A DNA stretch of 64,000 bases from Ochromonas danica (Eukaryota; Sar; Chrysophyceae; Chromulinales; Chromulinaceae), in NCBI GenBank assembly GCA_015146655.1, contig VKHL01000130.1:17580-81579 (forward strand), written 5' to 3'. This document shows positions 1 to 64,000 of this stretch, one piece after another (the first letter of the stretch is position 1; every line of letters starts with the position of its first letter). The position numbers and the translations under genes are program-made. The notes under the pieces are model-generated. The model saw only the letters and a list, made by a program, of their open reading frames with translations, did no database searches and was not told the origin of the DNA.

Positions 1-3000
1 TTTGAGGCTCAAGCTGTTGCGCGGCGGGTGATGGTCCGACTATTGGCTTGCGCTTTCCCATTGCGGCCAGCACTCTCGGCCGTTGAACGAGGCATGAAAG
101 AAAGCGAGCTCCTCACTTTTTCTCCCTTTCCGTTAGAAGAAATCTATCGCGGAAGGCAACTGCAGGTCTTCACGGAAATGGTTGCAGCTCAGACTCAGCC
201 ACTCTCAAACTTCACCGGTTCTGCACTACCAGCGGAAGAAGGTGAGCAGCCAGTAGAGGCCATTACAGAGCGACGCTTTTATCGAAGAGTATCAGCGTTA
301 ACTCTTGGTCGTTTACTTTCCAGTGAAGACGGAGTTCGGACAAGCCGCTACTTCGACCTCACAGATCAGTTATTGCTTGCTTTGCTCTGGCCTCCACCAG
401 CACGTAGACACGTAAGAGATGTCTGGAGCCACCCTGGAATACGTTTAGAAACTACTCTGATTACTCCAGCAGGACGTGGATTGGTTCATCTATATCGCCT
501 AAACTCCTCAGACCAAGTGTGGCTGACAGGAGAATTGGAAAAGTCTCTTTATGGCCTGCGCTTTCTTCAAAGTCGATCCAACGACCTATCTTGCCTTTTC
601 TTCTTCCTGTCAGAAGAGGGCTGGCGTTACTCTTTCTACCCTGGGCCCATGCATGAACAATCACGCAAGCCGGACAAGCAAGGCACTGTCTGCCTGCATG
701 TTTCCTCCTCTTTACCAGCGGGCAGCCCTGCAATTGTATTCTGCTCCAATGGCGACATTCGAATAGCTGAAGAGATAGAACAACAACAAGAAGAAAACGG
801 TGATGATGACGGCTACCCGTTGTTTGCAGAGCATCATCGATTGATCGGGCCGAGGCTGTCTGTGTTGCGTGTCTTTCCCTCCAAGGCGCCACAGGGCACA
901 CACCCTTTCTCTTCAGAAGTTCTCGACCTTGATGGAGGTCGGGAGCTCATAATAGAGGTTGATCGCCTTAAAGCCTTTCTGAAGCGTAGAGACGGCGCGT
1001 CGAGGGAATGCTACGAACTCTCGTTGGTCCGGAGTATCTGCAAATCGCTTCAAACACCCACATCACTCCGGAGATTGAGGCTACTCGCTGATGGACAAGT
1101 GGCTTACTCTGTTGGCGAGGTGGAAGATTCGTCTTTCGAGTTTCTGCCACAAAATATCCTGGAGTCCTTCGTTGACGCAACAACCAAAGCTGTTGTCAAT
1201 CGCTTCGAAGATGGGCGAGTAATTATCTCTTATCCTTCGCCCATCTTGCCTGCTGCTATTATTGATGCGTCTGTTACCTCTTCCTCTTTCATCGCGTCAA
1301 ACTCTCCAGCGGCCTCCGTTGCATCTTCACAGCATTCGTTCGTCTTAAGAGAGATCTTCTTTCCAGATGGTTCTTCAATATCTCATGATCTCGCCAACAA
1401 CCTTGCATCTTTATACTATGGCGATATAGGCAGCAAAAGGAAAGGTGCTGATAGCAGCGACAAAAGAGAAAGGAACAGGAATGGCTGGCCGGTGATTGAG
1501 GTAGATCTCGATGTGGATCACACTAGCCGCGGTCATGCCTCTGGGATGGAGGTTCCTATCAATAAAGGTGGAGAACGAGTGCGCTGTCGAGCGGCTTTGA
1601 GAGACGGAAGTGCAGTGTTTATCAAGTATGACACGCGGCTAACTGCTGTGGCCAATGGGTCTATTCACCTCGTCACACGAGATAGATTTGCAGTTGTAGC
1701 ACTTGATAACGGACAAGTCACATTTCGCCCCGCCACTGCCTGGGATAGAACGGTAACATCATATGCTGGTCTATGCTTGCACGTAAATTTAGTTTATTGT
1801 TGTTCTGACTTCTACAGGCAGAGCAAGTATTTCGTAAAGATTGCGCTTTGGATGGCGCGGAGGTTTCGCAAAAAGCACCCACTTCGCCTCTTCGGACGAC
1901 AAAGAAGAAAACAAATTCTTTCGGCGATCCAGCAGTTTCCACTTCGATGACCACTGTGGCTCGCGCAGATGCTACTTCAAGCGCTCTTGCTGCTGGGATT
2001 GCAAGTGCTAAATCACGTCGCGCGACCAAACGCTCAACTTCGACCCCCTCTCCTCCTTCACCACCTCCACCTTTAACCTTTGCTCTAAACGATCCACTGC
2101 CTGCCCCCGAACGAGACGCGGTCTTTTCTGCCCACCTCCTTTCTGGTCATTGCTCTTTACAAGTGAGTGTTCAATAACACTATTCTTGATTCTCTTCCTT
2201 ATTGAGGGGGAATTGCTTGAATAGGACGCGGAACACAACTACTTCGAAGCTGATCTCGCTTCCACGCGACGGCACAAGGCCAGTCTCGCAAAGGAAGACA
2301 ACCAACAAAGTAAAGGAGACAAGGAAGAACCTTTTTATGTAAGGGTTGTTCTATCGGGAGAGGTTGAAGGGCTGAAGCCTCCTGCTGTTATTCGCAATCC
2401 CAAGTCCCCGCGACTCTTCATCGTAAATCGTGATGGCTCCGCGCTTGAAGCTGCCAGTCAGCAGGCCATTGCGCTGATGGAACACCGAGCTGGTGTAGTC
2501 AAAGCTACTGTTCCAGGTAGCGCCACACGCCACTACTTGGTCGGAAGGTGGGATGGACAACTCTCTTTATTCGTGCTTGATCCAACGATGATGATATGCT
2601 AATATCTCTCCGTTGCACTTCACAGGCCTGTATTAGCCGAATTTGGCGAAAAAATTGGCTTTCAGGAAGTCTTTGGAGCACGACAGTACATGTCATTTCC
2701 CCTGCCTGCTTCTGTTTTGGCTCTGCTGCGCGAGTCACCAGTGAGTCTATACAATACGCCACGGCGCCTCTTCGAGAGGTTTGTTTTCTTTGAGACCCGC
2801 AGCTTGGCATCCGGAGACTTTGACCTGATCGCCCAAGCTCTTCAACGGTTAGCATTCACTGTTCATCCGTTCATCTATGGCCACCATAGATAGATTGACT
2901 TCTTCCTTTGGTAGTTGTGAGGCATTCCGCACACAACGCATGCAGTCCATCGATCGTTTTGCGGTGGATGATCCACGGACGAAAGAGCAGATCGAGGAAG

Positions 3001-4041
3001 AGGAGGCTATGGTGAAGAGACTGAAGCAGGCGTACAAGTTGGCCAAGCTCAATGCGGCCAAGCGGCGAGAACAGCGCGCTAAGTACGGATTCCTTTGCAT
3101 TCACAGCAATTTACACTGATATTTCGGCATATTTTGTCAAATAGGGAGAAGGCCGCAACTGACACAGAGGAGGAACAGGAGGATGAAGCGAAAGACAAGA
3201 AGAGCTTCAAGCCAACCAAGATTAGCGATGCGATTGCCGAGGGCCCAGAGGATGAAGAAGAAGGAAGCGAAGATGACGTTGACCATTTCTCAGATGACGA
3301 AGAAGCACAGGTAAAACGGTATTCTCTTTCGCCTCTCCTGTATCCTTGTAACCCTTACGGCCCTGCTCCATGACTTAGTTGGATCCACAGGAGGAGGAAA
3401 TCCGTGCGACTTTCGAGGATTATGCTGTGGATTCAGGAGTAGCTGAGGGCTGGGCAGGGAGTCCAATGATGCCTCTACATGCGCTACAAGATGCATTGGT
3501 TCGTATCTGTAACCTCTTCATTCCATCCGATCTTGTTGAAGAAGCTGTTGTTGAGAGCGGCGAGATCGAGTTAGGCATGGAGGAAATAACTCTTCATGAG
3601 TTTCGAGGAATCTACCATTGGTAAGATTAGATATCCTGGCTCTAACTACTTGCTCAGATATAATTCCGCTTGATATTGTTTAGTCTTCAGCAGTTGCTGA
3701 AAGGCGAGCGACCCAGAGCAAGCAAAGAGGACGAAGAAGTGGGAACAGGAGATTTGATGGAGCGCCGTGACGGATCTGTCTCGACGCTAGGTAGCAAACT
3801 AAGCGCACATGCTCTTACTAAAAGTAACGGTGCGCGGTCACTGGCTGGACTGCCTCTTGGAGACGATTCGCCTGTTGCTAAGAGAGCTCCGCGCACCGCA
3901 CCAGTGCTGAATCTTAAGCTGCTACCCCCTTCCGATTCGGTAGCTTCAGAAGAAATACTCAGTCTTGATGCTATCTCCCAGAGCACGGCAGCAGGATCAG
4001 CTGTAAATGTAGTGAGAAAGAAGGTTCGCTCTTATGAATAG
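1..4041 (+). CDS. SPAG17/PF6-like central-apparatus protein (5' end outside window)
   Basis: Eight exons join in frame: <1-1752, 1818-2162, 2225-2547, 2626-2847, 2915-3082, 3145-3310, 3379-3620 and 3684-4041 (stop TAG). They give about 1,191 residues, and the frame is open to the left edge, so the N-terminus is missing. The protein has repeated short beta-type units with an FxDG pattern (RFEDGRVIISYPS, LRDGSAVFIKYDTR, ALDNGQVTFRPAT) and a segment LFIVNRDGSALE. These resemble the C-terminal half of SPAG17 (PF6), a flagellar central-pair projection protein. The C-terminal third is a charged coiled-coil stretch, then an acidic tract, then a helical region ending in a Ser/Thr-rich tail. The family call rests on pattern recall only. 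A different axonemal or beta-repeat protein is possible. The exon chain itself is well supported, because every junction keeps frame. Confidence 0.55.
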
Positions 4042-4475
4042 ATCTTCTGTATGGTGTGCTGTATTTGTTGAAAAATATTCGAACTTTTCTCTCTCTTGAC
4101 AATACTGGGAACCCAAACGTCTGGGATCGAAGATATGATGTTGCCGCGGCTTTGAGAGTTACAGTGTATGACTATAAGCTAAGCAATGTAGACTAGCTAC
4201 TGCACAGTAAATTACACCGGATCCGAGCAGAATGAGTCTTGTTGCGAGGGGTGGCAATAATAGTTGGCCATGCAACAAAAGGAGAAGAAAGCTTTGGCAT
4301 CATCCATCTGGTGGGACCGTCAAATACCTTGTCATAGAATATCCTTTCGTTTCACATGTATGGACCTGGCGGAGCCCAACGATTTCAGGTACTTCCATGC
4401 GGTTTAGTGGTGGGCTCGTTTTCATACTTTCGGATCTCTTTGTGCTGCTGCCTCTGATTGATTAGAAAGGACAGA
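4042..4475. other. Intergenic spacer between SPAG17-like gene and U1-70K
   Basis: No coding sequence is recognised. The stretch should hold the 3' end of the upstream gene and the promoter of the U1-70K gene. A 77-codon open frame inside it (4232-4465) has no recognisable features. Confidence 0.5.
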
Positions 4476-4517
4476 ATGCCGGGCCTCAACGACCCCCGTT
4501 ACTCGAAATACCTCCAA
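4476..4517 (+). other. Possible 5' leader exon or upstream ORF of U1-70K
   Basis: An ATG is followed by 14 codons and a strong GTAAGT donor, with a CAG acceptor at 4587 just before the main gene. The plain splice puts a TGA four codons into the next exon. Use of a second GT four bases downstream (4522) would restore the U1-70K frame and add an N-terminal extension. Either a uORF or an alternative N-terminus fits. Confidence 0.35.
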
Positions 4518-4595
4518 GTAAGTATTTTTCTCTTATGAGTTTTATATGGTTGGCATTTGACAATGATGATGTTAATGGGGTGAACAGACTTACGA

Positions 4596-5609
4596 ATGAT
4601 GTTCGAGCCGCGCGTTGCCGTGGAGTTCAAACCTCCTATTGAGAAGGCGCCGATGCCTTCTTACAGTGGTATTGCTCAGTATACTTCTCTTTTCGAGACT
4701 GCCCCACCTCCAGTGCGCGCAGAGTTTGTTTCTCCACTCGAGCGTAGAGCACAGACGCGTGCTCGATTGCAAAAGACGCACGAAGAAAAGAATGATTTGC
4801 TTGCGTCAGACTGGGATCCACATAACAATCCTAAGGCCACGGAAAATGCATACACCACGCTTTTTGTTGGCAGGCTCTCGTATGAAACCAACGAGAAAAA
4901 GTTGCGTCGCGAGTTCGAACAGTTTGGAGCTATCAAAACATTGCACCTCGTGCATGACTTGGAAGGGAAGTCTCGTGGCTATGCCTTTATTGAGTTTGAG
5001 AATGAAGCAGACATGACAAATGCCTTTCGCAAGGCTGATGGCAAGAAGATTGACGGCCGACGGATAGTCTGCGATGTTGAGCGTGGGCGAACCGTACGAC
5101 AGTGGAAACCAACGCGTTTGGGCGGCGGACTGGGAGGGCGCCCTGCTGCTAAGAGTAAGAAGGACATAAAGGAGGAGGCTGCGAGTCAAGCAGCAGCGGC
5201 AGCGGCAGCTGCTTCTGCGATGGGAGCAACAACTGGCCAACCTTCCGTTCGAGTGCCCACTGAGGTATCACGCGGTGACAGCCGTAGTCACCGCCGCGAA
5301 CGTTCTCGATCGCGGGATCGTGAACGACAACCTCGATCATCTTTCCGTCGAGACCACTCACGGGAACGAGATTATGGAAATGGAGGAGGAGGTGGACGGC
5401 ATGGAGGTTCTTATGCCCCTCCTCCCTCGACATACGGTCCAGCGCATGATAATAGCTATGGTGGAGGAGGATATGGCGGGTCTGCAACACAGCATGCAGC
5501 AGGACGTAGTGATAGCCGAGATCGTGATCGTGATCGCAATCGTTTCCGAGGGGATCGAGACCGTGAAGGACGCAGAAGAGAGAGATCTTGGGATCGCGAC
5601 AGGAGATGA
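4596..5609 (+). CDS. SNRNP70: U1 small nuclear ribonucleoprotein 70 kDa (U1-70K)
   Basis: The product is the U1 snRNP protein that binds stem-loop I of U1 snRNA and acts in 5' splice-site recognition in the nucleus. The 337-residue frame has the N-terminal U1-70K region (PPIEKAPMPSYSGIAQY, WDPHNNP) followed by one RRM at about residues 85-165. RNP2 is TLFVGRLS and RNP1 is KSRGYAFIEF. After the RRM come the family signature DGRRIVCDVERGRTV and RLGGGLGG. The tail is an Arg/Asp/Ser-rich and Gly-rich low-complexity region. The ATG at 4596 is chosen because it opens the frame in this exon. An upstream ATG at 4476 starts a 14-codon segment ending at a consensus donor at 4518. Joined to the acceptor at 4587 it runs into TGA, so it looks like an upstream ORF or an alternatively spliced leader. 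Confidence 0.93.
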   Translation: MMFEPRVAVEFKPPIEKAPMPSYSGIAQYTSLFETAPPPVRAEFVSPLERRAQTRARLQKTHEEKNDLLASDWDPHNNPKATENAYTTLFVGRLSYETNEKKLRREFEQFGAIKTLHLVHDLEGKSRGYAFIEFENEADMTNAFRKADGKKIDGRRIVCDVERGRTVRQWKPTRLGGGLGGRPAAKSKKDIKEEAASQAAAAAAAASAMGATTGQPSVRVPTEVSRGDSRSHRRERSRSRDRERQPRSSFRRDHSRERDYGNGGGGGRHGGSYAPPPSTYGPAHDNSYGGGGYGGSATQHAAGRSDSRDRDRDRNRFRGDRDREGRRRERSWDRDRR

Positions 5610-6670
5610 TCCTATAGTTATTATTTAGTCATCAATAGCGGCGGAAAGAAAAGTCAGTAGCAGATTTGGATGTGCAGATTAATAATTAATTGGGTGTGAT
5701 TTGTTATAACCAACCTAAGGTTAGATATAAGTTCCTTCTATTTTTAGCTTTGTTTAGTTCCTCGCCTGTCACCCTTTGCAAGGCAAACAATAGCAGATGA
5801 AGGCTGCTAGGCTAACAAGGCGGTCTGCGCGAACTGCACAAAATCGATGAGTGTCAGGGTTAGGGTAGTTAGATAGCGTGAATTGGGGCAGCACCACCAA
5901 AATTTCGGCATTACAAACCATTTCAAATCAAAAATTTGCAGTACCTGCTGCTGGCCACATTCAGCCCGGAGTTAGCTAAAATGTTGAGTGGAACGTTGCT
6001 TGGGAAAGGGTAAAATAGATGTCCAAATTTTCCAGTTTCCTAAATATGCGACTCAGAATTCTTTTTGTGAATGCGATAGACGAGAATCTTCATGACCTTG
6101 AACTTGAAGACGATAAAGATTATTGATGATGATGAATAACGTGGATTGTTGACGATTGCGAAGCGTTTCTAATGAATGATCACTGACTGATTGGCCTATG
6201 ACCCAGTCTAACTTTTCTTGGGTGAACAAGTTTATAGGGAGGGAGAATTAGTTGTATAGGGGCCGAACACTATATACTATTTGAATATTATCAGTGATAC
6301 TATTCGGCGGTATCCGACGAACAAAAGTTGTAATTTCTGAAGAAGGTTTGAAATTAAAAGATTGGAAGATCACTTTAAGCATTTAACTTAACAAGAACAC
6401 TTACTACTTACTATTCGAACGCCCTCGTGTGCACAATCGAAATAGTATATCCCGTAGTGATGGTCCCACACAAACGATAACCTGTACGATAGATAACCTC
6501 ATATACGATAGATAACCTACAGTATTTGGTCTCCCTATACTAGTAGTTATGGGCGGTATCTGTTAGTAGCAGCAGTTCGTTGGAGGAGAAGGGTTAGGGT
6601 TGGTAAGTTCTCATCAATTAAAAGATAATAGTTATCGAGATGAGTCAAGATTGTCGTGGATAAAGTCCAA
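5610..6670. other. Gene-poor AT-rich stretch
   Basis: No coding region, tRNA or rRNA is recognised. It contains short telomere-like tracts (GGGTTAGGGTAG near 5857 and GGGTTAGGGTTG near 6591) and a TTAACTTAA element at 6383-6391 with no gene recognised just downstream. Confidence 0.5.
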
Positions 6671-6800
6671 GAGAAGAAGAGAAGAAGAGAAGAAGAGAAG
6701 ACGAGAAGAAGAGAAGAAGAGAAGAAGAGAAGAAGAGAAGAAGAGAAGAAGAGAAGAAGAGAAGAAGAGAAGACGAGAAGAAGAGAAGAAGAGAAGAAGA
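6671..6800 (+). repeat. GAGAAGAA 8-bp microsatellite
   Basis: About 16 copies of an 8-base purine unit GAGAAGAA run without gaps, and two copies carry GAGAAGAC. The tract stays open in several frames on both strands and gives low-complexity Lys/Arg/Glu or Ser/Leu ORFs, which are artefacts of composition. Confidence 0.95.
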
Positions 6801-6954
6801 TTAAGATCATGATCGCGAAGATAAAAGAATAAAAATAAAAATATGTTCGAGACCGCAAAGATGAACGAACGATCGATGACAAAAGATATCGTCGCATGCA
6901 GCGTAGAGATGATGATCCAATGGATATTTCTGAAAGCCATCATCCGTCCTATTA

Positions 6955-6955
<1 letters not shown>

Positions 6956-7033
<78 letters not shown>
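6956..7033 (+). repeat. (GTT)n trinucleotide microsatellite
   Basis: About 26 uninterrupted GTT/TTG units. It lies about 155 bases after the purine microsatellite and is followed by degenerate TTAGGG-like sequence (GGGGTTAGTCAGAATTAGGGTTT). Confidence 0.95.
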
Positions 7034-7034
<1 letters not shown>

Positions 7035-10000
7035 GCTCGAGTTAGTGAGGGGTTAGTCAGAATTAGGGTTTAAACTCAACGTTGCTGCACACAATGGAAG
7101 AAGAAGAAGAGGGGAAGCTACCACTGAAGAGACCATACTGATCTTGCCTGCCGACAGAGACACCCGCACCCTTTCTTTGTTTTCTCCATGTTTGCTGAAC
7201 TTCTGCATACGGACATTTGTAATGTGGAAGAAGCCTGTCTCCGCATGAATGGCAGATGGCGAAGGAAGAAACTAGTCCATGCGTTGACTTCTTCCTTCAT
7301 GTCTCTTCATAATGTTGCAGTTCTGCTAGTGGCTGGGACAAGAAGATGCTAGCGGTTCCGCGCTTCCACCCTATTCGATGGATATGTTATGCACGGTTGG
7401 CCCCTATGCGCTGAGAATAAAATTCGAGAGAGACAGAGAGAGGGTAGTGGTCAGAGCAGTGGTTACTTCGTGATTTAACAACGTTTGCAGTCCTGAGAAA
7501 AATCACCTTTTCTATCTAAGTGCTGCGTAAGTTGGAGTACTAGTAGTATCATGTCAATTTTATGTATGTTGGTGGTATCACGCCATTTGTTGCACATAAT
7601 CAAATAGACGCCTAACTTTTGTTATGCTGGCGTGAAATGTCGTTATGATTCTGTGGATTACACCAGTACCCTTCGTTCTATCTACTTGGGTGGTGGTCGT
7701 TAGGGTGGGTGTAGGCAACGCCCATCGATGTACAAAATCAACTTTGTACAAAATCGACGAGTGAATATCCTTCCGGACTGACCTGTTAAATGTATTGATT
7801 GATCTCTACAGGTGTTTGACTGATGCATACGTAGTATGTCGCTTAAAAAGAAATGTCGCTGTGTTCTGTGAATTTTATCTGCAACGACCAGTAAATTCTC
7901 AGTAGTCCCCTTCTTCCTCTCTACTTGCAAAGCCGGGAGGAGGCTACGGATATTCTAACTGCTATTTTTGGCTTATTTCTACCTACCTATTAACCCTTTG
8001 TACAGTATAAACTCACCCCAACCCATAATCAGTCAGCATCGCCAATATGTTATTGTGTTTTCACTATTAAACTGGTTCAATTGATCGAAGGAAGGTAAGA
8101 ACATTCGACGGCGAACTGAAAAGCAAGTCTCTAAATGGAGTGAGTACACATATATAACACTATATATATAACTAACCCCTTCCTTCAAGTTGTTTGTGTA
8201 TGTGTCGCGTGGAAAACATCCATTAGGTGAAGTGAGTTTTAATGATTAGGTGGTGTGTGGTGGTCCTGAAGATGCTGCTTTCTGTCTTAAAAAATAAGCT
8301 AGAATAGTTGGGAAATTCCTCGAAAATGAATGTTTGCATCCCACTGAACAGGTCAGGCGAGAATGTTCTCGTAGGCGTGGGCAGGCGAAAGGTCGTCGCA
8401 ACCAGGTGTTTTTCAGCTACACCAGCCGACCTTTATCGCCGACCTTTATCACTACTCAATCGACGCAACAAACCCTTACTCAACAACGTCTACAGCGGCC
8501 CTCCGCGAACGTCTGCAGTACCGCAAGCGGTAGTTTTAGCTCAAAAACAACGAAGAACGTGAAGCATTTTTTGCGTACATCACTGAGAAGAGTGATAATC
8601 TCATATCTCACTCATATCATAGTTTGCATATCATAATTGTGACATAGTATACTATACAGTACAAGACTACCACCATGTAAGGTGGAAGAAAGAATGGGTC
8701 ACACTCACATTATCAGCCTTGTTTACATCCATCCACCCACCGCCCATCAAGCAATAATATACACCTCAAAAGACAGATTTTAGACGTGCTGTGCTGCCAC
8801 ACCCGGCTGCAGGCCGGCAATTATTACATTGCGTGGTAATCTAATATGGAAAGATGATTATTATATTCTTATGATTATATATGTGTTATAATATAAAACC
8901 ACGAATGCCAAAAAATAATGGCGATCGATGTCATAACACCACATCCACTATCTAAGAAATGAAACAAGGAAAGCAAACTGCAAAACCACCGCATAGGTAC
9001 GTTTTTTCATGCAAAACTAGGAACTTGGGGCTGGGTGGAGAGTACGAAATCTCGATGCTGTATGACAATAATCTCGAGTGAAACTGCTCTCTGAGGAGTT
9101 GGCGAAAATGAACGAAGGAAGAAACATGATAATGATTATTGTGATTCTAACGCTAAACCCCGACATTAAAAGGTGCAATTAAATTAAATTTGGTAGATAA
9201 AAGGTCATATGCAAGAAAAATCTGTGAAGTCGACAAAGCGCGAGAAAAACGCCTTCCAGAAATATATATATGCCTGGTGGCTTTCCGCATCGAGAGCATA
9301 CATGTTCACAAAATCCGTGCGAAGAGACTGAGACTGTTCTCATGATTTGCCCCAACCACCACTTCATGGGAGAGGAACTGCTGCGAGCGAAGGACACAGT
9401 TAAATGATTCTACAGGATTTTCCAGAGTGGACTTTCGCCGGCCATGCGCATGGTAAGGGATCTCCTTATGGAAGGACATACCACACATTCAAATGAAGAC
9501 TTCTATCACTGTCTTGCGCCTAAACCATGAAATGGTTAATGAGGGATGACTTGGTGCATTGTCTGCACTGCAAAGTCGGGAAAATATGATGAGATTAATG
9601 GAGGACGATCCGGCCGTAGTGCCGTAACAGATTGGAGCAAGAGGTGAGTTCTCAATAGGTTGGCATGGTTAGTACGAAAAGTTGATTTAACTCCAATAGG
9701 CAGCGACGATCAAGGACGCGGCCCTCGAGTCTCCGGAGATCAAGGGCCATGCTGTATGAATGAACTTGAAAGTTGCTTGGGGCGTGCGCCACATATTACA
9801 TTTTACTGTCAACCTCATCAAGAACAGAACAAGAGGACCTGTATTCTTTTTCTGGACGTTCCTCTCTCCCATCGGAGGAGGTCTTTCTCTTTCTCTTACA
9901 GAAAGAAATTCCCAAGGAACCATCTCACAAACATCATGCAAGATGTAATTCGTGTAATGCAAAATATGGTGGCGCTAATCTAAAGACGACAATGGGACAG

Positions 10001-10155
10001 TGTAAATCCAGATCTGATCTAATTGGATCCGACTGGAGCTTACAGTCCTGGATACAGACTCATCAATATCAACAACTCGGCGATGGTCTCTCCTGCTGTG
10101 TCTCTATCTCCAACAAACGACTTTTTGTTAGGGTAGAAGGGTGTTTGGCTGCCCT
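7034..10155. other. Gene-poor stretch without recognisable genes
   Basis: Several short open frames exist on both strands, for example 8308-8562 and 9773-10159 on plus and 9687-9962 on minus. They overlap one another in different frames, lack recognisable domains and show no clear splice-linked extension, so none is called. No tRNA-like cloverleaf, rRNA segment or transposase signature was noticed. It may hold a diverged gene, a non-coding RNA or a decayed mobile element. Confidence 0.45.
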
Positions 10156-10164
10156 TTAACTTAA
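10156..10164 (+). promoter_or_regulatory. TTAACTTAA element upstream of eS24
   Basis: The 9-mer ends 92 bases before the eS24 start codon, and a related ACTTTAACTT follows about 25 bases later. The same 9-mer occurs upstream of the DHX15, HDAC and RFC2 genes, which suggests a core-promoter or factor-binding element. This is inference from recurrence. Confidence 0.4.
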
Positions 10165-10256
10165 CTATAACTGGCCGGCAACTTTAACTTCCCCCGGCTG
10201 ACCACCACACGCCGCGGTCCTGTCCTTGTCAAGCCATTCATCACACAATCCCAAAG

Positions 10257-10880
10257 ATGGCAGGCAGCAATCAACCAGTGCAGATTCGCACCAGAAAGTT
10301 CCTTCGCAACTCTTTGCTTGCGAGAAAGCAATTCGTAAGAAGCGCCATATGCTGTAGTCTTGTCAGGATTTATTCTAATAACAGGTTCTTCCTTTCCTTC
10401 CTCTTCGCAGATTGTCGATGTCATCCATCCTGGCAGAGCCAATGTTAGCCGCTCTGAGTTACAAGAGAAGCTTGCTCAGGTAGAATTTAGTTCTTAACTT
10501 TACGAGAAGGCTCTTGTATTGACTGCGAAATGTCCTTCTTTAGCTCTTCAAGGTGAAGGAGGTTGACCGTGTCTTTGTCTTTGGCTTCCGCACCGCTTTT
10601 GGTGGTGGACGCAGCAGTGGCTTCGCTCTGATATACGACTCTGTCGAGGCTGCCAAGAAGTACGAGCCCAAGTACAGATTAGCCAGAGTAAGTAACTCTG
10701 TTAGCCTGATGTTCCCCATCGCTTGTCACTGACAGACAACCTTGCTTCTGACAGAATGGTTTGGCCAAGAAGAGAGAGGGCTCTAGAAAGCAGATCAAGG
10801 AGAAGAAGAACCGTGGCAAGAAGGTCTGGGGTCTGGGTCGTCGTCTCGCCAGACACAAGGCCAAGAAAGCCGACGCTTAA
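10257..10880 (+). CDS. RPS24: 40S ribosomal protein eS24
   Basis: Four exons (10257-10334, 10411-10479, 10544-10687, 10755-10880) join in frame to 138 residues. This is close to the usual 130-135 for eS24, a cytosolic small-subunit protein. Visible family landmarks are [17 protein letters not shown] near the N-terminus, [19 protein letters not shown] (here [10 protein letters not shown], after DV), [24 protein letters not shown] in the centre, and the basic tail [15 protein letters not shown]. All introns are 64-76 bases with GT-AG ends. Every junction preserves the eS24 pattern, so the model is secure. Confidence 0.95.
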
Positions 10881-11131
10881 ACTGCTCACCATACATGTAA
10901 TTAGCATCGGGATTGTTGGCCTGCTAACCAGTGAAAATATCACAAAATCAATATGTGTTTCCATTATTCAACGGAAGTTTTTGAAATGGGTACTTCATAA
11001 CCGCAGAGTGTATGAATCATTGCAGAGCAACAATATGTGTTACGTTATTTACAACAACAATTTAGAGCATGACGGCTTATCCACTACAAGGATTATGGCG
11101 AATAAAGTCTAGAGGCAAACAAGAATTCTAA

Positions 11132-14100
11132 CTAGGCATGCGCCAACATATGAGCAGCATCGTTGAGTCGCGTACCCCGAGTGTTCAAACTAATCTCTAG
11201 CTGCTTGGAGAAATGTTGGGAAGCTTCGTCGTCCGAGGCACCTACAAGAAGCTTTTCATAGATCCACATGACATCTTTCTCAGCTTGCAATTCGGGCAGA
11301 TTGCAGGGGATGGCAAGGGAGAAGAGCGAGACCAAAAGCATGGAGTGCTCTCTCAGGATGTTATAAACATCACAACAGAGATCGACGAAGGCATGATACT
11401 GCTGTTCACCTCCGATGACACACTTCATAGCAGGTGTGAAGACAAAAGGGGCACGCTCTCTTTTCACGCCTAACTTTGACTTGAAATTGCCTAAAATATG
11501 CCCAAAGTCGATATGGAAGAAGTGGCCAGACTTGGTAATCATGAGGTTATCGTTGTGACGATCTCCCAACCCAAGCACATAGGATGCAACACAATAAGCT
11601 GCCGTGGAGATGGTGAAGTTTTGAACTCGCCTAAAGCCAAACGAGTGTAAGGCCTTGTTAAATTTCGCTCAGAAGGGAAATTGATTCACTCACCTTTCGT
11701 ATTCTTCGTTTCTATTCGCTTCTTCAATACCTTCTTCTTTGATCTGATCTTTGATCCAGTTAGAAATAACCGAGAAGTCGCTCACTGCTCGCATTGCCGC
11801 TCCTAGCTTTCTAGATAACGAACCAGACTTACTGGCACCACCCTTGCTTTTAGTCTGCGAGTCCGTTGCCTCCATCAAAATGCTACCTAAAGTTGTGGCA
11901 TTTAAGACGACCTGCAAAAGGCCGCGCTCATCGCCTGTGGAAATGCAATCATAAAGCATCATTCGCATATCCAATCCTTCTCGTCTCCAAAGATCATTCA
12001 TTACGCGGAGAAGTTGAATAATAAGAGCATCTTGCCGAAGATCGTCACCAACCTTGAGCATGAGCACAACATCTGGACCACCTGATGCATTCTTCAACGT
12101 TAGCCACAAAGGTTTCTTCTTGGATTCCATTACTCGACATCGATCAACGTCGATTCCACAGACCTAAACAAACCACTGTTAAGAAGTCAGCGAGAACAGA
12201 AATACATATCACCTCACCGTTAAATGTGGATTGAGGGGAAGTTTAAATGCCGTTGGCAACACAATTTCCTTTAAGCGATCGCGCAAGATACGTTTGCGAT
12301 CCTCCTTCGTTTCGCCCAATTTGACGGCTTCAGCAACATGCTCTAATCTACGCATGACAAACATTTGATGGCCAAGTTCAATACGATGATGGCCACAGTT
12401 TCGAATGTACACCTATAGGGAGTACAGATCATAAACATTAAACGAGAAAGATCCGTTGCGAGGAAGAAGATTGAAAATACCTGTAGAAGGACAATGTAGC
12501 GTTTGCTCACATCAGCATTGTGAACTTCTGACTGCAACAGCCAATAATAAATGTGTCCGATGAGCTTGTTGTTAGTCAATGCCCGGCGAAGAAGATATCG
12601 AGCCAAGGCAGAATCAACGAATGTCTCAAACTTGAGTTGTTGACACAGCTGTAGCATGTAGAGTGCTAGTTCTTCATCAGGTAGATCTTCCAAGCAGTGA
12701 ACAGCGAACGCGCGGACTTTGGGATCCATAAAACGGCGATCAAGCAACTGCAGAGCTTGGACAGCTGTTGGTTGTTTCCACAGATCGAGGAGATCATAAA
12801 GCTCTTGAACACGCTCCGCTTTGTTCCACCGCACACTCATAACAAACGCAGGGAGCAGTTCGGCTCTATGGAGGATAGAGAAACGAAGGTCCCAAAGCAG
12901 ATCTTTATCTGCTGAGGACAGCATCGACAAGCTGAGCGGATTGAACGAAACTTGAAGAATACGATCCAACTCTAGCTTGTGAGCTTCGGAAAGACTGTCT
13001 TCACCCGCTATCTCATAGTCGATAGGGTCATTTCGAGCTGGCAAACTGTGTACGACTCGAACGCGTGGTGTGCCGCTATCTTCCGCTAGCACTAGATCAG
13101 GCGCAAGCACGAGGTTCACCACGCAAACAGTTCCCTCCTTTCCATTGCTTAAAGTAGTGCTTACAGGAACCTCGACTTCACGTTCTTCTTCTGGAAAGAA
13201 ATACAGTTCCTTCACACAATCCAGACAGCCTTTGAAGTCGTAGAGAGTACAGGCAGACCATCCAAGCGGAATACGGCCAGCAGAAGTTGCTGCAGCAGCA
13301 CCTAATTGGGTAGAACTACTTGTGCGCTTTCGCCGGCAGCCATAAATCTTAATCAGCGCGCGCGTAGCACGAGGGAGATCTCTCACTGCTATGTTGAAAG
13401 ACAGCCGTTCCTGCAAGGAGAGCACCCACTGACCATCATTGTTACGAGCCAATCGACTGGAGGTTCCCCTAGTAGATGTCTTAGGAGCAACTTCAACGGA
13501 AAGAGTAACAGGCTCGCATAGAGGAGTCATAGCCAAGAAGAGTGCAACCTGCACTTCCAGGAAAGCCAAACCCTCCTTAGCCAGTACATCTAAAGTCTTC
13601 GATCCCAATACCAGAGTAGATAGATCAATCTGGAAGTTTGAGTTGACATCCGAAGATTGCAAGAGCATGAGGCCGTCTCCTACGCCTTGACCTAGCGCCT
13701 TTTGTGGTCCACTTCCGCCTGAATGAATGAAGACTTCAGTTCGACCCAACAATAGCTCTGACAGCTGCTCTGCCGCTAACTCCAAAATACGTTGCTGCTC
13801 ACCAGAAAAGCTCTCTTGACTATTATCCAGCCTGTTATTGACCTGCAGCATTCCCATAGCCTCTCCAGTGAGTGGATGACGTAAAGGCACTCCCAACACT
13901 TGTCGTGTGCGGTATCCTGTTCTCCGATCCATGGTTGCGTCAAAGCGAGGGTCTTGATAGGCATCAGGAATATTTACTGGAGCATTGGTTTGAAGCACAG
14001 CTCCAGCTAGTCCTCGTACTGGGAGACGAACACCCTTACTGCGCTCTGAGATCTTAAGAATCATACTCTTTCCATCTTCACTCAAGACGAAGAAGCCCAC

Positions 14101-14952
14101 ACGATCCACTTGCAATGCAATCTTTACCGTCATAACCATTCGACTCATAACTTCATCAGGGGACAATTCGGGAGTGAAAGCGGTGCCTAGTTCATAGAGA
14201 ATGCGTCGCACCTTCGGCGAACTGGCCATTCGATTTATGTCGAGAATATTCTCCACGTGCTTGAAGAGAGAGCGCATCTCATGGTCTTTTGACCAGTCTA
14301 CATCAACGTTCGTATCATTGCCAATCAATGCATTACTTCCACTGATGAGCTCCTCGTAAACTGCACGGCTGAAAGTGAGACAAACGGTGTCGTGGATGGC
14401 TCGGATGGAGGCGGCACGCTTTTCAGACGTCATCAACGCTCTCTCACCAAAGTAACACCCTTCAGTTAAGCGATTGACAATTCGCCCAAGATCTCCTTTC
14501 TTGAGCAAAGCTGGCTGGTCTTGAATGAGGACGTCCACGGCGCCCTTGTTGATGACATAGAAGACGTCTCCATCTTCTCCCTGGCAGAAGACCACGTCGC
14601 CACCTCGATACGACACAACACTGGCCTTTTGCTCAAGCACGCAGAGCTGCTGGTCGCTAAAGTCTGAAAAGGCAGGAACACTGGCAAGAAAGTCCTTGGC
14701 ACGCATCTGCAGCCCCTGCGATGCCACCATGGAAGGATGGCGCGAGGCTTTCTTCGATTTTCTCGGTCCATTGTTGTATAAAGGATTTTCAAAGACAACT
14801 TTGTCATTATTGGTCTTGACATAGAGGGAAAGGCGGGCGGCTTCTGAGAAGAGGGGCATATAGTTTGAGTCGATGATCTCTAGGCAATAAGGATAATCCT
14901 CGCGAACACCCATCTCTCTTAGGCAAGGGGGGAAAATAGTCCAAACGATCAA
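11132..14952 (-). CDS. PI3-kinase (class I/II-like) with N-terminal cyclic-nucleotide-binding and GAF domains
   Basis: Four exons on the minus strand (14952-12481, 12412-12218, 12163-11694, 11630-11132) give 1,211 residues, or 1,198 from the second ATG at 14913. Domain order is as follows. A cyclic-nucleotide-binding domain lies at about 86-205, with phosphate-binding cassette CYFGERALMTSEKRAAS carrying the Glu and Arg that contact cNMP. A GAF domain lies at about 245-400, with an NKFDE-like stretch around RFDATMDRRTGYRTRQVLGVPL. A PI3K C2 domain lies at about 465-600, followed by the PI3K helical domain to about 825. The kinase domain has LMLKVGDDLRQD, catalytic loop GLGDRHNDN, HIDFGH and a basic activation loop FKSKLGVKRERAPF. 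That loop is of the type class I enzymes use for PtdIns(4,5)P2, unlike the Vps34 loop. The protein should phosphorylate phosphoinositides at the 3-position, probably under cyclic-nucleotide control. The domain fusion sits in one exon, so it is not a splicing assumption. Confidence 0.9.
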
Positions 14953-15380
14953 AATTGGCTGCTAGGGGAGAGTGAGTGAATCCAGAAGCCGTCGTCACGA
15001 GTGCTATCGCTCGGCTCTGTGGCAAAGAACGAGAAGAACTGGCTGGAGCAACGATCGAATGACCGCTTTGAACCTGCTAACTATTGCTACGAAGCGGGGG
15101 AAATATCCTCCTTGAGATACGGCAACGGCTCTTTCCGGATCAAAGATGCATTATACCGGATTTGTACTAGATATGCCCTGGAATGTTAACTTACATTTTT
15201 ATAAAAACGATAAGGAGAAATCATTGGCACAAGATAAGGAATGCTGCGGAAAACAAAAGTTATCCGCAATCTCTGATCTTGCCACAGCCATGTCAACGTA
15301 GCGGACTTGATCATATCACAATACAATGCACGACGACACTTGATAGCATCAAAGCTGAAATAATAACTATACACACAAAA
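14953..15380. other. Spacer between the receptor-kinase stop and the PI3K start
   Basis: It should contain the PI3K promoter and 5' leader and the 3' end of the receptor-kinase gene, both on the minus strand. A TTAACTTAC variant of the recurring upstream element lies at 15186-15194. No coding sequence is supported. Confidence 0.4.
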
Positions 15381-18300
15381 CTATGGAATACAACGGAGTT
15401 GCTCCTCAATCATCATTTGCATCTTGGCCGAGGAGATGCGTCTGGATGGCTCAAATGACCAGGCAACATCAAGCTACAACAAGACAGAGGGTTAGGGGGT
15501 TAGGGTTCGGATAACTATATAGTGGTCAAGTAAAACATCAGCTTTACCATGTTGCGTAGCCACACGAGATAGGGATGGTCGGGTAGAGCTTCCATGCCGT
15601 GTATTCGAAGGTCTGGTCGTAAACCATCCTGCAGCAAGTCCACGAATGCCGCCATCGTTAGCTCTTGAAAGCGTGTATCGTCAAAAGGAACGAGGCCCGT
15701 GGCAATCTCAAAGATGACCATGGCCAAGGACCAAACATCTGCAGCTTCAGTAACATTCCGCTCTAAACGGGTAGAGGATGCATCGCCAGCCAAGCCGCTT
15801 GCCAGCATCGTCAGCCTCAACGTCTCGGGACTAGACCAATTGATATTACTAAACAACACCACAGCAATGGAATTATCACATAGGCCATAGCTAATAGCAT
15901 GAATGAAACATATGTCATTATTACCTGGGCAGAGTCTTCCAGCGCGAAGCCACGCCCATGTCTTGTCTCGCTCGCGCTTCACCCAAATCCGCCAATTTTA
16001 TTCGCAGATCCTCAGTCACTATGCCAAATTTAAGATAATTTGACACATCCACGTCAAAATAACTAAGGAAAGAGACTTACCCAAGAAGTTCAAAGACTTG
16101 ATGTCGCAGTGAATGAATCCCTTGGAATGAAGATAAGCTAAGCCAGCACAACAATCGCGCATCATGGCAAGGCGCACACGGACAGGCAACCAACTAGATA
16201 TCGTGCTATTGAGCAAGGAAGATATACGTATTGATTCCTTGTTAACACCGAGTCGACTGCCAAGATCGCTGGGATTATTGGGAGTTGCTGCCTGGGCGAG
16301 AGAGGACAGCAGCGCATTAGTGGTCGCTACGTTACTTTTGTCATTGCCGGTGATAAGCAACAAAGAGCGAGTGTTCCAGCGCCCACTTCGTAAAGAAGCA
16401 CTTTCTTCCAAATGCTTGGCTCTATTCCGTGACAAACAAGCTCAACAACACAACGAAAAACAAGAGTCATGAAATCAAGACACTCACCGAGTAGATTTGG
16501 AATAAGAGAGAGATTTTTGCGATTTCTGCGATTTTTCGGTTTCAATGAGTATTTTGCGTGGACCAAGGCCGAAGCCCATCTCTCTTGTGAGCATCACCGA
16601 GGAGGGAGACATCAGCCGCGCACTTGTTGTGCCTTGCCTGATAGGAAGCCTTGTTGGCTGAAATCCTCGTTTGACAACTTGATCATCAGACACAGCTCTC
16701 TCGTTGCTACGGTTATCCAGGCGAGTGGCGAAGGTTGTGATCGGACTGCTGCTACCATCATCTCTTGAGTGCTGGGGACTTCTGGCCAACGACTGCTTCA
16801 GCAAATTGCATTCTTCATTGCTGGGCCTATTGGTCGGGTAGGAATCTCCTGTCATACTATCGCTCAATAGTGCCTTTCGGGCCGAGAGCAATGGACTAGA
16901 TCGTACGCTACTGATGCCCATCCCAGCGCGCTCCTCCTCCAGCAAACGATAAAAGCTCCCCGCCCCAGCATTGTAGCTCTGATCCTCGATATCCCCTGAA
17001 ACATCGTGGGCGGTCGAATGGTCTCTAAAGTTCCACATTGTCCATCGAATAATACATGGACAACAACAACTGCCCTCTTCTTCATCTTCCGAACGTTGTG
17101 GCATCGCAGAGGTAGTCGTAGCATCCAGATAAGCCATATCCTCAGCAGATATCAAGCCAGCTTGGAAGAGCACGCGCTGCATAGTCTGGTTATCCTTCTT
17201 GGCGTGCAAGAAGTCGAAAAGAGAGCCATGAACGCAGAACTCAGTGACGAGGGAGAGCGCAGGGGGCATGATCGCCACACCCTGACAGCTCACAATGTTC
17301 TCATGCTGCAAGCTGTTGAGAAGCGTCGCTTCTTCACAAAAAGAGATTATTCTCTCCGGAGTGAGTTCCATGCAAAACAAAAACTTTATTGCCACCTGGT
17401 AACATCATGAGGATAGATGAGCACCGCAATCGCATGTAGCAGGCGACGAAGGAGGAGAAAAACCTGTTGTTCATGATAATAACCCTTATATACTCTTGCT
17501 GTGCCTCCGGAAAAGAAGCCCGTCGTGTCCAAGGTCAACTGGCTGAAGGGGATGATCGGCACCACCTTGCGCTCGAATTGGATCACCGAAGAAGTCACCA
17601 GCTTCACGAGATCACGATCCATATCCCAAATACCTAATAAAGGCTCATTTAACTGACCACCTTTGCTGTCACGATACAGTCCTAGACAAGAGCGAGGAGA
17701 CAATTAGCACATCATCTTGATTGGGTGGAGATTGGAGACCATTACCTTGCCAAAAGCGGGAGTCAAAGGCAAAAGCCAGCACAATAAACCAGATTTGTAG
17801 AAACTCCATGACTTCTAAGACGATTTCCACAGTGCACGCAGCGGATCTGCTCTGATGGCCGGTATAAATGAGCAGGCAGCCCATCTGCAGCAAGAGCGAA
17901 GCCAGATTAAGGCCAGAGAAGACGTTGAGAGCTGGACGGCGAGACAAAATGCGTTGTGGTGCGAGAAGGACAGCAACGTAGAAGACGAGTAGTTCAAGGA
18001 GAATGCCACAGGCGGAGATGAGCAACGCCCTGAACCCCACTGTCAAGTAGAGCGAGAGCGGAATGCTGAAGCTTGCTGCCGTCCACAGACTCCCCAACAA
18101 TAAGCTGCGCTTCGCAGATGACAGCCCAATGCTAGGGTGCATGAGGAAGATGCTCACACTCTCAGAAGCGCAACGCAAGACGAACCACTTGCCCAGAGAG
18201 AAGAAGGGATTGTCCGTGAGCAGTCCTAACGCGCTCACCACTCCCACAAGCAGCATCGCCACTATCAAAGTCACGACAGCGCTGAGATACACAGGCAGCA

Positions 18301-18490
18301 TATAGGAAACGATGAAGGAGAAGGGTTTCCATATCTTGCAGACGAGGCGATTGAGCATGGTGAGAATTAGGACAAGGCTGAAGATAATCTCCACCACACC
18401 CACTATGAAATAGGGCAGTGGAGCCCACCCAATATGATCATCACTCGAGCATGTGTGATAGTCACCGAAAGAGATGTCAGGATATGCCAT
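15381..18490 (-). CDS. Seven-transmembrane receptor fused to a TKL-type protein kinase
   Basis: Seven exons (18490-17746, 17681-17464, 17395-16488, 16421-16081, 16018-15925, 15848-15548, 15473-15381) join in frame to 899 residues. After a 25-residue N-terminus, seven hydrophobic helices follow at about 27-46, 57-88, 96-117, 129-152, 155-177, 187-210 and 220-243. The kinase domain then begins: glycine loop SGGTARVYKG, VAIK lysine at about 325, Glu of EEATLL, and hinge TEFCVHGSLFDFL. A Ser-rich insertion of about 300 residues (about 392-695) separates the hinge from helix E. The catalytic loop is HCDIKSLNF at about 728, so Cys replaces the Arg of HRD. The Mg loop is ADLGEA, then WSSPE and ADVWSLAMVIFEI. 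This matches a G-protein-coupled-receptor/kinase fusion of the kind described for oomycete GPCR-bigrams. The ligand is unknown. Confidence 0.85.
15488..15510 (+). repeat. Telomere-like TTAGGG tract inside an intron
   Basis: The sequence GGGTTAGGGGGTTAGGGTT lies inside the last intron (15474-15547) of the receptor-kinase gene. Similar short tracts occur near 5857, 6591 and 7040. They are too short to be chromosome ends and are best called interstitial telomere-like tracts. Confidence 0.7.
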
Positions 18491-18634
18491 CCTTTCTTGA
18501 TCTATCGCTTCTGAGTAAACGAAATCGAACGCCGGATGAATGATAGAGTTAAGGAAATACAGTACCAGTTAAGGAAATACATAAGAGCTCTGGCCTTCTT
18601 CTCTTGGTGAGTAGAAGAGTAAAATAGGATTAGA
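18491..18634. promoter_or_regulatory. 144-bp divergent promoter of receptor-kinase and Prp3 genes
   Basis: The two start codons face away from each other across only 144 bases. The spacer contains a perfect 14-base direct repeat, AGTTAAGGAAATAC, at 18547-18560 and 18567-18580, spaced 20 bases start to start. That is about two helical turns, which would suit paired factor binding. Function is inferred from position only. Confidence 0.5.
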
Positions 18635-20763
18635 ATGGAAGGTGATGGTTCAGTTGGTCAGAAGCGACGGTCTCGTTTCGACGAAGAAGGAGAGGGTCCT
18701 CAGCCAAAGAAGTTGTCCCTAGACATCAGCGCAGCGGCTGCGAAAGCGGCGGAGATCTCCAAGCAGCTGTCCAGCAAGGTGCCCTGTTCTGCCCTGCTTC
18801 CTTCTTCTCTTGTCCTGTCCCGGATCTACCCTGACTTGATTTATCTAATGACTTCGTAGATTGCTGCCATGTCCTCTATGCTAGGCCAGATCAATGCCAG
18901 CAAAGTGGACCGCAAGTCAGCCTATCGCCCTCTGCTGCTGGACGACCAAGGTGAGTGAGTGAATCGCTGCCCTGTCTCGCTGTGCTTCATCATCTCTATG
19001 CAACACTCTGCCTATTCTTTGCCTTTCTCTTGCAGGTAGAGAGATCGATGAACAGGGCAATCTGGTCAAGCATGACGTGCAGCAGGTCAAGACATTGGCC
19101 GCCAATCTTGCCGTCTCTCAACCCGTCAAGAAGAAGGAGAATCCTTACCTCTCCCACCGCTCTGCCAATGAAGTTGACGAAGGCGCTAATAACGCGATAG
19201 TTGATGAGAGGCTGCCCACTCATAATCGCATGGCCAAAGTTCGCAAAGCGTTGCAGTTCATTGAACCAGGCAAGTTTGTCCAAGAAGCCTCCAAGCTGCA
19301 AGAAAAGGAGGAGAACAAGATAATTGCAGGGTATGCATCAGGTCGTAAGAAGCTTCAGCAAGGCCACAGTGGCCAAGAGGAGGCGTTGGAGGCGGCAGTG
19401 GTGGACTCCCCCTTGCCTTCTCTCTCTCCCCTCGACTCCATTCCTCCCCCACCTGACTCTGTGACGCCTTCCCTGGAGTGGTGGGATGAAGCATTTCTTC
19501 CCAAACTACGTCGTGAGCAACGAAAAATCTCGAAAGCAGCCGCAGCGGAGAAGGATGACTTCGCTTTGCTCTCTTTGGCCAATAGTCGCACTTACAAATA
19601 CATCCAGCATCCCTTGCCAATAAAGCCGCTCATTGCCGAGCTTCAACAAAAGCCTCTGCCAATGTATTTAACGAAAAAGGAGAGGAAGAAGCTTCGTAAA
19701 GCGAACAGACAGGAGCGAGAGAGAGAGAAGCGCGACAAGCAGATGCTGGGCCTCATTCCTGCGCCGGAGCCCAAATTCAAACTCAGCAACTTTATGAAGA
19801 TTTTGGGCGATCAGGCTGTTGCAGATCCTAGCAAGGTGGAGTTGAAGGTACTCCAGCAGATGCAGCAGCGTGTGTTAAATCATGAGATGCGAAACCAGGC
19901 AGCAAAGTTGACACCAAAAGAACGAAAAGAAAAGAAAATCCGCAAGCTTCAAGAAGACACTTCCAAGGGAGTCTATGCCGCTGTCTTCCGAGTCACAGAC
20001 TTCTCTTCCCTTAAGCATCGCTTTAAAGTGGATGTCAATGCCCAGCAGCTCTTCCTCTCTGGAATTGGTAAGGATGCATGCCTTTCTCATTGCTACCAAT
20101 ATAAGTGCGTCAACTCAACTTTAACTTTGCTGCTCAGTACTGCTTTGTGAGGAGGCTGCTAATCTGGTTGTGGCTGAGGGTGGACCAAAATCGATTCGAA
20201 AGTTCATTCGCCTTTTAACTGAGAGGTGAGAGATGCCGAGAGTTTAGAAATGCATCCAAAACTTGACTGCGAACTTAATTTTGCCCAGAATTGACTGGAC
20301 TGCGATTGATCAAAGCCATTTCGCTGAAATGAAGGACGAGTCTCTTGGCCCACCTGGCGTTGCCCAAGACAACGGCTTGAGTGCAGAATGGAACTATGCC
20401 TCGGCGGAGACCGTGGAGCAAGCGGCTTCTCAAGACAGTGACTCTGATTCTCAATCGGATTCGGATGATGATGGTGATGATGATTCCATCGTTACACCTG
20501 CAGCTGCTGCTTCTGGCCAATCCCTATTGACAAGTGCTTCTGTAAAAGACGGAACAACGAAGCCCTCCAGAGAACGACGATGTGACTTACTTTGGACAGG
20601 CACTTTACCAAAGAAAGTCTTTAGCGGGTTTAAGTATCAGGAGAGTAAGACTGCCGCAGCGGCTCGCAAAGTGCTCGAAGCAAAAGGAGTGGCTCATTAT
20701 TGGGACATGCTGGTTAATGCAGATCAACTCATTTCATCGGCCACTTCGCATAGTCTATTTTAA
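18635..20763 (+). CDS. PRPF3: U4/U6 snRNP protein Prp3
   Basis: Five exons (18635-18778, 18860-18950, 19036-20067, 20138-20225, 20289-20763) give 609 residues. Prp3 binds U4/U6 snRNA and holds the tri-snRNP together. Matches to the family include AAAAKAAEISKQL, the region PLLLDDQGREIDEQGN, EWWDEAFLP, MYLTKKERKKLRKANRQ, a strong block LGLIPAPEPKFKLSNFMKILG with QAVADPSKVE, and the C-terminal DUF1115-type region VVAEGGPKSIRKFIRLL with LLWTGTLP and HYWDM. An acidic Ser/Asp insert lies in the last exon. The N-terminus is short and shows no PWI domain, which human PRPF3 has. The stop lies 63 bases from the stop of the opposing methyltransferase gene. Confidence 0.93.
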
Positions 20764-20826
20764 GAGTTCTTGATCGATAGTCTACTGCAGTATGTAAATA
20801 ACGAGCTACTGGTGGAAGTCTATTCT

Positions 20827-21958
20827 CTACAAACAGGGTTTTCTGGCCACAAAGACTCGATGCGATTTAGAGGCATTATCAGCCTCAACCATCTCAAAGC
20901 CTGCCTCGACAAGGTCATGCGTAGGTTCGAGCAGCAAGAATTCACTCATATATGGCTCCGTCCGTTTGTAGATTGCCGCCACGAAAGGATTCTCCAGCAG
21001 GACCTCGAGGTTATTCTTGTCGAGATCAAGCATCGTGAACACTCCGCCTGGCCGTAGAATGCGAAATGCCTCAGCGAATATGGCTTTCGACACATCTTTG
21101 GGAGATTCATGTGCCACGAGACAAAACGTGACGAGATCTTGAGAATTATCGGGCTGAGAGGTTCCCTCCGCTGCTTCATGCCTCAGTTGGTACTTGCTTG
21201 CCTTCAATGAAGGCTGAGGGATACAAACAGATGATTGAGTCGAACGGATGATTAAGGGTGTGTGGTCAAGTCTTACCATGAAAGCTTTCTTTTCCTCACA
21301 GACAGAGAGTTTAAAGGTTGACAGATCAACACCGACCACTCGCTGCAGAGAAGGCCACTTTGAGTCGAGCATATACATAGACAGCCCTACAAGACATATG
21401 GTCAATCTATCTTCAATGCAGCTGCGCCGTTTCGCTCATCTCACCTGTTCCACAGCCTAAATCTGTCGCTGTTTGAGGAGGCATTGTAACTGCTCGAGCT
21501 GTGATGGCCAGCCATTGCCGTCGCATGCGAACGTCTCCATCAAGAGCGTTGTCAAAGAGAGGAGCAATCATCAACTTGGACCAGAGGTCCTCCTCCATCG
21601 CCGACTCCCAGCACAGATTGCCTTCCTTGTAAGCGTGCACAGGTGCGTGGAAGTATTGGGGAATGGTGGTGTTGGGGTTGTGAAGATGTGCAGCCGTAGC
21701 AGAGAGATCCGGCAGAGCTTCTCTCTGTTCCTCCATGTATTGCCTCCAGGGCAACCCCATGCGCTCAGCTTTCTCCACAATCTGCCTCCGATAGATCCCA
21801 AACATGGTGTCGTGCACCAAAGGAATGGAGAAGAGGAAGTCGAGCACACGAAAGGCGGGAGATTTAAACATGGTCCCTTCTGGTGGCGCTTGTCGATTAC
21901 TCGGTGAGTTGAAGACTCTAAAGCTGGCTCTCAAGATACCCGAGTCTGGGAGAGACAA
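20827..21958 (-). CDS. Class I SAM-dependent methyltransferase
   Basis: Exons 21958-21445, 21386-21277 and 21201-20827 give 332 residues. The last intron is 75 bases and in frame, so an unspliced form would only add 25 residues. SAM-binding motif I is DLGCGTGLS, built across the first intron. Motif II is VVGVDLS, the later motif is DLVTFCLVAHE, and RILRPGGVFTMLD matches the post-II motif of methyltransferase family 11. The first 150 residues are a helical extension with no recognised domain (IPLVHDTMFGIYRRQIVEKAERMG), and there is no obvious signal peptide. The substrate cannot be read from the sequence. It is divergently transcribed from the DHX15 gene. Confidence 0.85.
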
Positions 21959-24958
<3,000 letters not shown>

Positions 24959-25148
24959 GAGAGGAATTGCATATCGTGTCGTCTAGTGTGTCATTGTAAC
25001 TATTATAAAAATTGTCTATTAAGCTTCTAGCATTTGACGTTAGTCGATCAATAAATACAGCATCTATACAAAGGGGAAGGGATGAGAGGATGCAACAAAG
25101 GTGCCACAACCTAGAGGTCAAGATGGACAAAAGGGAGATGAAGTCTAT

Positions 25149-26647
25149 TCACATGGGGAAGTCCTTGTCTTGGCTGATATACATCACTATTCCCGTTGCA
25201 TTATCTGCTTGACTACCAAAGTTTCGCTTTGAATAGATGGCATTTCGGTGCATTAAAGAAGTTGTCACTCGCTGTGCACCATCATTCGAGGCTCTTGCTG
25301 CTCTCAAACAGCCCAAGTCGGTGACGAACCTTGCCAGATCTTCATAGAGCCAGTTGTCCCAGATGCCATCAGTGGCTACCACGAGACAAAGAATGTTGCC
25401 CTCTGCTCCAACATTATCTTCGCTTCCACTTTGCTGACGTTCAGCTAGGCGAGCTTGCATGGCAGCAAATAAAGGAGGAAGATCAATGCGATGCACTTCT
25501 GGTAGATGAGTAACGCCTAAAATGGTGAAAACAACCAACAAATACACTTATCGATCAAGATCACGATCGTTTCCTCTTTCACACTAAACTTACCGTAAGT
25601 GTGTAAGTGCAGATCACCTAGCGAGCGTGTAAACGCCAGGGCGTCCTGGAAAGCCGCCGTTGAAGGTGTGCTGATTAATGAAGCCCATTCTTTCCGCACA
25701 TTCTTGAAGTAGCTAAAACACAAATACGCACAAACAATAGGCTGTAATGACTCGTTCCTTCATCACTTATTATCATTATTCTCTTACCTGCCGCGGAGAG
25801 AGGGTTGGAGAACGGGCTGGGAAGGCTCAAAAACGGCTGCACATTGTGACTTGTCATGAGAAGCAGAGTCATAGACGACATAAAGAGCTGGCTGAGAAGG
25901 GTCTCCTTCACGACTTCGGAAGCGCCGTAGCCGTTCAAACTCATAGCTGCTCTCGGGCGAATGCTCTGCGGTGAGGACGAGCATGGAGGCTGGTGGTCCC
26001 GACGATGGGCCTGGTCGATCACCCGTGTAGGCAGCATCTTTCTCATAAACTACCACGCCAGGACTAAGAACAGGGATGGGAGTACAGAGCAAGGCAGTGC
26101 TGTCACCCACATTGCTGACATACAGGGCAGACCCAACGAGGGCAATGAGAGTACAGGCTGCTCCGCCGTGGACACAAGACCAAGCGTCCAAGGCAGTTTT
26201 GCGCTTCATCAAATATCCTTCCTCTGACTGTTTCACTTCATACCCTTGCTTCTGATATTCTGCGGCAAAGACGTGCTTGATGTGGTCGTGGGCAGAAATG
26301 TGCAGCCGCACTAAAAAGTCTACCGGTGATTGAAGCAGAGCACTGTGCTCGCTGTCAAGGATATTCAGGATAGCAACTTTGGCCGCCATAGCAGCAGTCT
26401 TACCAACCTCTCGACCATGTCCATCCAGGATCCCTATAACCGCAACCTGGTGTTGCGGCGGGAGTGATTGAGTGTGACACCAGATAAAGCCTTCGTCTTG
26501 ATTCTCACGGCCTCCACCAATATCCGTACCAAATCCAACTTGGAACCTATAAGGATAGGAGGATTCGACTTCGTTGGCAGCGAACTGGGCCATTGGGGAG
26601 GTCTGAGCAAATCTGTTGCCGTGCTGCGGTCGAAAATATCCTCCCAC
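25149..26647 (-). CDS. PP2C-type (PPM) Ser/Thr phosphatase
   Basis: Three exons (26647-25788, 25712-25594, 25516-25149) give 448 residues. The PP2C motifs appear in order: GGGRENQDEGF, ILDGHGREVG, LYVSNVGDST, TAEHSPE, FTRSLGDLHLHTYG across exon 2, CLVVATDGIWDNW, and DNATGIVMYIS near the C-terminus. The metal-binding Asp residues of DGHG, DGIWD and DN are all present, so the enzyme should be active. An insertion with proline-rich sequence (TGDRPGPSSGPPAS) lies before the TAEH motif. There is no transmembrane segment or targeting peptide visible. The substrate is unknown. The stop is 190 bases from the convergent DHX15 stop. Confidence 0.93.
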
Positions 26648-26774
26648 ACAGAATACAACAAACTACACAACAAAGAACGCACCAAAGAACCCGTTTCTGG
26701 AGTTCTGCTGTCAATTTGAAATTGCTGTAACGTCAGTGTTCATTTTAACTGGCCAATACAATCACTTTAACTTT

Positions 26775-29628
26775 TCACGAAAACTGTCTTTGAAAGCAAA
26801 GATCGACAGCTTGAAGCAAACTAGTTCGCGCTTGGATAGACAGTAACTGGAAGTCAATCTGCAACGATATCAATGCCCAGAGAACCACACCCATGTCTGC
26901 GGAGCGCAGCTCTGAGTTGATCAAGAGCTCTTCGACTCTCTTGACGATGATATTCTGGAGAGGAATGGACAGATCACGAAAAGAAAGCTTTAGCCTCGCC
27001 ATTGACCACAACGTCCAAGAAAGGTCATGGCTATCCATGTTTCCCAAGACACGAGCAGAGTGATAATATAAGTCACTAATCCATGCGATGGGATACAAGC
27101 GTAAAAGAGAGCCATGCATTGTTCCATTATTAGAAGGGGCTATGGGAGAGGAAGCAGTACTCTCCAGCGGACTTTGCAGGTGAGCTAATGCCCACCAAAC
27201 CATAGCCATGTTTTCCGCGTCCATGCTAGGCAGGCATCGGGGAAAGACCCCTACCACATAGTCCAAGGCAGCTTGAGGAGCATGATTAGTTCGTCTCAGT
27301 AACAAGGCAAGACCGTGGAGAGCAGCAGCTGCATTTTTCCCAAGATAGAGATGACAGTATTCATCGTCAAGCAGCGCTTCCTCACATTTTTGCACTAACG
27401 TGGACAATATGTAGGACATCATCGTGTTCTCAAGAGGATGAATCAAAGGAAGCTGTAATCGTCCAAGGGCTTGCAACAGAGAAGAAAGAAGTCTAAGATC
27501 TGCCGTGGGAGAGCGCAGGTGGTTGATGGTGGATTTCAACAAACACAGGCGCACATCCTCAGGCATATCTTCCCACTTCAATGACTCTTTGCGACCAAGT
27601 CCTTGTAGAATTCCCACTAGCGCAGGCCTACGGAGAGATCTGCACTGCTTTTTTATGGCCTCATAGACGCAATCCAACAAACCATAGCAAGGGCCGGAGG
27701 AGATGAGAGAAAGCTGTAACTCACCCATAGCCCACACAGTACTCCCCAATTCTTGCTCCGTCATAGCTAAGATAGTTGCTTTGACAGATTGCACCAGACT
27801 TGTTAAGGCCGGATAGGGAAGGTCAGAGGCATGAAGACCAGAGCGGGCCAGGCCATGAAGGATCGAACTGCACTCTCTTCCGCTCAGCAATCGTCGATTC
27901 TCCGAAAGGTCTCGTATCAAACGATTGCACAGTGCAGTAGCTTTGTAATTATCTTTCATATAGCGGAGATCAAGGCAGCGCGCTACGGTGGCCAGTGCAG
28001 GACCAGAAAGAGGATCTGGCAGATGTACAATAAGTTCCTCCGCTCGTTGCACTAGACCTTCAGCTGGACGCCTCTCGAACTCGCAAAATGACCAATAAAT
28101 ATTTAACAAGCTTTGCTGCTGCATTGAATCCATACGATTCGCCAGATTATCTGCATCGATAGCAGAGAAAACAACATCCGAGGGAGCTTGCATCTAAAAC
28201 AATCATTTCAATTAGGTGAGTCCAATACATGTACAGCAAAAGGCAGCACACCTTAGCAAAGCCCAACAAGGTATTGGAAACCCCTTGGTTAGTGAGCTGA
28301 CTTTGTCGACCTGAAAGAGCTTTCACTAGAGATGAACAAAACATCGACCAGGGGTCCTGGTCGTCGCTGTTCCACTTCCATTGAAAGTGCATCGTTCCTA
28401 AAGCCCAGAAAACATTTGAAATAGCTTGTCCATCCAGCTTGTATAACAACCCACTTTTATCATTTAGTCCTGTTGCAACAATTTGATCAAAAAGTACCAA
28501 AGGGATGGTCTTCGATGAGAGTGTCAACCTTGCTAATGCATAGAGAGAATTACTAAACCCTTGAGGTGAGCAGTAAGGAAACACTTGAGCCAAGCAAACC
28601 AATAGATCTTGGAGACGAGATGGGGGCAGCGAAGAAGCGGTAGCTCCTAATAGCCCAAGGGAATAAATGATCCGTGTGATTGACAACTCATATGCAGCCT
28701 CGTGACCCTTCACCATCTGCGCGGTTGGCAAGTCTCGCTCAACTCGCTCTTTAAACAAATCATCCAGTTTACTCCATGATGCTTTCATACGGGCTAAACC
28801 TTGCAAAAGATTTGCAACATTCTGGGCAGAAAGTGGTTCTTTGCGCTGAACAAGTGCTTGCAAGAGGGATCGACGTAAAGATAGCGGTACAGCTGACCAT
28901 GAAATAGACACCTTTGACATACTCCAAACAACAATAGAGATCTGCGCTGCTGATAAAAAGGAAATATTTTCACTGAGTAGAGGCCAAAACCGGTTGCGTA
29001 GACTGTCGGGTAGACGCTGCATGTCACTTTCTAGTTTTGCTAGATCATGAAGATTCTGGACGAAATCGCCACCCGAGTCGTGCAAGAAAAGATACCACAG
29101 ACGATCCTGTGCACCAAAAGTGAGATCAGTTGAACTGAAGCCGACCTTGCGCAAAACTGCCAATAATCTCGAGACAGAAACCCCGTTTTTGCCCCCTTTC
29201 TCCACGACCAACGAGACTCTCTCTCGAGTATGGAGAGGTAATCGACCCAATTCTTCCTCTCTTTTTCTGCTCAAAGCATCGAGGAAGATGCATAGTGTGT
29301 GTAATGTTGGGATCTCTCTATCAATGCTCAGTATCATTTTTTCCATGCGATGAAGTTCAATATCAGAGAGATCATCCACACCAGTACCAGAAGATTGAGA
29401 TTGCATTGTCAACAAGATTCCGTCAAGATCATCCAAAACTAAGTCTTCTCCAACCATTGCTTTAGTTTGATCTCTGCAACCAGACGAGGTTGCAGAGAGA
29501 TCTTCGGCTGCATGCAACATGATGCGTCGTACGGAAGCATATTTCTGGTCGACCAAGGTTCTCCAAGGGAAAGATATGTCTATAGAACACAGAACAATCA
29601 AGAATAACAACCCTACAGCACTAAACAT
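26775..29628 (-). CDS. FASTK/OPR-like helical-repeat protein with organelle-type leader
   Basis: Two exons (29628-28252 and 28193-26775) give 931 residues. The leader MFSAVGLLFLIVLCSIDIS is a clear hydrophobic signal sequence followed by FPWRTL. In heterokont algae a signal peptide followed by Phe is the plastid-import pattern, so plastid targeting is an inference. The mature part is built of about 40-residue alpha-helical repeats with recurring WALGxLxL or LxGLARM cores (AISNVFWALGTMHF, STVWAMGELQLS, LLQALGRLQLP, VWWALAHLQSP, TLWSMARLKLS, VVLWALISLQID). Such repeats occur in FASTK/RAP and octotricopeptide-like organellar RNA-binding proteins. No C-terminal RAP domain is seen. An RNA-maturation role in an organelle is likely but unproven. 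Confidence 0.7.
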
Positions 29629-29864
29629 GAGGAAATTGCTCTTGTTGGCAAAAGGTGAGACTTGGGGGTGGGCCCGTTAACTTAAAAAGGCGGCGATCGG
29701 ATTTGTTTTCTTCCCACTGTGGGGCGTGGGAAGAAATGAACTCGTTGGGCGGCGCGGTGTGGTGTGCTCTGCTCTGCTTTTGGTCTGGTGCTGCAGGATC
29801 TGCCACGAGAGTTCCAGTTCGTTCCCTTCCTTTGGCTTCAAAATTGAAAATCGAATCTCCAGCC
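29629..29864. promoter_or_regulatory. Divergent promoter of helical-repeat and HDAC genes
   Basis: It carries TTAACTTAA at 29677-29685. Part of the stretch could be coding if the HDAC starts at the upstream in-frame ATG at 29736. Confidence 0.45.
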
Positions 29865-31464
29865 ATGTTGCAAGATGTACACGGCACCGTTAAGAGGAAG
29901 GTATCTTACTTCTATGATCCTGATATTGGCAACTATCACTATGGTCAAGGTCATCCAATGAAGGTTAGTTGGTCCTGCCGATGGAAGCCAGTTCAAATTG
30001 TTTGGCCAAAACAAAACTGATCTTTGACTTACTGTTGTCTCTCCCCAGCCACATCGTGTTCGCATGACACACAATTTAGTTGTGAATTATGGGCTCTATC
30101 GCAAGATGGACTGCTTTCGACCAAAGCTCATTTCCGCGGCGCAGATGACACGATTCCATTCAGACGATTACATCGATTTCCTGCGCTTGATATCTCCAGG
30201 TTAATATTGTCATCTCTGTCCTTTCTTAGTTTGGAACACTGAGTTAACTCGTCCCTATGGATGCCTATTGTGTTACAGATAATATGGCTGACTATGTTAG
30301 ACAGTTACAACGCTTTAATGTGGGTGAGGACTGCCCCGTTTTCGATGGCCTCTTTGAGTTTTGTCAAATTTATGCGTCTGGCTCCATTGGTGAGAACTAA
30401 TTTCATTTTTGCTCCTCTCGTCCTTCTATTATGGTTATATGCGTGTCGAATCAGGAGGTGCGATTCGTTTGAACGAAGGTTTAGCGGATGTGGCAATCAA
30501 TTGGGCTGGCGGTCTTCATCATGCGAAGAAAAGCGAAGCGAGTGGATTTTGTTACGTCAATGATTGTGTGCTGGCCATCCTTGAGCTTCTCAAAAAGCAC
30601 CAACGAGTGCTTTACATCGATATTGATATTCACCACGGAGATGGCGTGGAAGAAGCCTTTTACACCACGAATCGAGTAATGACTTGTTCTTTCCATAAAT
30701 TTGGAGAATATTTCCCTGGTACTGGGGACGTTAAAGACAAAGGTCACGATGCTGGTGAAAATTATGCTATCAACGTCCCCTTACAAGATGGCATGGATGA
30801 TGAGAGCTATCGCACAATCTTCCGCCCGGTGATTGCAAAGATTATGGAAAAATTCCAACCTGGAGCTGTGGTTTTGCAGTGTGGTGCCGACAGTCTGTCT
30901 GGTGACCGTTTGGGATGCTTTAAAGTTTCCATCCGTGGTCATGCTGAGTGTGTTAATTATGTCAAGTCTTTCGGCATTCCTATGCTCATGGTTGGTGGAG
31001 GTGGATACACACTGCGCAATGTCCCTCGTTGCTGGACTTATGAGACTGCTGTGGTATTGGACACACCTATCAAGGATACATTGCCATACAACGATTATTT
31101 TGATTACTACGGTCCTGAGTATCGTCTACATCTTCCTGTCAGTAATATGGAAAACCTCAATACTCCTCGTTATCTAGAAGATATAAAAGCGAAGGTGTTC
31201 GATATTCTCGGCAATGTCGAAATCGCCCCCAGCTCTCAGATCTACACGGGCCAGCCAGGCACAAGTCAAATCCCCCCACCAATGGAGAGTTATACCACGA
31301 AAGCATTGAGTGGCAAAAGTACAGTAGATAGCGGAGATGCGGAGCGCTTCGTTACTAATCCTGTCCCTAATGGAGAACAGAGCGATGCTATGGACGTCGA
31401 TCAGGATGGACAAAGTGGCAATGGTGGAGGTTCGAGTCAACAACACCCGATGGTGTTGTCATAA
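29865..31464 (+). CDS. Class I histone deacetylase (Rpd3/HDAC1-type)
   Basis: Four exons (29865-29963, 30049-30199, 30279-30389, 30455-31464) give 456 residues. The enzyme removes acetyl groups from lysines of histones in Sin3- or NuRD-type complexes. The deacetylase domain is complete: [24 protein letters not shown], the active-site stretch [19 protein letters not shown], metal ligands in [44 protein letters not shown] and [10 protein letters not shown]. The usual Cys of HHAKKCEASGF is Ser here. The C-terminal tail is low complexity with Asp/Gly/Ser. The start at 29865 matches the family length. Another in-frame ATG at 29736 would add 43 residues with a hydrophobic stretch. Confidence 0.96.
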
Positions 31465-31647
31465 TCGTACATAAGTCCTATCATTTGTAGATTAATTACA
31501 TTAAATGATTAGCAAGGGTTTTCGCACGTACAACGTTGAAAAGACAGGCCATCTACAGGTACTTCAACTGGGGACATTGCTTCATGAACACACTGAGAAT
31601 CATTTCTTCTGGTGTTTAAGAACTATAGCAAATCTGCAAAATATGAA

Positions 31648-31955
31648 CTATTGTGAACTATTTAGTTCGAAGGGTCGGTGTTTCCCACAACGATAGTGCA
31701 GAACGTATGACCATAACATTCGGCGACCATTCCAAACGGCAAGACTATTGTGAAGGCAATCCGTGACTGCTTGGCGAGGAGCTTAGCTAATCCTACTCAC
31801 AAGATTCCAAGGAAGAGGAGTACATCAGTGAAGGATGTTGACGATGCCTTGATTATCTTTTCCAAAGGCTGCTCAAAAAGCTGAAAGTCCTCTTCCTCAT
31901 GCAGTGCCAGGCGACCGTTGCGGCAGACTTTTGTCGACAGAAGAAACCTAGCCAT
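31648..31955 (-). CDS. Possible small two-exon gene of unknown function
   Basis: An ATG at 31955 opens a 52-codon frame ending in TGA at 31797. A consensus donor GTGAGT sits just before that stop, and splicing to an AG at 31745 gives about 83 residues ending at 31648. The predicted product begins MARFLLSTKVCRNGRL, continues with an acidic helix-like stretch and a short hydrophobic segment (FTDVLLFLGI), and ends in a basic tail. No family is recognised. It may be a small organelle protein or a chance frame. Confidence 0.25.
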
Positions 31956-32550
31956 TATTATTGCTTAATTGCTGTAGTAGCACGTCCGGCTTCGTTTTAG
32001 CAACGATCCAGTAGCCGGACCTCCTGCGCTTAATGGTTCGGTTCGCAGCAGCAACACAGTTCTCCCAAGAGCTGCCACTCTTAATTTGTTTCCTGGAAAG
32101 CACTCTGGAGGCTCATTTCGTTCTCATTTGGTATCACTCCACAACTTTGTCTCGAAGGTGTTCATGAGATCGAACGAAGAGGAAAGAGGAAGGGGAGGGA
32201 GAGGCAAGCCTTCAAAGATCCAAAACAAACAAAACAGAACAGCAAGTGGAACTTCCACTTGCACCTCTCCCACGCGAAACGGCACGCTGTATTTTCAAAT
32301 GGGCCAAAAGGTGATTACAAAGTCATAAAAACGCAGTTGAGGGCGGGAGTGGGTTGTTTAGGCAGTCAAAGCAGAGCAAAGCACGTCATCCGATCCTGCT
32401 GCGTGCTTCCCCCGTCGCCCAGGCTTGCCTCTGCAGCCGTCCCATCTTACAATCTTCCCTTCTGTGATCCCAGAAGGCCTGAGAGAAGAGCTATTCTTGC
32501 TTCGTCAGAATCAAACAACACCAATTGAGTTCTACTCAAGATCTTGAAAT
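31956..32550. other. Spacer upstream of the transhydrogenase gene
   Basis: No supported coding sequence. It should contain the NNT promoter and 5' leader. Short open frames (32086-32328, 32259-32528) lack recognisable features. Confidence 0.4.
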
Positions 32551-35500
32551 ATGTTGCGTATTGCTGCGCATCTTCCAAGTGGCATTCAATCTTGCCGTCT
32601 TCATGCGCTGCGTTCAACACGCGCTTTAAAAGGTTTAATCGTCGGTGTACCAAAAGAAAGTCTGGAAGGAGAGTATCGTGTTGCCCTTGTCCCTTCGAAT
32701 GTCCAGCGTTTGCTCAAGGCCGGCGCTGTGGTCAACATTGAACGAGATGCAGGTATCTTGAGCGGCTACAGCAATGAGCAGTATCAACAAGCTGGAGCCC
32801 AACTTGTGGGATCCGATGATGTTTGGAAGTCCCCAGTGGTTGCTAAAGTTCGCCCTCCTACTGACGAGGAGGCGGCCAAAATCGAGAACAGGACGTTGTT
32901 GTCCATTGTCCAGCCCAGAGTGAATACTTCCTTGATGGACAAGTTGGTTGAGCAAAAGGCCACAGTGTTGTCGCTGGACTCCTTGTTGCGAACTCTTTCA
33001 AGAGGGCAAGCATTTGATGTCCTCTCCTCCCAGGCAAATGTTGCTGGATATCGCGCGGTGGTGGAAGCTGCTCAGCACTTGCAACGTCCCTTCGCCGGAC
33101 AAATGACTGCAGCAGGTAAGATTCAACCAGCCAAGGTATTGGTTGTGGGAGCTGGTGTCGCTGGATTGGCCGCCATCCAGCTTGCAAAGAAGAAGGGCGC
33201 CATTGTCTATGGCTTTGATGTTCGTGCAGCGGCCAAGGAGCAAGTTGAGAGTTGCGGAGCCAAGTTTTTGGAAGTGCAAGTAAAAGAGGATGGATCCGGT
33301 GCGGGTGGTTATGCCAAAGAAATGTCCAAGGAATGGTTTGAAGCTGCTGATAAGATGCTTCTTGAAGAATGCAAGCACATGGATGTGATTATCACCACGG
33401 CTCTAATCCCTGGTAAGCGTGCACCATTGCTTATTAAAAAGCCTATGGTGGAGAACATGCCATCTGGTGGTGTTACTGTTGACCTGGCTGCTTCACAAGG
33501 AGGAAATGTGGAAACTACTGTCCCTGGTCAGGTTGTGAAACACGGTGGAATCACTTGTGTGGGCTACAACAACATGGAAAGCCGCATGGCCTTGACTGCT
33601 TCTTTTCTTTTTGGAGGCAATGTTACCAACTTGTTGTTGAGCATGGAGGATAAGAAGACCAAGGATTATGTCATTGATCTAGAGGATCCCGCTGTTCGTT
33701 CGATTTGTGTCGCTTTGAAGGGCGAACGTTTGCCTCCTTATGTGCCTCCTGCTGCTCCTGCACAAGCGGCTCCAAAGAAGCCAACTGAAGTCAAGAAGGA
33801 AGTCAAAACTCCTGAAATCATTCAGAAAGAATATTGGAGTTCTGCTCTGTTCAGCACGGCTGGAACTACCACAGCTCTCGGTCTTGCTGCACTGGTGCCC
33901 AATGCCCCGATGATGAGCACCTTTGCTCTCAGCTGTTGGGTCGGTGAGTGATGGAGACCGTATTTCTCTATTTCTGTTTAGCTAAATTGAATCCTGCTGT
34001 CATAGGTAACAGTTGCGTGCAGGGTGTGACCCACGCCTTGCACTCACCTTTGATGGCTATGACAAATGCCATTTCTGGTATGACCATCGTTGGTGGAATG
34101 CTCCAATTGGGCGGAGGCCTTGTTCCTACAAATCTTCCCCAAGCTTTGGCTGCCGCGGCAGGTAATTAGGTGTTTTATATACATTGCTACTCTTTCAACA
34201 TACTAACGTATGGGTTGTGCGCTTTAGTTGGTCTATCTGCAATCAACTTGGCGGGTGGAACGATCGTCACAAAGAAGATGTTGGATATGTTCCGTCGAGC
34301 CGACGACCCTCCCGAATTCAACCATTATTACCTTCTTCCTGGAGCTACGGCAGTTGCTGGCTCAGGATTGCTTTTTGCGATGGGGCTCAATCCTCCCGCT
34401 TTGGCCCCCACTTTGGCATTGGCTTCTGCCCTGGGCTGTGTGGGAGGTATTTCTTGTTTGTCCTCCCAGAAGACTGCTCGACTAGGAGTGGCCGTTGGTA
34501 TGGGTGGTATTGGTACTGGTTTAGCAGCTACTTTGGCGTACATGAACCCTGCAGACATTGCAACATACGGCCAGTTGTTGCTGCTTGGTGCTGGTGGCGG
34601 AGGAGCAGGTTATCTGATCTCCAAAAAGATTGGTCCCACTGAACTTCCACAAGCTGTCGCTGCTTTCCACTCCTTGGTTGGTGTTGCTGCTGCCTGCACT
34701 GCTGTTGGTGACTTCTTGATTCACGATCCTGCCACTGTCGCTTCAACCTTCCACAACATTAGTACTTATCTCGGTGCCTGGATGGGCTCAATTACAGCTA
34801 CTGGCTCAATTATTGCTTATGGAAAGCTTTCTGGTGCTCTCGGCTCCGCAGCTCTGCAGCTCCCTGCACGCGATCAAATCAACATGGGTCTGGCTGCTAC
34901 CAGTGTCCTTGGCTTGGCTGGCTTTTGTGTAACGGGCGATCCAACTCTTGCTGCTCTATCTCTTGGCACTGGTGTAGCTTCTAGTGGCCTCTTGGGCTTG
35001 CACATGACTCAGTCTATCGGTGGTGCTGATATGCCTGTGGTCATTACCTTGCTCAATTCCTACTCTGGTTGGGCACTCTGTGCCGAAGGCTTTATTCTTG
35101 ACCAACCTCTTTTGACTGTGGTTGGTGCGTTGATCGGCTCTTCTGGCGCATTCTTGACTCGTGTTATGTGCGAGGCTATGAATCGTTCCCTGCCTAATGT
35201 CATTCTGGGTGGCTTTGGAACTACTACTGTTGCTCCTCAAGGCGGAGACAAGAAAGTGGAGACCCGCATCCACAGAGAGATCGATGCCATAAATACCGCT
35301 GAGGCTTTGAAGAATGCTGAGAAAGTTGTGATTGTGCCTGGCTACGGTCTTGCTGTGGCCCAGGCCGCCAGTGTGGTCGCTGATATCGCCTTGAAGTTGC
35401 GCAAGGACGGCAAGGATGTCAAGTTCGCTGTCCATCCTGTTGCTGGCCGCATGCCTGGCCAACTCAATGTGATGCTTGCGGAGGCTGGTATTCCATATGA

Positions 35501-35795
35501 CATGGTGCATGAGATGGAGGAGATCAACCCTGAAATGGACTCCGTCGATGTGACCCTGGTCATTGGTGCCAACGATACTGTCAACAGTGCTGCTGAGGAG
35601 GAACCTGGCAGCGCTATTGCTGGTATGCCCGTTATTCAGGTATGGAAGTCTAAGAGTGTCGTCTTCATGAAGCGCTCCATGGCATCTGGCTATGCTGGTG
35701 TGGACAATCCAGTGTTCTTCAAGAACAACACGGAGATGCTCTTGGGTGATGCGAAGAAGACTTGTGAAGCCATTCGTGCTGAACTTTTGAAGTAA
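32551..35795 (+). CDS. NNT: Mitochondrial proton-translocating NAD(P) transhydrogenase
   Basis: Three exons (32551-33943, 34006-34161, 34228-35795) give 1,038 residues. The enzyme uses the proton gradient to reduce NADP+ with NADH in the inner mitochondrial membrane. The first 25 residues ([22 protein letters not shown]) look like a mitochondrial presequence. Domain I, NAD-binding, has VGVPKES, [25 protein letters not shown] sequence (here [20 protein letters not shown]) and [14 protein letters not shown]. Domain II has many membrane helices rich in Gly and Ala across exons 1-3. Domain III, NADP-binding, has [42 protein letters not shown] and [26 protein letters not shown]. The alpha-then-beta order in one chain matches animal NNT rather than the beta-alpha order reported in some parasitic protists. 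Confidence 0.96.
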
Positions 35796-35926
35796 ACGAA
35801 TGAAAATAATGCTCTTAGTTGGAATTGTCTGTCCAATTTCTTTTCACTGACAAAACCATTCCTCGTATTACAAGTAGCTAGAAACTGTTTTTGGGGCAGA
35901 GTATTTGAAAATCAAATGTTGCTGTA

Positions 35927-35935
35927 TTAACTTAA
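35927..35935 (+). promoter_or_regulatory. TTAACTTAA element upstream of RFC2
   Basis: The 9-mer ends 28 bases before the RFC2 start codon and is the closest such element to an ATG in the window. Its function is inferred from recurrence near other starts. Confidence 0.4.
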
Positions 35936-35963
35936 CAGAGCTGGTTGAGAATCACATACGAGG

Positions 35964-37085
35964 ATGGCGTCTTCTTCTTTCGAAGCTCCCTGGATCGAGA
36001 AGTACCGTCCTGAAATCCTTCACGACATAGTTGGAAATGTTGAAGCTGTAGAGAGACTTCAGGCTATTGCTCGCTTGGGCAATTTGCCCAACATCATCCT
36101 GGCAGGTCCCCCTGGTACTGGCAAGACCACGAGCATCCTCTGCCTCGCCCGAGAGATGCTGGGAGAGGATGTCTATAAGCAGGCTGTCTTAGAGCTCAAC
36201 GCCTCTGATGCGCGAGGCATTGACGTGGTGAGAAACAAAATCAAGATGTTCGCTCAGAAGAAAGTCACTTTGCCTCCCGGTCGACACAAGATCATCATCT
36301 TGGACGAGGCGGATAGTATGACAGCAGCCGCGCAACAAGCTCTCCGTCGAACCATGGAAATATATTCTTCTACAACTCGCTTCGCCTTGGCATGCAATAA
36401 TAGCACGAAGATCATTGAACCCATTCAGTCCCGCTGTGCTATTCTACGCTATTCCCGACTCACCGACGCCGAGGTACTCATGCGTCTACAAACTATCATT
36501 GAGAAGGAGAAAGTTGTCTATGACGACAGCGGGCTGGAGGCAATCATCTTCATCGCAGAGGGAGATATGCGCAATGCGCTCAACTCTCTGCAGTCCACAG
36601 TGAGTGGGTTCGGATTCGTCACAGCTGCCAATGTATTCAAAGTCTGTGACCAGCCACAACCAGTCAAGCTTAAAATTGTATTGGAGAAGTAAGCTATATT
36701 CCACTACTGTGTGATGTGTTTAATATGTGATGCGTCATGTGACCTGCAGGAGTCGCCAAGGCAAGATGCGAGAAGCCTTGGATGTGATGAACGACATTTG
36801 CAGTTCTGGCTATGCTGCCAGTGACATCATCCAAACCCTCTTCAAGGTATCCATCCACCACTGTTTATTCTGATTGATTGTTTGACCACCGACCTTTATC
36901 TCTTGTAGGTAACCAGGACGGCATCCATACCTGAAACAGAGAAACTGGAAATGCTGCGCGAGATTGGATTCTCTCATATGCGTATCTCGGAAGGACTTGG
37001 AAGCGTTCTCCAATTGCAAGGCTGCGTTGCGCGGCTTTGCCAACTTACTCACCAACGAGAGCAACAGCAGACAAACAAACCTTAA
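35964..37085 (+). CDS. RFC2: Replication factor C subunit 2 (clamp loader)
   Basis: Three exons (35964-36688, 36750-36846, 36909-37085) give 332 residues. RFC loads PCNA onto primed DNA. AAA+ motifs: WIEKYRP at the N-terminus, Walker [12 protein letters not shown], Walker [10 protein letters not shown], the arginine-finger motif IQSRCA (SRC box), and sensor-type [19 protein letters not shown]-like sequence and VFKVCD follow, then the collar domain with the C-terminal [19 protein letters not shown]. Details such as [29 protein letters not shown] favour human RFC2 (yeast Rfc4) over the other small subunits. Confidence 0.93.
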
Positions 37086-37268
37086 CACTCACCAAATCAC
37101 TAACTTATCCCCTCTTTCTGAAACAACTATTCCAATAACTTTCAAGACTCAAAATCATGTTGTAGAGGGAATGTTAAGCACAACCTTACACAATGACTGC
37201 CCACGCCAACAACAGCCTAGAAGAGTAAAGGCTCAGGAATAGGGATTGAGACTAGCAAAGGAAAGCAT

Positions 37269-38187
37269 TTAGCTCTTCCAGTTAGCCTCACCCTCGCCCC
37301 AGGTAGCCTCAGGAGCAGCAGGCTGGTTTTCCCAGCCGCCATCAGTGCGGGAAGCAGCAGCAGGATCGTAAGCAACCTCGGCAGCAGGGGCAACCACAGG
37401 AGCAGCAGGGGTGTTGTCCTTCCAACCAGTCTCCTCAATCTTCTCCAACTCCTCAGGATCGCGGTAGAAGAAGAGATCCACAGGGACATCCCAAGTCTCA
37501 CGAGAGATAGTTCCGCGGAGGCGGAGAACCTCTCTGGCGAGAAGCCAGTAGAGCAGGCCAATGGAAAGCTTGCCCTTGTTGTTGCCGGGGATGGCGCAAT
37601 CGACATACTTCAAAGGAGAGTCGGCATCAGTGAAGGCAATGACAGGGATGTTGGAATAAGAAGCTTCCTTGATAGCCTGAGCATCGATGCGAGGATCGGT
37701 CACGATGAGCAGACGAGGCTCACGGAACTGCTTGGTGATCTGGTTGGTGAAGCTACCAGGAGTGAAGCGGCCAGCAATGCACTGGGTGCCAGTGTACTGA
37801 GCGAACTTCAAGACAGCACGCTGTCCATAGGGTCTGGCAGAGATGACGACGACATCCTGAGGGTTCTCGATGGCAACGATCATTCTGGCAGCCAAGACGA
37901 GCTTCTCCCAGGTCTTGGCCAAGTTCAGGATGTGAAGACCATCCTGTCTGCGCTTCCAGATATATTCGCGCATCTTAAAGTCAGAGTTGGTGGTTCCGAT
38001 GTGAACCTCGGCGGACAACATCTTTTGGATGTCCTCCTCCCTATCAGAGAGAAGAGACAAAACCAAAACAAAGAAGAAGAAAAAAAGCGTTCAGTTTGTT
38101 GTCCACTCAAAAGAAAGAGAACGCAGAGTAAACACAGGGAACTACGGCTTACTTGGGTTGCAGGATAGCAGGCAAAGCGAGCGCCAT
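37269..38187 (-). CDS. RPSA: 40S ribosomal protein uS2 (SA)
   Basis: Two exons (38187-38153 and 38040-37269) give 268 residues. The first exon codes only 11 full codons ([11 protein letters not shown]). uS2 landmarks: [22 protein letters not shown]-type start, [10 protein letters not shown] region (here [12 protein letters not shown]), [61 protein letters not shown] and [13 protein letters not shown]-like sequence ([12 protein letters not shown]). The acidic, Trp-containing tail (WGEGEANW) is typical of eukaryotic SA. The gene is convergent with RFC2 and divergent from the SNARE-like gene. Confidence 0.96.
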
Positions 38188-38516
38188 GGTGGTGGTTGTG
38201 TCGAATGAAAGCAAGGCTGTGCTAAGTGAGTGAGATGGAGTTGGTGATGGCCGCTTGGTGGTGGCTCGGAGCCACAAAACCTCACAGCGCCAAAACCACC
38301 CTAGTTAACCAGATTGCCAGAAATAGAGCTAGATCTCCAGCCAGCCAGATGCAGTCCAAGAAGAGACGAGAGAGAACAAACTGGAGAACATTCGGCCTCT
38401 TTCTTCGCTCTTGCTGCGTTTACCACTAAAATCAACAGGTTGCCCGTGAGGGATTGAAGCAAGCGAGTAGGGAGGAGTTGACTAATAAAGGTTGTAGTTC
38501 GGTGCGATAGAAGAGG
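38188..38516. promoter_or_regulatory. Divergent promoter of uS2 and SNARE-like genes
   Basis: This 329-base spacer separates outward-facing start codons. No TTAACTTAA element is seen. A short CTAGTTAACC sequence is present near 38311. Regulatory role is by position only. Confidence 0.4.
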
Positions 38517-38876
38517 ATGTCTTCCTCCTACGGAACTGTGCCCAAAGCCAATGCCCTTCTGGATGACCTGGAAGCAGCCACTAGGAATATCTACATACAG
38601 GTTAGAGCCTGAGCTTCCTTGTCTCTGACGATAGCTGATGTTCCCTATTGTTGCACCTCGCTTCAGACCACTCAGATCCAAGGAACAGTCTTGGGGCAGA
38701 ATAGGAAGCTCGATGGCTTGCGCGATGAGATGGAGGAAACGAGTCAGACATTTCAGGGACAACATCAAATCCTTCGCACAGTACGCGAGGAGGGCCAAAA
38801 CCTCTGTTGGATGTACACATTGATCGCCCTGGAGAGCATGTTGTTTCTCTATTTATTATTAAGCGGACTATCCTGA
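38517..38876 (+). CDS. Tail-anchored SNARE-like protein
   Basis: Two exons (38517-38600 and 38667-38876) give 97 residues. The protein has a short N-terminus, then a heptad-patterned amphipathic helix (QGTVLGQNRKLDGLRDEM, then TSQTFQGQHQIL), then one C-terminal hydrophobic segment (WMYTLIALESMLFLYLLLSGL) with almost nothing after it. That is the layout of a tail-anchored SNARE, perhaps of the Qb or Qc type, such as Vti1 or Bet1 relatives. The subtype is not determined. It would act in vesicle fusion. The stop lies 53 bases from the stop of the convergent EF-Ts gene. Confidence 0.6.
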
Positions 38877-38929
38877 TCTTACCCTATCGACCCTCATTTC
38901 TACACAACTAGAGAGAATAGAGAGTTGTC

Positions 38930-40202
38930 TTATTTAGACAGACTCCACAGCACGAAATTCTTCACCGAAATCTTCTCCACGCCAAGCTTAGAGGCGATGG
39001 CGTCCAAATGCTTGTTCACAACAGGGTTTCCTTCCTCAGCAAGATGGTTCTAATACACACCGCATAGATACAGTAGCACACCACTCTATCAGACAATGAG
39101 AGAGTTGAGAAGAGCAGAGAAGGTTTCAAACCTGTCCCACAAGGCACAGCTCATTCAGGCGCTTCGACAGCTTGCCCTTGAGAATATTCTCTAAGACACT
39201 CTCCTTTTTCTTCTCATCCTTCATTTGCTCGCGGAAGATGGTCATCTCATGGTCCACGACTTCCTTGGGCACAACGGAGGGTTCAAGGTAGAGAGGCTTA
39301 GCGGCCACAATGTGCATGGCCAGCTTTCGCCCAACCTGCTCCCTCAATGCCACTTGGAGGTCAGTAATCTGGGCAGTCGATAATGAGGCAGGCACCTTGG
39401 CGGAGAGGTGGACGACACTAGCAGCCTTGCCAAGTTGCACGGGCGGTTGCACTACATCTATGCCCACCTACAGTAAGAGATAGCATAGGTAAGGACAAGG
39501 GTAATCGACAAGTAAATCACAAATACGAAATACCTTTCCGTGGACATAGGCAGCAAAGACATCTACGCTGCCTTCTGTAGATGGAGCTAGGAGAGTGGCC
39601 GATCTCTTCACGACGATGGTCTCTCTGTCAGTTCGAGGAGAGGTTAGGCCAGAGAACGGGAGATTTACACAATAGAAGAGATTAAGTAACCTGATCGACG
39701 AGACAATGTCACCCAGCGCTCGCTCAACACTACTCTCACCCAGAGATAGCTTGAGAATCTCCTCGCCAGGTCGCTCCAAGGCAGAAGCGGTTTGTGCATC
39801 GACTGTCCCACAGACACTCGCCACAAAGCGTTGAAAGTCTTGGTTCATACCGACAAAGTCGGTCTCGCAGTTGACCTCCACAAGGGTGGCTTGGTGGTCG
39901 CGCAGGTGGACGCCAATGAGGCCCTCGTTGGTGGTGCGCTGAGACTGGGCCATCTTTTTGAGACCTCTGGCACGCAGCCAGTCTAACGCCTTTTGCATGT
40001 CACCACTAACGTTATCTTGAGCCAAGGCTTGTCTGCAGTCAAGGAGAGGGGCTCCAGAGAGACCCCGCAACTCCTTCACCATGGCTGCTGAAACCTCCAC
40101 AGTGCAAGCCATTCGACTAGTCGAGTAGTTCTGGCTACGCAGTGGACGACCAGTTTGAGTAGCCAGCTGAACAAACTGACGAGAAACGACAGAACGGAAC
40201 AT
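38930..40202 (-). CDS. TSFM: Organellar translation elongation factor Ts
   Basis: Four exons (40202-39691, 39624-39534, 39467-39132, 39049-38930) give 352 residues. EF-Ts recycles EF-Tu in organelle translation. The N-terminus MFRSVVSRQFVQLATQTGRPLRSQNYS is rich in Arg/Ser and free of acids, typical of a mitochondrial presequence. The UBA-like start domain has VKELRGLSGAPLLDCRQAL and DWLRARGLKKM. The core motif is LVEVNCETDFVGMNQDF. The dimerisation part has LAMHIVAAKPLYL and the C-terminal region has KLSKRLNELCLVGQ. The family match is strong and all junctions keep frame. A plastid destination cannot be excluded, but the leader has no signal peptide. Confidence 0.92.
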
Positions 40203-40384
40203 GGCGAAAGAGATGCAGAACACGAACGACCAACTTGGCCACTTGTTGATGCTCCCTCCACTACCCAACACCCCACCAGAGAGAGCCAGATTCCAGATTT
40301 GGTAATTTGGGAGATCTCCCTTCGCAATACAACAATAGTGAACAATGTTGGAGCAGATCAAACAACTTGTCATCGATCTTCGCC
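40203..40384. promoter_or_regulatory. 182-bp divergent promoter of EF-Ts and cathepsin Z genes
   Basis: Start codons face outward across 182 bases. Both promoters and both 5' leaders must fit here. No specific element was recognised. Confidence 0.45.
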
Positions 40385-41554
40385 ATGCAGCTGCTGTTTC
40401 TTGCCATTGTTTTGCTGACAATTTCCACCGTCTATGGAGAAGTTCGGAATGAGTTAGTTTTGTTGGGTGACGACACGATTGGAGAGGTGGTAAAGACCCG
40501 CATGGTCTACAAGAAGGCCAGCGAGCTGCCGACCCACTGGGACTATCGCGAGCAGGGCCTGCTGACCACAGACTTGAACCAGCACATCCCAACCTACTGG
40601 TAAGCTCACCAATTTCTTGAAGATGACATATATCTCCTGTTTAACGTTGTGGCGGGGTCGGGGTTGATCTGATATGATAATTTATGATGTGATGGTTTCA
40701 GCGGATCTTGCTGGGCTCATGCTGCCATGTCATCCATTGCTGACCGCATCAGAATCGCGACGAATGGTGAGCTCTGTCATTGTGACTGCCCGTCCTTCAC
40801 CTCGTATCGCTTTATTAAAGAGGGGTGATTGCTCTAGGCACGAAGAGAGATGTCATTCCCTCTGTCCAGGCTCTGATCAACTGCGGCCATGCAGGCAGCT
40901 GTAATGGTGGAGACTCCAACGCTGCGAATGCCTATGTTCACAAGAATGGTATCCCCGACGTCACCTGCCAACAATACCAGGCCAAAAACATGGAGGTGAG
41001 TGATATCGTCTCCAAGTCAATAGCGATAACTAACTGTTGTGGCGCCTTTGATTTGGCATTGCTGGCAGTGTTCCGACATCAACATGTGCATGAACTGCGA
41101 CCCTGACACTGGATGCTGTGAGTGAGCGATTTCTTACTCGATCTGATGACTGCGATTCTTTTACTCATGCTGCCATGATGTGTTATGCTTCTTGTGAGCA
41201 GACGCCATCAAGAACTATCCTGTGATTCGAGTAAGTGAGTTTGGCTCAGTCACAGGGGATGAAGAGATCATGGGTGAAATATACGCTCGCGGGCCCGTCT
41301 CCGCCTATATTAATGCCAATTGCTTGGAGACCTACACAGGAGGAATTAGCCAGTACGACAATTGCAAACCTTTCCTCTTTAACCACGCCATCCAACTCAA
41401 TGGTTGGGGCAGTGAAAATGGTACGGACTATTGGATCGGACGTAACAGCTGGGGCACCTACTGGGGGGAGCATGGTTTCTTCCGCATTGTTCGTGGTGGC
41501 GCCTACAAACCTGTCAAAGGCTATTGGGCAGTCCCTGAAATCCCTGATTTCTAA
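40385..41554 (+). CDS. CTSZ: Cathepsin Z/X-type cysteine carboxypeptidase
   Basis: Five exons (40385-40599, 40702-40766, 40838-40995, 41069-41117, 41202-41554) give 279 residues. The protein is a papain-family peptidase acting in lysosome-like compartments. The N-terminal signal peptide is [18 protein letters not shown]. The propeptide is very short, as in cathepsin Z. The sequence NQHIPTYCGSCWAHA carries the HIP mini-loop that marks cathepsin Z, next to the catalytic Cys. GSCNGGD, HGIPD-like [13 protein letters not shown] and the Cys-rich [12 protein letters not shown] follow. The catalytic His is in [12 protein letters not shown] and the Asn in [15 protein letters not shown]. All catalytic residues are intact. 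Confidence 0.94.
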
Positions 41555-42087
41555 GAAATAGAGTGATCGAATGATGATCTGCTTTGCTTTGATTGAAGCC
41601 CGCTGTGCGCGAACATCTTTGTTGGACACTCTCATTACCTTTTCGGATACTGATAGTGACCAAGTAAACTGTATTGTTATGTTTGATGGAGAGAATGATC
41701 CACTTAAGTTTAGAATGGTAACTTATGAGGAAATCGATTACTCTCTATTGAACAAGCACTGAGATATATTTGGCCCAGGGTTAGTGGAATTCCGCACACA
41801 CGCCGTTGGCACCCTCAACACGAAGTGCGTGAATAAAACAAATAATCGGCATCAGCATCCAGATTTTACACACACCAATTTGAAATTCTGAATTATTGTT
41901 ATTCCAGCGCAAGTAACATTAAACCCGGGAAACGCGCACTTTTGGACCGTTTGCTTTGGCTTTGTGATCGTTTTTTGTTGAATTTGTTTCCGATTTTCAT
42001 TTCTTTCTTCCACAATCCGAAGGGGAAGAAACCCAAAGACCTCTGATCTTCACAACTGTATCGTACTGTGCTGCGTGCTTCGCCTTT
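41555..42087. other. Spacer between cathepsin Z and coiled-coil gene
   Basis: It includes a 63-codon open frame (41571-41762) without recognisable features, probably 3' untranslated sequence. The promoter of the coiled-coil gene should lie in the second half. Confidence 0.4.
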
Positions 42088-44753
42088 ATGAGAAGAATGG
42101 AGGATGGATTGGATCAAATGAACTGGCAGATGATGCAGGATCCTATGAAGCAGATCTTCCTTTCCTTCTCCAAGGCCTTGCGTGTGCAAGCAGCTTCTCT
42201 CCGAGAAGTTGATCGCAAATGCGCCGCTTTGCTGTCGCCGGATCAAGTTGGGAGATTGATTCGAGAGAGCTTTGATCAAGTCTGCACCAAGCAAGACGCC
42301 ACGCAGCTCATCTATCAACTTGAGGCTAAAGTAGATCAAAAAGACTTCAATGACCTGGAAGACAAGGTCGAGCTGGTAAGTTCCTTCTCTTATCGATAGA
42401 TAGAATGTGTTGACGTCTGACCTCATCCTCTAGATGCTGCAAGAGAACAGAAGACTGCATGGACTCTTAGCCAATCAAAACCAAACAATTGAGAGACTAA
42501 CTGCACAACTAGACGACTGCTGCATGGAAGTGAACAGACTGAAGACCCCTAATTACGACCAGGTCCTGTCTTACGTGGATAGACAGATGCAGAACACTCT
42601 CATCGATATTGAGGCAAAACTAAGCACAAAAGCTGAGAAGCGAGAAGTGGAAACCTGTCTGCCTCAGCGGGCCGAGGACTTATATCGCAACATCTATAAT
42701 AAAGTTGCGGATATTCATCGCGAAGTCTCTCATTGTGCCACGAGGGAAGAGCTGCTGGAGCTTGCCAATGTGAAGGCTGATGTAGGAGCACTTCGTGATC
42801 TATCTGCTGAAATGATAAGTCGTATCAGTCGCTCCGACGCACAACAAATTATCTCCGCTCACATACAACCCGTTCTTCAGTTAATCAAAAACCAGGAAAA
42901 GGATCGCTTGACCCACGTTTCAACGCAAAAGAACTCTTTGGATCAAATCACGGATCGTTTGGCAACTTTGCAGACAGTTTATCAAGAAATATCGAGCAGC
43001 AATCTGCTGGGATTTCTCAAAGAAAATCAGATTAGCAATCTACGGTTGTATACCAGCAAAGAATACATCGTCTCTCTTGTTCAGAATGCAATTCAAGAGA
43101 AAGAAAATTCTTCTCGAGTGGAGCAGATAGTGGAACAACACATTGAACAAGTTTATAAACGCTTGGATATACTCGGCCAATCTCTTCGACTCGATTCTTT
43201 GACTTCTTGCAAAGAAGAAATAAAGGAAAGTCAGTCGTCACTGCTAGAAAGGATAGAAGAAGTACGTCAAGCCACCGTGCAAACAAAGTAAGTGACCGCT
43301 TCATGACCTTCTCAATCTCCTTTTATCAAGATTTACTTTACTTTCCATGCATGATGGCAGCGAGAAGTTGAATAAAGTTCGTCAATCAATGAAAGAACTA
43401 TCTTTAAATACTGCCAAAGCAATCAGCGAGAAGGTCCACAAAAGCCACGCTGTTAATCGATCTCGCGATATCTCGAAAGGGACAACAGAGCAAGTTTTGA
43501 CCGTGAGCCAAGAACTCCTTCCTCCTAACGATAATATGCAGGACAGTTTGCAAGAGTTCGAATTTCTAATGTCTGAACTTCGGGGAGAAAATCAAAATAT
43601 TGAACCAAACTATGAAGAAGGTAATCAACATCAACGCGGAATTAATAGCGACGCTTCTGATAAGTCTGAAGATGAGCGGCAGACCAGACCCATGACAAAA
43701 AGAGGAGGCATAAGCGGAAACATTCTCAAAGAGAAACAACAACTGGCTAATCGTTTCAGACAGTCACGCGGCATAATGAAAGATCAGCAGATGCAACCCA
43801 CAAGGACAGATGCTCTAAATGTTAAAGGCCAGCTGGCAGCCATGAAAAGCGAGCTACAACGCATCGAAGGAATCGTTTCTTCTATACAGAACAGTTTGGC
43901 ATCAACAACAAAAGCCAGTCCAAGCAATAAAGATAAAGAGCAACTTGTTGTTCAAGAAGAGCTAAGTAAGATCGACTGTCGCTTGGCTATCGCAGAACTG
44001 GGCATGAATCTCCGTCGAGAAATGGCTGAGAAAATGTCTCGTGAGGAAGTTTACACTGCGTTGCAGAGCGAGTATGCAGAGCTTGAACAACGTTTATCGG
44101 TTCGTAGCCAACATTATTTATGCGATAGCAAGCCTGCTGGTTACGCTAATATACTGTTGTTTGATTTTTAGGAGTCGGAAAGAATTTTGGGAAGTCATGC
44201 AAAGAGTCAAGACGTGACAAGACTCTCCAATGACCTCATCTCACTCAAGCAACGCTTGACGGGCGAATTGGTGGGAGCAAGATTCTTGTGGACATCAGGA
44301 AGGCTTCTCTCTAGTGGTGCCATCAAACCTTCTCACCTACCTGTTGAAATGCCATTACTAGGATTCGTTCCTTGGGATGTACAGGCCATTAACATGGCCC
44401 CAAATGCTTATCTGTGGAAGAAAGGGGAAGACCAAATCGTAGTGCGCCTGCCAGGATTGTACCAGCTCTCCTGCTATATGTTCACAGTCGAAAAAGTAGT
44501 TATGCAGCTTTATTTGAACGACGAACCGTTCGTTATCCTCCAGCCTCGACCAGCGGCAACTCCTCCTGTTGTTCTCGAAAATGGCACTGGCACAGCCGAT
44601 ACTTTAACAACTCACAAGTTCTCTCACAGTGCGGGAGAGGTGAGCAGCGTTGGACTACAAGAGTATGTTTCTCTTCCAGCAGAAGCACGAATCAAGGTTC
44701 TATTGGCTAGCAATCAACCAGTGCAGGGTTTTCTCTCTCTTCGTAAATTATGA
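42088..44753 (+). CDS. Long coiled-coil protein with C-terminal C1q/TNF-like domain
   Basis: Four exons (42088-42375, 42434-43287, 43361-44099, 44172-44753) give 820 residues. About residues 1-640 are predicted coiled coil, with heptads rich in Glu, Gln, Leu and Lys and repeated TKAEKREVE-type or SRSDAQQII segments. There is no signal peptide or membrane helix, so the protein should be intracellular. The last 150 residues are a beta-rich globular domain: FLWTSGRL, INMAPNAYLWKKGEDQIVVRLPGLYQLSCYMFT, VVMQLYLNDEPFVIL, and EYVSLPAEARIKVLLASNQPVQGFLSLRKL. The order YxLSCxxF, then VxLxLN, then SLPxxxRIxVLL, then GFLSLRKL follows the strand pattern of C1q/TNF jelly rolls. A ciliary or centrosomal role is possible. 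The fold call is inference. Confidence 0.65.
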
Positions 44754-44829
44754 TTAAGTACTGTACGATGAGAATAATCTCTGTAATCAGAACAAAGCAT
44801 ACCCCCGTCCCCGTGTAAAGAGAACAGTG

Positions 44830-45606
44830 CTATCGATTGTTCTTCCATGGCTGGAACTCTACGATCCTGCAGGGACACACGAAAATGTAAAAGAACTGAC
44901 CAATCACGGCAAAAAATAGCAATGCTTACCGATACACCACATCTGCTTCTTCCACTCGTTCCCTCACCACGCTCGCATCGAGATCTTGTGCCTTCAGGTA
45001 TTCGCAGGTTTTCTCTGTGAGGAAAGTATCGCAGGGGAAGTCTTGGCTGATAATCTGGGTGAGGTGCAGGGTGTGGAAAGAGGGATGAAACAGACTCTCC
45101 TCAAAGAGCTTAGCTCCACCTATCACCACAACTTTCTCCACAAGATCCTTCAAAGGAGGCGCAGAGAGGAGGTTCAGTGCTTCCTCGAAGGACTGCACCA
45201 CATGGAGGTGACTGGCGGGAGAAGGGTGGGTCTTCTCAATAGATGAACTCGTTACGACCACATTGATCCGGCTCTGTAAAGGTCTCCTTGTCAGCGGAAT
45301 ACTCTCCCATGTAACTCTCCCCATGATCACAGCGTTCATTTTCGAGGAGTCCTCTGTTTCAGTGGTGCACTGGCGGAAGTAGGCCATGTCTTGTTTGAGA
45401 TGCTTGTCTTGTACGACCCATGGGACAGTGCCGCGATAACCTATTCCCCATGATGGAGTGACAGCAACCACGGCAGTAATCGGAAGAGGAAAAGGTACAC
45501 GACCAGGAGAAGCCAACATTTCAATAGTTCCGAATCGGTTTTTGTTTTTGGCGGTGAAAAGTGACAAACACGCAACTAATAATAGCAAAACATACCAGAA
45601 GGGCAT
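44830..45606 (-). CDS. Dihydrofolate reductase with N-terminal hydrophobic leader, not fused to thymidylate synthase
   Basis: Two exons (45606-44930 and 44866-44830) give 236 residues, or 247 if an upstream ATG at 45639 is used. The enzyme reduces dihydrofolate with NADPH. DHFR motifs: AVVAVTPSWGIGYRGTVPW, DMAYFRQCT with the acidic substrate-binding Asp, NAVIMGRVTWESIP, RPLQSRINVVVTSS and KVVVIGGAKLFEESL. The C-terminal exon supplies the last strand, RIVEFQPWKNN, and then a stop. Nothing resembling thymidylate synthase follows, although most algae and many protists have a fused DHFR-TS. The leader MPFWYVLLLLVACLSLFTA is a signal peptide or anchor, so the protein probably enters the endomembrane or plastid route. 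Confidence 0.88.
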
Positions 45607-45909
45607 GATGCTTTGAATGCTTTTGTTGAAAGAACACAAGAAGCTGTAGTGGTGATGCCAATGATTCGCTTCGAAGGAAGTTTTACAATGAAGTCAGAGA
45701 TGATTTATCTAAGCAATGTGTTATCTACAGTAGTTGTCTCCTTCTGCTCTACTCAGATCTGTCTCGTAATAATACAGTTGCAATGTATTGATGACAAGAA
45801 GCTCCATAAGGTTATGGATGCAAATGATTAAATCTATTTACTAAAAGCCATCGCCGCCTCGTCTTGAGGGGGTGGAAGAGTATCATGGAGGGAAGGAAGA
45901 AGGTCCTTT
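45607..45909. other. Spacer between protease and DHFR genes
   Basis: Both flanking genes are on the minus strand, so this should hold the DHFR promoter and the protease 3' end. An opposite-strand frame (45613-45831) has no supporting features. Confidence 0.35.
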
Positions 45910-47034
45910 TTAAAGAGCGCGTGCACCTGTTGGGTAAGCAGCGTCATAGATCAATCCACAGGTGCCACAAACCTTCACAGGTTCATCTTCGCCATCACAT
46001 GCCACGCCATCCTGAGGGGTGCTATCGATAGCACAACTTGATTCATCATCGTCTCTTCGGAGCAAGCGAATATATCCGATTTCTCCCCAGGTTGGAGCCC
46101 ATGAGTTTCTCACCAACCAATACTTCAGACCCGTGGCACTATCAACACCATAACCAACGAGGACAACCACATGGTTGATATCGAGAGTCTCAGTGCTGCA
46201 TCCTTGGAAGATACCACCTTGATAGGCATGCCACACAGAGGCATCCACATTAACTGCCACAGGCCCCACCTGGGCAATGGCATTCATAAGTGCGGTGTAG
46301 TTGTTGTTGGGAAGATGGACGTAACCATCGATGGTCGCCACAGGAGTACCATGGAAAGCCTTGCAGGCAAGAGTAGTGCCATTGTAGGAAGCGTAAGGGT
46401 AGCTGAATTCCTGGGCAATGCCATACGATCCGCTCAGATAAGTGAAAGCAAGTTCAGCCGTGCTGCCATCACAGCCACCAGTGCCGCCACAATGATTGGT
46501 GTTGGGTGCACACATAGCAATTTGTTGGACGGAAAGATCGAAGAGCAAACCGGAGCTAATGGCCACGTGTGACTCGATCACTTCCGTTGAGGCAAAGGCC
46601 CAACATGATCCACAGTGTCCTTGGTCTTTGACCGCAGAGACCACACCGGAAGAGCGCCAATCCACAGTCTTGGGAAGAGAATCCACGGGCTTCATGACGA
46701 AGTCGGCGGGCAGACTGTGCTTGGCAGCGTCCAACTGCTTGTGCACACGCTTGTTGCGGCCGAAGAATTTCTTCCTCTCCTCAGGCTTCATGGCAGAGAA
46801 TTTGTTAATTCCTTCCTTCCAACTAGCCTTCTGTGCGTTGTGAGCGACCACACGAGCCAATTCCTTCTCAAAGAGTGCGCGACGGCTGGCAACCTCATTA
46901 TCAGGGAATTGGAGACCAAAGTCCTCTAGGTACTGATCAAAGGAGTAAGTGGACAAGGCTTCTAAAGGAACACGTTGAAGCGCCTGCGCAACTGCCAAGA
47001 GAGCGAGAGTGACGAACAACGAGGAGGCGACCAT
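45910..47034 (-). CDS. Papain-like (C1A) cysteine protease with inhibitor propeptide
   Basis: This is an intronless frame of 374 residues. The signal peptide is MVASSLFVTLALLAVAQA. The I29 inhibitor propeptide spans about residues 30-100 (ending in GINKFSAMKPEERKKF). The mature enzyme begins near LPKTVDWRSSGVVSAVKDQG. The catalytic Cys is in HCGSCWAFAS, the His in LDINHVVVLVGYG, and the Asn in LVRNSWAPTWGEIGYIRL. A substrate-pocket Gly-rich turn, GGCDGST, is present. The C-terminal extension has extra Cys residues (VCGTCGLIYDAAYP). It resembles cathepsin L/H relatives of algae and protists, and the exact subtype is not set. It is unrelated in subfamily to the cathepsin Z gene about 5 kb away. 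Confidence 0.92.
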   Translation of the reverse strand: MVASSLFVTLALLAVAQALQRVPLEALSTYSFDQYLEDFGLQFPDNEVASRRALFEKELARVVAHNAQKASWKEGINKFSAMKPEERKKFFGRNKRVHKQLDAAKHSLPADFVMKPVDSLPKTVDWRSSGVVSAVKDQGHCGSCWAFASTEVIESHVAISSGLLFDLSVQQIAMCAPNTNHCGGTGGCDGSTAELAFTYLSGSYGIAQEFSYPYASYNGTTLACKAFHGTPVATIDGYVHLPNNNYTALMNAIAQVGPVAVNVDASVWHAYQGGIFQGCSTETLDINHVVVLVGYGVDSATGLKYWLVRNSWAPTWGEIGYIRLLRRDDDESSCAIDSTPQDGVACDGEDEPVKVCGTCGLIYDAAYPTGARAL

Positions 47035-47288
47035 TTCTAGATTTCAAGATGACTTTGAGCAGGTCTTCCAGGATTTCTGATGACCTCTCGCCTGCTGCTG
47101 GGACAGTGTATGTGTATACCACGCGCAATAGAGTATTAGCGCGGGAAGTAATAATAGTATGATGCGTGTTGTGCTGCTGTTTCACCGCAGCAGTCAGTCC
47201 GTTGTGAAGAACTGCAAGTATTGTTGGGTTGAATCAAAAGATCGATAATTGAATTATCATTGTCGCCATTTATTAACAAAGGTTTTGG
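47035..47288. promoter_or_regulatory. Divergent promoter of protease and AlkB-like genes
   Basis: The 254-base spacer lies between outward-facing starts. It contains an inverted AT-rich segment (ATCGATAATTGAATTATCAT near 47241). Regulatory role is by position. Confidence 0.4.
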
Positions 47289-48479
47289 ATGGGGGCTAGT
47301 TCCTCTGTGGATTTCAATGAAGTGATACCTGGAGGAGGAGGCGGAGGAGGTGAAGCCAGTGGTAGACAGAGACGGAGAGACTATCTGCAGAGGAAAGCCA
47401 TCTCCGGGCAGATATCCTCCTCTATCTATGGACTGGTGGACAAGACTATGCAGAAGTTGGTTGCAGGAGGAGGAGGAGGAGGAGGAGGAAGAGCTGATGA
47501 GCGTCTCTCTGACTCGACCTTCCTGCCCAACTGGCTGAGCAAGGCAGAGGCTGACGCTCTCTACCAGCACTTCTCTCTCCTCGCTGTGCGCGCACAACCC
47601 ACCTCCCAGTCTCTCGCTGCCAGGTCGAAGTACCCCATGTGGTGCCGGTACTACGGCCTGCCCCGCCCCCTGGACCAAGCCCTGGCCCTCGATCGCTGGG
47701 GATCCTACCACGAGAGCTGGCTGCGTGTTGAAGAACCACCAGAGATCCTCCTCGCTACTGCGGCCAAGCTACGGGCGACGCTCGGTCTGTCTGACGGCGA
47801 GATCAACTCATTCCTCGTCAACTTCTACTTCAACGGCGAGGACTGCTACATCCCCGCACACCGTGACACCACGGCTTGTCTGCGAGATGGTTCCAGTGTT
47901 AATTGCCTCTCACTTGGTGCCACGAGAGACTTCGTCCTCTGTGCTAATGAGGACTTGGGCAAGTTCCAGCGAGAGACGATGACCATCCATCACAACTTCC
48001 GAGTCCACCACGGCGACCTCTTCGCGATTGGCCCTCAAACCAACGAGGACTTTCTACACAGTGTGGTCCAAGACAAAGAGGTGAAGGAGCTGCGTATCTC
48101 CATCATATTCCGCTCCATCGACAAGAGCTTCTTGGACAAGCACTCGAAGGAAAAGGAGGCGATCTATGCCAACGGCCAGCGAAGACTCTTCACTGCCGAG
48201 GCCATCGTCTGCAAAGGAATCAACGACCCAGGCAGGCGAGAGCATATCGCCGACCTCATTAATGAACGAGAGCAAAAGATCCTTTGCGATAGACTAGAGA
48301 AGGAATCACAACATGCACAGCCCGAGGCTAAGGGGAATGGGGAGGGAGGGGAGGAGGAGGGGGAGGAGCGAAAAGAAGCGATGCCGACAGGTTTGAAAAC
48401 TTTGTCTGTGGACTTGGTCGAGAAGGATCTGCAAGCCTATTACAAGGGCTTCGGCTCGACTGTTCCTCAACCGATTTGA
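47289..48479 (+). CDS. AlkB-like 2-oxoglutarate/Fe(II) dioxygenase, probably N-myristoylated
   Basis: This is an intronless frame of 396 residues. The start MGASSS matches the N-myristoylation pattern (Gly2 and Ser6). Two polyglycine tracts of 7-8 residues flank a basic helical segment. The AlkB-type domain follows: FLPNWLSKAEADALY, WGSYHESWL, then INSFLVNFYFNGEDCYIPAHRDTT with the HxD iron pair. LSLGATRDFVL, HHGDLFAIGP, a distal His in DFLHSVV and the 2-oxoglutarate Arg in LRISIIFRS come next. The C-terminal 130 residues are charged, with an acidic Gly/Glu-rich stretch. The enzyme probably removes alkyl groups from nucleic acid or protein. The substrate is not readable. A membrane-anchored AlkB would be unusual. 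Confidence 0.82.
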   Translation: MGASSSVDFNEVIPGGGGGGGEASGRQRRRDYLQRKAISGQISSSIYGLVDKTMQKLVAGGGGGGGGRADERLSDSTFLPNWLSKAEADALYQHFSLLAVRAQPTSQSLAARSKYPMWCRYYGLPRPLDQALALDRWGSYHESWLRVEEPPEILLATAAKLRATLGLSDGEINSFLVNFYFNGEDCYIPAHRDTTACLRDGSSVNCLSLGATRDFVLCANEDLGKFQRETMTIHHNFRVHHGDLFAIGPQTNEDFLHSVVQDKEVKELRISIIFRSIDKSFLDKHSKEKEAIYANGQRRLFTAEAIVCKGINDPGRREHIADLINEREQKILCDRLEKESQHAQPEAKGNGEGGEEEGEERKEAMPTGLKTLSVDLVEKDLQAYYKGFGSTVPQPI

Positions 48480-48709
48480 GCGCTTCCCCGTCTCCATCAA
48501 TCCCTGCTGCCCTGTTGGTCGTCGAGCTGTACTGTAGTCTACTCTGTCTTGTCTGTCGTGGCTGCTATCTTTTCTCGTGCTTTCTGTCTGTGTGCGTCTC
48601 CAGTAGAACGAATTGATTGATGTGAAAGTGATAAGTTTATTGTTACAGTATTAATTTATTTGGATTACTTGTTGGTTTGATATTTGACTTACCAGCACAT
48701 TGGGGTGCT

Positions 48710-49716
48710 TCATACAGAAGCAGCAGGAGAAGTGACGACGACAGGGGCAGCTTCATCTTTATCATCTTTGTCATCATTATCATTATCATCCCCCACAACC
48801 GTCTCTTCGACTGGCGGCTCGGCCAGCAAGGCGGAATATTCCTCTGGAGAGATTGTCGTGAGCGTTAGAGCAAGGAGACGCTGTGCAGAGTCTACTTTTG
48901 TCACACTCGCTTTCACATTGGGACCAAAAAAACGATGGAAACGCTGGAGTCGTTGAGGATCGGACCAGACCTTGTAAGGCGTTTCGAGGGACTGGAAAGT
49001 CAGCACGAAGTCCAACTGACCATTGACAGCACGCTGCGTGCGTAGAGAGACTAGCTTGGGGTATTTGCGTTGAGGTAGTTTCAACCCCAAAGCGTTGAGT
49101 GTGGTGTCCAGATGAGCGTCATCACCATAGCGGTGCCGCGTCACATCTTGGCGAATCTGTCGAAGTGTGGTGGTGGCGTACTGCTCCCATACCTTGTCTC
49201 CATCGACATCAGAGAGTACGGGCACAGGTTTGATCTCAGCATACCATAAGGACAAGCCAATCAGAAAGACTGGGATGCCGTAGACGAAGCCCAAGGATGA
49301 GAACGCGCCATCGGAACCCCCGCTATTCATGAAGTACCCTTTAGCCCACCGACAATGAGAGCCATCGACACCAACAAGAAGGTAAATACTATGATAGAAG
49401 GCTTACCGAAAAATGACGACCCAGTCAGCAGCACACCCAAAGTGAAGACGACGAGAGGCAGGGAAATGCCGCGGATCTCGAAGGGCACAGAGTCTCGAAG
49501 AGGCTTGCTTGCAGGGGAAGAGGGCGAGGGAGAGGAGGAGCTTTGGTCATTGAAGGCGCCCAAGATGGTCTTGGCTTGCCTCCAAGTGGGCGATGGCCTG
49601 GCCAATACAACACCTCGCCTGGACAACAAGGCAGGAGAAAGACGAGCATGCTGCGCAACGAGACTGTTACTCGATGGAACAAAGGCCATCACGAAGAGTA
49701 ATAAAAGGATGGACAT
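48710..49716 (-). CDS. DUF2854 family thylakoid-type membrane protein, plastid-targeted
   Basis: Two exons (49716-49407 and 49338-48710) give 312 residues. The 68-base intron is inferred because it has a GTAAGC donor and restores the frame across what otherwise looks like a frameshift. The leader MSILLLLFVMAFVPSS is a short signal sequence followed by an FVP, like the ASAFAP motif of heterokont plastid preproteins. A Ser/Arg-rich transit-like region follows. The mature part matches DUF2854 of cyanobacteria and plants: a first membrane segment (SLPLVVFTLGVLLTGSSFFGY), then LGFVYGIPVFLIGLSLWYAEIKPVPV, then IRQDVTRHRYGDDAHLDTTLNALGLKLP and FFGPNVKASV. The C-terminus is an acidic Asp/Lys run. Exact function of the family is unknown. 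Presence of the gene suggests a plastid. Confidence 0.87.
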
Positions 49717-49970
49717 GTTTCAACTGACAAATGGCTTGACAACAATCAATCAGAAATGATCAACTCCAACTCCTTGCAACGCTGGCGGCGTGTGGCAGAC
49801 TTCAAGACTTCGTCTCAAATTATCGAGTGGGCTGAGTGGCAACAACTAGTTCAAAATCCACTTTTAAGACTTCAACTAAGCACAGAGCTCACAGCGGTGA
49901 CGTGGAGGACCTTTCCGTGGAATTCCATGGAAAATGGTTACAAACATCTCAAATCTATTTATATAGTCTA

Positions 49971-51482
49971 TCACGAATTCTGCGTTACCGCACCCTTTTG
50001 TTGTCGCCGATACTCTTCTTGACCAAGACGAACAGCTTCTTGCATCACTTCTTTGAGCTCTGTATTCTTCGGGTCAAGCTTGCATCCTTCGAAGGCGGCC
50101 AAGGCGGCGTCTTCGTACATATTGAGGGCCAGTCTCGCCACAGCCAGGCGATAGCAGCCTTTCACCCAATGAGGATCAAGACGACGACAAATTTCCGCAT
50201 CAACAAGCGCTCTTTGATGATCTTTTAGCGCCATGTAGCAGGCGGAGCGATTGCTGTAAAATGCCGCACAGAACTTGTTGCACTTGATAGCCTCGCCATA
50301 TGCCTCCGCTGCTTCCGCATAGCGACCCGCTTTAAAGTGTGCATTGCCTTCTTGTTTATGCACTTCAGCTTGGGCAAGGGCTTCATCACTGACTGTGGCA
50401 CGGTCATCGAACTGCTTGAGCACGGTCTCCGCGACACCGGGATGCTCTGCCTGCTTCTCTTCGGCAGCCTTCCGCTCTTCTTCAAGCTTAGCCTCTTGTG
50501 ATTTAGCATGGTGATAATCCTCAAGTCGCTTGGTAGCCTCAGTCACAATAGCCTCAACAAGCTGATCATGTGTCAGTTCCGGCTTTGTAAAGGAGTCGTC
50601 GAAGGGAAGAAACAGGTCAATGAGATCGCGATGACCAGACATGGCTGCCAATATCATGGGACTATTTCCTTCATCAGTTAAAATGGTCGCACACTTCTTA
50701 CCAGTTTCATTCTGTAAGAGCAACGCACAAGATTTGCGCAAACCATGTTCTGCACAGATATGCAACAATGTGACATGTCCTGACAGAACAGCTCCAACAT
50801 CGGCACCATGCTCGATCAAGACTGCAACGCATTCATCGCTTCCATTCGCCGCAGCCATAATGATGGGAGGAACACCGGAAGAATTGGGCAAATTAACTAA
50901 TTTGAGGCCTTCCTCCTGCTCCAGCAGATATTGTAACACTGCAGCATGACCCTTTCCAGCCGCCCAGTGTAAAGGACTGCCAGATTGACTCATAAATGTT
51001 AAATTTGCGTGATGGGAGCATAAAAGAGCGACGCGTGAGAGGTTGCCATCACTGGCAGCGAAGTGCATTGCACAGGCACCATCTTTATTGCGCAAATTGA
51101 CGTCGGCCCCATGATCCAGTAAGTATTTCATGCAATCTAGTGATTCACTAATGGTAGCATTGATCAGCATTGTCATACCACGATCATCCGGCAAGTTGAT
51201 CCAGTCGCTCAGATTTTCAACACGAGACAACAAGAACTTCAACACATCCAGCTTGCCACCACTCGCAGCGATGTGGAGGAGTGTTTTTCCTTCACTTTTG
51301 AAACCAACAATAACATCGTGAGCGGTGAACCCAGGCCCGCAATCCGCCAGTACTTTGGCAACTACTTCCTCCAACTCGGCCACCTGACCTTCCATACAAC
51401 ACTTCACTGCATTGCGGAAGAGCTCTTGGTTAGCACGAGCCAAGGCATACTCTTTCGACTTAGTTTCTTCTACAGAAGACAT
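49971..51482 (-). CDS. Ankyrin-repeat protein with C-terminal TPR domain
   Basis: This is an intronless frame of 503 residues. About residues 60-310 hold six or seven ankyrin repeats (GKTLLHIAASGGKLDVLKFLLS, DGACAMHFAASDGNLSRVALL, GSPLHWAAGKGHAAVLQYLLE and others). A charged, Glu/Lys-rich helical linker of about 60 residues follows. The C-terminal 110 residues form three TPR motifs (AEVHKQEGNAHFKAGRYAEAAE, KCNKFCAAFYSNRSACYMALK, WVKGCYRLAVARLAL). The TPR set resembles Hsp70/Hsp90 co-chaperone TPRs, with KxxGNxxF and NRSAC patterns. A scaffold or co-chaperone role is likely. No membrane segment is seen. Confidence 0.9.
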   Translation of the reverse strand: MSSVEETKSKEYALARANQELFRNAVKCCMEGQVAELEEVVAKVLADCGPGFTAHDVIVGFKSEGKTLLHIAASGGKLDVLKFLLSRVENLSDWINLPDDRGMTMLINATISESLDCMKYLLDHGADVNLRNKDGACAMHFAASDGNLSRVALLCSHHANLTFMSQSGSPLHWAAGKGHAAVLQYLLEQEEGLKLVNLPNSSGVPPIIMAAANGSDECVAVLIEHGADVGAVLSGHVTLLHICAEHGLRKSCALLLQNETGKKCATILTDEGNSPMILAAMSGHRDLIDLFLPFDDSFTKPELTHDQLVEAIVTEATKRLEDYHHAKSQEAKLEEERKAAEEKQAEHPGVAETVLKQFDDRATVSDEALAQAEVHKQEGNAHFKAGRYAEAAEAYGEAIKCNKFCAAFYSNRSACYMALKDHQRALVDAEICRRLDPHWVKGCYRLAVARLALNMYEDAALAAFEGCKLDPKNTELKEVMQEAVRLGQEEYRRQQKGAVTQNS

Positions 51483-51746
51483 GCTTTTGACGAGACAACA
51501 AGTTTTGGATAAAAGAACGACGAAGAAGAATGGCTGTGGTCTTCTCCAGAAAGTAGAAATTTTCTAGATAAAACTACCATTCACGGGTCCAAAACCAGCA
51601 CAAGCTCGCGCAAGAGAGCGAGGGTGTGAGAATTCAATTTTTGCGCCAGGACTGCATCTAATCTGTAGACTATAGATTAAATCATTTTCTTGATGAACAA
51701 GTTGATAAAGAATTTCACAAGTTTTATAATACAATATCAAGGCGGG
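51483..51746. promoter_or_regulatory. Divergent promoter of ankyrin-TPR and NHL-repeat genes
   Basis: This 264-base spacer lies between two outward-facing start codons. No recurring element was identified. Confidence 0.4.
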
Positions 51747-54700
51747 ATGCGCATTCAAAGCGGCACAATTTTTAACTCTTCTCTTATTATCGCGTGCCTT
51801 CTTTTGGCAGCTTTCTCTTCCCATGCAGTGGCCAGTGAGAAGTATGTGAGTACCTATGCAGGGTGGTCCAGTACTGTGGGAATGCTTCACACTGGAGAAG
51901 CACAGGCGGTCACTCTCGTCTCTCCATGTGGCGTCTACGAAGACTCCCAAGGCAATCTCTTCCTCGCTGAAGCCACACGCATTCACAAGATCGCCGCTCA
52001 GTCAAACTATCTAACGCTCTACGCCGGTGGAGGTTATTCGACTGTGAATGGGATATCTGCTTTGGAGGGATTGTTGGGCTCTGTGTGGTCTCTCGGTGGT
52101 GATGGGGATGGAGTCATCTTTTACACGGAGTACTCGGGATGCAGAGTCCAGTCCATCCTGCCTTCCAATATGACCTTACACACCGTTGCAGGGAGCTTTA
52201 GCAAGTGTTCCTATTCGGGTGATGGGGGACTTGCTATCAATGCTCGAGTCAATCACCCTGCGGGTCTGTTCTATGACCCTCTCGCTTCCATCCTGTACTT
52301 TGCTGACAGCTACAACCACGTGATTCGAGCTGTGGATAGAGTGCTGGGAAATATTAGTACAGTGGTTGGAATAGGAAGTGCTGGCTTTCTTGACAATGTC
52401 AGCCCTTTACTTGCCAGACTAAACACACCTCTCGGAGTCTGGGTCAATACCACTACCCATGACGTGTACATTGCTGACCATGGGAACTGTCGCATTCGTC
52501 TGTTCGATAGAGTTACCAATAATGCAACAACACTGGCTGGGAGTGGATCTTGTAACTATAACGGCGAGATGCCGGGTTTGGCAACCAGCATGGCCTTGAA
52601 TGGCCCTACTTGGGTGTGTGGAAGTGCCTCAGGCGATCTCTTCTTCTCTACAGACGACCGTTCAGGATTATATAAGATGAATTTATATCAGATGAATCAC
52701 ACTGGAGAAGTTGAGCGCATCATGGGAAATCAAAGCAGTCTCCTCTATGCTAGTTCTGTTCCAGCCACGTCCGTTCGAATGGGCTATTCATACGATTGCT
52801 CCATCGGCCCCACTGGAGACTTGATTGTAGCAGATTATGGAGAAGGTTTTGTATGGCGAATCAGTCCTTCCAATGGAATGTTGACGGCAGTTGTGGGGTA
52901 TGTCAGCGGGGTTGGTCCTCTGCCTGCAACGAGCATCGCTATAAAAGACATAACAAGCATTTTCGCTAATACATGGGGAGACTTGTTTGTCGCAGATGCA
53001 GGCGAACACAGGATCCATTACATATCATCGAGTTCTGATCGAGTCTCTGTTTATGCTGGTAGTGGAGTGGCTGGCTACAATGGGGATAATATCAAGGCCT
53101 CTCTTGCTGCCCTGAATCGTCCGTCCTCTGTGGTTGGAGACTATGAGAACAATCTATATATTGCAGAAGGGGGTGGTAATCGTGTTCGCTTTGTGCAGCC
53201 AGGAGATATTCGAGGCTTTTCCTCAGATATTACCACCGTGGTCGGAACAGGTGTGTGCGCGCAAGATTGTTATTTTTCAGGGATGGCAACCAGCTTCTCC
53301 TTGTGTAGTCCCTCAGCCCTCGCCATAGACAATGTAGAGGGTGCACTTTACGTGGCTGATGGTGCGTTTGCCATCAGGAAATTCAATCTTAGCACTCTTG
53401 AAATAGCTCCCTGGGTAGGTTCATGTTCTTCAGGTTTCAATGATGGCAATCTGATGAGAGACAATGTTTTGATCTCTTCGATCTATGCCATGTGGATGGA
53501 TGAGAGTCGCTCTATATTGTATTTTGCAGATGCAGGCAATATGCGCATACGATATGTTGGCATTCCAGCGGAAGACGTGGGCACTTTGATTGGAAATGGC
53601 ACACAAGGATATCTCGGGGAGAATATGTTTATAAATGAATCTCTCATCTACCTTCCAACAGGTATTTGCCAAGATAGCGCAGGTGCTATCTACATTGTTC
53701 AGATGTCGAGATCTAGAGTACTGAAGATCGATCGTGGTACCAATCGTGTGACAACCGTTGCAGGTTCTGGTGTTTGGGGACTGGGGAGGGAGGGTATTCC
53801 AGCGTTGGCTACCAACATGAAAATAGGTAGAGGGTGTGCTGTCACTCATGACTATCTTTATGTTGGAGAATACCTTGGAGAAGATGTTAGTCGGCTGCGT
53901 CGTGTCTATGGGATAGATCCAACCTCGCAGCCAACTTCTGTCCCTTCCGCACAACCTGCCGCCTCCCCAACAAGCAATCCTACCAGCCAGCCTTCTTCTG
54001 CTCCTTCGCAACCATCCTCTCAGCCCAGTAGTCAACCTTCTGCTCAACCGTCTGGCCAACCTTCATTTGCCCCCACAAATCCCACTGCGCAGCCTTCCGC
54101 TCAGCCATCCAGCTGTCCTTCTGCCCAACCTTCCTCTTCTCCAACAAACCCTTCTGCTCAGCCAACTGCCATGCCCAGCTCTTTACCTTCTGCGCAGCCT
54201 AGTGCTCGACCTACCCATTTCAACATCGCCCGAGAGAAATATGTAGAAACCTTTGTTGGGCGAACAATTTACAATGTGGAGGGTCGAGGTGATGGTGATA
54301 TTGCACAAGGCGCTGATTTGAGTGCTCCGGTGGGTATCTTTGAAGATAGTGTAGGAGATCTCTATGTGACCGAGTTTAATGTAATTCGTCGCGTAGCTCA
54401 CGCCACGAGCAGGATCACCACTTTTGTTGGAGGAGGGAACGGTTTTGAGGAGAACATTCCAGCCTCAGAGACGGATCTTCTGCAACCATGGGGGGTTACA
54501 GGGGATACGAATGGAAATATATATTACTCTGACTATGCTATATGCCAAGTTCGCGTTGTTCAAGCCTCGAGTATGTTAGTAAGAACTGTGGTGGGCTACG
54601 CATCTTCTGGTAATTGGAGCTGCAATTATACTGGTGATGGGTCCTATTCGATTTATGCACGACTGAACAATCCCGCTGGGTTGTTCTACGTGGCTGCAGA

Positions 54701-57700
54701 TAATACGCTATATATTGCGGACAGTGGTAATCATTGTATTCGCATGGTGGATCTCACTCAAATGATCATCTCAACAGTTGTGGGCATTGCTGGAGAGCCT
54801 GGCTATGTAGATAATGTGGATCTACCTTTGGCTATATTCGATGCTCCCATGGGAGTGCATGTGAACCGGGATGGAGATTTATTTGTAGCCGACGGCAGGA
54901 ACTGCGCCATTCGAAAGGTCTCCATGAATCATTCCAACGTTACAACGGTGGCTGTTTCTCAATCCTGTGACACTTTCCCGGGCCAGTTAACTCCTGTATC
55001 AGTATGTGGAGATCCATCAAGCGGATCGATTTACTACACCATTGGAACCACGGGCCTTTATTTTGCCAACCTAACGGATAATCATTCTTGGGAAAAGTTG
55101 CAAATCTCTGGAATGGTGGCTAACAATCTTTCCGTAGCCACTGGTATTCCTCCCAGTTCGTACTATCTCGGCTTTTCTTTCAGCTGTTGGGTAAAGTCAC
55201 CAAGAGCTATATTGGCGGTTTCCTATAGCACAAGCAATCTCATCTCCATTAATGTTTCTGCCAATCGTGTGGATGTTTTGATCGGATTTGTCAGCGGTGT
55301 CACCATTCCGCGAACCTCTGCTTCTTTTGTTGCTATCCGCGATCTTTGGGCAGATACTGCTGGCGATGTTTATTTAACTACTGGTGCTCAGGTTAGCCGA
55401 GTTAGCCATCTCCTCGACACAATCTCTGTTGTGGCTGGGAATGGAATGTGGAGCGGGTTTAATGGAGACAATATTCCTGCTACGCTAGCTTCGTTGTCAA
55501 CAGTGAACAGCATTGGTGGCGATAGTGCAGGCAACATCTACATGGGAGACTCCGGACTTTCCAGAGTGCGCAAGGTTGCCTTGTCATCAGGTTTTATAAC
55601 TACCATAGCGGGAAATGGATTGATTTGCCAAGGTAGTCGCACATACCAGGGACCTGCTACAGATTTTTCTTTTTGTGGGATCCGCTCCATCGCTCTGGAT
55701 TCTGATAATGGGACTTTGTTTGTTATGGATCTGGGCATTCTAAGAAAGATCGATCTTTCCTCGGGCCAGATTTCCATCATAGGTGGAGGAGGCTCAAGCA
55801 TCAACCCTCTCGGCCAGGCTGCTACATTAGCACGCTTTGGTTCAGTCTATTCGATGATGATCTATGAGCAAGGTGATCTTCTTCTTCTAGATACTTTAAA
55901 CTATCGGATTTGGAGACTCAATGTGAAGTCCGGTTGGCTCAGCAGCTTTGCTGGGACTGGAGGTCCTCTCTACAATACGGAAGACCTTCCAGCCACTTCA
56001 TCACCAATCTTTGCTTCTTCAAGTATCTGTGCTAATAATGAAGGAGATATATTTATCACAACATCAGCGGGTCGAATCATGAGAATCAGTGCTTCCACCA
56101 ATCGCGTGCAAACATATGTTGGAAATGGAACATTGAATGCGTTAGGAGGTGAGATGGTTGATGCAATGTTTGAACCATTCTATCGCGCTCGAGGGTGCTG
56201 CATAAAAGAGGGAAACTTGCTGTTTGCAGAACAGGTTTGGACCACATCTGGTTCTCAAACTTATCGTGTTCGCCACGTGAGAGAACCTTATCCCACCTCC
56301 CAACCTTCTTCTCAACCATCCTCCACTCCTTCTTCCCAGCCCACCATGGCTCCTTCCAATCCTTCTTCTCAACCCACCAGCCATCCTTCTTGTCAGCCTT
56401 CTTCTCAACCTACCTCTAATCCCACCCAACCCAGTTCTCAGCCTTCAAGTCAGCCTTCAGGTCAGCCTTCAGGTCAACCGAGTGCTCGTCCCACTCACTA
56501 CAATGATGCGAAGGAGATGCTGATTAGCACAATGCTGGGTCCCTCTGATCAGCAAGTCTATTCCAGAGGCGATGGCGACATAGCCTTGGGAGCAAGCATT
56601 TTTGCACCCAGGGGTGTATATGTGGATTCCGTAGGAGATATCTTTCTTGCAGAAAGTACTCTCATTCGGAAGATATCCAAAGAAGGCGGAGGGATCATTT
56701 CAACTGTTGCTGGCGGAGGCGAGTTGTCTCATGACAATATCTCTGCAACAAATGCACATGTTTCTCTCCCTTATGCACTCACTGGCGATAATCAAGGCAA
56801 TATTTATTTCTCAGATTATAGAATATGCCAGGTTCGTGTAGTGTCCAACACAGGTATTATCTCCACCGTTGTGGGATATGACGCCAATTGTACCTATATT
56901 GAAGGAGAAGATGGTCACAGCGCACTTTTCGCTAATCTGGATTCACCCACGGCAGTCTTCTTCCATGCTGGAAGCCATGCACTCTACATAGCAGACTCCG
57001 GGAACAATCGTATTCGACTGGTGAACTTCAATACAAGATTAATTCAAACTTTGGTGGGCAGCGGGCTTGAAGGCTTTGATGATAGTGATGATCCTAAGTT
57101 AGCTTCTTTAAGCTTTCCCACAGGGCTATTTGTCGATGATCGTGCCAATGTCTACATCGCAGATAGTGGCAACTGTGCTATTCGCATGTATAATGTGAGC
57201 AGTGGTAAGGTGATTACTGTGTACAAGAGCGCAGTTCCATGTTGGTCTATTGATCGTCTTAGCGCATACGATATGATGTCTCTTTGCGGTATCAATTCAA
57301 CTCTTTACTATTCCTTGGGAAATAATGAGGGGCTGTGGGAGCTGGATCCTTTGGTTGGTGAAAGCGTGCGAATCAGTGGAGACTCCTCCAGTCTGCTTAT
57401 GATATCTGGCATAGATTTGAGTAGGGTTTGGATCGGTCAATCAGATGGTTGCTATGTGGAAACTTCAGGCAACATAACTATCAGCACTAAAGAGCGCAAT
57501 CTGTTGTGGAGACTGCATAAAGATCCTGAAGAGAATCGCTATCGCACAGAAGCTGTGATAGGAGTTGTACCTGGCATTAGTGTGCCGCCTCGGAATATCA
57601 TCTTTAGTTCTCCGGCGGGTGTTTGGGCAAACAGCATGGGAGACATCTACATTGCAGATACAGGCTCATATGTTTTATATGTCTATTCCCACTCAACCCA

Positions 57701-60700
57701 ATTGGTCAGCGTAGTTGCAGGAACATATAGATCAGGTTATAATGGCGAGAACATTGCAGCTTCTCTTGCCGCCATTGGAGACGCAGGGAGTGTTACGGGA
57801 GACGTCCTAGGCAATATTTATTACGCTGAATCCAGAAAAGGACGGATTAGGAAAATCGATAAGGACAGTAGGAATGTGACTTCTATTATAAACAAAGGCA
57901 ATCTTTGTTCCTCCAGTTCTTATAGTGGCCCGGTGGCTAGTTTATCTTTGTGCTTTGCTCACTGCATCACCTTGGATAAATCGGGCGATGTGATGTATAT
58001 CGCCGACCAGGGAGTGATTAGGAAGTTAGTTTTGTCGACTGGTTGGGTGAATACTATAGCTGGCTCTGGTAGTGCTGCGGTCTCCAATGGACTGTCTCTA
58101 ACGTCTGTCTCTTTGTCTAATATCTATTCCATAGCATTTAGTGATGACAATATAATGTATCTCACAGAAAAGAACAGGAATCGACTGCTTGCGGCCAATC
58201 TCTCTTCCAATACCATCTCTATCTTTGCTGGCAATGGCAAAGTAGACTATAATACTGAAGATCTTCCTGCAACAGAATCACCACTAGCAAGTCCACAAGG
58301 TATTTGTATTGATGAAGAAGAAAATGTTTATGCAATTGGATCTTACTCTTCGCGTATCTCTGTTATTCGCTCAGCGACTCATCGCTTGCAGACATACGCA
58401 GGCAATGGGAGCAATGATGGGATAGGAGGTGAGCTAGTTCATGCAACGGCTTCGCAAATAGCCTCTGGCTCAGCAGTCCTTTGGTCTGGAGGGCAGCTAT
58501 ATTTCATGGAGAAATTTTCTAATGCAATACATCTTCCAATAGCAAGACTTCGCTCAGTGCACGTCCCTTATCCCACCTCCCAACCTTCTTCTCAGCCCTC
58601 TTCCACTCCTTCTTCCCAGCCCACCATGGCTCCTTCCAATCCTTCTTCTCAACCCACCAGCCACCCTTCTTGTCAGCCTTCTTCTCAACCTACCTCTAAT
58701 CCCACCCAACCCAGTTCTCAGCCTTCAAGTCAGCCTTCAGGTCAGCCTTCAGGTCAACCGAGTGCTCGTCCCACTCACTACAATGATGCGAAGGAGATGC
58801 TGATTAGCACTTATGTCGGGTATCGCGGGAGTGGATTGGCCACGAAGGGAGATGGTGGGCCATCTCAGGGAGCCTTTTTGTTGTATCCTGTTGGTGTCTA
58901 TGAAGATTCATCTGGAAATGTACTCATTGCAGAGTTTGATGCTATTCGTAACGTTTCTGCATCGACAGGGCTAATTTCTACCTTGATAGAGTTCGGTGGT
59001 GGATACGGGAAGATATTTGGTCCAGGCGTATGGGGAGTCACAGGGAATGGACATGACTCCATCTACTACAGTTTAGTCAGTGGCTGCAAAGTGCAAGTTT
59101 TGAATCTTACAAGCATGAATGTGACGACACTGGTGGGACTGAACGTAAGTTGCGGCTTTAGCGGGGACTTTGTGACTGGAGGTGTGCACGGAGCTCAACT
59201 TTCTGCTCCGCGGGGCCTCTTTTATCACTCTCCAAGCAACGCACTCTACATAGCTGATACAGGCAATCATCGCATCCGCGCAGTTTTTCTCGATACCATG
59301 ACAATTGTGACTATCGCAGGGAGTGGGATGAGAGGCATGCAGGATGGCGTGACAGCTTATGAATCTTCTTTCAGCTATCCAAGCAGTGTTTGGATGAACG
59401 ATGAAGGTTATCTATTCGTCGGAGACGATGGTAACTGCGCGATTCGAATGATCTTTCCAGATGGCGTTAACGTCTCCACTATTGCGAGGTATCCTGCTTG
59501 TTCCTATTCGTCCACTACCTTTTTGAACGACGTGCTCAGCATCCCTATGTGTGGTAATGAACAAGGGGATTTATATTATAGTCTCAGTCCACAGAGTGGA
59601 TTGGTTCAAGTCAATTCGACTTTGGCAGGGATTGGAAATGGGTGGCAAGTCCATCAAGTCACTGCTACTGCTTGGAACAGTTCCCGTCTAGCATCCAACT
59701 TACCAGCAGGCCAAGTCTATGTGGGCAGTATTGACTATTGTTTTGCCGGAGGTAGTAAAGGAGACGTTTATTTAACATCCCGGAGCAAAGGGATAGTGTG
59801 GAAGATTCAGGAAGAGAGTTCCATAATCCATTCGGTGGTTGGTTTTGTAAATGGAGTAACTTTGCCAGCGCAGAATGTACCACTGCGAGGAGTGTCGAGT
59901 ATCTGGGCCAACACACAAGGTGACTTATACATGTTGGATGAGACATTGATTGTGGTGGCTAAATGTGATGCGGTGAGCCACTTAGTCAGCATTGTTGCTG
60001 GCTCTGGAATGTTTGGAGATGGGGAAGATGGTATAGCTGCCACGATGACTCCTTTGAATGATCCGAAAGGCGTTGTGGGAGACCTCTTTGGTAGATTATT
60101 TATTAGTGAGTATTCTGGCAATCGCATCCGGATGGTCAACGGCAGTACAGGATTAGTGTCTACTTTCGCAGGAAACAACTCTTTGTTTGATTGCAGTAAT
60201 CAAATCCCAGGGGTTTTGGGACCAGCAACCGGGGTAGCTCTCTGCAATCCAGCGGTAATGGCAGTAGACGCAGACTCGAAGTATCTCTACTTCGTAGACA
60301 ATACTGTATATATCAAACGTATAAATTTGATGAATGGGTTGATCGAGCTAGTTGCTGGGAGAAGAGCTTCCACCGCCAACCCGTTGGTTGACAACGTTCC
60401 TCCTGGCGCTGTGGAGTTCAAGAGAATCAGTGGGTTATGGGTGGACAGTTCAGACGTCATTATGGTATCGGATGGTCGTCTGAGTTACATTATCTCGTTG
60501 AATTTGACAGCAAATATGTCTTCTATTTACGCCGGGAATGGCTTGAGTTATTTTTTGGGTGATGATTTGCCTGCTAAAGAAGCATCCCTTCCCAATCCTC
60601 GCGCCATTTGTCAAAATGAAGTGGGTCTCTTTGTCACCCATGCTGCTTTCAATCAGCTGAGTTTGGTTCGATCTTCCACGAATCATGTAGAAAGGTATGC

Positions 60701-63700
60701 TGGATCAGGTGATGTTGGCATTGGAGGGGAAGAAGTGCCTGCTTTGAGTACTTCCAGCGGATCGTTTTATTCCTGCGCATTTCTTCCTTACATGACAGTG
60801 ATGGCAGAGACATTGCAACTCTCTTACGGCTCTTTGACAAGGATAAGAAGCATCCATCTCCCTTATCCCACCTCCCAACCTTCTTCTCAGCCCTCCTCTA
60901 CACCTTCTTCCCAGCCCACTATGGCTCCTTCCAATCCTTCTTCTCAACCCACCAGCCACCCTTCTTGTCAGCCTTCTTCTCAACCTACCTCTAATCCCAG
61001 CCAACCCAGTTCTCAGCCTTCAAGTCAGCCTTCAGGTCTGCCTTCAGGTCAACCGAGTGCTCGTCCCACTCACTACAATGATGCCAGCACCAGGCTTGTC
61101 AAGACATATGTTGGCCAAACGGCTGCTGTAGTTCAGGCGAAAGGAGATGGTGGGCCAGCTGAGGGTGCCGCGCTCTTTGCTCCTCGGGGAGTCTTCAAGA
61201 ATAGTATGGGAGATATTTACGTGGTGGATCAGCTTTCTTTGCGTAAAATTGACCATGTAGATGGCACGATCACCACATTGGTGGGTTTGGGAGAGAACTT
61301 GGATAGAGGAGAAGGCGTATCTGGGGCAAGCGTCTATCTTGCTCAAGGATTTGGCTTGGCTGGTGATACGTCTGGATACATCTATTATGCTGATTGGTAT
61401 ATTTGTCATGTTCGAGCTCTAGATCCTCACAGTCAAACCTTAACGTCAATTGTGGGGATGAGAGGCAATTGCAGCTTTGGAGGCGATGGGGACCTATCTC
61501 CATTGGCCAGTTTGAACCGTCCCACAGGTTTATTCTACTGGGAAGAACAACATTCCTTGTTTATTGCAGATAGTGGTAATAACCGCATTAGGAAAGTGGA
61601 CCTGTATTCTATGATCATCACAACAATAGCTGGGAATGGAGAGCAAGGATATACGGACTATTTGAGCGCAACCACTGGTGCACTTAATCTTCCCACTGCC
61701 GTGTGGTTGAATGAGTTTGGAGATGTATTCATAGCAGATGCTGGAAATGGTGTGATCCGAAAAGTCTCTGCTTGGAACAACAGTGTAATCTCCACTTATG
61801 CAACTGTGTCAAGTGATGAGCGACCAAACTCGCCTAATGATTTGTTGTCTAGAGTCATGATGCTTTGTGGAGATTCTTCTGGACTATATTTCTCCTCTTT
61901 CGGAGTTGGTGGAGTGTTGAAAGTTCGCTTTGATGATGGCTTCATTTATCGAATCACAGCCTCAGATGCAAGTGCTGGCCAGATGTCAGGACTGCCTCCC
62001 AATTTCACCTTCACTGGGTTGTCCCATGGCTGTTTTGCCTATGATACAGGCAGAGTGTTAGTTTCTTCTTTGACCAACTATAATGTTTGGGATGTAGATA
62101 CAGTAAGGAATGTCATAGTCTCTCTATGCCGCTATGTGAATGGAGTCACTCTACCGATTACAGCCGTCTCCTTCGATGACGCGAGAGGTCTTTGGTTAGA
62201 TTCGAGTCATAATCTGTTTGTGGTGGACTATCATGCCAATATGGTCAGCAAAGTGGATGCACGAAGAGAGCTGTGTTCTGTTGTAGCTGGAACAGGTTCG
62301 TCCGTATATAATGGTGACTCAATACCTGCAACAATGGCAAATTTGAATTATCCACAGAGTATTGCGGGAGATAGCGTGGGTTCCATCTATGTGGTGGAAG
62401 CGGCAGGGCGTCGAGTGAGGAAGGTGTCTGGATCAACTGGATATATCACTACCATTGTAGGTGCGACGAATGGCACGCAATGCGATCATAGCATTACCTT
62501 TTATAATGGACCAGCAACTTCATATGGACTCTGCATTCCTTCTGCCTTAGCTATTGATAGCAACGGGGAAAATCTATTCTTATCTGATACAGGGATGAGT
62601 GCGATATTAAAAGTGGACTTGTTATCGGGTCACATGGTCACGTTAGCTGGTGACGGCATTTTTGGCAATATTTACGATGTTCCTCTTTCACAGGCAAGGT
62701 TTGGAAATGTTTATTCCATGCAGATGGCTAGCTCTGGAGTGCTCTATGTGACTGATTTTCGGTACCACATGGTGAAGGCAATTAATTTCACGAGTAATCG
62801 GGTCACTGTCTATGCTGGCAATGGAGTCTCTTCATATAATACGGAAGATCTTGAAGCTACCAAAGCTTCTTTACCTTTTCCAACAGGCGTTTGTGTGGAT
62901 AACTTTGGCAATGTCTTTGTCACGCAGTACAGACAAGGCCGAGTCTCTGTGATCAGGGCTGCAACTCATCGTCTGCAAACCTTCGCAGGTAACGGAGTCA
63001 CGGGCATATTTGATGGAGAACAAGTTGCGGCCTTGTCATCTTCAATAGGATCATTAAGGGGGTGTGCGGCTGATGGTAATATACTCTATTTCATTGAGAC
63101 CTTAACTGATGTGAGATCACTCAGCAGAGTGCGCATGGTTTATGACTTGTCTCCAACTTCTTTCCCCACCTCTCAACCTTCATCTCAACCATCCACACAG
63201 CCTAGCAGGCAGCCATCAGCACAACCTTCCTCTCAACCCTCATCTAAGCCTTCCAGCCATCCATCCTCCCAACCGACCTGTGCTCCCACCCCTGCGCTTT
63301 CGACCAACCCATCTGGATCGCCCTCCACGCAACCCACAGGACAACCCTCGTTGCAACCCTTTGCTCATCCTACTTGCTATCCTAGTGGCCAACCATCCTC
63401 TCTGCCCACTTCTCCATCTAGCAAACCTTCTTCCTGTCCCACCTCGAAGTACTCTCGCAAGCCTTCCTTTCTTCCCACGGAGCCTCCTTCGCATTCTCCA
63501 ACAACCGTCTTGCCCAGCGGTCAACCTTCCTCTCAACCTTCCTCTCAACCTTCTTCTCAACCTTCCAGCTTCCCAACAAGCATGCCCAGTTGCCAACCTT
63601 CCTCCCAACCTACTTCTCAACCTTTAAGCTTCCCAACAAGCATACCCAGTTGCCAGCCTTCCTCCCAGCCTTCCTCCCAACCTACTTCTCAACCTTCTTC

Positions 63701-64000
63701 TCAACCCTATTCTCAACCTTCCTCTCAGCCTTCTTCTCAACCTTTCAGCTTCCCAACAAGCATGCCCAGTCGTCAGCCTTCCTCCCAGCCTTCCGCCAAG
63801 CCTTCCTCTCAACCAACCACCAATCCTTCAGCTCAACCGAGCAGCCACCCAACTGTCTACTCTTCCTTGCTGTCGCTCACATCAGCGGTCTTCAGCTCGA
63901 CAGGTTTGGAAGCTTATGTGAGGTTCTCGACGTCAACGGATATGCTTGGTTTGTCAGCAGGGATGAATTTTGCATGCAACAAGGTCTTGATTTTTGGTTT
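51747..64000 (+). CDS. Giant secreted NHL-repeat protein with Pro-Ser-Gln linkers (3' end outside window)
   Basis: One frame is open from the ATG at 51747 to the right edge, over 4,080 codons, with no intron or stop. The first 31 residues (MRIQSGTIFNSS, then LIIACLLLAAFSSHAVAS) form a signal peptide. Five modules of about 680-720 residues follow at about 51840-53926, 54223-56289, 56506-58569, 58786-60864 and 61081-63159. Each is built from NHL beta-propeller repeats with recurring units such as LYIADSGNHCIRMVD, GDLFVADGRNCAIRKV and TVAGSGxxGYNGDN-type sequence. Modules are separated by linkers rich in PSSQPSSQPS or PTSHPS. Many N-glycosylation sites (Asn-x-Ser/Thr) are visible. After the last linker a new domain begins at about 63859 (SLLSLTSAVFSSTG). 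A cell-surface or extracellular-matrix adhesin role is the best inference. Confidence 0.88.
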   Translation, partial: MRIQSGTIFNSSLIIACLLLAAFSSHAVASEKYVSTYAGWSSTVGMLHTGEAQAVTLVSPCGVYEDSQGNLFLAEATRIHKIAAQSNYLTLYAGGGYSTVNGISALEGLLGSVWSLGGDGDGVIFYTEYSGCRVQSILPSNMTLHTVAGSFSKCSYSGDGGLAINARVNHPAGLFYDPLASILYFADSYNHVIRAVDRVLGNISTVVGIGSAGFLDNVSPLLARLNTPLGVWVNTTTHDVYIADHGNCRIRLFDRVTNNATTLAGSGSCNYNGEMPGLATSMALNGPTWVCGSASGDLFFSTDDRSGLYKMNLYQMNHTGEVERIMGNQSSLLYASSVPATSVRMGYSYDCSIGPTGDLIVADYGEGFVWRISPSNGMLTAVVGYVSGVGPLPATSIAIKDITSIFANTWGDLFVADAGEHRIHYISSSSDRVSVYAGSGVAGYNGDNIKASLAALNRPSSVVGDYENNLYIAEGGGNRVRFVQPGDIRGFSSDITTVVGTGVCAQDCYFSGMATSFSLCSPSALAIDNVEGALYVADGAFAIRKFNLSTLEIAPWVGSCSSGFNDGNLMRDNVLISSIYAMWMDESRSILYFADAGNMRIRYVGIPAEDVGTLIGNGTQGYLGENMFINESLIYLPTGICQDSAGAIYIVQMSRSRVLKIDRGTNRVTTVAGSGVWGLGREGIPALATNMKIGRGCAVTHDYLYVGEYLGEDVSRLRRVYGIDPTSQPTSVPSAQPAASPTSNPTSQPSSAPSQPSSQPSSQPSAQPSGQPSFAPTNPTAQPSAQPSSCPSAQPSSSPTNPSAQPTAMPSSLPSAQPSARPTHFNIAREKYVETFVGRTIYNVEGRGDGDIAQGADLSAPVGIFEDSVGDLYVTEFNVIRRVAHATSRITTFVGGGNGFEENIPASETDLLQPWGVTGDTNGNIYYSDYAICQVRVVQASSMLVRTVVGYASSGNWSCNYTGDGSYSIYARLNNPAGLFYVAADNTLYIADSGNHCIRMVDLTQMIISTVVGIAGEPGYVDNVDLPLAIFDAPMGVHVNRDGDLFVADGRNCAIRKVSMNHSNVTTVAVSQSCDTFPGQLTPVSVCGDPSSGSIYYTIGTTGLYFANLTDNHSWEKLQISGMVANNLSVATGIPPSSYYLGFSFSCWVKSPRAILAVSYSTSNLISINVSANRVDVLIGFVSGVTIPRTSASFVAIRDLWADTAGDVYLTTGAQVSRVSHLLDTISVVAGNGMWSGFNGDNIPATLASLSTVNSIGGDSAGNIYMGDSGLSRVRKVALSSGFITTIAGNGLICQGSRTYQGPATDFSFCGIRSIALDSDNGTLFVMDLGILRKIDLSSGQISIIGGGGSSINPLGQAATLARFGSVYSMMIYEQGDLLLLDTLNYRIWRLNVKSGWLSSFAGTGGPLYNTEDLPATSSPIFASSSICANNEGDIFITTSAGRIMRISASTNRVQTYVGNGTLNALGGEMVDAMFEPFYRARGCCIKEGNLLFAEQVWTTSGSQTYRVRHVREPYPTSQPSSQPSSTPSSQPTMAPSNPSSQPTSHPSCQPSSQPTSNPTQPSSQPSSQPSGQPSGQPSARPTHYNDAKEMLISTMLGPSDQQVYSRGDGDIALGASIFAPRGVYVDSVGDIFLAESTLIRKISKEGGGIISTVAGGGELSHDNISATNAHVSLPYALTGDNQGNIYFSDYRICQVRVVSNTGIISTVVGYDANCTYIEGEDGHSALFANLDSPTAVFFHAGSHALYIADSGNNRIRLVNFNTRLIQTLVGSGLEGFDDSDDPKLASLSFPTGLFVDDRANVYIADSGNCAIRMYNVSSGKVITVYKSAVPCWSIDRLSAYDMMSLCGINSTLYYSLGNNEGLWELDPLVGESVRISGDSSSLLMISGIDLSRVWIGQSDGCYVETSGNITISTKERNLLWRLHKDPEENRYRTEAVIGVVPGISVPPRNIIFSSPAGVWANSMGDIYIADTGSYVLYVYSHSTQLVSVVAGTYRSGYNGENIAASLAAIGDAGSVTGDVLGNIYYAESRKGRIRKIDKDSRNVTSIINKGNLCSSSSYSGPVASLSLCFAHCITLDKSGDVMYIADQGVIRKLVLSTGWVNTIAGSGSAAVSNGLSLTSVSLSNIYSIAFSDDNIMYLTEKNRNRLLAANLSSNTISIFAGNGKVDYNTEDLPATESPLASPQGICIDEEENVYAIGSYSSRISVIRSATHRLQTYAGNGSNDGIGGELVHATASQIASGSAVLWSGGQLYFMEKFSNAIHLPIARLRSVHVPYPTSQPSSQPSSTPSSQPTMAPSNPSSQPTSHPSCQPSSQPTSNPTQPSSQPSSQPSGQPSGQPSARPTHYNDAKEMLISTYVGYRGSGLATKGDGGPSQGAFLLYPVGVYEDSSGNVLIAEFDAIRNVSASTGLISTLIEFGGGYGKIFGPGVWGVTGNGHDSIYYSLVSGCKVQVLNLTSMNVTTLVGLNVSCGFSGDFVTGGVHGAQLSAPRGLFYHSPSNALYIADTGNHRIRAVFLDTMTIVTIAGSGMRGMQDGVTAYESSFSYPSSVWMNDEGYLFVGDDGNCAIRMIFPDGVNVSTIARYPACSYSSTTFLNDVLSIPMCGNEQGDLYYSLSPQSGLVQVNSTLAGIGNGWQVHQVTATAWNSSRLASNLPAGQVYVGSIDYCFAGGSKGDVYLTSRSKGIVWKIQEESSIIHSVVGFVNGVTLPAQNVPLRGVSSIWANTQGDLYMLDETLIVVAKCDAVSHLVSIVAGSGMFGDGEDGIAATMTPLNDPKGVVGDLFGRLFISEYSGNRIRMVNGSTGLVSTFAGNNSLFDCSNQIPGVLGPATGVALCNPAVMAVDADSKYLYFVDNTVYIKRINLMNGLIELVAGRRASTANPLVDNVPPGAVEFKRISGLWVDSSDVIMVSDGRLSYIISLNLTANMSSIYAGNGLSYFLGDDLPAKEASLPNPRAICQNEVGLFVTHAAFNQLSLVRSSTNHVERYAGSGDVGIGGEEVPALSTSSGSFYSCAFLPYMTVMAETLQLSYGSLTRIRSIHLPYPTSQPSSQPSSTPSSQPTMAPSNPSSQPTSHPSCQPSSQPTSNPSQPSSQPSSQPSGLPSGQPSARPTHYNDASTRLVKTYVGQTAAVVQAKGDGGPAEGAALFAPRGVFKNSMGDIYVVDQLSLRKIDHVDGTITTLVGLGENLDRGEGVSGASVYLAQGFGLAGDTSGYIYYADWYICHVRALDPHSQTLTSIVGMRGNCSFGGDGDLSPLASLNRPTGLFYWEEQHSLFIADSGNNRIRKVDLYSMIITTIAGNGEQGYTDYLSATTGALNLPTAVWLNEFGDVFIADAGNGVIRKVSAWNNSVISTYATVSSDERPNSPNDLLSRVMMLCGDSSGLYFSSFGVGGVLKVRFDDGFIYRITASDASAGQMSGLPPNFTFTGLSHGCFAYDTGRVLVSSLTNYNVWDVDTVRNVIVSLCRYVNGVTLPITAVSFDDARGLWLDSSHNLFVVDYHANMVSKVDARRELCSVVAGTGSSVYNGDSIPATMANLNYPQSIAGDSVGSIYVVEAAGRRVRKVSGSTGYITTIVGATNGTQCDHSITFYNGPATSYGLCIPSALAIDSNGENLFLSDTGMSAILKVDLLSGHMVTLAGDGIFGNIYDVPLSQARFGNVYSMQMASSGVLYVTDFRYHMVKAINFTSNRVTVYAGNGVSSYNTEDLEATKASLPFPTGVCVDNFGNVFVTQYRQGRVSVIRAATHRLQTFAGNGVTGIFDGEQVAALSSSIGSLRGCAADGNILYFIETLTDVRSLSRVRMVYDLSPTSFPTSQPSSQPSTQPSRQPSAQPSSQPSSKPSSHPSSQPTCAPTPALSTNPSGSPSTQPTGQPSLQPFAHPTCYPSGQPSSLPTSPSSKPSSCPTSKYSRKPSFLPTEPPSHSPTTVLPSGQPSSQPSSQPSSQPSSFPTSMPSCQPSSQPTSQPLSFPTSIPSCQPSSQPSSQPTSQPSSQPYSQPSSQPSSQPFSFPTSMPSRQPSSQPSAKPSSQPTTNPSAQPSSHPTVYSSLLSLTSAVFSSTGLEAYVRFSTSTDMLGLSAGMNFACNKVLIFG
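53927..54222 (+). repeat. Pro/Ser/Gln linker 1 of the NHL protein
   Basis: About 99 residues of PS(S/A)QPS-type repeats with PTNP, SSLPSAQPSARPTHFN at the end. It is more divergent in DNA and longer than linkers 2-4. Confidence 0.85.
56290..56505 (+). repeat. Pro/Ser/Gln linker 2 (near-identical set)
   Basis: This 216-base segment encodes YPTSQPSSQPS...PSARPTHYNDA. It differs from linker 3 by about five bases by eye, and the identity extends about 30 bases into the next module (GATGCGAAGGAGATGCTGATT). Confidence 0.9.
58570..58785 (+). repeat. Pro/Ser/Gln linker 3 (near-identical set)
   Basis: This is nearly identical to linker 2, including the first codons of the next module, while the rest of the adjoining modules is clearly diverged. 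Confidence 0.9.
60865..61080 (+). repeat. Pro/Ser/Gln linker 4 (near-identical set)
   Basis: It is close to linkers 2 and 3 with a few more substitutions, for example one Gln changed to Leu (CAG to CTG). Similarity ends right after CACTACAATGATGC. Confidence 0.9.
63160..63858 (+). repeat. Long Pro/Ser/Gln linker 5
   Basis: About 233 residues of PSSQPSSQPS-type repeats. It includes three copies of a larger unit with QPSSFPTSMPS- or QPLSFPTSIPS-type sequence followed by CQPSSQP. It is more than twice the length of the other linkers and precedes a non-NHL domain. Antisense open frames here (63240-63620, 63624-63812) reflect composition. Confidence 0.88.

Follow-up and report, generated by a model that had tools for sequence, protein, structure and literature searches.

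One protist gene, on the minus strand of the window (the whole 64,000-nucleotide stretch of DNA that was analyzed), joins a cyclic-nucleotide-binding (CNB) domain and a GAF domain to a phosphoinositide 3-kinase (PI3K) core, and our analysis confirmed that this fusion is real. Judged from its sequence, the product would be a class I-type PI3K under cyclic-nucleotide control, with the CNB domain as the sensor, the GAF domain as a relay or dimeriser and PIP3 as the probable product. We consider this reading somewhat better than an even guess. The features of the gene are listed in Table 1.

Table 1. Features of the CNB-GAF-PI3K gene, with positions in the window
Feature	Residues	Position	Strand	Basis or remark
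Whole gene, CNB-GAF-C2-helical-kinase PI3K	1,198 aa	11132..14913	(-)	4 exons
Exon 1	811 codons	12481..14913	(-)	single open frame: N-terminal stretch, CNB, GAF, C2, most of helical domain
Intron 1		12413..12480	(-)	68 bp, GT...AG; shifts frame
Exon 2		12218..12412	(-)	gene model
Intron 2		12164..12217	(-)	54 bp, GT...AG; in-frame stops inside
Exon 3		11694..12163	(-)	gene model
Intron 3		11631..11693	(-)	63 bp, GT...AG; in-frame stops inside
Exon 4		11132..11630	(-)	gene model; stop codon within
CNB domain	100-191	14341..14616	(-)	Pfam PF00027 cNMP_binding, E 6.5e-16
Phosphate-binding cassette FGERALMTSEKRAAS	155-169 (G156, E157, A159, R166, A167)	14407..14451	(-)	alignment; contacts as given in PMC3080414
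GAF domain	252-385	13759..14160	(-)	Pfam PF01590, E 2.6e-14
Degenerate NKFDE region	360-374 (N360 R361 ... F369 ... Q373 Q374)	13792..13836	(-)	alignment to 80 relatives
PI3K C2 domain	478-598	13120..13482	(-)	Pfam PF00792 PI3K_C2, E 1.1e-9
PI3K helical (accessory) domain	662-823	12377..12930	(-)	Pfam PF00613 PI3Ka, E 6.9e-46; across intron 1
PI3K kinase domain	910-1148	11285..12064	(-)	Pfam PF00454 PI3_PI4_kinase, E 1.8e-58; across intron 3
Catalytic loop GLGDRHNDN	1053-1061	11546..11572	(-)	p110beta alignment, motif search
Activation loop KSKLGVKRERAPF	1083-1095	11444..11482	(-)	10/13 identical to p110beta

Gene Structure and Reading Frame

Since a single 811-codon exon encodes the CNB, GAF and C2 domains together with the greater part of the helical domain, the domain fusion does not depend on splice prediction. 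The chance of an open run of this length, computed at the local base composition, is about 10^-18.5. The codon-usage signal was positive in all 13 of the 60-codon blocks of the gene's frame, including the linkers between domains. In the two other same-strand frames, each of the 26 blocks was negative. In the antisense frames, one of 39 blocks was weakly positive (0.07). In the search of solved structures, a single p110beta match covers the helical-kinase part and spans the splice points, and the kinase was also matched from the DNA of exons 3 and 4 separately (Pfam E 2e-16 and 1.1e-36). It is very improbable that two genes, or a mis-assembly, have been read as one. The gene model was built from genomic DNA; against an artefact stand the stop-free frame, its coding signal in every block and the fact that every domain exceeds its Pfam cut-off.

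The earlier note had described a 2,472-base exon carrying the CNB, GAF, C2 and helical domains, with the kinase domain downstream. The content of this exon was as described, except that the helical domain is not complete in it and runs over intron 1. The length required correction: 2,472 bases are counted from a TTG (14952), whereas an ATG is first encountered downstream of the preceding in-frame stop at 14913, which gives a coding part of 2,433 bases. In the four-exon model, the kinase Pfam match spans intron 3.

In the upstream region (14914-15520), stops break all three minus-strand frames. Fourteen of the 18 30-codon blocks were negative there, three were near zero (0.02, 0.0 and -0.08; on a strict reading they join the negatives) and one was clearly positive (0.20). 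The positive block sits in an 89-codon frame (14810-15076) that is out of phase with exon 1. For this frame and six other upstream pieces, Pfam returned nothing with an E value of 1 or below. With broken frames, a mostly negative coding signal and no Pfam match, missed upstream exons that encode a complete Ras-binding domain (RBD) are unlikely. A short additional 5' exon is possible.

Domain Architecture

In the Pfam search of the 1,198-aa protein, all five domains were above their own curated cut-offs. The CNB and GAF domains, on whose detection by a profile search the earlier note had made its reading depend, are among them. In NCBIfam, the CNB domain was matched only weakly, by families that stayed below the cut-off (e.g., CRP, E 5.1e-5). 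For the N-terminal 69 residues, the best match among solved structures was adiponectin (E 0.011), which is not convincing.

With E values up to 1 allowed, Pfam did not detect an RBD (PF00794) in the protein or in the seven upstream pieces. Likewise, the p85-binding (adaptor-binding) domain, which belongs to class IA only, was not matched at this threshold in either the protein or the upstream pieces. The linker from the GAF domain to the estimated C2 start is about 63 residues, which is shorter than an RBD needs. These results bear out the proposal that the CNB and GAF domains replace the RBD. A large survey assigns the RBD to class I/II PI3Ks (PMC4617754). In PI3KC2alpha, the RBD is described as packed against the kinase N-lobe (PMC8930771), and a domain at the RBD position would therefore be well placed to act on the kinase.

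PI3K Core and Its Class

The domains follow the class I order (C2, helical, kinase). The best solved match of the helical and kinase domains was p110beta (E 1.9e-115), with p110 bit scores of 390 for beta, 379 for gamma and 357 for alpha and delta. When the best 60 of the 96 chains passing the cut were compared, all 60 were catalytic subunits of the p110 type, a few of them with no isoform named. The kinase motifs GDDLRQD, DRHNDN, HIDFG and KRER are present, and the sequence alignment showed that the catalytic residues are intact. Neither a PX domain nor a second C2 domain, which mark the C-terminus of class II enzymes, was found by Pfam in the whole protein. The best match to p110beta, the KRER activation loop and the intact catalytic residues are in agreement with the class I-like PI3K that had been proposed.

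PI(4,5)P2 is probably the substrate and would be converted to PIP3. Alternatively, PI3P or PI(3,4)P2 may be produced instead of PIP3, in which case the enzyme would be linked to cyclic nucleotides but belong to an endomembrane or class II-like type. According to PMC4617754, a supported split between classes I and II is lacking outside unikonts, and PMC3823935 gave, as of 2013, no definite PIP3 evidence in the protists that it names. This alternative is quite unlikely, since the activation loop is identical to that of p110beta at 10 of 13 positions, KRER included, and the best 60 of 96 chains are all p110-type.

The protein ends 50 residues past the kinase match, and its C-terminal stretch does not carry the two Trp found there in p110beta. 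Membrane binding may therefore differ from that of p110beta. The helical-domain positions which we take to be those of human p110alpha E542 and E545 align with Met and Ser, so that the p85 nSH2 contact is seemingly not kept.

CNB Domain

Among solved structures, the CNB domain was best matched by the cGMP-dependent protein kinase 5ezr (E 1.7e-29), presumably that of Plasmodium, and by PKA RII-alpha (E 2.4e-23). G156, E157, A159 and R166 correspond, with identical spacing, to G182, E183, A185 and R192 of PKG I, which are sugar-phosphate contacts. All four contact residues (Gly, Glu, Ala and Arg) being kept, the phosphate-binding cassette is complete, in line with the intact look that the earlier note had described. 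A167 aligns with PKG Thr193 and PKA Ala210; this position, occupied by the cGMP-selecting Thr in PKG and by Ala in PKA, justifies the lean towards cAMP that had been drawn from it. When the PKG Thr at this position was changed to Ala or Val, 27-29 fold more cGMP was needed (PMC3080414). The rule of PKG Thr and PKA Ala is imperfect, because the isolated PKG CNB-A prefers cGMP only two-fold in the same report (PMC3080414). We infer from the sequence that the CNB domain is a putative cyclic-nucleotide-binding site, with cAMP more likely than cGMP.

An 11-residue insertion precedes the cassette and counts against cyclic-nucleotide control. The CNB domain might not bind, or might bind without catalytic effect. 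In that case, the CNB and GAF domains would act in docking or dimerisation and position a PI3K that is constitutive or controlled by other means. GAF domains often dimerise, and the GAF site is altered in this protein; both points favour such modules. CNB domains without ligand are also known: pCNB-C of Plasmodium PKG is described as having a CNB fold without detected cGMP binding (PMC6628679). However, pCNB-C has lost universally conserved residues (PMC6628679), unlike the CNB domain here, in which four sugar-phosphate contacts with canonical spacing would be unexpected for a decayed site. We regard this alternative, of a CNB domain without binding or without effect, as unlikely.

GAF Domain

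The GAF domain was matched by the GAF domains of PDE5, PDE10, PDE2, CyaB2 and HD-GYP enzymes, the best match being that of an HD-GYP enzyme, and it contains the NIPDAYxDPRFD...TGYRT core. An AlphaFold model was made with 67 relatives (mean pLDDT 78.8, most core blocks near 90). Its best fold match was the cAMP-bound Lcd1 GAF, and cGMP-bound GAFs were also matched. By sequence and fold, the domain thus falls in the PDE/CyaB group, an outcome favoured by the model's alignment, which is composed of PDE/CyaB-type relatives. When CNB-GAF was folded without an alignment, the mean pLDDT was 36, which is too low for use on the CNB domain or the domain arrangement.

The GAF profile scan of prokaryote contigs confirmed 89 relatives, and 80 of the 89 were kept for the counts. 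The scan patterns were derived from the query and one of them, NIPDAYQD, lies within the conserved core; therefore, conservation of the core is partly built in. The counts at the NKFDE Asp and Glu and at the pocket Thr/Ser are not favoured by the patterns, and they go against the query. The Asp is kept in 77 of the 80 relatives, the Glu in 74 and the pocket Thr/Ser (Thr293-type) in 79, whereas the domain here has Q373, Q374 and Gly273. Its motif reads N-R-F-Q-Q (N360, R361, F369, Q373 and Q374). In PDE2 GAF-B, cGMP binding was lost when any one of the NKFDE residues was changed to alanine (PMC11977230). Small-molecule sensing by the GAF domain, which the earlier note had assumed, was not upheld: the domain is of the cyclic-nucleotide type, but the replaced residues are those of the motif and the pocket. 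Because the NKFDE motif is degenerate, the GAF domain is probably a relay or dimeriser and not a second cyclic-nucleotide sensor.

A dual sensor, in which for example the CNB domain binds cAMP and the GAF domain binds either cGMP or cAMP, would be in keeping with the PDE5, PDE10, PDE2 and CyaB2 likeness, with the Lcd1 fold and with R271, I288 and D329, which align with CyaB2 Arg291, Ile308 and Asp356 (Asp356 by spacing). An adenylyl/guanylyl cyclase domain was also found in 5 of the 10 prokaryote GAF relatives scanned with Pfam; this superseded a count by patterns that were too strict (4 cyclase-like, 7 HDIGK and 1 GGDEF among the 80 relatives). The altered motif and pocket, the alanine results with PDE2 GAF-B and the best sequence match to an HD-GYP enzyme's GAF make two working sensors improbable.

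Proposed Mechanism

Under cyclic-nucleotide control with the CNB domain as the sole sensor, binding of a nucleotide, more likely cAMP than cGMP, would close the CNB lid. The change would be transmitted via the CNB-GAF connecting stretch and then the GAF domain to the C2-helical-kinase core, where inhibition would be relieved or, less likely, imposed. The cyclic-nucleotide level would thereby be coupled to 3-phosphoinositide production at the membrane. In its most specific form, the protein may be a cAMP-gated PIP3 synthase, in which the CNB domain and a repurposed GAF domain switch on 3-phosphorylation of PI(4,5)P2 without Ras, a receptor adaptor or a protein kinase between them; this form is tentative and falls a little short of an even chance.

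Known eukaryotic cyclic-nucleotide effectors include PKA, PKG, Epac, channels and Popeye proteins, and several intermediates usually link the PI3K and cyclic-nucleotide pathways. Here, both pathway ends are in one chain, and the RBD, regarded as a general feature of class I/II enzymes, is absent. If the proposal is true, the protein would add another class to these effectors and represent a PI3K branch in which Ras input was lost. An active enzyme would show that a small second messenger can drive a class I core, and it would be a naturally occurring model for PI3K regulation independent of Ras and p85. The existence of PIP3 signalling in such protists would then be directly testable with one purified protein.

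Related Proteins and Known Systems

No cyclic-nucleotide-binding PI3K of such architecture appeared in the literature searched, among the matches listed. The viral contig collection gave no relative in four scans, which used the protein of exon 1 (0 pattern-matching stretches), the last exon of the kinase (7), CNB-GAF (1) and a kinase alignment of two rows (157), nor did the prokaryote contig collection in a scan with the kinase alignment (11 stretches); none of the stretches was confirmed. These scans are uninformative on conservation, since the collections are viral and prokaryotic and poor in eukaryotes.

The class I p110alpha, beta, gamma and delta share the C2-helical-kinase order, the KRER activation loop and the catalytic residues, but neither an adaptor-binding nor a Ras-binding domain was found in the protein here, which has CNB and GAF domains instead. 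The class I/II PI3Ks of ciliates and Entamoeba are alike in the C2-helical-kinase core. The passages of PMC6563779 on Entamoeba PI3Ks report that no p85-binding domain was found, and those of PMC3823935 on Tetrahymena that no PI3K regulatory subunits were found. The described enzymes of this type carry an RBD, in contrast to the gene here; the layout given for the enzymes of amoebozoans, and also for the class I/II protein of bikonts, is RBD-C2-PI3Ka-kinase (PMC4617754).

The regulatory CNB domains of PKG and PKA are similar in sequence and cassette, and the CNB domain lies in cis to the kinase as in PKG. However, PKA and PKG carry two to four CNB domains, whereas one was found here, and the enzyme attached here is a lipid kinase. 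The cyclic-nucleotide GAF domains of PDE and CyaB share the core and fold, but they are tandem, occur in a cyclase or phosphodiesterase and have the NKFDE D and E, while the GAF domain here is single, occurs in a PI3K and has Q at both positions. Oomycetes and other protists have GPCR-PIPK fusions, in which a sensor is likewise joined directly to a phosphoinositide kinase (PMC5784254); those are 7TM receptors with a PIP kinase, whereas the gene here combines a cytosolic CNB domain with a PI3K.

Gene Model and Domain Architecture

The window (64 kb, 47.8% G+C) is eukaryotic in character, with short GT-AG introns. The gene encoding the PI3K with a cyclic-nucleotide-binding (CNB) and a GAF domain possesses three introns of 68, 54, and 63 bp. 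Intron 1 changes the reading frame, and introns 2 and 3 contain in-frame stops. The alignment of the helical-kinase part with p110beta was a single match spanning the splice points. An earlier note placed the start of the first exon at 14952; however, this is a TTG codon, and the first ATG past the in-frame stop is that given in the table.

Exon 1 is a stop-free stretch of 811 codons and, as claimed in the earlier note, holds the CNB, GAF, C2, and helical domains together (nearly all of the helical domain). With a codon-usage model trained on the other long frames of the window, 13 of 13 blocks were positive in the frame of exon 1, and all 26 blocks were negative in the other two frames of the same strand. 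Since the coding signal of this single exon was found in its own frame only (same-strand comparison), the domain fusion is independent of splice prediction.

All five domains were detected with Pfam above the curated cut-offs, including the CNB and GAF domains that had been proposed from the sequence, and the kinase match was also recovered from exons 3 and 4 alone. Neither a Ras-binding domain (RBD) nor a p85-binding domain was detected by Pfam at E up to 1 in the PI3K protein or in seven upstream pieces. Approximately 63 residues separate the GAF match from the estimated C2 start. Because an RBD has a length of roughly 100 residues, it does not fit this gap. The predicted loss of the Ras-binding region is consistent with these results, the CNB and GAF domains being present instead. 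The CNB-GAF-C2-helical-kinase architecture is real and unusual.

Features of the window and domains of the predicted PI3K protein
Feature	Position	Strand	Description
CNB-GAF-PI3K gene	14913 (ATG) to 11132 (stop)	minus	4 exons; 1,198 residues after intron removal
CNB domain	residues 100-191		Pfam E 6.5e-16
GAF domain	residues 252-385		Pfam E 2.6e-14
PI3K C2 domain	residues 478-598		Pfam E 1.1e-9
PI3K helical domain	residues 662-823		Pfam E 6.9e-46
Kinase domain	residues 910-1148		Pfam E 1.8e-58
Possible 7TM-kinase fusion	15518-18568	minus	directly upstream of the PI3K gene
Hydrophobic ORF	17672-18568	minus	about 6-7 hydrophobic segments by eye; without Pfam match
TKL-type kinase pieces	16487-17404 and 16022-16441	minus	after the hydrophobic ORF
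Long ORF	28150-29676	minus	repetitive and helical by eye; without Pfam match
Second long ORF	26778-28193	minus	repetitive and helical by eye
Dihydrofolate reductase ORF	44929-45693	minus	
DUF2854 protein	48713-49402	minus	E 1.3e-39
Open frame of >4,100 codons	51681-63998	plus	continues past the window end; NHL/teneurin-NHL and PT repeats in the first 1,000 residues, PSSQPSS-type repeats further on

Comparison with Known PI3Ks

Philippon et al. (2015) gathered 1,055 catalytic sequences and placed 139 in a tree. According to the available text of that paper, all PI3Ks share the C2, helical, and kinase domains, class I and II enzymes add the RBD, and exactly this set of four domains is given for the enzymes of amoebozoans and for the "Bikonta ancestor of class I/II protein", although single exceptions may escape its text (PMC4617754). 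The class I enzymes of ciliates (PMC3823935) and Entamoeba (PMC6563779) are also described with an RBD. In contrast to these ciliate, Entamoeba, and amoebozoan enzymes, the present PI3K carries CNB and GAF. A PI3K with either domain was not described among the literature matches listed, nor in the available text of PMC3019232, PMC2837644, PMC10543664, PMC12223298, and PMC11718114; the survey of phospholipid genes in Phytophthora by Meijer and Govers (2006), or a database, may mention one. The nearest precedent in such protists for a sensor joined to a phosphoinositide kinase is GPCR-PIPK (PMC5784254).

The Lipid Kinase Part

When the helical-kinase part was compared with solved structures, the scores among the matches listed were 390 bits for p110beta (E 1.9e-115), 379 for p110gamma, and 357 each for p110alpha and p110delta. 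All of the 60 best matches of 96 were p110-type catalytic subunits (any class II or III scores would lie outside these 60), in agreement with the class I-like assignment made previously. The last 165 residues show 48% identity to p110beta, and GDDLRQD, GLGDRHNDN, and HIDFG were all found. In the activation loop (KSKLGVKRERAPF), 10 of 13 residues are identical to those of p110beta. In PI3KC2alpha, this loop binds the lipid headgroup through basic residues that Vps34 lacks (PMC8930771). By its sequence, the lipid kinase is intact-looking.

The two C-terminal Trp of p110beta are not present in the C-terminal stretch. In the helical domain, Met and Ser stand at the positions that we align with E542 and E545 of p110alpha (human numbering). 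These replacements and the missing Trp pair agree with p85-independent control and perhaps with membrane contact of a different kind.

Predicted Ligand Preference of the CNB Domain

The best solved matches of the CNB were cGMP-dependent protein kinases, led by 5ezr (E 1.7e-29, three stretches), presumably the Plasmodium enzyme; Toxoplasma-type PCR12 (2.3e-23) and PKA RII-alpha (2.4e-23) followed. In PKG I, the sugar-phosphate is contacted by G182, E183, A185, and R192 (PMC3080414). Their counterparts, G156, E157, A159, and R166, are all kept with identical spacing, and an 11-residue insertion lies ahead of the phosphate-binding cassette. The cyclic-nucleotide site appears intact, as the earlier note had judged for the cassette.

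Directly after the cassette Arg, PKG has Thr193 and PKA RI-alpha has Ala210, and replacement of Thr193 by Ala or Val raises the cGMP requirement 27-29 fold (PMC3080414). Here the position is A167; the two aligned 5ezr sites have Ser and Thr. The Ala, already pointed out in the earlier note, leans towards cAMP, but it is not decisive because isolated PKG CNB-A prefers cGMP only two-fold (PMC3080414).

The GAF Domain

Against solved sequences, the GAF domain gave 23 matches (E up to 0.5). The best came from an HD-GYP enzyme (its GAF, 1.9e-17); PDE5, CyaB2 adenylyl cyclase (1ykd), 5w10 (Lcd1), PDE10A, and PDE2A came next, in this order. Among the 80 bacterial relatives kept from a search with the GAF, 10 were scanned with Pfam, which detected adenylyl/guanylyl cyclase in five, an HD domain in four, and SpoIIE in one. 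On the basis of these comparator matches and the cyclase and HD domains, the GAF derives from a group linked to cyclic-nucleotide and cyclic-dinucleotide enzymes. A GAF model from 67 bacterial relatives had a confident core, with the cAMP-bound Lcd1 GAF as the top fold match (E 6.5e-11); since these relatives are of the same type as Lcd1, this match is not independent support.

Cyclic-nucleotide GAFs carry the NKFDE motif, which makes no ligand contact, and each single Ala mutant of PDE2 GAF-B lost cGMP binding (PMC11977230). The corresponding residues here are N360, R361, F369, Q373, and Q374; in the relatives, Asp (77/80), Glu (74/80), and Lys or Arg (78/80) are found at the motif positions. 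Thr293 of CyaB2 is a cAMP contact (PMC4411481). Of the 80 relatives, 79 have Thr or Ser at this position, where this GAF has Gly273. R271, I288, and D329 are kept counterparts of CyaB2 Arg291, Ile308, and Asp356 (the last by spacing). Ligand binding by this GAF is in doubt. Thus, of the small-molecule sensing proposed earlier, a GAF domain of the cyclic-nucleotide type stands, whereas its sensor role is doubtful given the altered Q373, Q374, and Gly273.

Proposed Mechanism

All steps beyond the domain anatomy are what we infer. The CNB would bind cAMP, or less likely cGMP. The resulting change may travel along the CNB-GAF segment, by analogy with Plasmodium PKG, in which the last CNB-D helix and the first kinase-domain helix are one helix (PMC6628679). 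The GAF occupies the place held by the RBD in other class I/II enzymes. Since the RBD of PI3KC2alpha contacts the kinase N-lobe (PMC8930771), the GAF at this place could relay the change to the kinase, either on its own or through dimerisation. The expected product would be PIP3, and a connection from cAMP to PIP3 in this protein stands as a good hypothesis.

Other Features in the Window

The DUF2854 gene belongs to a family of cyanobacteria and plastids, which hints that the host is a protist with a plastid. The stramenopile affiliation implied in the earlier note is plausible. Dihydrofolate reductase, for which an ORF is also present, is fused to thymidylate synthase in many protists.
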